Part shown: positions 1 to 43,155 of the stretch, one piece after another | How the letters are laid out: the number at the start of each line of letters is the position of its first letter | Position numbering within the stretch: position 1 is the first letter of the stretch | Source: Fundidesulfovibrio agrisoli | Lineage (GTDB): Bacteria > Desulfobacterota > Desulfovibrionia > Desulfovibrionales > Desulfovibrionaceae | Length of the DNA: 43,155 bases | Assembly (NCBI RefSeq): GCF_022808715.1 | Contig: NZ_JAKZKX010000029.1 | Location: 1 to 43,155, forward strand | Direction of reading: 5' to 3' | The notes under the pieces: generated by a model | The model's input: the letters and a program-made list of their open reading frames with translations, nothing else | Database searches by the model: none | What the model was told of the DNA's origin: nothing | Translations under genes and position numbers: made by a program

Positions 1-257
1 CAAGCCGATATATCGGAAGAATATCGTCATGCGCCGCCCCCGCCGCCCCACCAGGAAGACCACGTAGTTCACGGCGACAGGAAGGGGAACGCGATGAAAG
101 CCCGGAAGCAATTCCGGTGATGGTCTCCGGGATCGGCGGGAAACGTCCAGGTGGATGGAACCGGGGTAGAACGCGAAGCTTATGTGGGATTGCAAAGGGA
201 GTTCCTCCCTTTGCCCGCCGGAGGCCCTCCTCTCCACGCTCCTCCCGTTCCCAAAAG
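1..257. other. Left-edge region without an assignable gene
   Basis: No reading frame here resembles a family I recognise. Minus-strand frames stay open to the left edge (for example from a GTG at 72 or an ATG at 30), so the 5' end of a truncated minus-strand gene is possible, but none has a convincing ribosome binding site. An inverted repeat of about 10 bp (gcaaagggag / ctccctttgc, near 193-215) has no T tract. Confidence 0.3.
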
Positions 258-289
258 AAAACGCCCGCGCACTGTGCGTGCGCGGGCGT
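253..289 (-). terminator. Intrinsic terminator after prfA
   Basis: A 12-bp perfect stem (261-272 with 278-289) with a 5-nt loop is followed, on the minus strand, by a T-rich run (complement of 253-260). It lies about 27 nt past the prfA stop codon and probably ends the rpmE/DUF1385/prfA transcription. Confidence 0.8.
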
Positions 290-315
290 CCTGCTTTCGA
301 TTCCAACCGGGCGGG

Positions 316-1389
316 CTAGGCGTTGTCGGCCTGGGCCTTGAGCGCCTCGGTCTGGTAGTGGTTGATCAGGGCGTTCATCATGTCGTCGATGTCGCCGTCC
401 ATGATCTTGTCCAGGTTGTGCATGGTGAAGCCGATGCGGTGGTCGGTCATGCGGCCCTGGGGGAAGTTGTAGGTGCGGATGCGCTCGGAGCGGTCGCCGG
501 AGCCGACCTGCTGGCGGCGGGTGGCCTCCACCTCCATGCGCTGCTTCTCCTGCTCCTGGTGCAGCAGGCGGGAGAGCAGCACCTTCATGGCCTTGGCCTT
601 GTTCTTGTGCTGGCTCTTCTCGTCCTGGCAGATGACCACCAGCCCGGAGGGGATGTGGGTCACGCGCACGGCGGAGTCCGTGGTGTTCACGCTCTGGCCG
701 CCGGGCCCGCCGGAGCGGTACACGTCGATGCGCAGCTCGTTGGGGTCGAGCTTCACGTCCACCTCGTCGGCCTCGGGCAGGATGGCCACGGTGGCCGCGG
801 AAGTATGGATGCGGCCCTGGGTCTCCGTGGCGGGCACGCGCTGCACGCGGTGCGTACCGGACTCGTACTTCAGGCGGCTGTAGACCTTGTCGCCGGAGAT
901 GTTGGCGATGATTTCCTTGAAGCCGCCCGTATCGGAGGGGGACTCGCTGAGCACTTCCAGCTTCCAGCGCTGGCGCTCGGCGTAGCGCATGTACATGCGG
1001 AAGAGGTCCGCGGCGAAGAGCGCGGCTTCCTCGCCGCCGGTGCCCGCGCGTATTTCCAGGAGGATGTTCTTGTCGTCCAGGGGGTCCTTGGGCAGCAGCA
1101 GGATCTTGAGCTCCGCCTCCAGGTTGGGGATCTCCTCCTGGAGGGCCTTGATCTCGGCGGCGGCCATCTCCCGCATTTCGGGGTCGGAGTCCTCGAGGAG
1201 GAGCTTGTTCTCCTCCAGGTCTTCCCGGAGCTTCTTGTAGCGCCGGTACACGGAGACGACCCCGCCCAGGTCCGAGTGGGTCTTGGTGAGCTTGCGGTAG
1301 CGCTCCTGGTCGGCCAGGGCCTCGGGGGAGGACAACTCCTTCTCGAGTTCGACGAACCTGGTTTCAATGCTTTCGAGCTTGGCGAACAT
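316..1389 (-). CDS. prfA: Peptide chain release factor 1
   Basis: Release factor 1 recognises UAA and UAG stop codons in the ribosomal A site and triggers peptidyl-tRNA hydrolysis. The 357-residue product has the usual family length. The GGQ motif (GGPGGQSVN, near residue 230) is the catalytic loop, and VPATETQG near residue 185 holds the PAT tripeptide that marks RF1 rather than RF2 (SPF). The N-terminal part (about residues 1-110) is charged and helical, as expected for domain 1. The ATG at 1389 was chosen because MFAKLES matches usual RF1 starts; a longer open frame upstream only shadows the DUF1385 gene. The gene lies 14 nt behind the DUF1385 gene and ends at an intrinsic terminator. No prmC (the methyltransferase acting on the GGQ glutamine) is visible downstream before the window edge. 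Confidence 0.97.
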
Positions 1390-1403
1390 GACCTGCTTCC
1401 GGA

Positions 1404-2333
1404 TTATTTGCGCCCGAGCGCCCCGTTGAGGGCCGCGATGGCCACCTCGATCTGGGCGTCGTCGGGCTCGTGGGTGGTGAGCATCTGCATGGCCAGCCCA
1501 GGGCAGGCCAGGGCCTTGCAGAGGATGTTCTTGTGGAACTTCCCGGAGAACTTGATGATCTCGTAGGATATGGCGCTGATGGGCACCATGAGCACGAACT
1601 TCACGCCGATGATGTAGGCCTGCTTGAGCACCCCGTTCTCCGGCGCCCAGAACTGCAGCAGCAGGGGCACCAGGAAGGTGTAGAGCACAATTGAGACCGC
1701 CAGCACGAACAGCAGGAAAGTCGTTCCGCAACGCGGATGCAGGCGGGAGAAGTCCCTGACGGCCTCGGGCGAGAGGGTCACGTTGTTCTCGAAGGCCCAG
1801 ATGACCTTGTGCTCCGCCCCGTGGTACTGGAACACCCGCCGGATGTCCGGAATGAAGGAGATGCACAGGATGTAGCCCACGAACATCACCAGCTTGAACA
1901 GGCCGTCCCACATGTGGAAGGACAAGGCCTCGGCCCCGCCGGAAAGCCCCAGCCACTTCATGCCCAGCGAGAACATGTGCGGGGCCACCACGAAGAGCAG
2001 CAGCGCGAACCCGATGGCCGAAACCATGGTCAGCGTCATGGCCCAGGGGGAAATCTCCCCCTCCTCCTCGTCCAGCGCCTGCTGGGCGGAGAAGTTCAGG
2101 GCCTTGATGCCGTTGACCAGGGTCTCCAGCAATACGGGAAAGCCGCGCACGAAGGGCTTCTTGAGCCACTTCGCGTCGGTGAGGCTGAACCAGGGCCGCG
2201 TCTCGACGAATATCTCGCCGTCGGGGCGCCGCACCGCGATGGCCAAGCAGTTCTTGGAGCGGATCATGACCCCCTCCATCACCGCCTGCCCTCCTACGGT
2301 CTCATTGGCGCCAAGCGCATTGGGCATGGGCAT
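1404..2333 (-). CDS. DUF1385 family membrane protein (YqhQ-like)
   Basis: This 309-residue protein begins with the family signature [15 protein letters not shown] and has several hydrophobic segments (around residues 105-135, 150-165 and 205-260), so it is an integral membrane protein. The central [16 protein letters not shown] and [12 protein letters not shown] stretches, rich in His, Glu and Cys, are hallmarks of DUF1385. Its function is not established; DUF1385 genes often sit between rpmE and prfA in Firmicutes and deltaproteobacteria, as here. The start at 2333 gives MPMPNALG; an ATG six bases further in is also possible. Translation-linked neighbours suggest shared expression, not necessarily shared function. 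Confidence 0.9.
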
Positions 2334-2339
2334 ACTTGA

Positions 2340-2368
2340 AAGAAAAAGCGGCGCACAAGGCGCCGCTT
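2340..2368 (-). terminator. Hairpin terminator between rpmE and the DUF1385 gene
   Basis: A 9-bp stem (2346-2354 with 2360-2368, loop acaag) is followed on the minus strand by TTTTTCTTT. It lies directly behind rpmE and just ahead of the DUF1385 start, so it may end rpmE transcription or attenuate read-through. Confidence 0.8.
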
Positions 2369-2381
2369 CGTGCTTGCTGGC

Positions 2382-2600
2382 CTAGGCCGTCTTTTCTTCG
2401 AACTTGGCGTATTTCTTACGGAAGCGGTCGATGCGGCCCGCGGTGTCGATCAGGCGCTGCTTGCCGGTGTAGAAGGGGTGGCAGTTGGAACAGATTTCCA
2501 CGGAAACCGTCTCACCCTTGGTGGAAAGCACTTCGGACTGATAGCCGCAGTTGCACACGACCTTAGCCTTGAACGTCTTGGGATGGATGTCGCTCTTCAT
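2382..2600 (-). CDS. rpmE: 50S ribosomal protein L31 (zinc-binding form)
   Basis: This 72-residue protein is bacterial L31, a component of the large ribosomal subunit at the intersubunit bridge. It starts [10 protein letters not shown] and has the C+ arrangement of cysteines at 16, 18, 37 and 40 (CNC and CSNC), which bind zinc in this form of L31. Genomes often carry a Cys-free paralogue used in zinc limitation; none is in this window. A terminator follows it, and the divergent thiC gene begins about 150 nt upstream. Confidence 0.97.
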
Positions 2601-2747
2601 CAGAAGCTCCTTGATCTAATCGAAGAGGGGCTCTATACACCCGGGCATGCCACTTGGCAAGCGCAATCAGCCCCTTTTCCGCGCGATATTGTCGTGGTAG
2701 GAAATGGCGCACATCACGTCACTACCCCCACCTGAAGGATCACCCAT

Positions 2748-4049
2748 ATGTCTCTGACCCAGAAAAATAGCATCGTTTCCAACTATTTGAAAACGCACGG
2801 CCAAGCCCTTTCCACCCACGAGCACGTAAGCGTCGAGCAGATGCGCTCCGGCTTGGACGGAGGCACCATGGTCCTGCTGGGCAACCCCGCCCATAAGAAT
2901 GTGTCCGTCACCCTGATCGGTCAACCCGGCCGGGTCAAGGTAAACGCAAACATCGGCACCTCCCCCATGATCAACAACGTGGAGATGGAGCTGCAGAAGC
3001 TGCGCCTGGCCGAGAAGGCCGGGGCGCACACCGTGATGGACCTCTCCACCGCGGGCGACCTGGACGATGTTCGCGTGCGCATCCTGGCGGAATCGGGCCT
3101 GCCCCTGGGCACCGTGCCGCTCTACTCCGTGGCCCAGCCCTACGTGGCCCGCGGGGAGGACCCCAGCGACTTCAGCAAGGCCGAGCTCTTCGAGGAGATC
3201 GAGAAGGAAGCCGAGCAGGGCGTGGACTTCATGACCCTGCACTGCGGCGTCACGGCCAAGGCCGCCCGCCTGGGCTCCGACGGCAGGCGCATCCTGGGCA
3301 TCGTCTCGCGCGGCGGCTCCCTGCTGGCGCGCTGGATGAAGCGCCACGGCAAGGAAAACCCCATGCTCGAGCACTACGACGAGCTGCTCAAGATCTGCCT
3401 CAAGCACAACGTGACCATCAGCCTGGGCGACGGCCTGCGCCCCGGTGCGGGCGCGGACGCGGGCGACTCCGCCCAGTGGGAGGAGGTCGCCGTGCTGGGC
3501 GACCTGGCCCGCCAGGCCCTTGAATACGGCGTTCAGACCATGATCGAAGGCCCCGGCCACGTGCCCCTGCACCTGGTGCAGAGCCAGATCCAGGGCATCA
3601 AGCGCCTGACCAACAACGCCCCGCTCTACGTGCTCGGGCCCCTGACCACCGACGCGGCCGCCGGGTACGACCACATCGCCGGGGCCATCGGCGGCGCGCA
3701 GGCCGCCTACTTCGGCGCGGACTTCCTCTGCTACCTGACCCCGGCCGAGCACGTCACCCTGCCCGGCCCCGACGACGTCTGGGACGGCGTGAAGGCCAGC
3801 CTGATCGCCGCGCAGAGCGCCGAGACCGCCCTGGGCCGCCCCTGGGCCGTGGAGCGCGACCTGGCCATCTCCAAGGCCCGCGCCGCCCTGGACTGGGACG
3901 CCATGGCCGCCAACGCCCTGGACCCCCACACCCTGGCCAAACGCCGCAAGGACTTCCATAAGGAAAAGGAATGCGCCATGTGCGGTTCCTTTTGCGCCAT
4001 CCGCATGTTAGAAGGCCTGGAGCCCGAAGGCGGCTGCAAGAAGTCCTAG
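2748..4049 (+). CDS. thiC: Phosphomethylpyrimidine synthase ThiC (short type)
   Basis: ThiC is a non-canonical radical SAM enzyme that rearranges aminoimidazole ribotide into the hydroxymethylpyrimidine phosphate of thiamine. The 433-residue protein carries VKVNANIGTSP, the AGAHTVMDLSTAGD strand and GHVPLH typical of ThiC. The C-terminal cluster motif is CAMCGSFC, i.e. CX2CX3C, instead of the CX2CX4C of E. coli-type enzymes; the short ThiC of anaerobes and archaea has this form. The long N-terminal domain of the proteobacterial enzyme (about 600 residues) is absent. SD AAGGAT precedes the ATG at a good distance. I see no TPP riboswitch (no CTGAGA, no ACCTGAT element) in the 147-nt leader. A benzimidazole-forming paralogue (BzaF type) is a possible alternative that family membership alone does not exclude. 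Confidence 0.88.
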   Translation: MSLTQKNSIVSNYLKTHGQALSTHEHVSVEQMRSGLDGGTMVLLGNPAHKNVSVTLIGQPGRVKVNANIGTSPMINNVEMELQKLRLAEKAGAHTVMDLSTAGDLDDVRVRILAESGLPLGTVPLYSVAQPYVARGEDPSDFSKAELFEEIEKEAEQGVDFMTLHCGVTAKAARLGSDGRRILGIVSRGGSLLARWMKRHGKENPMLEHYDELLKICLKHNVTISLGDGLRPGAGADAGDSAQWEEVAVLGDLARQALEYGVQTMIEGPGHVPLHLVQSQIQGIKRLTNNAPLYVLGPLTTDAAAGYDHIAGAIGGAQAAYFGADFLCYLTPAEHVTLPGPDDVWDGVKASLIAAQSAETALGRPWAVERDLAISKARAALDWDAMAANALDPHTLAKRRKDFHKEKECAMCGSFCAIRMLEGLEPEGGCKKS

Positions 4050-4102
4050 CCGCCAGGGATGCAAGTCAGCGGCCCGCCTGGGCACAGGCCGGTACGATTG
4101 AG

Positions 4103-4156
4103 AAAAAAGCCAGGTCCGAAGCATAGTTGCCATATGTAAGGGCTTGGCTTTTTTTT
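4103..4156 (+). terminator. Probable terminator after thiC
   Basis: Complementary arms aaaaaagcca (4103-4112) and tggctttttt (4145-4154) flank a 32-nt loop with further partial pairing and run into eight T residues. The long loop makes it weaker than the other terminators in the window. Confidence 0.5.
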
Positions 4157-4208
4157 CGTATCGCAACCAGTCTGGCTTCATGGGCGAGAAGTCCGCAAGG
4201 AGGCAGCC

Positions 4209-4955
4209 ATGTTCAAGCTCGTGCTCGTGCGCCACGGCCAGAGCCAGTGGAACCTCGAAAACCGTTTCACCGGTTGGACCGACGTGCCCCTCTCCCCCCT
4301 GGGGGAGGCCGAAGCCGCCGCCGGGGCCAAGGCGCTTTTGGAGGCGGGCCTGGGGTTCGACGCGTGTTACACGTCCTACCTCAAGCGCGCGGTAAAGACG
4401 CTGGACATCGTGCTGGAGGCCATGGACCTCATGTGGCTGCCGGTGCACAAGTCCTGGCGGCTCAACGAGCGCCACTACGGAGCCTTGCAGGGCCTGAACA
4501 AGGCCGAGATGGCCGAGAAGTTCGGCGAGGAGCAGGTGTTCGTCTGGCGCAGAAGCTACGACGTGCGCCCGCCCGCGCTGGAGGCCGACGATCCGCGCCA
4601 CCCGCGCTTCGACCCGCGCTACGCCGAACTGACCCAGGACGAACTGCCCGGGGTGGAGTGCCTCAAGGACACGGTGGCCCGCGTGCTGCCCTACTGGCAT
4701 GAGGTCGTTGCTCCGCAGGTGCGCGCGGGCAAGCGCGTGCTCATCGCGGCGCACGGCAACTCGCTTCGGGCGTTGGTGAAGTATCTGGACGGCGTGAGCG
4801 ACGAGGCCATCACCAAGCTGAACATCCCCACCGGCGTGCCCCTGGTGTACGAGCTGGACGAGGCCCTGAAGCCCGTCAAGCACTACTACCTGGGCGACCC
4901 GGACGAGATCGCCCGGCAGATCGAGGCCGTGGCCAGCCAGGGCAAGGCCAAATAG
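4209..4955 (+). CDS. gpmA: 2,3-bisphosphoglycerate-dependent phosphoglycerate mutase
   Basis: The enzyme interconverts 3- and 2-phosphoglycerate in glycolysis and gluconeogenesis through a phosphohistidine. The 248-residue length is exact for dPGM. The phospho-acceptor His9 lies in [10 protein letters not shown], followed by [12 protein letters not shown]; the second active-site His182 lies in [10 protein letters not shown], and [13 protein letters not shown] is the substrate-loop signature. The ATG at 4209 follows a strong SD (AAGGAGGC). It stands alone between two terminators. Confidence 0.97.
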
Positions 4956-4981
4956 GGTCCGGCGGCAGGAAGAGAATACGA

Positions 4982-5015
4982 AAGGCCGGTGGAGCACAGC
5001 TCCACCGGCCTTTTT
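4982..5015 (+). terminator. Intrinsic terminator after gpmA
   Basis: A 13-bp perfect stem (4982-4994 with 5000-5012, loop cacag) is followed by a T tract. It is among the strongest terminators in the window. Confidence 0.92.
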
Positions 5016-5036
5016 ATTGGAATGGTGATGGAGAGC

Positions 5037-5231
5037 GTGGGGCTCCGCCCCACACCCCGCCAGGGGGATGATCCCCCTGGACCCCGCAATTAAAAATCCG
5101 GGAAGGCGACGCCTTCCCGGATTTTATTTACCTTGAGAACAACGAGACGCCCCCTGTGGGCGCAAAGCTATTGGGGGTGCAGGGGAGTCACTCCCCTGCC
5201 GGAGGGGTTTGGGGAGGCAGCGCCTCCCCAA
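5037..5231. repeat. Palindromic GC-rich repeat block
   Basis: Consecutive short palindromes fill the gap between gpmA and the convergent large membrane protein gene: 5037-5043/5047-5053, 5060-5068/5072-5080, 5093-5107/5111-5125 (15 bp, 3-nt loop, T tracts on both strands), 5179-5187/5191-5199 and 5209-5218/5222-5231. The core ccgccccacaccccgccagg recurs, with one or two extra C residues, in the leuC-leuD gap near 34644. Such blocks resemble REP-like interspersed repeats of Desulfovibrio. No transposase is present. The 5093-5125 hairpin can also act as a terminator in both directions. Confidence 0.75.
5092..5126. terminator. Bidirectional hairpin in the repeat block
   Basis: A 15-bp perfect stem with loop gac is bordered by A4/T4 on both sides, so transcripts from either strand would end in a U-rich tail. 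It lies about 140 nt past the stop of the large minus-strand gene and could terminate it. Confidence 0.6.
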
Positions 5232-5265
5232 GAATCTCCCCCGGAACCAATGCTCTACAGCCGGG

Positions 5266-8200
5266 CTACGCCCCTCCGCCCTTACCGCCTTCCTCCGTCG
5301 GGGCGGGCTGCCCTTCCTGGCCGCCCTGCCCTGCCTCGGCAGCGGCGGCTGGCTCTTCCGGCTTGCCTCCCTTGGAAGGTGCAAGGGGCTTCAAGGGCTT
5401 CAGCTTGAGATCGGGCTTGCGCCAGGCCCCGCCAACGCAGAAGCTGTCCCAGGCCCAGCGCAGCCAGCCCACCAGGGAGAAGGCCAGCCACAGGGACCAG
5501 GCCAGCATCAGCCCCCGGTACCACCACACGGAGACGGACCAGACCTTCGCCACGGGCAGGGCCGAGGGCGTGCGGTCGAACAGCCAGACCAGATGGTGCG
5601 GGTTGGAGCCGTTGCCCTGCACCATGCCCACCGCCGCGCCCAGCAGGCCGTCGCGCACGGCCTCGAACAGGCAGCTCAGCCCGGCCAGCACCAGGCAGAC
5701 CAGCAGCACCTGCACCGCGTTGAAGGCGAACCAGCCCTCCCGGATCTGGTAGTTCCGGCGCAGGCCCAACGCCACGAGCCAGGCCGCCGCGCCAAGGGCC
5801 ACGACGCCACCGGGCTGCACCAGCCCCAGCCCCAAGAGCATCCACTGCGCGAAGCCCAGCGGCGTCCACGGCAGGCGGGAGAACAGCGCCGCAACGATCA
5901 ACACCACACAGAGCGTGCCCCAGAACACCACGGCTGGGCCCATGGGCGTGGCCCCGGAGACCCAGAGCACCCAGCGGTCCCGCGGCAGGTCCAGGGTGAC
6001 CTCGGCGTTCACGGCCGGGTGCCCCACGTCCACGGTGGGGCTGGCCCCGGCGAAGAAGCCGTCCCTGGGCTGCCGCCAGTTCACCGTGACCTCCTGCACG
6101 CCGGGCGAAAGGGCGATGCCCACTTCTCCGGGCTTGTCGGACGACCAGGGCGCGGGCTGCCCCCCGATCTGCAACCCGGTGAGCTGCGCGTCGGCGGGCA
6201 ATGCGAGGGTGTGCCGCCCCCCGAGGGAGGAGCGCAGGTGGAGCATGAGCCGCACCTCGTCCTGCCGCGCCCCCAGGGCGGAGCGTAAACGGACACGGTC
6301 GATGGTCAGGCTCTCGCCCGGCGCGGCCTCGGGCCTCGTGAGCTTGATGGAAGCCTTCTCGCCGGGCCAGGGCCGCCACATCGGGCTCCAGGCCCCGGAT
6401 TCGTCCTGGCTGGCGGTGACCGGGATGCCCGAGAGGGCCACGTCCCACACGGGGGAGGCCCTCAGCCGCCAGGTCTCCACCCAGGGGGCGTCAGTCGGGG
6501 CTTCAAGGGTCACTTCGGGGGATATGTCCAGGCGGGAGCGCCAGGAGAGTTCCTGCCGACCGGCCGCCAGGGAGACGACGGCCTTGCCGTTCTCCACGGG
6601 CACGCCGCCCTCCAGCACGGATTCGCCGGGCATGAGCCCCACATGGACCAGCACGGGCTGGTCCGCCGGGGTCATGCGCCGCACGGTGGTCCGCGCCTGC
6701 CAGGCCAGCCCGAGCTCCAGCGTGCGCCGGACCTCCAGGAACGGCGGGTACACGGGCGTGAGCGAGGCCTGCTCCTTCCGGCCCGCCTCGCCTTGGCGCG
6801 TCAGGCGCAGGGAGCCCTGGAACACGCCGTCCTGGTCGATGCCCAGCACGGCCCAGCCCGGAGCCTCCACCCGGCAGGTTCTGGGTTGGAGCGGCGCGGA
6901 GATCGTGACGGCCACGTCAGCCGGTACGGGGCCGCTCATGACGACCTTGTGCGCGCCCTCCTCCAGCAGCGCCCAGAGCCCGGCCTCGGTGGCATACAGG
7001 GGGACGGGCTTGCCGTCCGCGCTCAGGGACGCGGGCCGCCAGCCGCTGACCACGGGCAGGGGCATGGCCAACTGCGTGGCCGCTCCGGCCTCCAGCGTGA
7101 GGGTGAGGCCCTTGGCGTCCAGATTGACAGCCATGGAGGATACGCCCGCGCAGGTGGGGAAGCACTCGGCAGGGGCCAGCAGGCGCGTGCGCAGCTCGTC
7201 CAGCACTTCCTTGGGGGGCGCCTCCCCGGCCTGGGCAGCCCCTGCCGAGGCCAGTGCGGCCAGGCAGAGCAGCACGGCCGCCACGGATTTGCCGGCGCGC
7301 AGGGTGGAGCCGATCATGCCCCCGGCCACCAGCCAGATGCCCGCCAGCAGCAGCGCCACCCGGACGAAGCAGAGGGCCGTGTTGCCCGCGGGCGGCATGA
7401 GCATCAGGCGCAGGGTCTGGTTGGCGTCCACCGGGCCGTTCCAGGTCAGGCGGACGCTGTGCCACCTCCAGGCGGGTATGCCTGGGCCGGTCTGCACCAG
7501 GCTGGAGGGGTCGGACCCAAGGAAGACCGCCCCGCCCTCCGCCTGTGTTCGGGGAGCCTTTTCCTTGGCCAGTCTTTCCATGGAGACGGACGGGGACACG
7601 GGCGGCGCGGCCTGCGGCCTGGGCACGGGGGATGCCTCCTGAGCCTCCATTTCGTCCGTCGCCTGCATGGGCGACATCTCCACCCTCTTCACTGAAGCTG
7701 GGCCTGGGGAAAAAAAGGACGGTGTGAACTGCGGATGCAGGCCCAGGCGGATCTGGTCCGCCGCGAAGGCCAGGGCCGCGAGGCACAGCGCCAGCACCGC
7801 GCCCGCCCGCAGGATGCGCAACGCCCCGGCCACGCGGGGCCAGTCCCCGGCTTTGGAGCTGGATTCGAATGCCCGGGACACTCCCAGCACCGCCAGCAGC
7901 ACGAGCCAGGTGTCCACTGGCGCGCCGGGCTCGTGCTGCGCCAGCAACAGGAAGGCCAGCAGCGCCGCCCCGGCGGCCACTCCGCGCAGTTTCCAGGCCC
8001 CGAGCGCGGCCAGCATGGTGATGAAGATGTCCAGCAGGTTCCACTTCCCGGCCCAGGATTCGCTCAGGGCGTCCGGCCCGGAGGCGTCCAGCAGGGTCCA
8101 GCCCGGCGGCAGGTGCAGCACCGCCGACAGGGAGGAGACGCCCGCCTCCCAGCCTGTGGCCGGGATGGCGATGGAGGCGTCGGGGTAGCGGGCCTCGGCC

Positions 8201-9462
8201 GTGACCGCCAGGGGGGACTGGCGCAACTCCACGCCGCGCCGCTTCTCCGGCCCGAGCAGCACCACGGGCAGGTCACGCCCGCCCGAGCTCACCCGGCCCA
8301 GCTCGCCGGGCTCGCGCATGGCCAGCACGGGCGAGCGGCGCAGCGGCCCCGAGATGGTGTCCTGGGCGGTGAGGCCCTTGCCGTCGAAATCCAGCCAGAG
8401 CTCGCGGCCGACCTTCAGGTCGTCCCCCGGCGGCAGGGATTCCCCGCGCCGCACCAGTTGCAAGGCCACGGTGGCCCCCTTCTCCAGCACGTAGGCCGGG
8501 AAGCGCTTCCAGTCCTGGGGCAGGTCCGAGGTCTGGGGGTCGGTGGAGGGCGGGCCGGAGAGCTTCACCTCCCGCAGGGCCTTGTCGGCCTGGAAGGCCC
8601 AGGTCTCCCGCCCGAAAGGAGCCGCCACCGGACCCACGGACATGATCCCGCCGGGCAGGCGGCTGACGATCTCCACATCGTACCTGCCCGCCCCGGCCTG
8701 CACCAGCACCTTGCCGTCCGGCCCGAAACCCACGGGGATGGGCGAGTTGACGCCCAGCGGCTCGGAGCCGGGCAGCAGCAGGCCGTCCAGGGTCATGGTC
8801 CGGGAGCGCCCGGAGACCTCCAGGCGGGCCAGGGTGGTGAGGGTCATGGGCTGGCCGTCGCGCAGCAGGCGCATGACGGTCACGCCCAAGGCGTCGGCCT
8901 GGGCTTTGGCCGTGTCCGCGCCGGAGACGTCCAGCGCGCCGTCGGGGGTCAGGCGGGGGTTCTCGACGGGCTTGCCGTCCACGGTCAGCTCGATCAGCCC
9001 GGTCTGGGCGGCGATGCGCACGGCCTGAGGCTTGCGCTTCCAGGGCAGTTGGCCCTCCACCTGCCATTCTCCGGGCTGGAGCCTCAGCCCGGGCCTGCCG
9101 TTCATGTCCAGCACGGCGGCGGGCTTGCCGCCAAGCGTCACGGCGGCGGGCCAGAGCCCCTGCGCCCACGGCAGGGGCACGGTCTGGGGGGCGAAAACCC
9201 TGAAGTTCTGCTTGAAGGTTGCGCCGTCCGCGGCCACGGCCAGCTTCAGCCGGGTGGGATACGCGCATTGCCGCTGGGCGGGGTCCAGGGCCTGGGGCGG
9301 GCATTGGGCCGCGTCCTGCCGGTAGAGCGTCCAGCCGGCCCAGGGGGCGAGGTCCGGCGGCAACCAGGGCTTGTCCTGCGCGGGGGCGGACTGCGGGCTG
9401 AACAGTGCGGCGGCAGCCTGCAGCAGCAGGCACAGAGCGATGGCGACGGTCGGTCTCGGCAT
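5266..9462 (-). CDS. Very large two-module membrane protein, function unknown
   Basis: I do not recognise this 1398-residue protein. It starts with a signal peptide (IALCLLLQAAAALFSPQSAP, cut near residue 28). A long beta-rich, probably periplasmic, region follows to about residue 470. A first group of hydrophobic segments spans about 475-575, a Pro/Ala-rich linker about 585-640, then two hydrophobic segments near 690-745; the second (VAAVLLCLAALASAGAAQAG) itself looks like a signal peptide with an AQA site. A second soluble beta-rich region spans about 750-1165, then five or six membrane segments about 1170-1345 and a charged, Pro/Lys/Gly-rich tail. The two halves have the same plan, which suggests fusion or duplication. 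The start has SD AAGGAG 6 nt upstream. It stands alone, divergent from mutY with a 69-nt gap. Confidence 0.85.
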   Translation of the reverse strand: MPRPTVAIALCLLLQAAAALFSPQSAPAQDKPWLPPDLAPWAGWTLYRQDAAQCPPQALDPAQRQCAYPTRLKLAVAADGATFKQNFRVFAPQTVPLPWAQGLWPAAVTLGGKPAAVLDMNGRPGLRLQPGEWQVEGQLPWKRKPQAVRIAAQTGLIELTVDGKPVENPRLTPDGALDVSGADTAKAQADALGVTVMRLLRDGQPMTLTTLARLEVSGRSRTMTLDGLLLPGSEPLGVNSPIPVGFGPDGKVLVQAGAGRYDVEIVSRLPGGIMSVGPVAAPFGRETWAFQADKALREVKLSGPPSTDPQTSDLPQDWKRFPAYVLEKGATVALQLVRRGESLPPGDDLKVGRELWLDFDGKGLTAQDTISGPLRRSPVLAMREPGELGRVSSGGRDLPVVLLGPEKRRGVELRQSPLAVTAEARYPDASIAIPATGWEAGVSSLSAVLHLPPGWTLLDASGPDALSESWAGKWNLLDIFITMLAALGAWKLRGVAAGAALLAFLLLAQHEPGAPVDTWLVLLAVLGVSRAFESSSKAGDWPRVAGALRILRAGAVLALCLAALAFAADQIRLGLHPQFTPSFFSPGPASVKRVEMSPMQATDEMEAQEASPVPRPQAAPPVSPSVSMERLAKEKAPRTQAEGGAVFLGSDPSSLVQTGPGIPAWRWHSVRLTWNGPVDANQTLRLMLMPPAGNTALCFVRVALLLAGIWLVAGGMIGSTLRAGKSVAAVLLCLAALASAGAAQAGEAPPKEVLDELRTRLLAPAECFPTCAGVSSMAVNLDAKGLTLTLEAGAATQLAMPLPVVSGWRPASLSADGKPVPLYATEAGLWALLEEGAHKVVMSGPVPADVAVTISAPLQPRTCRVEAPGWAVLGIDQDGVFQGSLRLTRQGEAGRKEQASLTPVYPPFLEVRRTLELGLAWQARTTVRRMTPADQPVLVHVGLMPGESVLEGGVPVENGKAVVSLAAGRQELSWRSRLDISPEVTLEAPTDAPWVETWRLRASPVWDVALSGIPVTASQDESGAWSPMWRPWPGEKASIKLTRPEAAPGESLTIDRVRLRSALGARQDEVRLMLHLRSSLGGRHTLALPADAQLTGLQIGGQPAPWSSDKPGEVGIALSPGVQEVTVNWRQPRDGFFAGASPTVDVGHPAVNAEVTLDLPRDRWVLWVSGATPMGPAVVFWGTLCVVLIVAALFSRLPWTPLGFAQWMLLGLGLVQPGGVVALGAAAWLVALGLRRNYQIREGWFAFNAVQVLLVCLVLAGLSCLFEAVRDGLLGAAVGMVQGNGSNPHHLVWLFDRTPSALPVAKVWSVSVWWYRGLMLAWSLWLAFSLVGWLRWAWDSFCVGGAWRKPDLKLKPLKPLAPSKGGKPEEPAAAAEAGQGGQEGQPAPTEEGGKGGGA

Positions 9463-9531
9463 GGCCTCTCCTTCTATCGACGGCGTCCTTGCCCTGTGCT
9501 ATAACCCAGCCTGCCCGAATTGGAAACGAAC

Positions 9532-10623
9532 ATGCCTGACGCATCCCGCTTTTCGTCCCTCCTGCTGGACTGGTTCCGGCAGGCCAAACGCCCCCTGCCC
9601 TGGCGCGACGGCTACGATCCCTATCAGGTCTGGCTCTCGGAGGTTATGCTCCAGCAGACCCAGATGGACAGGGCCGTGGAGTATTTCAACCGCTTCCTGG
9701 CCCGCTTCCCCGACGTGCACAGCCTGGCCCGCGCCAGCGAGGAGGAGGTGCTGCGGCTCTGGGAGGGGCTGGGCTATTACGGCCGCGCCCGCAACCTGCT
9801 CAAGGCCGCCCGGGCCATCGTGGATGTGCACGGCGGGGCGGTGCCCTCCTCCGCCGCCGAGCTTTCGGCCCTGCCCGGCGTGGGAGCCTACACCACCGGG
9901 GCGGTGCTCTCCATCGCCTACGGGCAGGACATGGCCGCCGTGGACGCCAACGTGGAGCGCGTTCTGGCCCGCGTGTTCGACATCGCCCTCTCACCCAAGG
10001 CGCCGGAAGGCCGCAGGCGCTTCGCCGGGCTGGCGCTCTCGCTCATACCCCAGGGTCAGGCCCGCGACTTCAACCAGGCGCTCATGGAGCTCGGCGCGCT
10101 GGTCTGCACCCCGCGCGACCCGGCCTGCCCGCGCTGCCCCCTGGCCTCCATCTGCCTCGCCCTGGCCAAGGACACCGTGGACCTGCGCCCGGCCCTCCCC
10201 CCAGGCAAGCCCGTGGTTCCCATTGGCATGGGCACGGCGGTCATCCTGCACGAGGGGCTGATCTACGTGCAGAAGCGCCTGCCCGGCGGCGTATGGGGTG
10301 GATTGTGGGAGTTCCCGGGCGGCCAGATCGAACCCGGGGAGGAGCCCGAGCAGGCGGCCCTGCGCGAAGTGCGGGAGGAGACCGGCTTCGTGGTGCGCAG
10401 CCTGGGCAAGCTGGCGGTCATCAAGCATTCCTACACCCGTTACCGGGTGACCATGCACGCCTACCTGACGGGCTTCCCCGAGGGCGCCGCGCCGTGCGAG
10501 CCCGTGCTCACGGCGGCCAGCTCCTTCCGCTGGCTGCCCCTGGCCAAACTGGAGGGCCTGGCCTTCCCCACGGCCATGCGCAAGCTGGCCGAGGCCATCG
10601 CCCGCGACCCGCGCCTGGCCTGA
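9532..10623 (+). CDS. mutY: A/G-specific adenine glycosylase with a Nudix C-terminal domain
   Basis: MutY removes adenine mispaired with 8-oxoguanine, preventing G:C to T:A mutation. The 363-residue protein has the catalytic Glu in SEVMLQQTQ (near residue 37), the helix-hairpin-helix LPGVGAYTTGAV, the catalytic Asp in AAVDANVERVL, and the 4Fe-4S ligands as CX6CX2CX5C (CTPRDPACPRCPLASIC). The C-terminal domain, which reads 8-oxoG, here contains a complete Nudix box (GX5EX7REVREETG, near residues 262-285), whereas E. coli MutY has lost it. The ATG at 9532 was preferred to an in-frame TTG at 9520, since neither has a strong SD and MPDASRF fits better. It is divergent from the large membrane protein gene. 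Confidence 0.95.
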   Translation: MPDASRFSSLLLDWFRQAKRPLPWRDGYDPYQVWLSEVMLQQTQMDRAVEYFNRFLARFPDVHSLARASEEEVLRLWEGLGYYGRARNLLKAARAIVDVHGGAVPSSAAELSALPGVGAYTTGAVLSIAYGQDMAAVDANVERVLARVFDIALSPKAPEGRRRFAGLALSLIPQGQARDFNQALMELGALVCTPRDPACPRCPLASICLALAKDTVDLRPALPPGKPVVPIGMGTAVILHEGLIYVQKRLPGGVWGGLWEFPGGQIEPGEEPEQAALREVREETGFVVRSLGKLAVIKHSYTRYRVTMHAYLTGFPEGAAPCEPVLTAASSFRWLPLAKLEGLAFPTAMRKLAEAIARDPRLA

Positions 10624-10720
10624 ACCCAGCGCCATGGCCGCTGCGGCGCCGCCCGCAGCCTGGCTGGCCGGGCTGCCGGGCCGGGCATTCCTGAAAAATT
10701 GAAAGTGACGATTGAACAAA

Positions 10721-10739
10721 CCGCGCCGGGTAGGCGCGG
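10721..10739. terminator. Weak hairpin between convergent mutY and kinase genes
   Basis: A 7-bp GC stem (ccgcgcc 10721-10727 with ggcgcgg 10733-10739) lies in the 140-nt convergent gap. There is no T tract, so a terminator role is uncertain. Confidence 0.35.
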
Positions 10740-10763
10740 GATTCCGAACTGACGGGAGCGGTT

Positions 10764-12983
10764 CTACAGCCCCCGGCGGTAAGGGAGCCGGATCAGGAAG
10801 CGGGTGCCCTGCCCGGGGGTGGACTCCACGTCGATGCTGCCCTTGTGATTCTCCACCACGATGAAATAGGCCACCGAGAGCCCGAGGCCGGTGCCTTCGC
10901 CGATGGCCTTGGTGGTGAAGAAGGGCTCGAACACGCGGCGGCGGACCTCCTCGCTCATGCCGGGGCCGTTGTCCTCGATGATGACAAGGGCCGCGTTCTT
11001 CTCCGGCTGGGTGCGCAGGGTCAGCATGGGCGAGGCCAGGGACACGGCAGGGAGCGCGCCGTCCTGCGCTTCCGCAGGCGCGCCTTCGGGCGCGGGCAGG
11101 CCCTTGCGCCCCTCAGGCGCGGGCGCGGGCTTCGGCGGGGAGAAATCCTTTGATTTCAGGGCCTGGGCCGAGTTCTTGATGATGTTGAAGAAGACCTGCT
11201 CGATCTCCATGGGCTGGCATTCGACCTTGGGCATGTAGGTGCTGTAGTCCCGCACGATCCTCACGTGGCGGAAGTCGTACTGCTTCTTGAGGTCGTAGTC
11301 GCCCCCGGCCAGCTCCAGCGCTTTCTCCAGCAGGTCGCCGGGGTCGCAGGCGGCGTAGTCCCTGCCCGACTTGCGGGCGAAGCCCAGCATGTTGCTCACG
11401 ATCCTGGAGGCGCGCACCCCGCCCTCGCGGATGCCCTCCAGGAACTGGTCCAGCCCCCGCAGCCGCATGTATTCGCGCATGGCCCCCAGATCCAGCCCGG
11501 CTTCCTGAGCCACCCGGATGTTGGCGGGCTGCTCCGGGTCCAGCCTGCGGGTGACGACCTGGAGCGCCTGAAGGATGGAGGCCAGGGGGTTGTTGATCTC
11601 GTGGGCCATGCCCGCGGCCAGTCCGCCCACGGACATCATCTTCTCGGTCTGGACCATGATCTCCTGGATGCGGGAGCGCTCGGTGATGTCCTCGAAGGCG
11701 GCCACCGCCCCGGTGACCTGCCCGCTCTCGCCCAGCAGGGGCGCGGCGTTGAACAGCAGGGCCTTGCGGTTGCCCGAGCCCAGGCGGAACCACACGTTCC
11801 TGCCCAGCACGGGCTTCTGGGAGGCCAGGGCCTGCCCCGGGGGCAGCTCGGAGAGGTTCAGCGGCGCGCCCTCCTTGTTCTCGAACAGCTCCGTCCAGTT
11901 TCTGGGCCGGGGGGCCTCCTCGGTGGGGGCGAGCTCGAAGATATGCTGGGCGCGCTCGTTGAGGTAGTCCGGCCTGCCCGCGGCGTCGAAGGTGGCGATG
12001 CCCACGGGGGTCGTTTCGGCCAGCGCCCTGTACCTGCCCTCGGAGCAGCGCAGCCGGGCGATGGCGTTTCTGAGCGCGTAGAGCGCCACGGCCACCAGGG
12101 CCAGCACGCACAGGGACACCAGGGCGTTGATGGCCGCCAGCCTGGACGCCGGGCGCAGCAGTTCGTCCGCGTCGGCCTCCACCACCAGCACCCAGTCCGT
12201 GTCGGGGTTGACGGCGGCCACGGCCATGCGCTCCGTCTGGGCGTTGTGGTAGCGCACCACGCCGACGCCGTTCGCGGCGCGCAGCTTGCGAATGGCCTCC
12301 TCGCCGGGGTGGAACTGCCCGGCGCGGCCCCAGGAGGGCGTGCCCAGCAGTTGGTTGGCCTCGTCGAGCAGGTAGGCTCCGCCGCTCTTGCCGATGCGGA
12401 TGCCGTCCAGGATCTCTCGGGAGAACCTGCCGATATCCACCACCAGGGCCATGACGCCCACGGCCTGCTTGTCCTGCCCCTGCACGGGGCCTGAGACCAC
12501 CATCACCGGCTTGCCCGAGTAATAGCTCTTGAGGATCGTGGAGGTGACCACCTCGTTCTTCAAGGAACGCTTGAAGTAATCGCGCTCCACCACCTTCACG
12601 GAGGGGTTCCCCGCCGGGTCGGAGGAGGCCACGACCAGTCCGTCCGGCCTGGCCAGTATGGCCCGGTCGTAGTAGTCGCGCACAAGGCGGCCGGAGAGGC
12701 GCTTTTCGGCGGCCTGACGCGCGGAGCGGCCCAGGTAGGTGTCGGACAGGGCCAGCCTGAACACGTCCTCCTGGGACCAGAGCGCCAGGTTGCCGCGCAG
12801 GGACTGCACCTTGCCCGAAACGTCGCGGTTGAGCGAATCCAGCGCCTGCGTCATCTGGCCCACCGCCATGTCTTCGGCGGCCTGCTTGGTGTGGAAGTAG
12901 GAAGTGGCCGTGGTCAGGAGCATTCCCAGAAAGACCAGGAACAGGATGGGTACGAGGTACGGCCGGGACAGATTGATGGTCAT
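10764..12983 (-). CDS. Cache/PAS sensor histidine kinase
   Basis: This is a membrane-bound two-component sensor of 739 residues. A transmembrane segment (about 8-28) is followed by a double-Cache-like extracytoplasmic domain (about 40-280), a second membrane segment (about 290-312), a PAS domain (about 320-440), a HisKA domain with phospho-acceptor His461 in [10 protein letters not shown], and an HATPase_c domain with the N box ([10 protein letters not shown]), G1 (EDNGPGMS), F box (FEPFFTTK) and G2 (GTGLGLSV). A Pro/Ala-rich insert of about 50 residues separates the N box from the rest of the ATPase domain, which is unusual. The ATG at 12983 has a GAGGG upstream; longer starts at 13058 (ATG) and 13064 (TTG) add an Arg-rich leader without an SD. 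No cognate response regulator adjoins it. The upstream gene encodes a periplasmic binding protein, probably its input partner. Confidence 0.92.
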
Positions 12984-13105
12984 GCGGAGGCCCTCGGGCA
13001 GGGGACGCCGGCGCGTCCGGCCGGTTCGCCGGTCCGGCGCGTAGAGAGTGTCCCGCATTGCCAAACCATGTGCATGCCTTTTACGACCGGTGAGAGCGCG
13101 CCGCC

Positions 13106-14203
13106 TCAGTGCACGACGACGGCGGCCGCCTCGATGACGTCATAGGGGATGTCCAGCCCCAGGCTCTCGGCGGTTTTGAGGTTGAGCATCACGATCCCCG
13201 ATTCGTTGACGCGCATGGGCAGCGCCCCCGCCGCGATGCGCCCGACCAACACTTCCCGGACCATCTGCCCGGCCAGGAATCCCTGTTCGTAGCCCGACTC
13301 GAGTACTCCACAAAGCACGTGATGGTCCACGGAGAAATCGGCGAATCCCAGCGTGGGCTTGGTGTTGACCGAGTGCGTCCATTCCGCCACCTCCGCCGCG
13401 GGGACCGCCCTCCCGGTCTGTTCGTCCTTGAGGCTGTGGTAGAGCGCTAGGCCCAAAACGTCGGCCTGGGCCTGCAGGTCCAACACCCTGCGCTGCCACT
13501 GCTGGTAGGTGACCGCGCAATTGAGCGATTGCTGGACAAGGGCGTAGGGGCCGCCTTCGGCCACGTCCCGGGCCATGTCCTGCCGCAGGAACAGGGAGGT
13601 TTCGGAGGCGTCGAACAGGTAGGCGATGTTGGTTGCCTGGGGCAGGATGCGCTTGGCCAGGGCCACCCCCTCCCGGAAGTGGAAGCGTTCCCGCACGCCG
13701 GACACGTTGGCCGCCGGGTAGCCGTAGCGCTCCGGCGGGGCGTTGACGCCGCAGAAGATCACCTGCGGGGTGATGCCGCCCTTGAGATGGGGGGAGACCA
13801 CGTACTCCTGCACGGCGTCATCCGCGGCGACCACCGCATCGGGCTCCATCCCCGCTATGGTCCGGGCCATTTCCCGCCCTGCCTGCTGAAGCCGCTGCAG
13901 TTCGTGCTGACGCTTGGCGTCCAGGTAGAGGACGGAGTAGCTGATGTTGAGGCCGGCCAGGGCCTCGTAGACGCCCTTGTTGATCTGCTGGGTCCAACCG
14001 TAGTCGGGGTGGTAGCTGTGCACGATGCACACCCGCAGGGGACCGCCCGCCCCCTGCGACACCTGCGCCCAAGCGGCGCCGGGAGCGGCTGAGAGACAGG
14101 CGCACACCACGATGAGCATCTGGAACAGCGTGGAGACCAAGAGCCCCGCCCCGGGACGCGAAGCCCGGTCGGCCTGACTGAAAGGCGGCTTCTCAGCCCA
14201 CAT
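13106..14203 (-). CDS. ABC-type substrate-binding protein (PF04392-like), periplasmic
   Basis: The 365-residue product has a signal peptide (STLFQMLIVVCACLSAAPGA, cut near AWA-Q). The mature part, with VCIVHSYHPDYGWTQQINKG near its start and PQVIFCGVN in the middle, matches the ABC_sub_bind family of periplasmic binding proteins. No permease or ATPase gene accompanies it. The next gene is a membrane histidine kinase with an extracytoplasmic domain, so a sensing role is more likely than transport; in related bacteria this domain is often found with or fused to sensor kinases. The start at 14203 overlaps the pyrD stop by 11 nt and has SD AGGGAG, which argues for translational coupling to the pyrimidine genes. 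The ligand cannot be told from sequence. Confidence 0.85.
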   Translation of the reverse strand: MWAEKPPFSQADRASRPGAGLLVSTLFQMLIVVCACLSAAPGAAWAQVSQGAGGPLRVCIVHSYHPDYGWTQQINKGVYEALAGLNISYSVLYLDAKRQHELQRLQQAGREMARTIAGMEPDAVVAADDAVQEYVVSPHLKGGITPQVIFCGVNAPPERYGYPAANVSGVRERFHFREGVALAKRILPQATNIAYLFDASETSLFLRQDMARDVAEGGPYALVQQSLNCAVTYQQWQRRVLDLQAQADVLGLALYHSLKDEQTGRAVPAAEVAEWTHSVNTKPTLGFADFSVDHHVLCGVLESGYEQGFLAGQMVREVLVGRIAAGALPMRVNESGIVMLNLKTAESLGLDIPYDVIEAAAVVVH

Positions 14204-15107
14204 CCAGGCTCCCTCTGAAACTTTCCCAATCGGTGACTCCCATGCTGGCGGCCACCTGGGGCAACTCCTCCACGAGCCTGAAGGCGAAATCGGGACGGGT
14301 GAAATTGGCGGTGCCCACCTGGACCGCGTGCGCCCCAACCAGAATGAATTCAAGCACGTCCATGGCCGAGCTGATGCCCCCCATGCCCACGACCGGGATG
14401 TTGACCGCCCGGCTGACCTGCCACACGCAGCGCAGGGCCACGGGCTTCACCGCGGGGCCGGAGAGGCCGCCCACCACGTTGGCAAGGCGGGGCTTGCGGG
14501 TGCGCACGTCCACGGCCATGCCGGTGAGCGTGTTGATGAGCGAGAGGCAGTCCGCCCCGGCGGCCTCCACGGCCCTGGCGATGCCCACAATGTCCGCCAC
14601 GTTGGGCGAGAGCTTGACCATCACCGGCTTGGAGCCGCAGCGCTTCTTGACCGCCTCCGTGACCTTGGCGGCCTGGGAGGGGTCCTGCCCGAAGAGCACG
14701 CCGCCCTCCTTCACGTTGGGGCAGGAGATGTTCACCTCCAGCGCGGCCACGCCCTCCTCGGCGGCCAGCACTCCGGCCAGCTCCCCGAACTCGTCGGGGT
14801 CGCAGGCGTAGAGGTTGGCCAGGATGGGGGTGGCCTTCCAGGGCAGCCGGGGCAGCTTGTCGCTCAGGAAGCGCTCCACCCCGCAGTTCTGCAGCCCGAT
14901 GGCGTTGAGCATTCCGGAGGGCGTCTCCGCTATGCGCGGCATGGGGTTGCCTTCGCGCGGCTTGAGGGAGAGGCCCTTGACCACGATGCCCCCCAGGGCC
15001 GCGAGGTCGCCGTAGGGGGTGAACTCCAGGCCGTAGCCGAAGGTGCCCGAGGCGGTCATCACCGGGTTCTTGAGGTTCAAACCGGCAAGGCTGACGCTTT
15101 GGTCCAT
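14193..15107 (-). CDS. pyrD: Dihydroorotate dehydrogenase B, catalytic subunit
   Basis: PyrDB oxidises dihydroorotate to orotate in pyrimidine synthesis, passing electrons through PyrK to NAD+. The 304-residue cytosolic protein has the FMN-barrel signature, the class 1 active-site base Cys129 in NISCPNVK, the substrate-binding NAIGLQNCG, and the phosphate-binding GMGGISSAMDV. The cysteine base marks class 1; class 2 (quinone-linked) enzymes use serine. It lies 9 nt behind pyrK, and its 3' end overlaps the binding-protein gene. Confidence 0.96.
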   Translation of the reverse strand: MDQSVSLAGLNLKNPVMTASGTFGYGLEFTPYGDLAALGGIVVKGLSLKPREGNPMPRIAETPSGMLNAIGLQNCGVERFLSDKLPRLPWKATPILANLYACDPDEFGELAGVLAAEEGVAALEVNISCPNVKEGGVLFGQDPSQAAKVTEAVKKRCGSKPVMVKLSPNVADIVGIARAVEAAGADCLSLINTLTGMAVDVRTRKPRLANVVGGLSGPAVKPVALRCVWQVSRAVNIPVVGMGGISSAMDVLEFILVGAHAVQVGTANFTRPDFAFRLVEELPQVAASMGVTDWESFRGSLDVG

Positions 15108-15116
15108 GATCTCTTC

Positions 15117-15896
15117 CTAGAGGGTAATTTCGTTGGCCCAGAAGACAGGCCCGCGCGTGCAGCTCTGCACGTGGTGGCCTTCGGAATCCGTGGCCACGCA
15201 GCCCAGGCAGGCCCCGATGCCGCAGGCCATGCGGTTCTCCAGGGAGAGCTGGCAACGCACGCCCAGCTTGAGCGCGGCGTTGCGCACCGTGCGCAGGAAG
15301 GGCGTGGGGCCGCAGGCCAGGGCCAGCCCGCCGGCGTGGTCGGCCATGGCCTCCTCGATGCGGGCCACGAACAGGGGGATGTCCTGCGGGGAGGTCTCCC
15401 GGAAGGCGGAAGCGGCCGCCAGCCGGGTGATGTCTTCGTAAGGGTAGCAGGAGAGCGGGGGCCGGTGCCCGAAGAGCAGGGTCAGGTTGGAGGGCGTCGG
15501 GTGCGCGGCGCTGTACTCCACGAAGGGGGCGATGCCCACGCCTCCGGCCAGCATCAGGGTGCGCACTCCCGGCTCCGTGTTGAAGGCGTGGCCCAGCGGG
15601 CCCCAGACCGTCACGGTGTCGCCCTGCTTGAGCCCGGTGAGCAGCCTGGTGCCGCGCCCCACCGCCTGGATCAGGAACGCCAGCCGCTCCGGCGTGGCCC
15701 GGCAGATGGAGAACGGCCTGGCCCAGAGGGGTTCGAAGCCCCAGGCCGTGGGCCTGAGCATGGCGAACTGCCCGGGGCGCACTGCCTGCCAGCCGGGGTT
15801 TTCCAGTTCGATGAGCCACAGCCCGTGGCTCAGGCCTTCCGGGCCGTGCGGGGTGATTCTGAGGACTGAGACGTCTTGGCAGGTCGGTTTCGGCAT
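15117..15896 (-). CDS. pyrK: Dihydroorotate dehydrogenase B, electron-transfer subunit
   Basis: PyrK (259 residues) carries FAD and a 2Fe-2S cluster and links PyrD to NAD+. The N-terminal barrel has the flavin motif ARPFSICR, followed by the nucleotide-binding LAGGVGIAPFVEY and ACGPTPFLRTV. The cluster ligands lie near the C-terminus as CGIGACLGC followed by a fourth Cys in HVQSCTRGP. The ATG at 15896 has SD GGAGGA about 8 nt upstream; a longer open frame to 16136 lacks coding character. It is the first gene of the pyrK-pyrD-binding protein-kinase series. Confidence 0.95.
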   Translation of the reverse strand: MPKPTCQDVSVLRITPHGPEGLSHGLWLIELENPGWQAVRPGQFAMLRPTAWGFEPLWARPFSICRATPERLAFLIQAVGRGTRLLTGLKQGDTVTVWGPLGHAFNTEPGVRTLMLAGGVGIAPFVEYSAAHPTPSNLTLLFGHRPPLSCYPYEDITRLAAASAFRETSPQDIPLFVARIEEAMADHAGGLALACGPTPFLRTVRNAALKLGVRCQLSLENRMACGIGACLGCVATDSEGHHVQSCTRGPVFWANEITL

Positions 15897-16114
15897 ATCG
15901 CGCTCCTCCGGAGGTTCTACCCGCATGTCACGCCTTAGTAAATATTTTCGCCGGAGCCCCATTGTCTTGAATTCTGGACGGTTTGCGGCTAGTCTGAAAT
16001 GTGTGCCGAATCCCGGAGCGCAGCGTCCCTCCCGGCGCTCGCGGCCCCGCGTGGCGGGTCGCCGGCAACACACCGACACCATACGCATATCGACCAGAAC
16101 GCCGGAGGCTCGCA

Positions 16115-17350
16115 GTGGAGCGGAAACCCGAAACAAGGACGCCCGACGTGGGGGACAAGACCAAGAGCTTCCACAAGGGCCAGGTCATCTACAAGGAGGG
16201 CCAGTCCAGCAACGAAGCCTACATCATCAAGCAGGGCTCGGTGGGCGTGTACCGCCTCTCGGGCAACAAGCGCATCACCCTGGGCATCATGCGCCCGGGC
16301 CAGATTTTCGGCGAGATGGGCGTCATCAGCGAAGAGAAGCGCACCGCCTCCGCCGAGGCGCTTGAATACACCGAAGTCATCGTGCTGGACCAGAACCTCC
16401 TGCACACCCTGCTGCTCAAGTGCCCCCGCCCGGTGCAGATCATCACCACCTACCTCGTGGAGCGCATCCGGGCCCTCAACGCCCGCGTGACGGAGCGCAG
16501 CTGCTCCAACACCTTCTCGGCGGTCTGCAACATCATCCAGCTGGCCTGGAAGGGCCTGCCCAGGCCCTCGGCCGCGCCGGGCGCGAAACCCGGAGCCAAG
16601 GGGGAGGCCGCGCAGCTCTCCACGGTGGAGCTCTCCCGCACCATCAAGGACATCCTGCTCATCTCCCAGGTGGAGATCGACGACATCCTGGAGAAGCTGG
16701 CCAAGCTGCACGTGGTGGAGATCACCGACGTCAAGGGCTCCCGCTACCGGCAGGATCCGCTGCTCGGCACCAGGAAGAAGACCGGCGAATTCGTGCGGGA
16801 GCGCCTGCTCTCCGTGCCCGACTTGGAGCGCTTCGCCAACGTGACCCGCAACCTGGCCAAGGACAACCAGGACGACACCGCCTGCGAGCTGGAGTTCATC
16901 GACCTGGACGACTTCGCGGCCCTGGTGCAGGCGCAGCCGGAAACGATCCTGAAAAAGATTTCCTACGGCGAGATGCCCCCCACCTCCTTCTTCTTCCACA
17001 AGCGCTCCATCACGGACTACGCGGAGCAGGTGGGCGGCGAATTCTTCCAGCGCGCCAAGCGCCCGCGCCTCAAAACCGAAGACCTGGCCACCGTGCAGGA
17101 CATCGTGGCCGTGGACAACGCCACCCTGGGCGAGGCGCTCTCCAAACTGGGGTTCTACAAGGTGTCGGTGCTGGCCTCCCTGGCCGGGCCCGAGGCCAGG
17201 CAGAAGATCATGGCCAACCTCTCCAAGAAGATCGCGGCCGTGGTCACCGAGGAGGTCGGACGCCTGGGCGCGGTGGACCCCGACGAAGCCTCGGACATCG
17301 AGGACGAACTCCTGGCGCTCATCAAGACCATGAAGGGGCTTAACGGGTGA
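16115..17350 (+). CDS. Cyclic-nucleotide-binding protein with a FliG_C-like domain
   Basis: The 411-residue protein begins with a cyclic nucleotide-binding domain (about 18-125) whose phosphate-binding cassette is intact: Glu67 in FGEMG and Arg76 in KRTASAE. A winged-helix-like segment follows (about 168-205, LSRTIKDILLISQVEIDDIL), then a region I do not recognise (about 210-325). The last 85 residues (QKIMANLSKKIA, then the LGAVDPDEASDIEDEL segment) resemble the FliG C-terminal domain, which contacts the MotA stator, though the LDDR motif of FliG reads VDNA here. A GTG at 16115 with SD GGAGG 7 nt upstream was chosen over the open frame from 16001. Its stop overlaps the motA start (GTGA). I infer a regulator or adaptor of the stator encoded next to it; a Crp-like transcription factor is the alternative. 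Confidence 0.82.
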   Translation: MERKPETRTPDVGDKTKSFHKGQVIYKEGQSSNEAYIIKQGSVGVYRLSGNKRITLGIMRPGQIFGEMGVISEEKRTASAEALEYTEVIVLDQNLLHTLLLKCPRPVQIITTYLVERIRALNARVTERSCSNTFSAVCNIIQLAWKGLPRPSAAPGAKPGAKGEAAQLSTVELSRTIKDILLISQVEIDDILEKLAKLHVVEITDVKGSRYRQDPLLGTRKKTGEFVRERLLSVPDLERFANVTRNLAKDNQDDTACELEFIDLDDFAALVQAQPETILKKISYGEMPPTSFFFHKRSITDYAEQVGGEFFQRAKRPRLKTEDLATVQDIVAVDNATLGEALSKLGFYKVSVLASLAGPEARQKIMANLSKKIAAVVTEEVGRLGAVDPDEASDIEDELLALIKTMKGLNG

Positions 17351-18126
17351 ACATAGCCACAGTCATCGGCTTCACGGCGGGCATCATCATCCTGGGGACG
17401 GCCACGTTCTTCGCCACGGATTCCGCGCGCGTCTTCATCAACTTCCCGGGCCTGGCCATCGTGCTCGGCGGCACCCTGGCCTCCACCTTCATCTGCTTCC
17501 CGCTCAAGGAAGTCACCCGGGTTTTCAACATCTTCCTCACGGCCCTCAAGCGCGAGGAGCTGCCCATCGGCAACTACATCGAGGCCATCGTGCACATCGC
17601 GCGGGAGGCCTCGGCGCGGGGCAAGGTCCACCTGGAGAGCGCCCTGCCCGGCATCGAGAACGAATTCCTCCAGAACGCCATCCAGATGCTCGTGGACGGC
17701 TACTCCCGCGAGGAGATCAAGGAAATCCTGGAGACGCGCATCGAGCAGACCTACCAGCAGGAGATCTCCTCGGCCGGCATCTACCGCACCATGGCCAAGC
17801 TCTCCCCGGCCTACGGGCTCATCGGCACGCTCATCGGCTTCATCGGGCTGATGCAGGTCATGGGCAGCGGCGGCCTCTCCACCCTGGGCCAGCATATGGC
17901 TGTGGCCCTGACCACCACGCTCTACGGCATCCTGCTCTCCAACCTGATCTTCCTGCCCATCGCCGTGAAGGTGGAGAAGCGCATCGAGGAGCGCGTGCTG
18001 CTCATGTGCGTGATCCGCGACGGCGTGCTCTTCATCAAGGACAAGACCCCCGCGGCCATCGTCTACGACAAGCTCAAGGCCTACCTGCCCCCCAGGCGCT
18101 GGGCCTCCATCGGCAAGCGCCCCTAG
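17347..18126 (+). CDS. motA: Flagellar motor stator protein MotA
   Basis: MotA forms the ion-channel stator with MotB and pushes on FliG. The 259-residue protein has four membrane segments (about 1-22, 32-52, 150-175 and 182-205), the conserved Pro-containing SPAYGLIGTLIGFIGLMQVM before segment 3, and the large cytoplasmic loop with charged residues between segments 2 and 3. The GTG start overlaps the upstream stop codon in GTGA, so translation is coupled to the CNB/FliG_C gene. The coupling ion is not evident from sequence. Confidence 0.95.
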   Translation: MNIATVIGFTAGIIILGTATFFATDSARVFINFPGLAIVLGGTLASTFICFPLKEVTRVFNIFLTALKREELPIGNYIEAIVHIAREASARGKVHLESALPGIENEFLQNAIQMLVDGYSREEIKEILETRIEQTYQQEISSAGIYRTMAKLSPAYGLIGTLIGFIGLMQVMGSGGLSTLGQHMAVALTTTLYGILLSNLIFLPIAVKVEKRIEERVLLMCVIRDGVLFIKDKTPAAIVYDKLKAYLPPRRWASIGKRP

Positions 18127-18135
18127 GCCTGGCCC

Positions 18136-18948
18136 ATGCTCAACCTCAGCAAACTGCGCGGCCGCCAGAAGGACGAGGACGAGGGGACCTGGTTCGTCTC
18201 CCTGGCGGACCTGCTCACCCTGCTGCTCTGCTTCTTCGTGCTCATGCTCTCCGTCTCCCAACTGGACCAGGACCGCTACAAGAAGGTGGCCAGCGCCCTG
18301 GAGGAGTCCCTGAAGGCCGAGAAGGCCAAGCGCTCCGCCCTGCCCCAGGGAGTGCCCGTCAAGCAGGACATCAACCTGGGCGGCCAGCTCTACCCCGTGG
18401 TGCCCCCCGCCCTGCCCCCGCAGGTCTATGAGAACAAGATCCCGGCCGGGGGCCTGAACCCGCCCGCGCAGACCGGGCAGCCCAAGCCCGGCAAGTCCAT
18501 CGACGAGGTGCGCAACGAGCTGGGCCTGCGCTTCGCCCAGGACCCCGCCGGGGTGCAGATCGAACAGCGCGAGGGCGGCTTCGCCATCACCCTCAAGGGC
18601 GCGGTGCTCTTCGACAAGGCCAGCGCGGACCTGACCGCCAACTCCATCCCCTATCTCGACTCCATCGCCGCCTCGCTGCGCGGCACGCCCTACGCCGTCA
18701 CCGTGGAGGGCCACACGGACAACCTGCCCATCCAGTCCTTCGTGTACCCCTCCAACTGGGAGCTCTCGGCGGCCCGGGCCTCCCGCGTGGCCAGGCACCT
18801 CATCGACCGGGGCGTGGCCAAGGAGCGCATCCACGTGACCGGCTACGCCGACACCCGCCCCGTGGCGCCCAACGACACCCCGCAGGGCCAGCCCATCCCC
18901 GAGAACCAGGCCCGCAACCGGCGCGTGGTCGTCCTCATCAATCCATGA
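18136..18948 (+). CDS. motB: Flagellar motor stator protein MotB
   Basis: MotB anchors the stator to peptidoglycan and carries the ion-binding aspartate, here Asp25 in VSLADLLTLLLCFFVLM of the single membrane segment (about 20-40). A Pro-rich linker (about 75-120) leads to the OmpA-like peptidoglycan-binding domain (about 140-268) with VEGHTDNLPI and LSAARASRVARHL. The 270-residue length is normal. It lies 9 nt after motA, and its stop overlaps the start of the TPR gene. Confidence 0.95.
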   Translation: MLNLSKLRGRQKDEDEGTWFVSLADLLTLLLCFFVLMLSVSQLDQDRYKKVASALEESLKAEKAKRSALPQGVPVKQDINLGGQLYPVVPPALPPQVYENKIPAGGLNPPAQTGQPKPGKSIDEVRNELGLRFAQDPAGVQIEQREGGFAITLKGAVLFDKASADLTANSIPYLDSIAASLRGTPYAVTVEGHTDNLPIQSFVYPSNWELSAARASRVARHLIDRGVAKERIHVTGYADTRPVAPNDTPQGQPIPENQARNRRVVVLINP

Positions 18949-19757
18949 GCGGCGCGGACACCCTGGACATCGGGCCGGACACGGCCCAGCCCAAGCTCAA
19001 GGGCGTGTTCTCCTCTTCGGCGCTGCCCGGGCAGGAGCCCGACCCGGCCGTGGAAAAGCACTTCTGGTTCGCGCGCGAGAGCGTGCCCGGCGTGGTGAGC
19101 ATCCAACTGCTCGACGAGCACCAATTGCCCACGCAGCGCAAGATACAGGTGCCCAGGGACGAATTCCTGCGCGATTTCACCCTGGAGCCGGACCTGGGCT
19201 ACAAGCTGCTCACGCAGCGCGTGCTCATGGGCGACTACTACCGCAACCAGGGCATGAACGTTGAGGCCAAGATCGAGTACCAGAAGGTGTTGCGCGTGGA
19301 CGAGGAGAACATACGCGGCAACTTCGGCCTGGGCCTGGCCTACCTGGCGCTCAACCAGTTGGAGAAGGGGCGCTACGCCTTCGAGAAGCTTGTGCGCCTG
19401 GACGAGAGCTTCAGCGCCGAGCACAAGCACCTGTTCAACGATTTCGGCATCGCCTTGCGCAAGCGCGGCCTCTTCGACGAGGCCCTGGCCTTCTACCACC
19501 GCGCCCGCGAACTCTGCGACGACGACGAGCACCTGCGCCTGAACATCGCCAGGGCCTGGTTCGAGAAGGGCGACACCGAGATGGCCTTCACCGAGCTGCG
19601 CATCTGCCTGGAGCTGGACAACAACTTCCGGGAGGCGCTGGCCTTTCTGGCCTACCTGCAGAAGCACGAGATCATGCCCCAAAAGCCTGAGCTGCGGGAA
19701 TACTTCCAGCGCATGGCGCTCAAGCGGAGCGAGTTCGGGTCCCTGCTGGAGGATTGA
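18945..19757 (+). CDS. TPR-repeat protein of the stator operon
   Basis: This 270-residue protein has no signal peptide or membrane segment, so it is cytoplasmic. From about residue 85 it consists of tetratricopeptide-type helical pairs (LLTQRVLMGDYYRNQGMNVE, then GNFGLGLAYLALNQLEKGR, GIALRKRGLFDEALAFYHRA and NIARAWFEKGDTEMAFTEL), a scaffold for protein contacts. The first 80 residues have no recognisable fold. Its ATG overlaps the motB stop as ATGA, so it is the last gene of a coupled four-gene unit. A role in stator assembly or in binding the CNB/FliG_C protein is inference. Confidence 0.85.
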   Translation: MSGADTLDIGPDTAQPKLKGVFSSSALPGQEPDPAVEKHFWFARESVPGVVSIQLLDEHQLPTQRKIQVPRDEFLRDFTLEPDLGYKLLTQRVLMGDYYRNQGMNVEAKIEYQKVLRVDEENIRGNFGLGLAYLALNQLEKGRYAFEKLVRLDESFSAEHKHLFNDFGIALRKRGLFDEALAFYHRARELCDDDEHLRLNIARAWFEKGDTEMAFTELRICLELDNNFREALAFLAYLQKHEIMPQKPELREYFQRMALKRSEFGSLLED

Positions 19758-19893
19758 TCCGCCGGGGCGCGATTCCCGCACGATCCCAACCGTTTTTGCG
19801 CTGCCGGCCGTGTCGCGGCGCAGCCATCGCCTGCTCTCTTGTCCCCGCGCCGTCCGGGGATTGTCCTGCCGAAGCTCGTTATTCGCGCCCTGC

Positions 19894-19923
19894 TTGCCTT
19901 TTTCGCGCCCTGCGGACTATGCT
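19894..19923 (+). promoter_or_regulatory. Possible sigma-70-type promoter of the azoreductase gene
   Basis: TTGCCT (19894-19899) and TATGCT (19918-19923) are 18 nt apart and lie about 50 nt upstream of the ATG at 19974. Each hexamer matches the consensus at four positions. Confidence 0.35.
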
Positions 19924-19973
19924 CGCGGCGTATCATTCCAATACGCCCGGCCGAACCGCCGCAAGGAGCTCCC

Positions 19974-20600
19974 ATGTCCACCATCCTCTACATCAAGGCC
20001 TCGCCGCGCGGCGCGCGCTCGCACTCCATCGCCGTGGCCGACGCCTTCCTGGAAGTCCTGGCCGAGCGCGACCCCGATATCCTCATCAAGACCCGCAACC
20101 TCTTCGATGGCGACCTCCCCGCCTTCGACGGCCCCACCCTGCAGGCCAAGTACAACGTGCTGCACGGCCTGACGCACGACCCGGAGCAGTTCCGCGCCTG
20201 GGAGGCGGTGCGGCGCCTGGTGGAGGAGCTCAAGATGTGCTCGAGGCTTGTGATGGCCGTGCCCATGTGGAACTTCAGCCTGCCCTACCCGCTCAAGCAC
20301 TACATCGACCTGATCGTGCAGCCCGGTTTGAGCTTCGAGGCGGACGGGGACGGGGTGCGCGGGCTCATCCCGGACAAGCCGGTGTTCGTGGCCTACGCCA
20401 GCGGCGGGCAGTACCCGGCGGGCACGGCCGCCGCCGCGCTGGACCACCAGAAGCCCTACCTGGAGATGATTCTGGGCTATATCGGGCTGATGGACATCCG
20501 TTCCGTGCGGGTGGAGTCCACCCTGGCTTCGGACGACGTGGCGGGGGACAGCAGGAACCGGGCGATCGCGAAAGCGAGGGAGATGGCGAAGGAGTTCTAG
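19974..20600 (+). CDS. FMN-dependent NADH-azoreductase-like flavodoxin-fold quinone reductase
   Basis: The 208-residue cytosolic protein belongs to the NQO1/AzoR flavodoxin-fold family: the N-terminal STILYIKASPRGARSHS binds FMN phosphate, and VPMWNFSLPYPLKHYIDL and YASGGQYP are the flavin-ring loops. AzoR enzymes reduce quinones, azo dyes and nitro compounds by two electrons with NADH; the physiological substrate here is unknown. SD AAGGAG precedes the ATG at 19974; an earlier in-frame start at 19839 lies in sequence without coding character. It is separated by 217 nt from the TPR gene and probably has its own promoter. Confidence 0.88.
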   Translation: MSTILYIKASPRGARSHSIAVADAFLEVLAERDPDILIKTRNLFDGDLPAFDGPTLQAKYNVLHGLTHDPEQFRAWEAVRRLVEELKMCSRLVMAVPMWNFSLPYPLKHYIDLIVQPGLSFEADGDGVRGLIPDKPVFVAYASGGQYPAGTAAAALDHQKPYLEMILGYIGLMDIRSVRVESTLASDDVAGDSRNRAIAKAREMAKEF

Positions 20601-20651
20601 TCGCCGCGCCTGCGGATCAGTTCTTAATGAACAGGAGTTGTGTGATTTCAG

Positions 20652-21863
20652 ATGAACAGGATGTCGATTCTCGCCGTAGTGGCCTTGGTCGTGATGTCGC
20701 TCCCCGCTATGGCCGCAGACCTCGGGCCTGCCTGCGCCGGAGTTCGCTACGAGCGCATCGGGTCCTACACCGTGGAGCGGTTGAACCGGATCATGGGCAA
20801 GGAGCTGTCGGAATTCAGCGCGTTCAAGACGGCCTATCCCGCCGCCAAGAATGCCGTCGATCTGTACCGAGTGACATACGATACCGTCATACCCGAGCAG
20901 AACAACCGCCCGGTCAGGGCCTCGGGCCTGCTCGCCGTACCTCGGGTGGCGAAGAGGACGCTGCCGGTGCTCTCGTATCAGCACGGTACGGTGTTCAGCA
21001 GAACGGCGGTGCCCTCCAACCCGGAGGAATCCATGGAGACGCGGCTGATGATAGCGCGTTTCGCCGGGGACGGTTATGTCGTGATCGGGGCGGATTACAT
21101 CGGCAAGGGGCTCTCCGCTGAGCCGGACAGCTACATGGTCAAGGAGGCCACCGCGCAGGCCTGCCTGGACATGCTGTTCGCATCCAGGGCGGTGTGCCGC
21201 GCCCTGAATATCGAACAGGGCGACCTTTTCCTGAGCGGGTGGTCGCAGGGGGCGTGGAGCACCATGGTGTTCCGCCACAGGCTGGAGAGCCTGGGCATTT
21301 CGGTAAAGGCCGCAGCCACGGCGAGCACCCCCAATGATCTCTACATGCTGCTGACAAGGTGGATAAACAACCCCACCGCGTTGGATGCGAGCTACCTCGT
21401 CGCGCTGCCGGTATTGTTCATCAACTCCTACGAGCGCTATTACGGGATGAGCGGCCTGAGCCGTACGGCCATAAAACCGCAGTACTGGCAGGCCGCCAAC
21501 GATTTTTACGAGAACAGGATCGGCTGGGATGAGGCCGCCAAACTGCTGCCCGCCACAGTGGCGGACTTGCTGCAGCCGGAGTTCGCGGCGGCCAGTTCGA
21601 TGGCCGCAAGCCCTTTCTTCAGGCAGCTCCAGGACAACCAGGCCTACCGCTGGCGCTCCGCCACCCCCAGCCGCTATTACTTCGGGAAGGCGGATGAGGT
21701 CATGCCGCCCGCCATAGCGACGTTGCCGGTGGAGTACACGCGCGCCCTGGGCGGGGCGGCCGCCGAGGCCGTGTACGCCGGCGACGAGGCCGACCATCGC
21801 GGCACGTTCCTGTACGGAGCGTACGACCAGAAGGTGTGGTTCGACAGCCTGCTGAGGCGCTAG
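20652..21863 (+). CDS. Secreted alpha/beta hydrolase (secretory lipase/esterase-like)
   Basis: The 403-residue protein has a signal peptide (ILAVVALVVMSLPAMA, cut after AMA) and is probably periplasmic or exported. The nucleophile elbow is GWSQGAWS with Ser198; likely partners are the Asp in FGKADEVMP and the His in DEADHRGTF, in the right order for an alpha/beta hydrolase triad. VLSYQHGT supplies the oxyanion-hole region. The fold order resembles the LIP secretory lipase family, so an ester or lipid substrate is probable but unproven. Codon use is less GC-biased than in neighbouring genes (ATA, TTG, CGA and GTA are visible), which may indicate later acquisition. The SD AGGAG is 16 nt from the ATG, longer than usual. 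Confidence 0.82.
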   Translation: MNRMSILAVVALVVMSLPAMAADLGPACAGVRYERIGSYTVERLNRIMGKELSEFSAFKTAYPAAKNAVDLYRVTYDTVIPEQNNRPVRASGLLAVPRVAKRTLPVLSYQHGTVFSRTAVPSNPEESMETRLMIARFAGDGYVVIGADYIGKGLSAEPDSYMVKEATAQACLDMLFASRAVCRALNIEQGDLFLSGWSQGAWSTMVFRHRLESLGISVKAAATASTPNDLYMLLTRWINNPTALDASYLVALPVLFINSYERYYGMSGLSRTAIKPQYWQAANDFYENRIGWDEAAKLLPATVADLLQPEFAAASSMAASPFFRQLQDNQAYRWRSATPSRYYFGKADEVMPPAIATLPVEYTRALGGAAAEAVYAGDEADHRGTFLYGAYDQKVWFDSLLRR

Positions 21864-21874
21864 AATCGTGGGGA

Positions 21875-21900
21875 ACCGCCCTGGGTCACGCCGGGGCGGT
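21875..21900. terminator. Hairpin between convergent hydrolase and receiver-TPR genes
   Basis: A 7-bp stem (accgccc 21875-21881 with gggcggt 21894-21900) fills the 40-nt convergent gap. It could end both transcripts, but lacks a T tract. Confidence 0.4.
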
Positions 21901-21903
21901 GGA

Positions 21904-23004
21904 TCAAATATCCTGCACGCTGTCCAGCGTGCCGGTCGACGGCGCGCCGCCCTTCATCCCCGCGCCCTTGGGCGGTCTGAACTCGCGGGAGAAGAGCTTG
22001 AGGTGCAGCTTGCGGCCTTCGGCGAAGTTGGGGTTGATCCACAGCGCCTTGAGGATGGCCTCCTGCGCGCCCTTGGGGTCGCCCATGAAGAACATGGCTT
22101 TGGCCATGTTGAAGTGGATGTTCTCGTCGTCGGGGGTCAGCTCCAGGGCCTGGCGGTAGGCGTGCAGCGCCCCGGGCAGATCCCCGGCCTTGCGCAGCTT
22201 GACGCCCAGGGTGTTGAAGGGGTTGGGGCTGTCGGCGTCGTACTTGAGCACCTCGATGAACAGCTCCTTGGTCTCCTCCAGCCGGTTGAACTGGGCGAAG
22301 GTCTCGGCGGCCTTCTGCAGGTAGGACTTGTAGCCGTCCAGATCGCCCTTGCCCCTGTAAGCCTCGGCCAGGCCCTTGTAGGCCTCCGCGAACAGCTCGT
22401 TGATCTTCACGGCCTTCTTGAAAGCGATGATGGCCTGGCCGTACTTCTGGCGGAGGAGGTACTTGCAGCCCATGTCGTAGTACTTCTGGGCCTGGTTCTC
22501 CTCGGAGACGAGCTCCTCGAAGGCCTCGATGGCCTCGTCGTACTTGCCCGCCGCCAGGAGCCGCTTGCCCTCCTGCAACTGGGACTGCTCGATGTCCGCC
22601 AGGCGGTCCACCTTCAGGGCGCGCAGCATGTGGTTCTGGAAGGTGTCCACCGTGTAGGGGCGCAGCACGTAGCCGTCCACCCCGGCGGCGATGGCCTCCA
22701 GCACCTTGTCCTTCTGCCCCTCCTGCGTGACCATGATGACCGGCGTATCGCGCAGGTCCATGTTCAGGCGCATGAGTTTGAGGAACTTGAGCCCGTCCAT
22801 GTCCGCAAGCTGGGAGTCGAGCACCACCAGGTCCGCGCTTTGCGCGCCCAGGAAGTCGATGGCCTCCGAGCCGGAGGCGAAATGCTCGATGAGCGCTGCC
22901 TTGAGCTGCTTGAGGCACTGCCTGTCGCGGCGGGCGTGATCCTCCACCCCGGTGACGGTGATCACGACATCCAACCTGATGGGGGAAGAGACCTTTTCCG
23001 GCAC
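21904..23004 (-). CDS. Response-regulator receiver protein with TPR repeats
   Basis: The 366-residue cytoplasmic protein has an N-terminal receiver domain (about 10-130) with the phospho-acceptor Asp63 in LVVLDSQLADMDG and the signalling Thr in VIMVTQE. The Lys that normally completes the active site (KP) is Arg here (VLRPYT), and the acidic pair is only plausibly Glu21-Asp22, so phosphorylation chemistry may be altered. From about residue 145 on it is a series of TPR repeats (KYDEAIEAFEELV, YGQAIIAFKKAVKI, LPGALHAYRQALEL and GDPKGAQEAILKALW). Receiver-TPR proteins act as phosphorylation-controlled scaffolds; the partner is unknown. It lies 39 nt behind the HD-domain gene on the same strand. 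Confidence 0.88.
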   Translation of the reverse strand: MPEKVSSPIRLDVVITVTGVEDHARRDRQCLKQLKAALIEHFASGSEAIDFLGAQSADLVVLDSQLADMDGLKFLKLMRLNMDLRDTPVIMVTQEGQKDKVLEAIAAGVDGYVLRPYTVDTFQNHMLRALKVDRLADIEQSQLQEGKRLLAAGKYDEAIEAFEELVSEENQAQKYYDMGCKYLLRQKYGQAIIAFKKAVKINELFAEAYKGLAEAYRGKGDLDGYKSYLQKAAETFAQFNRLEETKELFIEVLKYDADSPNPFNTLGVKLRKAGDLPGALHAYRQALELTPDDENIHFNMAKAMFFMGDPKGAQEAILKALWINPNFAEGRKLHLKLFSREFRPPKGAGMKGGAPSTGTLDSVQDI

Positions 23005-23043
23005 CTGGCGCTCCGCAATATTGATGGGATGTTGAAAAATACT

Positions 23044-23805
23044 CTATCGACTGAGGTGACTATAAATCCCGTCTTTCAAAAGCGTCAACTGGGGGTCGCC
23101 CGGCAGGATGGCGAAAAGGCTCTCCACGTGGCCCCGCTCGAGAAAGGCCTTGCGCGCGGCCCGGCTGGCGAGGTCGAAGACCCAGCTGAGCAGCAGGAGG
23201 GTGAAGTCGTTCTCGTAGCGCATGAGCCCGTAATCGCCGATGGACCCGGACCTGATCTGGTCCACGATGGCCTGGGTGTAGCGCTCGGGCTCGTTGCGCA
23301 CGTTCAGCACGACCACCTCGGAGCGCTTGCCCCCGGGCTGCAGGTACTCGAGCATGATGCGCACGATGTCGAGCTTGTCGCAGTCGCGCACCAGGCGGGT
23401 CACCGCGGCGAGTTCCGGCCCGGCCCCGCGCGGGATGGCCCGGCGATTGTGCAGCACCACGGCCCCCAGCACCAGGGCGCGCATTTCAGGGTCCAGCGCC
23501 CGGATGTGGCCCAGGCCGCGCAGGGCGCGCACGCCCAGGAAGGCGTGGTTGTCGGAGTCGGGGTCGCGGAAGGTCTTGTAGGTTCTGTACTGGGGAAAGC
23601 GCCCGGTGTCGTGGTAGAGCGCCCCCAGCAGGCAGGCTTCCTCCAGATGGGCGGGCAGGCCCAGCGTGGGCGTGATGGCCCGGGCCTCCCGCAGCACATT
23701 GAGGGAGTGCTCCAGCTTCAGGTCGATATGTTCGTCATCCTCGGGGACGCCCGTCCGGAATTCCGCAACGTACCCCTTGAACCAATCCACATGCCTCTCA
23801 AGCAC
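23044..23805 (-). CDS. HD-domain metal-dependent phosphohydrolase
   Basis: The 253-residue protein has the HD superfamily metal ligands: His33 in LEHSLNV, His65-Asp66 in ALYHDTGRFPQY, a central VLHNRR, and the last Asp in VRDCDKLDIV. This arrangement is typical of HD hydrolases acting on nucleotides or phosphate esters. It lacks the HD-GYP signature, so c-di-GMP hydrolysis is unlikely. No signal peptide or membrane segment is present. It lies upstream of the receiver-TPR gene and may be co-expressed. The substrate is unknown. Confidence 0.85.
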   Translation of the reverse strand: MLERHVDWFKGYVAEFRTGVPEDDEHIDLKLEHSLNVLREARAITPTLGLPAHLEEACLLGALYHDTGRFPQYRTYKTFRDPDSDNHAFLGVRALRGLGHIRALDPEMRALVLGAVVLHNRRAIPRGAGPELAAVTRLVRDCDKLDIVRIMLEYLQPGGKRSEVVVLNVRNEPERYTQAIVDQIRSGSIGDYGLMRYENDFTLLLLSWVFDLASRAARKAFLERGHVESLFAILPGDPQLTLLKDGIYSHLSR

Positions 23806-23935
23806 AGAACACCTCGCCTTGGTCCATTGCCCGGGTTCACTGCATCATCCGCCCGGGATTTTCAAGACATAACCCTTGTGTCCCAAAAGCGAACTCTGTA
23901 GAAATTCAGCCTAGCACGCCCGTTGGAGGAAGTTA

Positions 23936-24334
<399 letters not shown>

Positions 24335-24354
24335 GGCCCGGACCGCCACCAGCC

Positions 24355-25095
24355 ATGAAACGCGCATCGGGACTCCCGGCCCTGCTGACCCTGGCATCCG
24401 CCCCGCTCCTGGCCGCAGGCAACGCCCTGGCCGCCGCGGCGGACCCGCTGGCCACGCCCTCGCGCGCGTCCTACAGCATCATGGACTTCCTGCTCATGGC
24501 CCTGCTGGGCTACCTGGCCTGGCGGCTCATCTCCCGCATCGCCAACCGCGACAAGGACAAGGACGACGAGCCCCCCACCTACGACGTCACGCCGCGCGAC
24601 AACGAGGAGGACGTCTCCCCGCAGGAGCGCCGCAGCCGCGCCGCCCAGGCCGCCTGGGAATACCTGACCGGCGAGAAAGGGGCCGACCTCCACCCCGAGG
24701 GCAAGCAAAAGACCGTAAGCGACGGCGGGTTCGACGAGCGGGATTTCCTGCGCGGAGCCAAGCTGATGTACGGGCGCGTGCGGCAATCCTGGGCGGGGCG
24801 CGACATGGCGGACCTGCGCCAGTTCGCCGCGCCGGACATGATGCGCGAGTTCGAGCGCCTGAACTCGGAAAACCCCGCGCACGAGAAGGTGGCCGTGCTG
24901 CTGGTGGAGGCCCAGGTGCTGGAGGTCAAGAAGGAGGAGAAGCGCACCGTGGTCCGCGTTGGCTATGAGGCCACCCTCTCGGACGACCCGGCCAACACGG
25001 CCTCCCGCAAGGTCAGCGAAACGTGGGTGTTCTCCCGCGACGACACCGTGGTGGACGGCCACTGGCTGCTGGAGAGCATGGAGACGGTGCAGTAG
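24355..25095 (+). CDS. Tim44-like domain membrane-anchored protein
   Basis: The 246-residue protein has a signal peptide (about 1-26), a membrane segment (about 42-60, IMDFLLMALLGYLAWRL), a charged linker, and a C-terminal Tim44-like domain (about 120-245) with FDERDFLRGAKLMYGRV and WAGRDMADLRQFA. Bacterial Tim44-like proteins are membrane proteins of largely unknown role, related to the mitochondrial import factor Tim44 and to MRPL45. Here the domain probably faces the cytoplasm or the periplasm depending on cleavage, which I cannot decide. It ends before a strong bidirectional terminator. Confidence 0.85.
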   Translation: MKRASGLPALLTLASAPLLAAGNALAAAADPLATPSRASYSIMDFLLMALLGYLAWRLISRIANRDKDKDDEPPTYDVTPRDNEEDVSPQERRSRAAQAAWEYLTGEKGADLHPEGKQKTVSDGGFDERDFLRGAKLMYGRVRQSWAGRDMADLRQFAAPDMMREFERLNSENPAHEKVAVLLVEAQVLEVKKEEKRTVVRVGYEATLSDDPANTASRKVSETWVFSRDDTVVDGHWLLESMETVQ

Positions 25096-25127
25096 CCTGC
25101 TCTTCATCGCTCAACGCAACAGAACGA

Positions 25128-25151
25128 AAAAAGGGCCCGAAGGCCCTTTTT
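25128..25151. terminator. Bidirectional intrinsic terminator
   Basis: A 10-bp stem (25128-25137 with 25142-25151) with tetraloop cgaa has A and T tracts at its ends. It serves the Tim44-like gene on plus and the aminotransferase gene on minus. Confidence 0.92.
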
Positions 25152-25173
25152 GTTTTTCAGTCGATCTTCCCGG

Positions 25174-26112
25174 CTACAGCGGCACGCCGCTCTTCACCAC
25201 GTCCTGCGCCAGCAGTTCCTTGAGGCGGCGGCTCACCGGGCCGACCTTGCCGTCGCCCACGGGCCTGCTGTTGTACTCCACCACCGAGATGCACTGGGAG
25301 GTGGTGCCAAGCACCAGGAGCTCCTTGGCGGCGTAGATGTCGTCCTCAGTGATGGACTTGTAGCAGTGCGGCCGTTCGGGCGCGGCCAGCTCCAGCGCGC
25401 GCAGCAGCGTGGTGCCCGACAGCGCGTTGTGCAGCTTGGGCACGGTGATGCAGCCCTCGGCGTCCACCAGGGCGATGTTCTCGGTGGCGCCTTCGGCCAG
25501 GTAGCCCTCCTGGTCGAAGCAGATGGGGAAGTCCTTGCCTTTGGCCTTGGCTTCCTGGCGCATGAGCACGTTGGGCAGGTAGTCGATGCTCTTGATGGTG
25601 GCCAGGTAGCTCTGCTTGGCCGGGATGGAGGTGCGGAAGGCGCTGACGCCCTTCTCGTAGAACTCCGCCGGTTTGGGCTTGTAGGCGTAGGCCGCAACGT
25701 AGAGGCTCGGCTCCGGGCACTCCCAGGGGTCGATGCCGAACCCGCCGGGGCCGCGCCCCAGCAGCATCCGCAGCAGGCCGTTGGCCTGGCCGGTGCATCG
25801 GGCCAGCTCCAGCACGATCTCGCGCACGCGCTCCCACGGACAGGGGGGCGTAAGCCCGATGGCCTTGCCGGAGCGGCCCATGCGCGCCAGGTGCTCGTCC
25901 AACTGGTAGACGCGCCCGTCCACCCACTTGATGGTCTCGAACACGCCGTCGCCCCGGTGCACCAGATGGTCGTCCCAGGGCATGAGCATCAGGGCAGCAT
26001 CCTTGCAGATGGCCCCCACGCGATGCTCGTAAAAGGCAAGCACCTGCCCCGCGCCGGGGCGCGGGGCGGCGAGCATGCGTTCCAGATAGGCTTTTGAATC
26101 GAGAATATCCAC
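25174..26112 (-). CDS. Class IV (branched-chain/D-amino-acid type) PLP aminotransferase
   Basis: The 312-residue protein has fold-type IV PLP features: HRGDGVFETIKW near the N-terminus, the PLP lysine Lys174 in TIKSIDYLPNVL, and the Glu of AEGATENIALV that contacts the pyridine nitrogen. These motifs are shared by branched-chain aminotransferase (IlvE), D-amino-acid aminotransferase and aminodeoxychorismate lyase; the sequence alone does not separate them with certainty. Its position 6 nt after asd suggests an amino-acid biosynthesis role. The start is GTG at 26112, with AGG a few nt upstream. It is the last gene before the terminator. Confidence 0.88.
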   Translation of the reverse strand: MDILDSKAYLERMLAAPRPGAGQVLAFYEHRVGAICKDAALMLMPWDDHLVHRGDGVFETIKWVDGRVYQLDEHLARMGRSGKAIGLTPPCPWERVREIVLELARCTGQANGLLRMLLGRGPGGFGIDPWECPEPSLYVAAYAYKPKPAEFYEKGVSAFRTSIPAKQSYLATIKSIDYLPNVLMRQEAKAKGKDFPICFDQEGYLAEGATENIALVDAEGCITVPKLHNALSGTTLLRALELAAPERPHCYKSITEDDIYAAKELLVLGTTSQCISVVEYNSRPVGDGKVGPVSRRLKELLAQDVVKSGVPL

Positions 26113-26118
26113 GTCGAC

Positions 26119-27138
26119 CTAGACCCTCAGCTTGCCCTTGGCCAGCAGCAGTTCCGCGATCTGCACGGCGTTGAGCGCCGCGCCCTTGCGGATGTTGTCG
26201 GCCACGATCCACATGTTCAGGCCGTTCTCCACCGTGTTGTCCTGGCGGATGCGGCCCACGAACACCTCGTCCTCCCCGGCGGCCATGATGGGCATGGGGT
26301 ACATCTTCTCGGCCGGGTTGTCGTAGACCTGCACGCCCGGGGCGGCGGCCAGGGCGGCCCTGGCCTGCGCGGCGGTGACCGGCTTCTCGAACTCCAGGTT
26401 CACGGACTCGGAGTGGCCGTAGAACACGGGCACGCGCACCGTGGTGGCCGTGACCTTGATGGAGTCGTCGCCCATGATCTTGGCCGTCTCCTTTATCATC
26501 TTGATCTCTTCGTAGGTGTAGTCACCCTCGGAGAACACGTCGATCTGGGGCAGGCAGTTGAAGGCGATCTGGTGCGGGTAGACCTTCACCTCGGGGTCGA
26601 TGCCGTTGAACATCTGGCGCACCTGGGTCTCCAGCTCGGTGATGGCCTTCTGGCCCGTGCCCGAGACGGCCTGGTAGGTGGAGACCACCACGCGCTTGAT
26701 GGTGAAGAGGTCGTGCAGGGGCTTCATGGCCACCACCATCTGGATGGTGGAGCAGTTGGGGTTGGCGATGATGCCGGTGTGCCAGTCCACGTCGCCGGGG
26801 TTGACCTCGGGCACCACCAGGGGAACCTTGGGGTCCATACGCCAGGCGCTGGAGTTGTCCACCACCACGCAGCCGGACTTCACGGCGTGCGGGGCGAACT
26901 TCTTGGAGGTGGAGCCGCCCGCGGAGAACAGGGCCAGGTCGACGCCTTCGAAGCTCTTCTCGGTCATCTCGGCAACGGTGAGCTCGCCGTCCTTGAAGGG
27001 CACGGTGGTCCCGGCGGAACGGGAGGAGGCCAGGGCGCGCACCTCGGTGGCGGGGAAGTTGCGGTCTTCCAGGGTCTTGAGCATCTCGCGGCCAACGGCC
27101 CCGGTGGCTCCTGCGACGGCGACGACGAGCTTGGACAT
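26119..27138 (-). CDS. asd: Aspartate-semialdehyde dehydrogenase
   Basis: Asd reduces aspartyl phosphate to aspartate semialdehyde, the branch point to lysine, threonine and methionine. The 339-residue protein has the NADP-binding GATGAVGREMLK, the catalytic Cys129 in NPNCSTIQ, the substrate-binding YQAVSGTGQKA, and RVPVFYGHSES. ATG 27138 was chosen because SD AAAGGAG lies 8 nt upstream; the frame extends nine codons further. It lies 51 nt after metF in a run that supplies methionine and other amino acids. Confidence 0.97.
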   Translation of the reverse strand: MSKLVVAVAGATGAVGREMLKTLEDRNFPATEVRALASSRSAGTTVPFKDGELTVAEMTEKSFEGVDLALFSAGGSTSKKFAPHAVKSGCVVVDNSSAWRMDPKVPLVVPEVNPGDVDWHTGIIANPNCSTIQMVVAMKPLHDLFTIKRVVVSTYQAVSGTGQKAITELETQVRQMFNGIDPEVKVYPHQIAFNCLPQIDVFSEGDYTYEEIKMIKETAKIMGDDSIKVTATTVRVPVFYGHSESVNLEFEKPVTAAQARAALAAAPGVQVYDNPAEKMYPMPIMAAGEDEVFVGRIRQDNTVENGLNMWIVADNIRKGAALNAVQIAELLLAKGKLRV

Positions 27139-27189
27139 GGTATCGGCTCCTTTGAGACAGGGCATGCCCGAGGCTGCCCCGATGGTTAG

Positions 27190-28065
27190 CTATTCAAGCG
27201 AAAGTCCCTTCACGATATCCAGACAGGCCTGGGCCTTGTTGAGCGTGTACAGGTGCACGCCCGGGGCGCCGCGCGCAACCAGGTCCTGGCATTGGGTCCG
27301 GGCGTAGTCCACGCCCAGCTCGCGCACGGCGTCCGCGCCGCCCTTCACGTTGGCGGCCTCCAGGCGCTCCAGGTAGTCCTGCGGCAGGGACGCGCCGCAC
27401 AGCCCGAGGATGCGCTTGATGGAGGCCAGGTTCATGATGGGCAGCACGCCGGGGATGATGGGCACGGTGATGCCCCTGGCCCGGCATTTTTCGACGAAAG
27501 CGAAATAGTGGTCGTTATCGAAGAAGAGCTGGGTGATGGCGAACTTGCCGCCCTGCTCCACCTTGAGCTTGAGGTAGTCGATGTCCTTCTCCAGGCTTTC
27601 GGCCTGGGGATGCTTCTCGGGGTAGCCCGCCACGCCGATGCAGATGTCCGGGTAGGCTTGGCTTATGAAGCCCGCCAGGTCCGAGGCGTGCTGGAAGGCG
27701 GCGTTCTCGGGCTTGAAGTCCTCCTGGCCCTGGGGCGGGTCGCCGCGAAGGGCCAGCACGTTGTCCACCCCGGCCTCCACCAGGGAGTCCAGGAAGCCGC
27801 GAAGATAGTCCTCGGAGGCGCCCACGCAGGTCAGGTGCGCCATGGGGTTGAGCCCGAAATCCTTGCTGAAGCGGCTGACCAGCTCCAGGGTGTTGGCCTG
27901 GGTGGAGCCCCCGGCTCCGTAAGTCACCGAGACGAACAGCGGGGAGAGCGTGGAGAGCTTGCCCACCTCGTAGAAGAAGGCGGGCCAGGCTGCCTTGTCC
28001 TTGGGGGGGAAGAATTCCAGAGAGACGAATTTCTTGCCGGATGAAAGCAGGTCGTTGATGCGCAA
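27190..28065 (-). CDS. metF: Methylenetetrahydrofolate reductase
   Basis: MetF reduces 5,10-methylene-THF to 5-methyl-THF for methionine synthesis, and in many sulfate reducers also for one-carbon (Wood-Ljungdahl) metabolism. The 291-residue TIM-barrel protein has the opening SLEFFPPKD with the catalytic Glu, VSVTYGAGGST, LALRGDPP, AITQLFFDND and PIIPGVLPI. The start is TTG at 28065 with GGAG about 8 nt upstream; the next in-frame ATG would remove about 70 residues including the active-site Glu, so TTG is needed. It lies 32 nt after the Nudix gene. Confidence 0.95.
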   Translation of the reverse strand: MRINDLLSSGKKFVSLEFFPPKDKAAWPAFFYEVGKLSTLSPLFVSVTYGAGGSTQANTLELVSRFSKDFGLNPMAHLTCVGASEDYLRGFLDSLVEAGVDNVLALRGDPPQGQEDFKPENAAFQHASDLAGFISQAYPDICIGVAGYPEKHPQAESLEKDIDYLKLKVEQGGKFAITQLFFDNDHYFAFVEKCRARGITVPIIPGVLPIMNLASIKRILGLCGASLPQDYLERLEAANVKGGADAVRELGVDYARTQCQDLVARGAPGVHLYTLNKAQACLDIVKGLSLE

Positions 28066-28097
28066 GGAGGGCTCCGTATGGGGGTGGGTTCGGGCGG

Positions 28098-28484
28098 TCA
28101 GACGCCGCGAAGCGCCGCTAATTCCTCGACGATGTCCCTGTCCGCGGCCAGGAACGGCAGGGCCAGGCCTTCGGAAGGCGCCAGCCAGCGAAGGCCTTGG
28201 CCTTCAAGTGGACGGGGAAACCCCTTGAAAACATGGATATGGAAAAAAGACAAGTTTACGGTGAAATCCGGGTAGGTATGAGTCTTTTCCTTCCAGAAGT
28301 CCGCTTCCCGCACCTCTATGGCCAGTTCTTCGCGCAACTCGCGGACAAGGGCCTCCAGGTGGGTCTCACCCGGCTCCACCTTGCCGCCGGGGAACTCCCA
28401 CAGCCCGGCGTGGCGCTTGCCCTCGGGCCGCCGCACGCCCAGGTAGCGCCCGCCGCTCCAGACGACGCCCGCCACCACCTGCAT
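28098..28484 (-). CDS. mutT: MutT-type Nudix hydrolase
   Basis: The 128-residue protein has a complete Nudix box, GGKVEPGETHLEALVRELRE followed by ELAIEV, preceded by GLWEFP, which matches 8-oxo-dGTP diphosphatases. It probably cleans oxidised nucleotides, complementing MutY in the same window. ATG 28484 with AAGGGA upstream gives the usual MutT length; a GTG at 28511 that overlaps the ABC-F stop (GTGA) would add nine residues and is possible. Nudix substrate ranges vary, so the symbol is tentative. Confidence 0.85.
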   Translation of the reverse strand: MQVVAGVVWSGGRYLGVRRPEGKRHAGLWEFPGGKVEPGETHLEALVRELREELAIEVREADFWKEKTHTYPDFTVNLSFFHIHVFKGFPRPLEGQGLRWLAPSEGLALPFLAADRDIVEELAALRGV

Positions 28485-28507
28485 GGCTGGCAATCCCTTC
28501 CGGGCGC

Positions 28508-30472
28508 TCACAGGGCCTCCCGCCGCTCTTCGAGCACCGCGACCCTGTCCTCCAGGTCGGCCAGGTCCGCCACGAGGCGGTCGCACTCCTCCTTGAAGGC
28601 GTGGTACTCCTTGGAGAGCTCGGAGAATCGGCTGGCGTCGGCGTAGGTGGCCGGGTCGGCCATCTCCTGCTCCACCATTGTCTGGTTGAGCATCACTTCC
28701 TCAAGCCGCGCTTCGAGCTTCTCGTAGCGCTCCTTCATGGGCTTGAGCTCGCGGGAGATGGCGTTGCGCTCCTCGGCCTTGCGCCGCTTCTCGGCCTGCC
28801 GGTTCTCGCGGGACTCGGACTTCACGCGCGGCTCGCCGTCCAGTTCGCAGGCCGCCTTGGCCTGCTCCTTCAGGTGGCGCTCGTAGGCCTCGTACCCGCC
28901 CAGGAACTCGCTCAGGCCATCGGGGCCGACGGTCCAGACCACCTCCGCCACTTCGGAGAGCAGGTAGCGGTCGTGGGCCACGAAGAGGATGGTGCCCTCG
29001 TAGTCCACTAGCGCCGAGACCAGGGCCTCGCGGCTCTCCAAGTCCAGGTGGTTGGTGGGTTCGTCCAGCACCAGCAGGTTGGCCCGGGCCAGGAACAGGC
29101 TGGAGAGCACCAGGCGGCTCTTCTCGCCGCCGGAGAGGTCGCGCACGAAGCGCTCGAAGTAGCTCTCGCCGAGCATGAACAGGCCCAGCACGGAGCACAG
29201 CTCCTCCGTGGAGGCCTTGGGGTCTGAGAGCCGCCTGATCTCGGACATCACGGTCTCGTTGGGCCGCAACACATCCGTGGAATGCTGGCTGAAATAGCCC
29301 ATGCGCACCAGCGACCCGAACTTCACCAGCCCGCCCGTGGGCTTGAGGTCGCCCGTGAGGCACTTGAGCAGCGTGGTCTTGCCCGCGCCGTTGGGCCCTG
29401 CCAGGGCCACCTTCTGGCCCCGGTACAGGTTGAAGGTCAGCTTGGGCCACAGGGGCTGGCCCCCGGGGAAGGCGAACTCCAGCTCGGCCGCGGAGAGGAT
29501 GTTCTTGTCCGCGCGGCTTGGCTCGGGGAGCTTGAAATCCAGGGTCTTGCGCTTGCGCTCGATGTTGCCCGCCACCCCGGCCAGCTCCTTCTGGAGCTTG
29601 TCGACCGCCTTCAATTTGCTCTGGGCCTGGCGGGCCTTGGTGGCCTTGTAGCGGAAGCGGCTGACGAAGGCCATCTGCTGGTTGATGGCCTGGCTGAGTT
29701 GCGCGGCCTTCTGCTCGATCTGCAACTGGTTCTGGGCGCGCCACTCCAGGAAGCCGCTGAAGGAGCCGGGCCGGAAAAAGGGCTTGTCGCCCCCCAGGAA
29801 GAGCACGTGGGTGCCCACCCGGTCCAGAAAGATGCGGTCGTGGGCCACGAACACCAGCACGCCCTTGAAGCAGAGCAGGTATTCCTCCAGCCACTCCACG
29901 GCCTCGATGTCCAGGTGGTTGGTGGGCTCGTCCAGCAGGAGCACGTCGGCCCCGGCCACCAGCACGCGGGCCAGCTTGGCGCGCTCGCGCCAGCCGCCGG
30001 AGAGCAGGCGCACCGGCTTGGGCCAGCTCTCCTCCGAGAACCCGAGGCCGGAGAGAATGGCCTTGGCGCGGTGCTCGGGGTTGTAGCCCAGGGAGTGCTC
30101 CATCTCGGCCTGCCGCGCGGAAAGCTCCGCCAGGAGGCGCTCGTCGTGCTCCAGGCTGGCGTGCTCCCACTCGCGCCAGAACTCCTTCCAGGAGGCCAGC
30201 GCGGACATGACCCAGGCCAGCAGGGGCTCGTCCAGCTCGGAGCCGGCCAGTTCCTGCGCCACGTAGCCCAGGCGCACCCCGGCGGGCAGGATCACCCGCC
30301 CGGAGTCGGGCTCGGCCTCGGCGGCCAGAAGTTTGAGAAACGTGGACTTGCCGCAGCCGTTGGGGCCAACCACGGCCAGGCGCATCCCGCCGGTGACCTC
30401 GAGGCTGAAGCCTGCCAACAGGTCGCGGCCGCCCAATGACTTGGAGAGGTTTTGTATGCTTATCTTGGACAT
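28508..30472 (-). CDS. ABC-F family ATPase (Uup/EttA type)
   Basis: The 654-residue cytosolic protein has two ABC ATPase domains and no membrane segment, as in ABC-F translation factors that act on the ribosome. Domain 1: Walker A GPNGCGKST, signature LSGGWRERAKLA, Walker B VLLLDEPTNHLD. An arm/linker segment rich in Lys/Gln (about 245-310) follows. Domain 2: GPNGAGKTT, LSGGEKSRLVL and LVLDEPTNHLD. The C-terminus (about 540-654) is a charged coiled coil resembling the Uup tail, which binds DNA in E. coli; Uup is therefore the closest guess. The ATG at 30472 shows no SD on its own strand. It is the first gene of the minus-strand run with mutT, metF, asd and the aminotransferase. Confidence 0.92.
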   Translation of the reverse strand: MSKISIQNLSKSLGGRDLLAGFSLEVTGGMRLAVVGPNGCGKSTFLKLLAAEAEPDSGRVILPAGVRLGYVAQELAGSELDEPLLAWVMSALASWKEFWREWEHASLEHDERLLAELSARQAEMEHSLGYNPEHRAKAILSGLGFSEESWPKPVRLLSGGWRERAKLARVLVAGADVLLLDEPTNHLDIEAVEWLEEYLLCFKGVLVFVAHDRIFLDRVGTHVLFLGGDKPFFRPGSFSGFLEWRAQNQLQIEQKAAQLSQAINQQMAFVSRFRYKATKARQAQSKLKAVDKLQKELAGVAGNIERKRKTLDFKLPEPSRADKNILSAAELEFAFPGGQPLWPKLTFNLYRGQKVALAGPNGAGKTTLLKCLTGDLKPTGGLVKFGSLVRMGYFSQHSTDVLRPNETVMSEIRRLSDPKASTEELCSVLGLFMLGESYFERFVRDLSGGEKSRLVLSSLFLARANLLVLDEPTNHLDLESREALVSALVDYEGTILFVAHDRYLLSEVAEVVWTVGPDGLSEFLGGYEAYERHLKEQAKAACELDGEPRVKSESRENRQAEKRRKAEERNAISRELKPMKERYEKLEARLEEVMLNQTMVEQEMADPATYADASRFSELSKEYHAFKEECDRLVADLADLEDRVAVLEERREAL

Positions 30473-30545
30473 GACGGAATAATAAGGAGGAATTGTCTGC
30501 GGCGGGACTATGCGCCCGAGGGCGGCCGTTGTCAAACGCGCCTTA

Positions 30546-30574
30546 TTGACAATGATTTTCATTTTCATTAAGAC
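30546..30574 (+). promoter_or_regulatory. Fur box overlapping a sigma-70-type promoter
   Basis: Positions 30548-30566 (gacaatgattttcattttc) match the 19-bp Fur consensus at 15 positions. A perfect -35 hexamer TTGACA (30546-30551) overlaps it, and a weaker -10 TAAGAC (30569-30574) follows after 17 nt. Iron-loaded Fur bound here would block the promoter of the DUF2325 gene, whose ATG is at 30602 with SD GGAGG. The box also lies 76 nt upstream of the divergent ABC-F gene. Confidence 0.75.
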
Positions 30575-30601
30575 CCGGCCATACCGATCACGGAGGCATC
30601 C

Positions 30602-31822
30602 ATGACGACCGCCATGACAGCACCCGCACGCCGCAAGCTCTGGCAACAGCAGGACTTCCAGTGCCCCATCCTGGGCACCTGCCTGAGCATGGCCGAGCTG
30701 CGCAAGCTCGCCCGCAAGCTCGGCATCTCGTTCTCTCCCGGGGCCACCGACTACGAGATCCACGTCCGCTTCGTGCGCGAGGCCAGCGCGGAAAGCCCCG
30801 TCTCCCACCATCTCAACAAGTATCTGGACAAGAAGTACCGCACGCACATCCGCCAGTTCGCCAAGGCCCAGGATGCGGCAACGCTTGAGGCCATGTGGAA
30901 GTTCTCGCTCAAGTCGGGCGACATCCCGGGGCCGTTCTGGGCGGTGCTCAGCCACCCCGGCCTCGGCTCAGAGCTCAGGGCCAGGGTCTTCGGGGATGTG
31001 CACATGCTCTCGCACCTGATGGGCGCGGCCAACCGGGCGGACATCAAGCGCGTGGGCGCGCTGGAGCGCCGCCTGGACGAACTGGGCCAGGCCCTGACGA
31101 GGGTCCAGGCCGCCAGGCGCTCCCAGAAGCTGGAGTGGGCCGTGCGCGTCAAGGACCTGGAGGACCGCCTGGAGGCTGAACGCGGCGAGCGCCTGAAGCT
31201 TGCGCGCAAGCTACGCGAGTCCATCCACCTCGCGGGGAGCGACCCCGCGCCGGTGCGGGAAGCCGCACAGGCCGCCGCCCAGGAGGCGGACGCCGCCAGG
31301 GAGGAAGCCCGCCGCCAGGCCGCCATCATCGAGGATATCTACCGCGAGAACGAGGCCCTGCGGCAGCACGTGGGCGAACTCACCGCCGAGTTGGAGCGCG
31401 CCGACAGCGAACTGGCATGCGCCCTGCCCTGCGCCGGGGAAGGCTGTAGCGGAGAAGGCTGCGACGGGGGTGGCTGCCAGGCCGGTTCCGGCCAATGCCC
31501 CTTCCCTGAACTGTGCGGCAAGAACGTGCTCTACGTGGGCGGGCGGTGCAGCCTGGTGCGCCATTACCGCCAGTTGGTGGAGCGCGCCGGTTGCCGCTTC
31601 CACCATCATGACGGCGGAGTGGAGCACTCCCCGGGCGAACTCTACGGCAAGCTGGCCTCGGCCGACGTGGTGCTCTGCCCCGTGGACTGCGTGAGCCACG
31701 ACGCCTGCCAGGCCGTGAAGAAGGCCTGCAAGCACTGCATGAAGCCCTTCATGATGCTGCGCAGCTCCGGCCTGTCGGCTCTGGCGCGCTCCCTGGACCA
31801 GTTGGCGGCCTGCGTGAATTGA
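30602..31822 (+). CDS. DUF2325 protein with Cys-rich insert, Fur-regulated
   Basis: The 406-residue cytosolic protein ends in a DUF2325 domain (about 305-400: NVLYVGGRCSLVRHYRQLVE, HHDGG and DVVLCPVDCVSHDA). A coiled-coil region rich in Ala, Glu and Arg spans about 155-270. Between them is a short segment (about 275-306) with seven cysteines spaced as in EGCSGEGCDGGGC, which looks metal-binding; two more Cys occur near residues 21 and 27 and four more late in DUF2325. DUF2325 has no established function that I can name. The Fur box upstream predicts expression under iron limitation, so a role in iron, heme or metal handling is a reasonable inference. The phosphatase gene follows after 14 nt. 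Confidence 0.85.
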   Translation: MTTAMTAPARRKLWQQQDFQCPILGTCLSMAELRKLARKLGISFSPGATDYEIHVRFVREASAESPVSHHLNKYLDKKYRTHIRQFAKAQDAATLEAMWKFSLKSGDIPGPFWAVLSHPGLGSELRARVFGDVHMLSHLMGAANRADIKRVGALERRLDELGQALTRVQAARRSQKLEWAVRVKDLEDRLEAERGERLKLARKLRESIHLAGSDPAPVREAAQAAAQEADAAREEARRQAAIIEDIYRENEALRQHVGELTAELERADSELACALPCAGEGCSGEGCDGGGCQAGSGQCPFPELCGKNVLYVGGRCSLVRHYRQLVERAGCRFHHHDGGVEHSPGELYGKLASADVVLCPVDCVSHDACQAVKKACKHCMKPFMMLRSSGLSALARSLDQLAACVN

Positions 31823-31836
31823 TGCTAGGTCAGGCA

Positions 31837-32565
31837 ATGAAACACCACATCCGCCCCCCGATGCGCTTCCTTGGTCTGGCCGTGCTGTTGTGCGGCCTCC
31901 TGTCCGGCCTGCTGGCTGGCAACGGCCTCGCCGCCAAACCGCACTTCCTGCCCGCCGCTTCGCTGGACCTAGCGGCCGTGCTGCCGCCGCCCCCGGCCGA
32001 CGGCTCGCCCCGGAACAAGGCGGAGTTGATGGAAATGCTCCGCCTGCAGCGCACCCGCACTCCGGCCATGGTCGCCTTCGCCCTGGCGGATGTGGAGCGC
32101 TCGCCGTTCCGCTTCGCGGACGTGCTGGGGGCGGCGTTCAACAAGCAGAATCTTCCCGGGGTCGAAGCCCTGTTCGCCGCCATTCTGGAGGACGCAACCC
32201 TCCAGATCGATCCGGCGAAGCAGCGCTGGAACAGGCTCCGCCCCTTCCTGCTCGACCCCATGATCGAACCGTGCCTGCCCGAGCCCCAGAGTGCCTCCTA
32301 CCCCAGCGGACACTCCACCTTCGGGCATCTGGCGGCCATCGTGCTCTCGGCCATGGTGCCGGAGAAGGCAGAGGCGCTCGCCAAACGCGGCGAGGCATTC
32401 GCCCGAAACCGCGTGATCGGCGGGGTGCACTACCCCAGCGACATCGCAGCCGGGGCGCAGGCCGCCGAAGCCATCGCCAAGGCGCTGTTCAACAACCCTG
32501 AATTCCAGAAGGCGTTCCAGGAGGCCAAGGCCCAGACCCGCCAGGTTCTGGGGCTTGCGCCCTGA
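31837..32565 (+). CDS. Class A acid phosphatase (PhoN/PAP2 type), secreted
   Basis: The 242-residue protein has a signal peptide (LGLAVLLCGLLSGLLAGNGL, cut near LAA) and the three PAP2 phosphatase motifs: KX6RP (KQRWNRLRP), PSGH (SYPSGHST) and RX5HX3D (NRVIGGVHYPSD), where the usual SR of motif 3 is NR. Length and motif spacing fit bacterial class A non-specific acid phosphatases of the periplasm, which release phosphate from organic esters. The start at 31837 was chosen because it gives a normal signal peptide; ATG 31822 and 31861 are alternatives. It is 14 nt after the DUF2325 gene and so is probably controlled by the same Fur-box promoter. Confidence 0.88.
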   Translation: MKHHIRPPMRFLGLAVLLCGLLSGLLAGNGLAAKPHFLPAASLDLAAVLPPPPADGSPRNKAELMEMLRLQRTRTPAMVAFALADVERSPFRFADVLGAAFNKQNLPGVEALFAAILEDATLQIDPAKQRWNRLRPFLLDPMIEPCLPEPQSASYPSGHSTFGHLAAIVLSAMVPEKAEALAKRGEAFARNRVIGGVHYPSDIAAGAQAAEAIAKALFNNPEFQKAFQEAKAQTRQVLGLAP

Positions 32566-32590
32566 GGATGCCCGACGAGGATACGCGACT

Positions 32591-32917
32591 ATGAACCGTG
32601 TGCTTCGCTACCAGACGCCCGAAGGCCTGGAACCCGTGACCCTGTGGATCGAGGGCCTGCCCGACCCCGGAACCCGCAAGGCGCTCAAGCGCCGCGTGGA
32701 GGCCGTGGGCCTCATCGCGCCCTCGCCAGGCCAAGCCGGCCCGGTCCGGGAGGCCGTGTTGGACTTCGGGCCGGGAGTCCGGCTCTACTACGCCCCCGTG
32801 GCCGAGGGGCTGCTCCTGCTGCTCTGCGGGACAGACCCGCGCGCCCTGCCCATGGAGCGCGACACGGCCAGCCGCTTCCTCGAAGAATACCTCTCCCGCA
32901 CGGCCCTGGCCGCCTGA
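32591..32917 (+). CDS. RelE/HigB-like toxin-family protein, orphan
   Basis: The 108-residue protein resembles the phage-derived Gp49-like/HigB toxins of the RelE superfamily: YQTPEGLEPVTLWIEGLPDP at the start, LDFGPGVRLYYAP and LLLLLCGTDPR in the middle, and a C-terminal helix. RelE relatives are ribosome-dependent mRNA nucleases. No antitoxin gene (a small HTH protein) is found on either side: the phosphatase gene lies 25 nt upstream and a terminator follows. The GGDK segment common in the family is GTDP here, so activity may be lost. ATG 32591 has GAGG upstream. Confidence 0.7.
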   Translation: MNRVLRYQTPEGLEPVTLWIEGLPDPGTRKALKRRVEAVGLIAPSPGQAGPVREAVLDFGPGVRLYYAPVAEGLLLLLCGTDPRALPMERDTASRFLEEYLSRTALAA

Positions 32918-32937
32918 TTTTGGCGGCACGCCAATAA

Positions 32938-32963
32938 AAAAGGGGGCCTCGCGGCCCCCTTTT
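32938..32963. terminator. Bidirectional intrinsic terminator
   Basis: An 11-bp stem (32938-32948 with 32953-32963), tetraloop tcgc, with A and T tracts. It lies between the convergent toxin-like gene and leuB, and ends the leu operon. Confidence 0.92.
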
Positions 32964-32984
32964 CAATGGCGTAGCGGTTTGTGC

Positions 32985-34058
32985 TTACATCCGCTCAAGA
33001 ACGAGGTCGCCCATCTTCTGGCAACCCACCAGGGTCTTGCCGGGCTCCATGATGTCGCCGGTGCGGAAGCCGTCCTGCAGAACCTTGGTCACGGCGGCCT
33101 CGATGCTGTCGGCCTCGGCGGCCATGGCGAACTGGTAGCGCAGCATCATGGCCACGGAGAGGATGGTGGCCAGCGGGTTGGCCTTGTCCTGCCCGGCGAT
33201 GTCCGGGGCGGAGCCGTGGATGGGCTCGTACAGGCCCGGGCCGGAAGCGCCCAGGGAGGCCGAGGGCAGCATGCCGATGGAGCCGGTGATGACGGCGGCT
33301 TCGTCGGAGAGGATGTCGCCGAAGAGGTTCTCGGTGACGATGGTGTCGAACTGGCCGGGGTCGCGCACCAGCTGCATGGCGGCGTTGTCCACGTAGAGGT
33401 GGGAGAGCTCCACGTCGGGGTACTCCTTGGCCACTTCCAGAACCACCTCGCGCCACAGCTGGGAGACGTCGAGCACGTTGGCCTTGTCCACCGAGCAGAG
33501 CTTCTTGCCGCGCTTGCGGGCCACCTCGAAGCCGACCTTGGCGATGCGCCTGATCTCGGACTCGGAGTAGATCATGTTGTTGAAGGCCACGCGCTCGCCG
33601 TCGCGCACTTCCTCGCCGCGAGGGGTGCCGAAGTAGGCGCCGCCGGTGAGCTCGCGGATGACCATCACGTCCAGGCCCTTGCCGATGATGTCGGGGCGCA
33701 GGCAGCAGGCGTGCTTGAGCTCCTCGAAGAGCTTGGCCGGGCGCAGGTTGGCGAAGAGGCCCAGCTCCTTGCGGATGCCGAGCAGGCCGCGCTCGGGGCG
33801 GATGGACTTCTCGATGGTGTCCCACTTGGGGCCGCCCACCGCGCCCAGCAGCACCGCGTCGGCGGCCTTGCAGGCGTCCACGGTGGCCTTGGGCAGGGGG
33901 TTGTTCTCCGCGTCGATGGCCGCGCCGCCGATCAGGTGGTAGCTGGTCTTGAACTCGTGGCCGTACTTCTTGCCGATCGCCGCCAGAACCTTCTCGGCCT
34001 GGGCCATGATCTCGGGGCCGATGCCGTCGCCGGGCAGGATGACGATGTTCTTGATCAT
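32985..34058 (-). CDS. leuB: 3-isopropylmalate dehydrogenase
   Basis: LeuB oxidatively decarboxylates 3-isopropylmalate in leucine synthesis, with NAD+. The 357-residue protein begins [16 protein letters not shown], has [13 protein letters not shown] (substrate-binding Arg), the signature [14 protein letters not shown] with the metal-binding aspartates, and the NAD-loop [15 protein letters not shown]. It is last in the leu operon, 63 nt behind leuD and separated from it by a terminator-like hairpin. SD AGGAG lies about 12 nt before the ATG. Confidence 0.97.
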
Positions 34059-34081
34059 TGTCTTGGGGTCTCCTTGTATTC

Positions 34082-34112
34082 AAAAAAAGGCCGCCCATTC
34101 GGACGGCCTTTT
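34082..34112 (-). terminator. Terminator-like hairpin between leuD and leuB
   Basis: Arms aaaaggccg (34085-34093) and cggcctttt (34104-34112) form a 9-bp stem; on the minus strand it is followed by a seven-T run (complement of 34082-34088). It sits inside the leu operon, so it would reduce or regulate leuB transcription. Confidence 0.75.
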
Positions 34113-34121
34113 CGCGCAGTC

Positions 34122-34619
34122 TTACGCCTGGGCCGCCTTGCGGTCCTTCACGTAGTTGACCAGGCCGCCCTTATCCAGGATCTGCTGCATGAAGGGGGGC
34201 ACCGGGGAGGTCTTGATGACGTCGCCGGAGGTCTCGTTCTTGATGGTGCCGTTGACGGGATCGATGATGAGGTCGTCGCCGTCCTCGATCTTCTTCACCG
34301 CGTCGCCCACTTCCAGCAGGATCAGGCCCATGTTGAAGCCGTTGCGGTAGAAGATGCGCGCGAAGCTGTGGGCGATGACCACGGGGATGCCCGCGCCGAT
34401 GATGGCCAGGGGGGCATGCTCGCGGGAGGAGCCGCAGCCGAAGTTCTCGCCCGCGACCATGATGTCGCCCTTCTTCACCCGCTTGACCCAGCCGGCCTGC
34501 AGGCCTTCCATGCAGTTCCTGCCAAGCTCCTCGGTGTCGGTGGTCACCAGGAAGCGGGCCGGGATGATGGCGTCCGTATCGATGTGAGCGCCGACTTTGT
34601 GAGCGCGTCCTTTGTACAT
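34122..34619 (-). CDS. leuD: 3-isopropylmalate dehydratase, small subunit
   Basis: LeuD pairs with LeuC to isomerise 2-isopropylmalate to 3-isopropylmalate. The 165-residue product is of the short (archaeal/anaerobe-type) LeuD class, with [18 protein letters not shown] at the start, the conserved loop [13 protein letters not shown], and [14 protein letters not shown] 34619 has SD AAGGAG; the longer upstream frame is repeat sequence. A 220-nt gap holding palindromic repeats separates it from leuC, unlike the tight spacing of the other leu genes. Confidence 0.96.
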
Positions 34620-34633
34620 GTGATTCTCCTTGG

Positions 34634-34823
34634 GTGGGGGCGCCGCCCCCACACCCCCGCCAGGGCTCTGCCCTGGACCTGCCGGGGGGAGAGCCTCCCC
34701 CCGGACCCCGGCAATGGGGGTCTTGGGTTCACCTGAAGCTTTGCGCCGTGGACGCGAAGCCCATTGAAGTTTTTTGGAAGGGGGTCCGGGGGGAACCTTT
34801 TGTTCACAAAAGGTTCCCCCCGG
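34634..34823. repeat. Palindromic repeat block in the leuC-leuD gap
   Basis: The gap holds several palindromes, including 34634-34642/34644-34652 and a 16-bp perfect stem at 34786-34801/34808-34823 with loop gttcac. The segment around 34644-34665 shares the ccgccccc-acacccccgccaggg core with the repeat at 5047. No T tract follows the large stem, so it is not a standard terminator; in the leu mRNA it would form a stable hairpin between leuC and leuD. Confidence 0.75.
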
Positions 34824-34839
34824 TCTTCCCGTCTTCCTC

Positions 34840-36099
34840 TTAGATCTTCTCCGGATGGACGATCTCGCCCGCGATGGCCGAAGCGGCGGCCACGGCCGGG
34901 CCGGAGAGGTAGACTTCGCTCTGCAGCGAGCCCATGCGCCCCTTGAAGTTGCGGTTGGTGGTGGCGATGGAGCGCTCACCGGCCGCCAGGATGCCCATGT
35001 GGCCGCCCAGGCAGGGGCCGCAGGTCGGCGGGCCCACCACGCAGCCGGAGTCCATGAAAATCTCCAGCAAGCCTTCCTTGAGGGACTGCTTCCAGATCGC
35101 GGGGGTGGCGGGCAGCACGATGCAGCGCACGTGCTTGGCCACCTTGCGGCCCTTGAGTACCGCGGCGGCTTCGCGCATGTCCTCGATGCGGCCGTTGGTG
35201 CAGGAGCCGATAATGGACTGGTCGATGCGGATGCCGACGCACTCGTCCACGGGCTTCACGTTGTCCGGCAGGTGCGGGCAGGCCACGCGGGGGGTGAGCT
35301 TGGAGCAGTCGATGACCACCTCGCGCTCGTAGTGCGCGCCCTCGTCGGCGTACAGCTCGGTGTCGCCGGTGCGGCCGGCGGCCTTGGCGTAGGCCAGGGT
35401 CTTGGCGTCCACGGGGAACAGGCCGACCTTGCCGCCCGCCTCGATGGCCATGTTGGACATGGTCATGCGCTGCTCGATGGAGAGCTGCTCCACCACGGGG
35501 CCGGCGAACTCCAGGGCCTTGTACAGCGCGCCGGACACGCCGATCATGCCGATGAGCTCCAGGATGATGTCCTTGCCGCCGATCCACTTGGGCAGGGTGC
35601 CTTCGAGCACCACGCGGATGGTGGGGGGAACCTTGAACCAGGTTTCGCCCATGACCATGGCCGCGGCGATGTCCGTGGAGCCCATGCCGGTGGCGAAGGC
35701 GCCCAGGCCGCCGTAGGTGCAGGTGTGAGAGTCCGCGCCGATGACCACGTCGCCGGGGCCCACCAAGCCGAGCTCCGGCAGCAGGGCGTGCTCCACGCCG
35801 CAGTCGCCGCCCTCGTAGTAGTGGGTGATGCCTTTGGCCATGGCGAACTCGCGCACCACCTTGACCTGCTCGGCGGAGTCGATGTCCTTGTTGGGGGTGA
35901 AGTGGTCGCACACGAGGGCGATCTTGTCCTTGTCGAACACCTCGGTGGCGCCCATCTTGTTGAAGCTCTTGATGGCCAGGGGGGCGGTGATGTCGTTGGC
36001 CAGCACGAGGCTCACGCGGCAGCGGACGATCTGGCCGTCCTGGCTGACGGTCTCGTCCGTGTGGCGCTGCAGGATCTTCTGGGCTAAAGTTTGGCGCAT
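34840..36099 (-). CDS. leuC: 3-isopropylmalate dehydratase, large subunit
   Basis: LeuC carries the 4Fe-4S cluster of isopropylmalate isomerase. The 419-residue length fits the short class that pairs with the short LeuD. Cluster ligands are the Cys in [13 protein letters not shown] and the pair in [13 protein letters not shown]; other signatures are [20 protein letters not shown] and GMGSTDIA. Homoaconitase and LeuC of this class look alike, but leuA, leuB and leuD next to it settle the role. Its start overlaps the leuA stop by 16 nt, so the two are translationally coupled. Confidence 0.96.
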
Positions 36100-37619
36100 T
36101 CCCTTTCTTCCTCCTTTTTGGCCAACCGGTTGAGGGCGTTGATGAAAGCTTTGGCGCTGGCGACGATCACGTCGCTGTCCGAGCTTCGGCCGACAGACTT
36201 GTGGCCGCCCTCTTCCAGTCGCACGGTCACCTCGCCCTGGGCGTCGGTGCCGCCGGTGACGGCGTTGACCGCGTACTGTTTGAGCACGGGGTTGCGCCCC
36301 GTAAGTTGGCTGATTGTGTTGAACACGGCGTCGATGGGGCCGACGCCGAAAGCCGCGAGCTTGCGCTCCTCGCCGTCCACCTCGATGGACAGGGCCGCCG
36401 TGGGGGGCATGGCCATGTTGCCCGAGAGCACGGAGAGGTGCTTGAATCTGTACTTGTCCGGCATGCGGTAGATCTTCTCCAGCACGAGGGCTTCCACGTC
36501 CTCGGAGAAGATGTTCTTCTTCTTGTCCGCCAGTTCCTTCACCGCATCGGTGACCTCGTTGACCTGCTCATCCGTGAGGGTGAAGCCTAGCTCGTCCAGG
36601 CGGGCCTTCACGGCGTTGCGCCCGGAATGCTTGCCCAGCACCATCTCGTTGCCCGCGCGGCCAACGGACTGCGGGGTCATGATCTCGTAGGTCTCGGCGC
36701 ACTTGAGCACGCCCGCCTGGTGGATGCCGGACTCGTGGGCGAAGGCGTTGCCGCCGATGATCGGCTTGTAGGGCGGGATGGGCTGGCCGATGATCATGGA
36801 AAGCAGGCGCGAGGAGGGATAGATCTGCTCGCTCTTGATGCCCGTCTCCAGGTTGTAGTAGCAGCCGCGCGTCTTGAGGGCCATGGACACCTCCTCGATG
36901 GAGGCGTTGCCCGCGCGCTCGCCGATGCCGCACAGAGTCACCTCGGCCTGGCGCGCTCCGGCGGAGAGGGCCGCCAGGGTGTTGGCGGCGGCGAGGCCCA
37001 GGTCGTTGTGGCAGTGCACGCTGAATATGGCCTTGGAGGCGTTGGGCACCGTCTCCAGCAGGAACTTGATGAGCTCGTAGAACTCCTGCGGCTGGGCGTA
37101 GCCCACGGTGTCCGGGATGTTGATGGTGGTTGCCCCGGCGGCGATGGCCTTCTCCACGGCCACGGCCAGGAAGGGCCGCTCCGAACGGGAGGCGTCCTCG
37201 CAGGAGAACTCCACGTCCGGCGTCAGGGAGGAGGCGAAGCTCACGGCCTTCTCGATCATCTCCAGCACCTGCTCGGGGCTCTTGTTCAGCTTGTGCTGCA
37301 TGTGCAGGGGCGAGGTGGCCAGGAAGGTGTGGATGCGCGGCCGGTTGGCGCCCTTGATGGCGTCGTGGCAGCGCTGGATGTCGGAGGTCAGCGCCCGGCA
37401 CAGCCCGGCCACGGTGACGTTCTTCACGGTGGCGGCGATGGCCTGCACGGCCTGGAAGTCGCCCTCGCTGGCGGCCGGGAACCCGGCCTCGATGACGTCC
37501 ACCCCGAGGATTTCAAGCTGCTGGGCAAGCCGGATCTTTTCGCCCTGGTTCATGGTCGCGCCGGGAGACTGCTCGCCGTCGCGCAGGGTTGTGTCGAAAA
37601 TGATGACACGATTGGACAT
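36084..37619 (-). CDS. leuA: 2-isopropylmalate synthase
   Basis: LeuA condenses acetyl-CoA with 2-oxoisovalerate, the first step of leucine synthesis. The 511-residue protein has FDTTLRDGEQSPGATM with the metal-binding Asp and the catalytic Arg, EAGFPAASEGDF, the metal ligands in SVHCHNDLGLA, and GNAFAHESGIHQ. The C-terminal allosteric domain (about 390-500) that binds leucine is present (GGTDAQGEVTV). ATG 37619 has GGAG upstream; the frame extends five codons further. It opens the leu cluster and lies about 110 nt behind pssA. Confidence 0.97.
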   Translation of the reverse strand: MSNRVIIFDTTLRDGEQSPGATMNQGEKIRLAQQLEILGVDVIEAGFPAASEGDFQAVQAIAATVKNVTVAGLCRALTSDIQRCHDAIKGANRPRIHTFLATSPLHMQHKLNKSPEQVLEMIEKAVSFASSLTPDVEFSCEDASRSERPFLAVAVEKAIAAGATTINIPDTVGYAQPQEFYELIKFLLETVPNASKAIFSVHCHNDLGLAAANTLAALSAGARQAEVTLCGIGERAGNASIEEVSMALKTRGCYYNLETGIKSEQIYPSSRLLSMIIGQPIPPYKPIIGGNAFAHESGIHQAGVLKCAETYEIMTPQSVGRAGNEMVLGKHSGRNAVKARLDELGFTLTDEQVNEVTDAVKELADKKKNIFSEDVEALVLEKIYRMPDKYRFKHLSVLSGNMAMPPTAALSIEVDGEERKLAAFGVGPIDAVFNTISQLTGRNPVLKQYAVNAVTGGTDAQGEVTVRLEEGGHKSVGRSSDSDVIVASAKAFINALNRLAKKEEERECAKL

Positions 37620-37670
37620 GCTGTTTCTCCACATTAGAGGAAACGAGGTATGGAGCCGGGCCGGAAGGCT

Positions 37671-37699
37671 TTACTAGCTGACTCGCTTCCGGTTGACAA
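37671..37699 (-). promoter_or_regulatory. Possible promoter of the leu operon
   Basis: On the minus strand TTGTCA (complement of 37694-37699) is 17 nt from TAGTAA (complement of 37671-37676), which ends about 50 nt before the leuA ATG. The -35 is good (5 of 6) and the -10 weak (3 of 6). No T-box or leucine leader peptide is visible. Confidence 0.35.
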
Positions 37700-37730
37700 T
37701 TGCCTAAATCGCAAAAAAGAGGGTGTTCGG

Positions 37731-38492
37731 TTAGGATGAGAGCTCTTCGGAAGGCTCTCGTAGCGAGGTGCGGCGAGGCAGAATCACGTAGGTGTAGAAA
37801 ATGCCGGAGAGGATGTACCCGGCGAAGAGGATGAAGCCCAGCAGCTTGGGCTGCGAGGCCACGAGAACGAAGATGAGGATGGCCGTGACCATCATGGAGA
37901 AGGGGTGGGCCTTGATGAGCCCGTACTCCTTGAAGGAGGCGTAGCGCACCCGGCTGACCATCAGGAAGGAGAGCACGTACACCAGGCCCAGGCAGAACTT
38001 GGGCATGAAGGTGCTCCACTCAGTGGGCAGGTACTGGGCGAAGAGGTAGAAGGTGGCCACGGTGCAGGCCTGCGCGGGGATGGGCAGGCCCAGGAAGAAC
38101 TTCTTGTTGGCCGTCTTGGTGATGACGTTGAAACGGGCCAGGCGCAGCGCGCCGCAAGCCACAAGCAGGAAGGAGGCCATGAGCCCCAGGTGCCCGAAGC
38201 GGGAGAGCTCCCACTGGTAGACCATGATGGCGGGCGTGACGCCGAAGGCCACCAGGTCGGCCAGGGAGTCGTACTGCACGCCGAAGTCGGAGCTGGTGCC
38301 GGTCAGGCGGGCCACCTTGCCGTCCAGCCCGTCGAACACGCAGCTCACCAGGATGGCGATGGCCGTCTGCTCGAACTGGCCGGAGATGGCCCACAACATG
38401 CCCATGAACCCCGAGAACAGGCTCGCGGTGGTGAGCAGGTTGGGGAGGATGTATACCCCCCGGGCGGGCGTTTTCTTGGCGGGTTGTTCCAT
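37731..38492 (-). CDS. pssA: CDP-diacylglycerol-serine O-phosphatidyltransferase
   Basis: PssA makes phosphatidylserine from CDP-diacylglycerol and serine in the membrane. The 253-residue protein has the CDP-alcohol phosphotransferase motif DG-x2-AR-x8-G-x3-D-x3-D (in FDGLDGKVARLTGTSSDFG and the following YDSLAD) and about eight hydrophobic segments, which marks the membrane-bound class II form found outside enterics. It lies 31 nt after psd, the next enzyme of the pathway. Confidence 0.95.
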   Translation of the reverse strand: MEQPAKKTPARGVYILPNLLTTASLFSGFMGMLWAISGQFEQTAIAILVSCVFDGLDGKVARLTGTSSDFGVQYDSLADLVAFGVTPAIMVYQWELSRFGHLGLMASFLLVACGALRLARFNVITKTANKKFFLGLPIPAQACTVATFYLFAQYLPTEWSTFMPKFCLGLVYVLSFLMVSRVRYASFKEYGLIKAHPFSMMVTAILIFVLVASQPKLLGFILFAGYILSGIFYTYVILPRRTSLREPSEELSS

Positions 38493-38523
38493 TATGCCTT
38501 CATCGTGGCCGCTGGCCGGGGCT

Positions 38524-39168
38524 TCAGCCCTGACGCGTGGCGATCACGGTCTGTCCGGCCGCTGTGCGCGTCCCGACTGTTACGGCAGGATGATAGTCCC
38601 TCGGCAAATAGACGTCAACCCGCGAACCGAACTTGATCATGCCGTAGCGCTGGCCGCGCTCCAGGTGGTCGCCCATCTGGGCCCAGGGGATGATGCGCCG
38701 GGCGATGAGCCCCGCGATCTGCACCATGGTCCAGGTGTCGCCCTCCTCGCCGGTGAGCTGCAGGGCCATGCGCTCGTTGTGCTCGGAGGCCTTGTCGAAG
38801 CTGGCGTTGAAGTATTTGCCTTCCCAGTAACGCATGGCGCTCACGCGCCCGGTCACGCAGGCCCTGTTCACGTGCACGTTGAACACGTTCATGAAGATGC
38901 AGACGACGGTGCGCTCCTCCCCGCTGATGGGGTCTTTGGCCGGGCAGACCTTGATGACCCTGCCGTCGGCGGGGGCCACGGCCAGCCCGGGCTCCGCGGG
39001 CACGAAGCGTTCGGGGTCGCGGAAGAAGTTCACCAGCAGGGCAACCACCGCGAGGCCCGCCAGCGCGGCCCAGCACCAGCCGAGCACGGCGAAAACGAAC
39101 GTGGCCGTGGTGGCCAGGAAGATGGAAGGCCAGCCTTCCGGGGTCATGGAGATCGAGGGTTTGCGCAT
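38524..39168 (-). CDS. psd: Phosphatidylserine decarboxylase proenzyme (short type)
   Basis: Psd converts phosphatidylserine to phosphatidylethanolamine with a pyruvoyl group made by self-cleavage. The 214-residue length fits the short PSD-A class. The cleavage site is Gly181-Ser182 in IKFGSRVDVYLP. Two hydrophobic stretches (about 14-45) anchor it to the membrane; VAPADGRV and FMNVFNVHVNR are conserved core segments. With pssA it gives the complete route to phosphatidylethanolamine. Confidence 0.96.
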   Translation of the reverse strand: MRKPSISMTPEGWPSIFLATTATFVFAVLGWCWAALAGLAVVALLVNFFRDPERFVPAEPGLAVAPADGRVIKVCPAKDPISGEERTVVCIFMNVFNVHVNRACVTGRVSAMRYWEGKYFNASFDKASEHNERMALQLTGEEGDTWTMVQIAGLIARRIIPWAQMGDHLERGQRYGMIKFGSRVDVYLPRDYHPAVTVGTRTAAGQTVIATRQG

Positions 39169-39264
39169 CGGGGCTATCCTTCGAGATTATTGGTACAGAT
39201 ATTTGGTGGCCTGGCTGTTGGGCTGACTGATTTGCCTGAACCGTGTGCCGCCTCTCAGCCGGGC

Positions 39265-39885
39265 CTAGCCCAGTGCCTCGGGGCAGATGGTCCGCAGTTC
39301 CCTTTCGAAACCGGCCCGTGTTTCATAGAGGATTGCCTTGAGCCCCAGTTCGCGGGCCCGGGCCACGTTGCCGGCGTTGTCGTCCACGAACAGGGCGCGC
39401 TCGGGGCGGACACCCAGGTCTTCCAGGGCCATGAGGAAGAAGCGCGGCTCCAGCTTGCTCATGGCATGGTTGTAGCTGTTGTACACCTTGTCGAAATGCC
39501 TGAAGAACCCGTAGCGTTCGTCCATCAGCGCCAGCCAGTCCGTCTGGTCGGAGAGGATGGCCGTGCGCACGCCCATGCCGCGAAACCGGTCGGCCAGTTC
39601 CAGCATCCAGGGCCGCAGCACGAAACGGGAGAGGATGTCCTCGCGCCAGGCTGCGCTGTCGCCCTCCAGGCCGGTGCGCTGCTTGAACAGATCCCAGAAA
39701 GCGGCCTCGCCGGCGCGCCCGAACACGTAGCCGCTGTCCCACACGGCCTTGAGTCCGGCCTGCCAGAGCGCGTGCGGTTCAAGGCCGTGCTCGGCAGCCA
39801 GGGCCTTCACGCCCCCGGCGAAGCCCTCCTCGGCGATCACGCCGCCGAAATCGAGCAGCGCGGCTTCTATCTGGCATACAGGCAT
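39265..39885 (-). CDS. HAD-superfamily hydrolase
   Basis: The 206-residue protein has the HAD motifs of the IA subfamily: motif I LLDFGGVIAEE, motif II TAILSDQ, motif III Lys in MSKLEPRFF, and motif IV FVDDNAGNV. In motif I the second Asp (the acid/base of most HAD phosphatases) is Gly, a variant also seen in relatives such as YihX-type proteins. The cap is of the small helical C1 type. The substrate is unknown. ATG 39885 was preferred to GTG 39897, as GGAA lies just upstream of it. It is divergent from the TudS-like gene. Confidence 0.85.
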   Translation of the reverse strand: MPVCQIEAALLDFGGVIAEEGFAGGVKALAAEHGLEPHALWQAGLKAVWDSGYVFGRAGEAAFWDLFKQRTGLEGDSAAWREDILSRFVLRPWMLELADRFRGMGVRTAILSDQTDWLALMDERYGFFRHFDKVYNSYNHAMSKLEPRFFLMALEDLGVRPERALFVDDNAGNVARARELGLKAILYETRAGFERELRTICPEALG

Positions 39886-40021
39886 CGAGAGTTCCACTTA
39901 CAGCGAAAATTGGGTAGGAAGGGCTCTCTACGTGCTTCCGCGCCCTATTGCAAGGAGCGCCAAGCCTGTTCACCCGCCCCATCCCGGCAGGCGCACGCCG
40001 CCGGACAAAGGAGCGCATCAG

Positions 40022-40984
40022 ATGGAATCCCCCCTGCGCCTCGGCGTGAGCGCCTGCCTGCTCGGCCACCCCGTCCGCTACGACGGCGGCCACAAGCACG
40101 ACCGCTGGATCACCGGCGAACTGGGCAAGCACGTGGCCTTCGCACCTGTGTGCCCCGAGGCCGAGGCGGGCTTCGGCATTCCCCGCGAGGCCATGCGCCT
40201 GGTGGGCGACCCCGCCGACCCCAGGCTGGTCACGATCCAAACCGGGCGCGACATGACCCCGGCCATGAAGGAATGGGCCGCCAAACGCCTGGATGAGCTC
40301 GCCCTCCAGAACCTCTGCGGGTTCATCTTCAAGAGCCGCTCGCCCTCATCGGGCATGGAGCGCGTGAAGGTCTACCCCGAGAAGGGCGGCCCGGCTGTCA
40401 ACAAGGGGGTGGGCATCTTCGCCGCGGCCTTCATGAAGCGCTTCCCCCTGCTCCCCGTGGAGGAGGACGGCCGCCTCAATGACGCCCGTCTGCGCGAGAA
40501 CTTCATCGAGCGCATCTTCACGCTGCGCCGTTGGCGCGAGACGGCCCGCACAATCAGGGAGGGCGCGAGCGCCAGGGAGCTTATCGGATTCCAGGCCCGG
40601 CACAAGCTGCTGCTCATGGCCCACAGCCCGGAGAACGCCCGCCTCATGGGCAAGCTGGTGGCCGCGGCCACGAGGGAGAACCTCCCCGGCACCTTGGAGC
40701 AATACGAAACACTGTTGCTCAAGACCACCGCCGTTCTGGCAACGGTCCGCAAGCACGTGAACGTGCTGCAGCACATGGCCGGATATTTCAAGAAGCTCAT
40801 ATCGCCCGACGAACGCCAGGAGCTGGCGGAGGTCATCGATGAGTACCGCCAGGGCCTCACGCCTCTGATCGTGCCGCTCACGCTCGTCAACCACCACGTG
40901 CGCAAGCACGGCGTCGCATACCTGGCGGAGCAGGCATACCTCCGGCCTCACCCTGTGGAACTCAAGCTGCGCAACTATTATTGA
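40022..40984 (+). CDS. DUF523 (TudS-like) - DUF1722 fusion protein
   Basis: The 320-residue protein joins an N-terminal DUF523 domain (about 5-155) to a C-terminal DUF1722 (YbgA-like) domain (about 190-310). DUF523 includes TudS, a 2-thiouracil desulfidase whose iron-sulfur cluster is held by three cysteines; the matching residues here are Cys12 (SACLLG), Cys44 (PVCPE) and Cys99 (NLCGFIFKSRSPSSG). This predicts desulfuration of a thiolated nucleobase or a related compound, with a cytosolic location. The function of DUF1722 is not known to me. The ATG has SD AAGGAG 9 nt upstream. The flavodiiron gene follows after 108 nt. Confidence 0.9.
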   Translation: MESPLRLGVSACLLGHPVRYDGGHKHDRWITGELGKHVAFAPVCPEAEAGFGIPREAMRLVGDPADPRLVTIQTGRDMTPAMKEWAAKRLDELALQNLCGFIFKSRSPSSGMERVKVYPEKGGPAVNKGVGIFAAAFMKRFPLLPVEEDGRLNDARLRENFIERIFTLRRWRETARTIREGASARELIGFQARHKLLLMAHSPENARLMGKLVAAATRENLPGTLEQYETLLLKTTAVLATVRKHVNVLQHMAGYFKKLISPDERQELAEVIDEYRQGLTPLIVPLTLVNHHVRKHGVAYLAEQAYLRPHPVELKLRNYY

Positions 40985-41092
40985 TGCTAGACACTGGGTG
41001 GTTCATGCGCCGGGCCATCGCCAAGCCGCGCAACCACCGCTTGGATGCAAAACGGCGGGTCAGAGCCCGCCCCAACCCGCGAGGAGAGAACG

Positions 41093-42289
41093 ATGCCCGT
41101 TCGGATCAGCGACGTCGTCACCTGGGTCGGCAAGACCGACTGGGAACTGAGGAAATTCCACGGCGAGGAGTACAGCACGCACAGGGGTTCCTCCTACAAC
41201 TCCTACCTGCTCCGCGCGGAAAAGACCGTGCTCATGGACACGGTGTGGTCGCCCTTCTCACATGAATATGTGGCCGCTCTCGCTGCCGAAGTGGATATGG
41301 ACAGCATCGACTACGTGGTCGTGAACCATGCCGAACCCGACCACAGCGGCGCATTGTGCGAAGTGATGCGCCGCATCCCTGACGTGCCCATCTACTGCAC
41401 GGCCAACGGCGTCAAATCCATGCGCGGCATGTACCACAAGGACTGGAACTTCCACCCGGTGAAGACGGGCGACACTTTGAACATCGGCAAGGGCCTGGAT
41501 CTCGTGTTCGTTGAGGCCCCCATGCTGCATTGGCCCGACACCATGATGAGCTACCTCACTGGAGAAGCCATCCTCTTCAGCAACGACGCTTTTGGGCAAC
41601 ACCTTGCCAGCGAGGGCCTCTACAACGACACAGTGGACACCTGCGAGCTGTATCAGGAGGCCATGAAATACTACGCCAACATCCTCACGCCGTTCAGCAA
41701 GCTGGTGACGAAGAAGATACAAGAGTTCGTGGGATTGAACCTGCCGCTGAAGATGATCTGCCCGAGCCACGGCGTCATCTGGCGCGACAACCCCATGCAG
41801 ATCGCCGAGGCCTACCAGAAGTGGGCGCTGGACTACCAGGAAGACCAGGTGGTCATCCTCTACGACACCATGTGGAACGCCACCCGGCGCATGGCGGAGT
41901 TCATCGCGCAGGGGATCAAATCGGCCGCTCCGGGGCTGGCGGTGAAGTGCCTGAACATCGGCAAGAGCGACAAGAACGACGCCATTACGGAGGTCTTCAA
42001 GTCCAAGGCCGTTCTGGTCGGCTCTTCCACCATCAACAGGGGGTTCCTCAGTTCTGTGGCGGCCATCCTGGAGGAAATGCGCGGTCTGGCCTTCAAGAAC
42101 AAAAAGGCGGCGGCCTTCGGCTCCTACGGCTGGAGCGGCGAATCCGTGAAGCAGATCGAGGAGGCCTTGGGAGGGTGCGGATTCGAGGTGATCCAGCCGG
42201 GGCTCAAGATGCTCTGGCAGCCCGATGCCGACGGTGAGCGGCAATGCTTCGAGTATGGCGAGTCGATCGGGAGTTCGCTGGCAGGCTGA
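41093..42289 (+). CDS. roo: Flavodiiron protein (rubredoxin:oxygen oxidoreductase type)
   Basis: Flavodiiron proteins reduce O2 to water or NO to N2O in anaerobes, taking electrons from rubredoxin. The 398-residue protein has an N-terminal beta-lactamase-like diiron domain with ligands His79, Glu81, Asp83, His84 (NHAEPDHSG), His146 (LHWPD), Asp165 (SNDAFG) and His226 (PSHG), identical in number to Desulfovibrio gigas ROO. The C-terminal flavodoxin domain (about 255-395) binds FMN (YDTMWNATRRMA, SSTINRG and FGSYGWSGE). No rubredoxin or NAD(P)H module is fused. SD GAGGAGAG precedes the ATG at 41093. No rubredoxin gene adjoins it. Confidence 0.96.
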   Translation: MPVRISDVVTWVGKTDWELRKFHGEEYSTHRGSSYNSYLLRAEKTVLMDTVWSPFSHEYVAALAAEVDMDSIDYVVVNHAEPDHSGALCEVMRRIPDVPIYCTANGVKSMRGMYHKDWNFHPVKTGDTLNIGKGLDLVFVEAPMLHWPDTMMSYLTGEAILFSNDAFGQHLASEGLYNDTVDTCELYQEAMKYYANILTPFSKLVTKKIQEFVGLNLPLKMICPSHGVIWRDNPMQIAEAYQKWALDYQEDQVVILYDTMWNATRRMAEFIAQGIKSAAPGLAVKCLNIGKSDKNDAITEVFKSKAVLVGSSTINRGFLSSVAAILEEMRGLAFKNKKAAAFGSYGWSGESVKQIEEALGGCGFEVIQPGLKMLWQPDADGERQCFEYGESIGSSLAG

Positions 42290-42430
42290 GGCGTTGAACC
42301 CGGGCGCGGCGCATCCCAGGCTGGACGTAAGTCCGGTGCGCGATGCACGCGCCCGGCCAGATCGCGGACCGGGGCCCCTGCCCCGCTGGCGGTCCGAAGG
42401 CGCAATACCAGGGAGAGATCAAGCCCCGCC

Positions 42431-42811
42431 CTACCCCGTCTTGTCAGCGACTTCTCCACCGGGAGCCTCGATCCGCGCCAGGCGGAAACACAACCAGGCT
42501 GCGGCGGCCGAGAGAATCCAGATCATCCTGGCCAGGTTCCTGCCCTGCCACAGGCCGCCGAACCAGATGGCGAACTGGTACATCATCACGCCCATCTTGC
42601 CGCCGTAGAGTTCCATGCTGCGCATCTGCTGCTTGGAATCGAACGGACTGAGGGGATACGCGCCGCTATCGCTCAATTCGTAGCCGGACACGGGGCCCTT
42701 GGCGGAGCCAGCGGTCAGGTACACGGCCAATCCGGCTCCAATTCCGACTATAAGGATGCATGCACCCAACAGCTTGAGCTTTTTGCTCCGGTCCATCTTG
42801 GCAATGTTCAT
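42431..42811 (-). CDS. Small two-span membrane protein, unknown
   Basis: The 126-residue protein has two membrane segments (about 15-35 with LLGACILIVGIGAGLAVYL, and about 95-112 with MIWILSAAAAWLCFRLA) joined by a loop of about 60 residues containing GGKMGVMMYQFAIWFGGL. I do not recognise the family. ATG 42811 was chosen because the frame upstream lacks coding character and GGAG lies 12 nt upstream. It lies between the flavodiiron gene (convergent) and the 5S rRNA gene on the same strand; the gap to the rRNA holds a terminator. Confidence 0.65.
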   Translation of the reverse strand: MNIAKMDRSKKLKLLGACILIVGIGAGLAVYLTAGSAKGPVSGYELSDSGAYPLSPFDSKQQMRSMELYGGKMGVMMYQFAIWFGGLWQGRNLARMIWILSAAAAWLCFRLARIEAPGGEVADKTG

Positions 42812-43035
42812 ACTTGTTGGCTCCAAGCGAGAGGTAGTCCGGGGAGCCTGACGATGCAAGAATGATCGGTTGGTCATGAACACGCAACCCGCTCTGACGC
42901 GGCAACGTGGCGAATTCCCGCAAGATACCTGGCGGCCCGGCCCAACGACGCCCTGCCGTTTGTCCAACCGGCATGAGCGTTCCGGCCGCCTGGGGCCTTC
43001 ACCGCGCCCGCGCCTTCATTTTGCCGCCCCAACGC

Positions 43036-43065
43036 AGAAAGGCCCGTCTTTCGACGGGCCTTTCT
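43036..43065 (-). terminator. Terminator of the rRNA operon
   Basis: A 13-bp perfect stem (43036-43048 with 43053-43065) with loop tttc lies 15 nt past the 5S 3' end. It is symmetrical, with only short U runs. Confidence 0.75.
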
Positions 43066-43080
43066 GTTTGGGAAAAGGAT

Positions 43081-43155
43081 CCTGGCAGCGACCTACTTTC
43101 CCACCAGCGGTCCTGGCAGTATCATCGGCGAAGGAGGGCTTAACTTCCGAGTTCG
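43081..43155 (-). rRNA. rrf: 5S ribosomal RNA, 3' part, cut by the window edge
   Basis: Read on the minus strand, the segment begins at cgaactcggaagttaagc and ends with gggaaagtaggtcgctgcc, both hallmarks of the 3' two thirds of bacterial 5S rRNA. About 40 nt of the 5' end lie outside the window. The 16S and 23S genes would be further right. Confidence 0.95.

Follow-up and report, generated by a model that had tools for sequence, protein, structure and literature searches.

Why should a cyclic-nucleotide receptor be encoded together with the stator proteins MotA and MotB? The question is raised by a locus of Fundidesulfovibrio agrisoli, in a window of 43,155 nucleotides (the whole stretch of contig NZ_JAKZKX010000029.1 analysed), where four open reading frames lie on the forward strand exactly where the earlier note had placed them. 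The first (16115..17350) starts with GTG at 16115, preceded by GGAGG at 16104..16108, its likely ribosome-binding site as read from the sequence. Its product of 411 aa, which we name crpFliG here, is divided by Pfam and AlphaFold into a cNMP-binding domain, a winged HTH, a second HTH-like domain and FliG_C. The stop codon (17348-17350) overlaps the GTG of motA (17347..18126) at 17347, giving GTGA, and motB (18136..18948, starting with ATG) shares ATGA with the ATG at 18945 of a TPR gene (18945..19757). Both overlaps named in the earlier note are thus present, and GTGA or ATGA closes the crpFliG gene in 32 of 42 loci.

The C-terminal domain had been assigned to FliG_C by resemblance, an assignment that now stands on profiles and structure. 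Residues 323-406 (17081..17332, forward strand) match Pfam FliG_C with 30.1 bits against a cut-off of 23.3. Among homologues, 57/57 C-terminal segments give the match at E<=1, and 59 of 61 whole proteins give it at E<=0.01, while two unlinked crpFliG copies stay below the Pfam cut-off (17.2 and 21.7 bits). A family profile of this domain, compared with the PDB, gave no chains but those of FliG below E 0.3, the best at 7.9e-12. The AlphaFold model (pLDDT 91) fits FliG_C 1qc7 at 2.1 A over 87 columns and 8ucs_H, a FliG bound to a MotAB stator, at 2.7 A over 84 columns. Conversely, the C-terminus of the host's own FliG scored 34.3 bits against the crpFliG family profile; of 2000 residue shuffles none exceeded 8.5 bits, which rules out a chance likeness.

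Is crpFliG then a FliG? In Pfam, neither FliG_N, the domain for FliF, nor FliG_M, that for FliM, was matched elsewhere in the protein than on the FliG_C stretch itself, where both appear weakly (20.0 and 13.1 bits; cut-offs 25), and the score against the FliG equivalog TIGR00207 was 18.5 bits, at least 226.7 being required. Since FliG_N and FliG_M are absent, crpFliG is not a FliG. It resembles the torque domain of FliG (PF01706) in fold and register, but here this domain is fused to a cNMP receptor and not to the parts of the C-ring.

How much of the surface that meets MotA has been retained? The counterpart of the torque helix of FliG (17225..17263, forward strand; by alignment and fold match) carries K372, E379 and E380 at FliG positions 281, 288 and 289. 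FliG R281 corresponds to K372 in 54/57 crpFliG sequences, and FliG D289 to E/D380 in the same proportion. The acid equivalent to FliG D288 is found in 39 of 43 motA-linked copies versus 5 of 14 others, a contrast drawn from few lineages; one of these 14, L089, keeps the acid and is found roughly 1 kb downstream from a motB that is linked, and leaving it out gives 4/13. The FliG R297 site has the opposite charge in crpFliG (D in 47/57), and the K264 site holds S or A. In the partner MotAs the equivalent of E98 is E in 42/42, the R90 site is S in 29 and A in 11 of the 42, and K/R stands at 91, two residues past the R90 site, in 37. With R90, R297 and K264 changed, the canonical MotA-FliG contact is only partly kept; a re-tuned MotA site together with a reversed crpFliG charge is what one would expect of a mutually adapted pair.

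The partner MotA itself (MotA_ExbB in Pfam, 87 bits in the window protein) branches separately from flagellar MotA, in a clade of its own (support 100/99; stem of 3.04 changes per site). Although domains and functional motifs follow MotA/MotB of the PomA and MotD type, equivalog scores remain below the NCBI cut-offs (PomA 157.7 against 341 bits, MotD 189.5 against 283), and the R90 site is not conserved. The window MotB has a plug (MotB_plug, 56.5 bits) and an OmpA-type peptidoglycan-binding domain (OmpA, 69.6 bits); the ion-carrying Asp25 is present in 41 of 42 sequences, the remaining one being an alignment gap, and the peptidoglycan-binding motif in 42/42. The TPR protein (TPR_2, 54.6 bits) is accessory, being encoded in only some of the relatives.

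The N-terminal half agrees with the earlier claim of an intact cNMP-binding domain. This domain (residues 17-100; 16163..16414, forward strand) scored 78 bits in Pfam, above its cut-off of 27.5, and in a fold search fits chain 6hq3_B of Bd1971, a Bdellovibrio receptor, at 1.2 A over 106 columns. The phosphate-binding Arg and Glu expected of a CRP/FNR cNMP domain are present: among the aligned homologues Glu67 is found in 61/61 and Arg76 in 57/61. Arg117 (54/61), just behind the domain on the C-helix, is the equivalent of the base-capping Arg of Bd1971. Bd1971 (6hq4) binds cAMP through E58, R67 and R108, which align with crpFliG E67, R76 and R117 by a number offset derived here. The host genome has one class III cyclase domain.

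Behind it follows a winged HTH (residues about 133-235; 16511..16819, forward strand), as had been proposed; it is supported by AlphaFold secondary structure, column counts and profile matches to CRP in the PDB, which extend into its first part. The recognition helix is acidic, with E187 in 53/57 and D189 in 45/57. At 185-190 the commonest residues, in order, were Q, L, E, I and D, the last column being variable; lined up with CRP by eye, this helix presumably is without the DNA contacts of CRP. The protein also has two parts absent from the earlier note. A second HTH-like domain (residues about 264-306; 16904..17032, forward strand) was seen in the AlphaFold model and by weak HTH_17 matches, below cut-off, in two relatives; its lysines are conserved (K280, K/R in 53/57; K281 in 55/57). 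A basic linker (residues 312-320; 17048..17074, forward strand) has K/R at position 315 in 50/57, at 316 in 53/57 and at 318 in 56/57. With these two parts, a role in transcription is conceivable. The window protein matched no HTH family at or above its Pfam cut-off, and in the whole-protein model (pTM 0.40) the relative placement of the domains is not fixed.

Is this arrangement a local accident or a lasting association? The crpFliG gene was found in 68 of the 297 genomes sampled from the class. In 67 of these the partner MotA is present, in every case immediately downstream and in the same orientation, with match ends 0-62 bp apart; genome G514 has crpFliG without it. Genomes in the sample that lack crpFliG also lack the partner MotA. 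The crpFliG-motA-motB order is constant while flanking genes vary between clades. The interpretation given before stands for FliG_C, the cNMP pocket, the winged helix and the link to motAB, which holds widely; the TPR gene was rejected as a core part of the operon: counting the window together with 11 of the 42 loci fetched, it follows motB in 12/43 (loci L075 and L078 reach a contig edge soon after motB). In one genus, 16 of 17 genomes have two further crpFliG genes, one of which contains an in-frame TAG in two of the 16. In six genomes inspected the extra copies are arranged in tandem and have neither a motA nor a motB match nearby, thus a stator need not be encoded next to crpFliG. Four distant relatives from other families have no motAB match within the fetched stretch; three of them adjoin chemosensory genes and the fourth is without a FliG_C match. 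No crpFliG match was obtained in the short flanks of 12 MotAs from other families of the phylum (L149-L160) or among plasmids searched at E 1e-20. A scan of genome contigs returned one locus; its single-sequence query reaches close relatives only, and the architecture was therefore surveyed in effect inside this phylum.

Among the genomes examined, some Desulfovibrio relatives thus have an extra ion-driven MotA/MotB motor encoded behind a receptor fused to a rotor domain, which suggests that a small signalling molecule switches it. The best reading of crpFliG, we infer, is a second-messenger-responsive adaptor which mimics the rotor and which may act as a flagellar clutch, in a separate machine or as a stator-tethered regulator. 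To the view that these genes specify an auxiliary stator dedicated to this system, its MotA ring gripped and gated by a cyclic-nucleotide receptor (probably of cAMP) through the rotor-mimicking domain, we give about an even chance. MotA5-MotB2 would be an ion-driven stator anchored to peptidoglycan, with the cytoplasmic MotA ring as docking site; crpFliG would be soluble and probably dimeric, its FliG_C imitating the rotor. Cyclic nucleotide, most likely cAMP, on the CRP-like domain might re-orient the FliG_C domains to grip or release MotA, and the auxiliary stator would then turn or not, or become free to join the flagellar rotor. Against this view stand the partly kept contact, the tandem pairs and G514, the distant relatives, the few lineages behind the D288 contrast and the pTM of the whole model.

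What else could such an operon do? In a non-flagellar 5:2 machine the MotAB ring would move or strain crpFliG oligomers, and these, as the driven part, would relay the force or a signal to some other target in the cytoplasm. The separate MotA clade and the re-tuned contact would suit it, and no flagellar gene was recognised by eye beside the operon in the window. Flagellum-free carriers, which would favour such a role, were sought, but flagellin is encoded in 68/68 carriers, against 187 of 229 non-carriers (Fisher p 1e-5, with genomes not independent by descent), and a strong canonical FliG in 66/68, the other two genomes being 82 and 89% complete. In G355 the canonical fliG shares a contig with crpFliG, some 25 kb away; that this genome has the partner MotA alone was ruled out by a canonical-MotA search, which gave a second. 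Between competition with the rotor and a non-flagellar machine, both offered in the earlier note, the flagellin of all carriers and the change of the partner MotA at its FliG-contact site pull in different directions. We think the non-flagellar machine rather unlikely.

The other readings are transcriptional. CRP-type receptors usually regulate transcription, and a plain local regulator would control its own operon, FliG_C-like helices serving self-association alone; crpFliG is the operon's first gene, and there are paralogues, as well as distant homologues, that have no motAB beside them. This leaves unexplained both the conserved FliG_C fold with its MotA-contact charges and the contrast of linked and unlinked copies, and we hold it to be improbable. 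A regulator tethered to the stator, whose HTH binds DNA while FliG_C is held at MotA until stator load or cyclic nucleotide sets release and changes expression, is also quite unlikely. For it speak the HTH2 lysines, the strongly basic linker and an NBD-HTH1-HTH2 order like that of Bd2879; the acidic recognition helix and the lack of a Pfam HTH family speak against it. There is a small chance, finally, that the stator reports to the genome: an auxiliary MotAB sensing load or ion flow would hold or free a CRP-type regulator through FliG_C, and one DNA-binding protein would read cyclic nucleotide and mechanical state together.

How does the auxiliary stator with its rotor-mimicking receptor compare with known systems? 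YcgR, FlgZ and MotI carry a PilZ domain; none was found in the proteins of the crpFliG operon (Pfam, E<=1). These three are soluble second-messenger receptors at the stator-rotor contact, the kind of role proposed here for crpFliG, but respond to c-di-GMP (PMC12713396, PMC9039648), whereas here a CRP-type cNMP domain bears the rotor domain itself. The top two whole-model fold matches by E-value were the Bdellovibrio cNMP receptors Bd2879 (9sfa), which ranked first, and Bd1971 (6hq4). Bd2879, a putative transcription factor, has the same NBD-HTH1-HTH2 order, but its C-terminus is predicted to be disordered and contains a zinc-finger motif, and the accessible text describes no FliG_C (PMC12750041); Bd1971 is an EAL enzyme, likewise with no FliG_C in the accessible text. 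Titles and abstracts, subscription papers being mostly outside reach, gave no cNMP-FliG_C protein, nor this stator. A rotor domain borne by a second-messenger receptor, if true, would be a new way of controlling an ion-driven 5:2 motor; the auxiliary stator would gain an identity and a partner, and FliG_C outside the flagellar rotor bears on the evolution of the MotA-FliG contact. In one clade (L081, L083, L084) the gene directly upstream of crpFliG is constant; a nucleotide cyclase was considered here, and the one copy scanned, that of L081, proved to be not a cyclase but a GAF-HD-receiver protein.

Four genes follow one another on the forward strand of the window (16115-19757). The first, crpFliG, starts with GTG at 16115, six bases after the end of a GGAGG motif, and encodes 411 residues. 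Its stop overlaps the motA start as GTGA, nine bases separate motA from motB, and a TPR gene overlaps motB by ATGA. In crpFliG, Pfam places cNMP_binding at residues 17-100 and FliG_C at 323-406, both over the cut-off; the other products carry MotA_ExbB, MotB_plug with OmpA, and TPRs. The earlier note describes this operon correctly, Glu67 and Arg76 of the nucleotide-binding domain included. The divergent upstream ORFs are presumably pyrK- and pyrD-like, and no flagellar gene was recognised by eye among the ORFs adjoining the operon. A receiver-TPR protein is encoded at 21904-23004 on the reverse strand, and its counterpart in one relative (L067) is 29% identical to the TPR protein of the operon. 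Several relatives have such a gene downstream of the operon and convergent with it, among them L081 and L083, whose operons lack a TPR gene.

The FliG_C domain assigned in the earlier note is real: Pfam, a profile search of PDB sequences and the predicted C-terminal fold all match FliG. Pfam detects it in 59 of 61 whole crpFliG homologues at E<=0.01 and in 57/57 C-terminal segments at E<=1; some copies unlinked to motA fall under the Pfam cut-off (17.2 and 21.7 bits). A profile built from the 57 segments matched eleven distinct FliG sequences in the PDB (7.9e-12 to 7.7e-4), the next match being at 0.32. In the AlphaFold model of residues 256-411 (pLDDT 91, pTM 0.65), the best 19 Foldseek matches are FliG or FliG-containing flagellar complexes; the best E is 1.2e-3, and none passes 0.001. 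The model superposes on 1qc7 at 2.1 A over 87 columns (target TM 0.84 and 0.76) and on stator-bound FliG (8ucs_H) at 2.7 A over 84 columns. Pfam found neither FliG_N nor FliG_M in the whole protein or the C-terminal segments.

With a carrier threshold of E<=1e-25, crpFliG occurs in 68 of 297 genomes of the class, all from one family. The partner MotA, delimited by a score gap from 226 to 153 bits, was found in 67 genomes, every one among these carriers, on the crpFliG strand and with match ends 0-62 bp apart; the exception is G514 (95% complete, 430 contigs). All 42 loci that were fetched and searched have motA and motB downstream of crpFliG, and the proposed link to motAB holds widely among relatives. 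The flanking genes vary from clade to clade, and a TPR gene follows motB in 11 of the 42 loci as well as in the window. In a tree with 16 other MotAs, the 42 partner MotAs group as a single clade (support 100/99); several outer branches are long, which makes the rooting unsure. Among the 42 loci, two genes are split between two frames through either sequencing error or decay, motA at L099:4627-5399 (reverse) and motB at L082:7400-10249 (forward). In three related genomes, L081 (6881-9592, reverse), L083 and L084, a GAF-HD-receiver gene, its domains read from the L081 copy, lies directly upstream of crpFliG in the same direction.

How far do the contact surfaces of the two proteins correspond? 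Positions 64-152 of the C-terminal profile match 228-316 of the 331-residue FliG chain 8umd_B, segments of equal length. Read as ungapped, this match sets K372, E379, E380, D388 and S355 on FliG 281, 288, 289, 297 and 264, of which we take 264 and 297 to be contact positions. Across the 57 copies, K stands at 372 in 54, E/D at 379 in 44 and at 380 in 54, D at 388 in 47, and S/A at 355 in 52. MotA-FliG contacts described in PMC12505986 include R90 with D288-D289 and E98 with R281. Of the 43 copies adjacent to motA, 39 have an acid at position 379, compared with 5 of the remaining 14, in which R (4) and K (3) are common (Fisher p 1e-4, descriptive only, since the sequences share descent and some are near-duplicates). 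Among these 14, the L089 copy retains the acid; a linked motB lies roughly 1 kb upstream of it. In the partner MotA, E97 (E98 of E. coli) is present in 42/42, the R90 site is S in 29 and A in 11, and position 91 is K/R in 37 and position 86 in 39. We infer from these sequences that the two contact sites may be a mutually tuned pair.

The receptor part superposes on the Bdellovibrio cNMP receptor Bd1971 at 1.2 A over 106 columns. E67, R76/T77 and R117 align with residues of Bd1971 that PMC12750041 describes as contacting ribose and phosphate and capping the base, with our own derivation of the offset between chain and published numbering. Another Bdellovibrio receptor, Bd2879 (NBD-HTH1-HTH2), is the top match by E-value of the whole model; because its TM-score is low (0.26) and the model pTM is 0.40, it is the order of the domains that supports a shared architecture. 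A class III search found one cyclase domain in this genome. On the motor side, Asp25 of MotB is present in 41 of 42 sequences, the remaining one having an alignment gap, and N207, W208, E209, L210, S211, R214 and A215 are each present in 42/42.

The best supported putative mechanism is an auxiliary stator that would be gripped by the rotor-mimicking FliG_C of crpFliG, with cyclic nucleotide gating the receptor's grip. FliG_C probably docks on the partner MotA; for the full gating model, with cyclic nucleotide as the putative ligand class, the chances are about even. A less likely alternative is that crpFliG would be a regulator held at the stator: the second HTH-like domain and the basic linker (residues 312-320) speak for this, whereas the acidic recognition helix of the winged HTH speaks against it. 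Gating of the auxiliary stator may result in a flagellar clutch or in a separate machine. The genome also encodes canonical MotA (C6) and FliG (C44), and in G355 one contig carries both crpFliG and canonical fliG, some 25 kb apart. Flagellin was found in 68/68 carriers versus 187/229 other genomes (p 1e-5, the genomes not being independent by descent).

No cNMP-FliG_C protein of this kind was found in the literature searched, and a 2025 survey of MotAB in mBio (PMC12505986) has "Desulf", "cyclic nucleotide" and "TPR" nowhere in its main text. The nearest idea in the literature searched is control of stators by c-di-GMP through YcgR, FlgZ and MotI. As far as could be seen, every part is of a known kind and the combination is new.

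Three crpFliG copies are present in 16 of 17 carriers of one genus, and one copy each in G405 and G417 contains an in-frame TAG. Six inspected loci (L102, L104, L106, L108, L110, L113) hold a tandem pair with no motA or motB match in the fetched 12-13 kb. In another family, homologues from three closely related genomes (L115, L116 and L124) share 92-99% identity among themselves and 22-23% with the window protein, and they match both halves of a C-terminal profile built without them. In the L115 protein Pfam identifies cNMP, FliG_C (46.3 bits) and, weakly, HTH_17. These genes adjoin genes for a CheW-domain kinase, CheB and a receiver-GGDEF protein (domains read in L115; neighbours at least 90% identical in L116 and L124). 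A fourth distant homologue (L117) has cNMP and no FliG_C match by Pfam.

The family appears to have reused FliG_C several times. Relatives encode non-FliG proteins of 273-836 aa with a C-terminal FliG_C, at L135:4083-5588 (reverse) and, on the forward strand, L136:417-2162, L137:4065-6575, L138:2026-4479, L139:3889-4710 and L141:3764-4606; two scanned whole scored 70.4 and 71.7 bits. No motAB was recognised by eye in the ORF lists around these six. Short open frames (171-196 aa) with FliG_C matches of 110-116 bits (G492:C2, G444:C91, G450:C56) are perhaps second or partial FliG copies.
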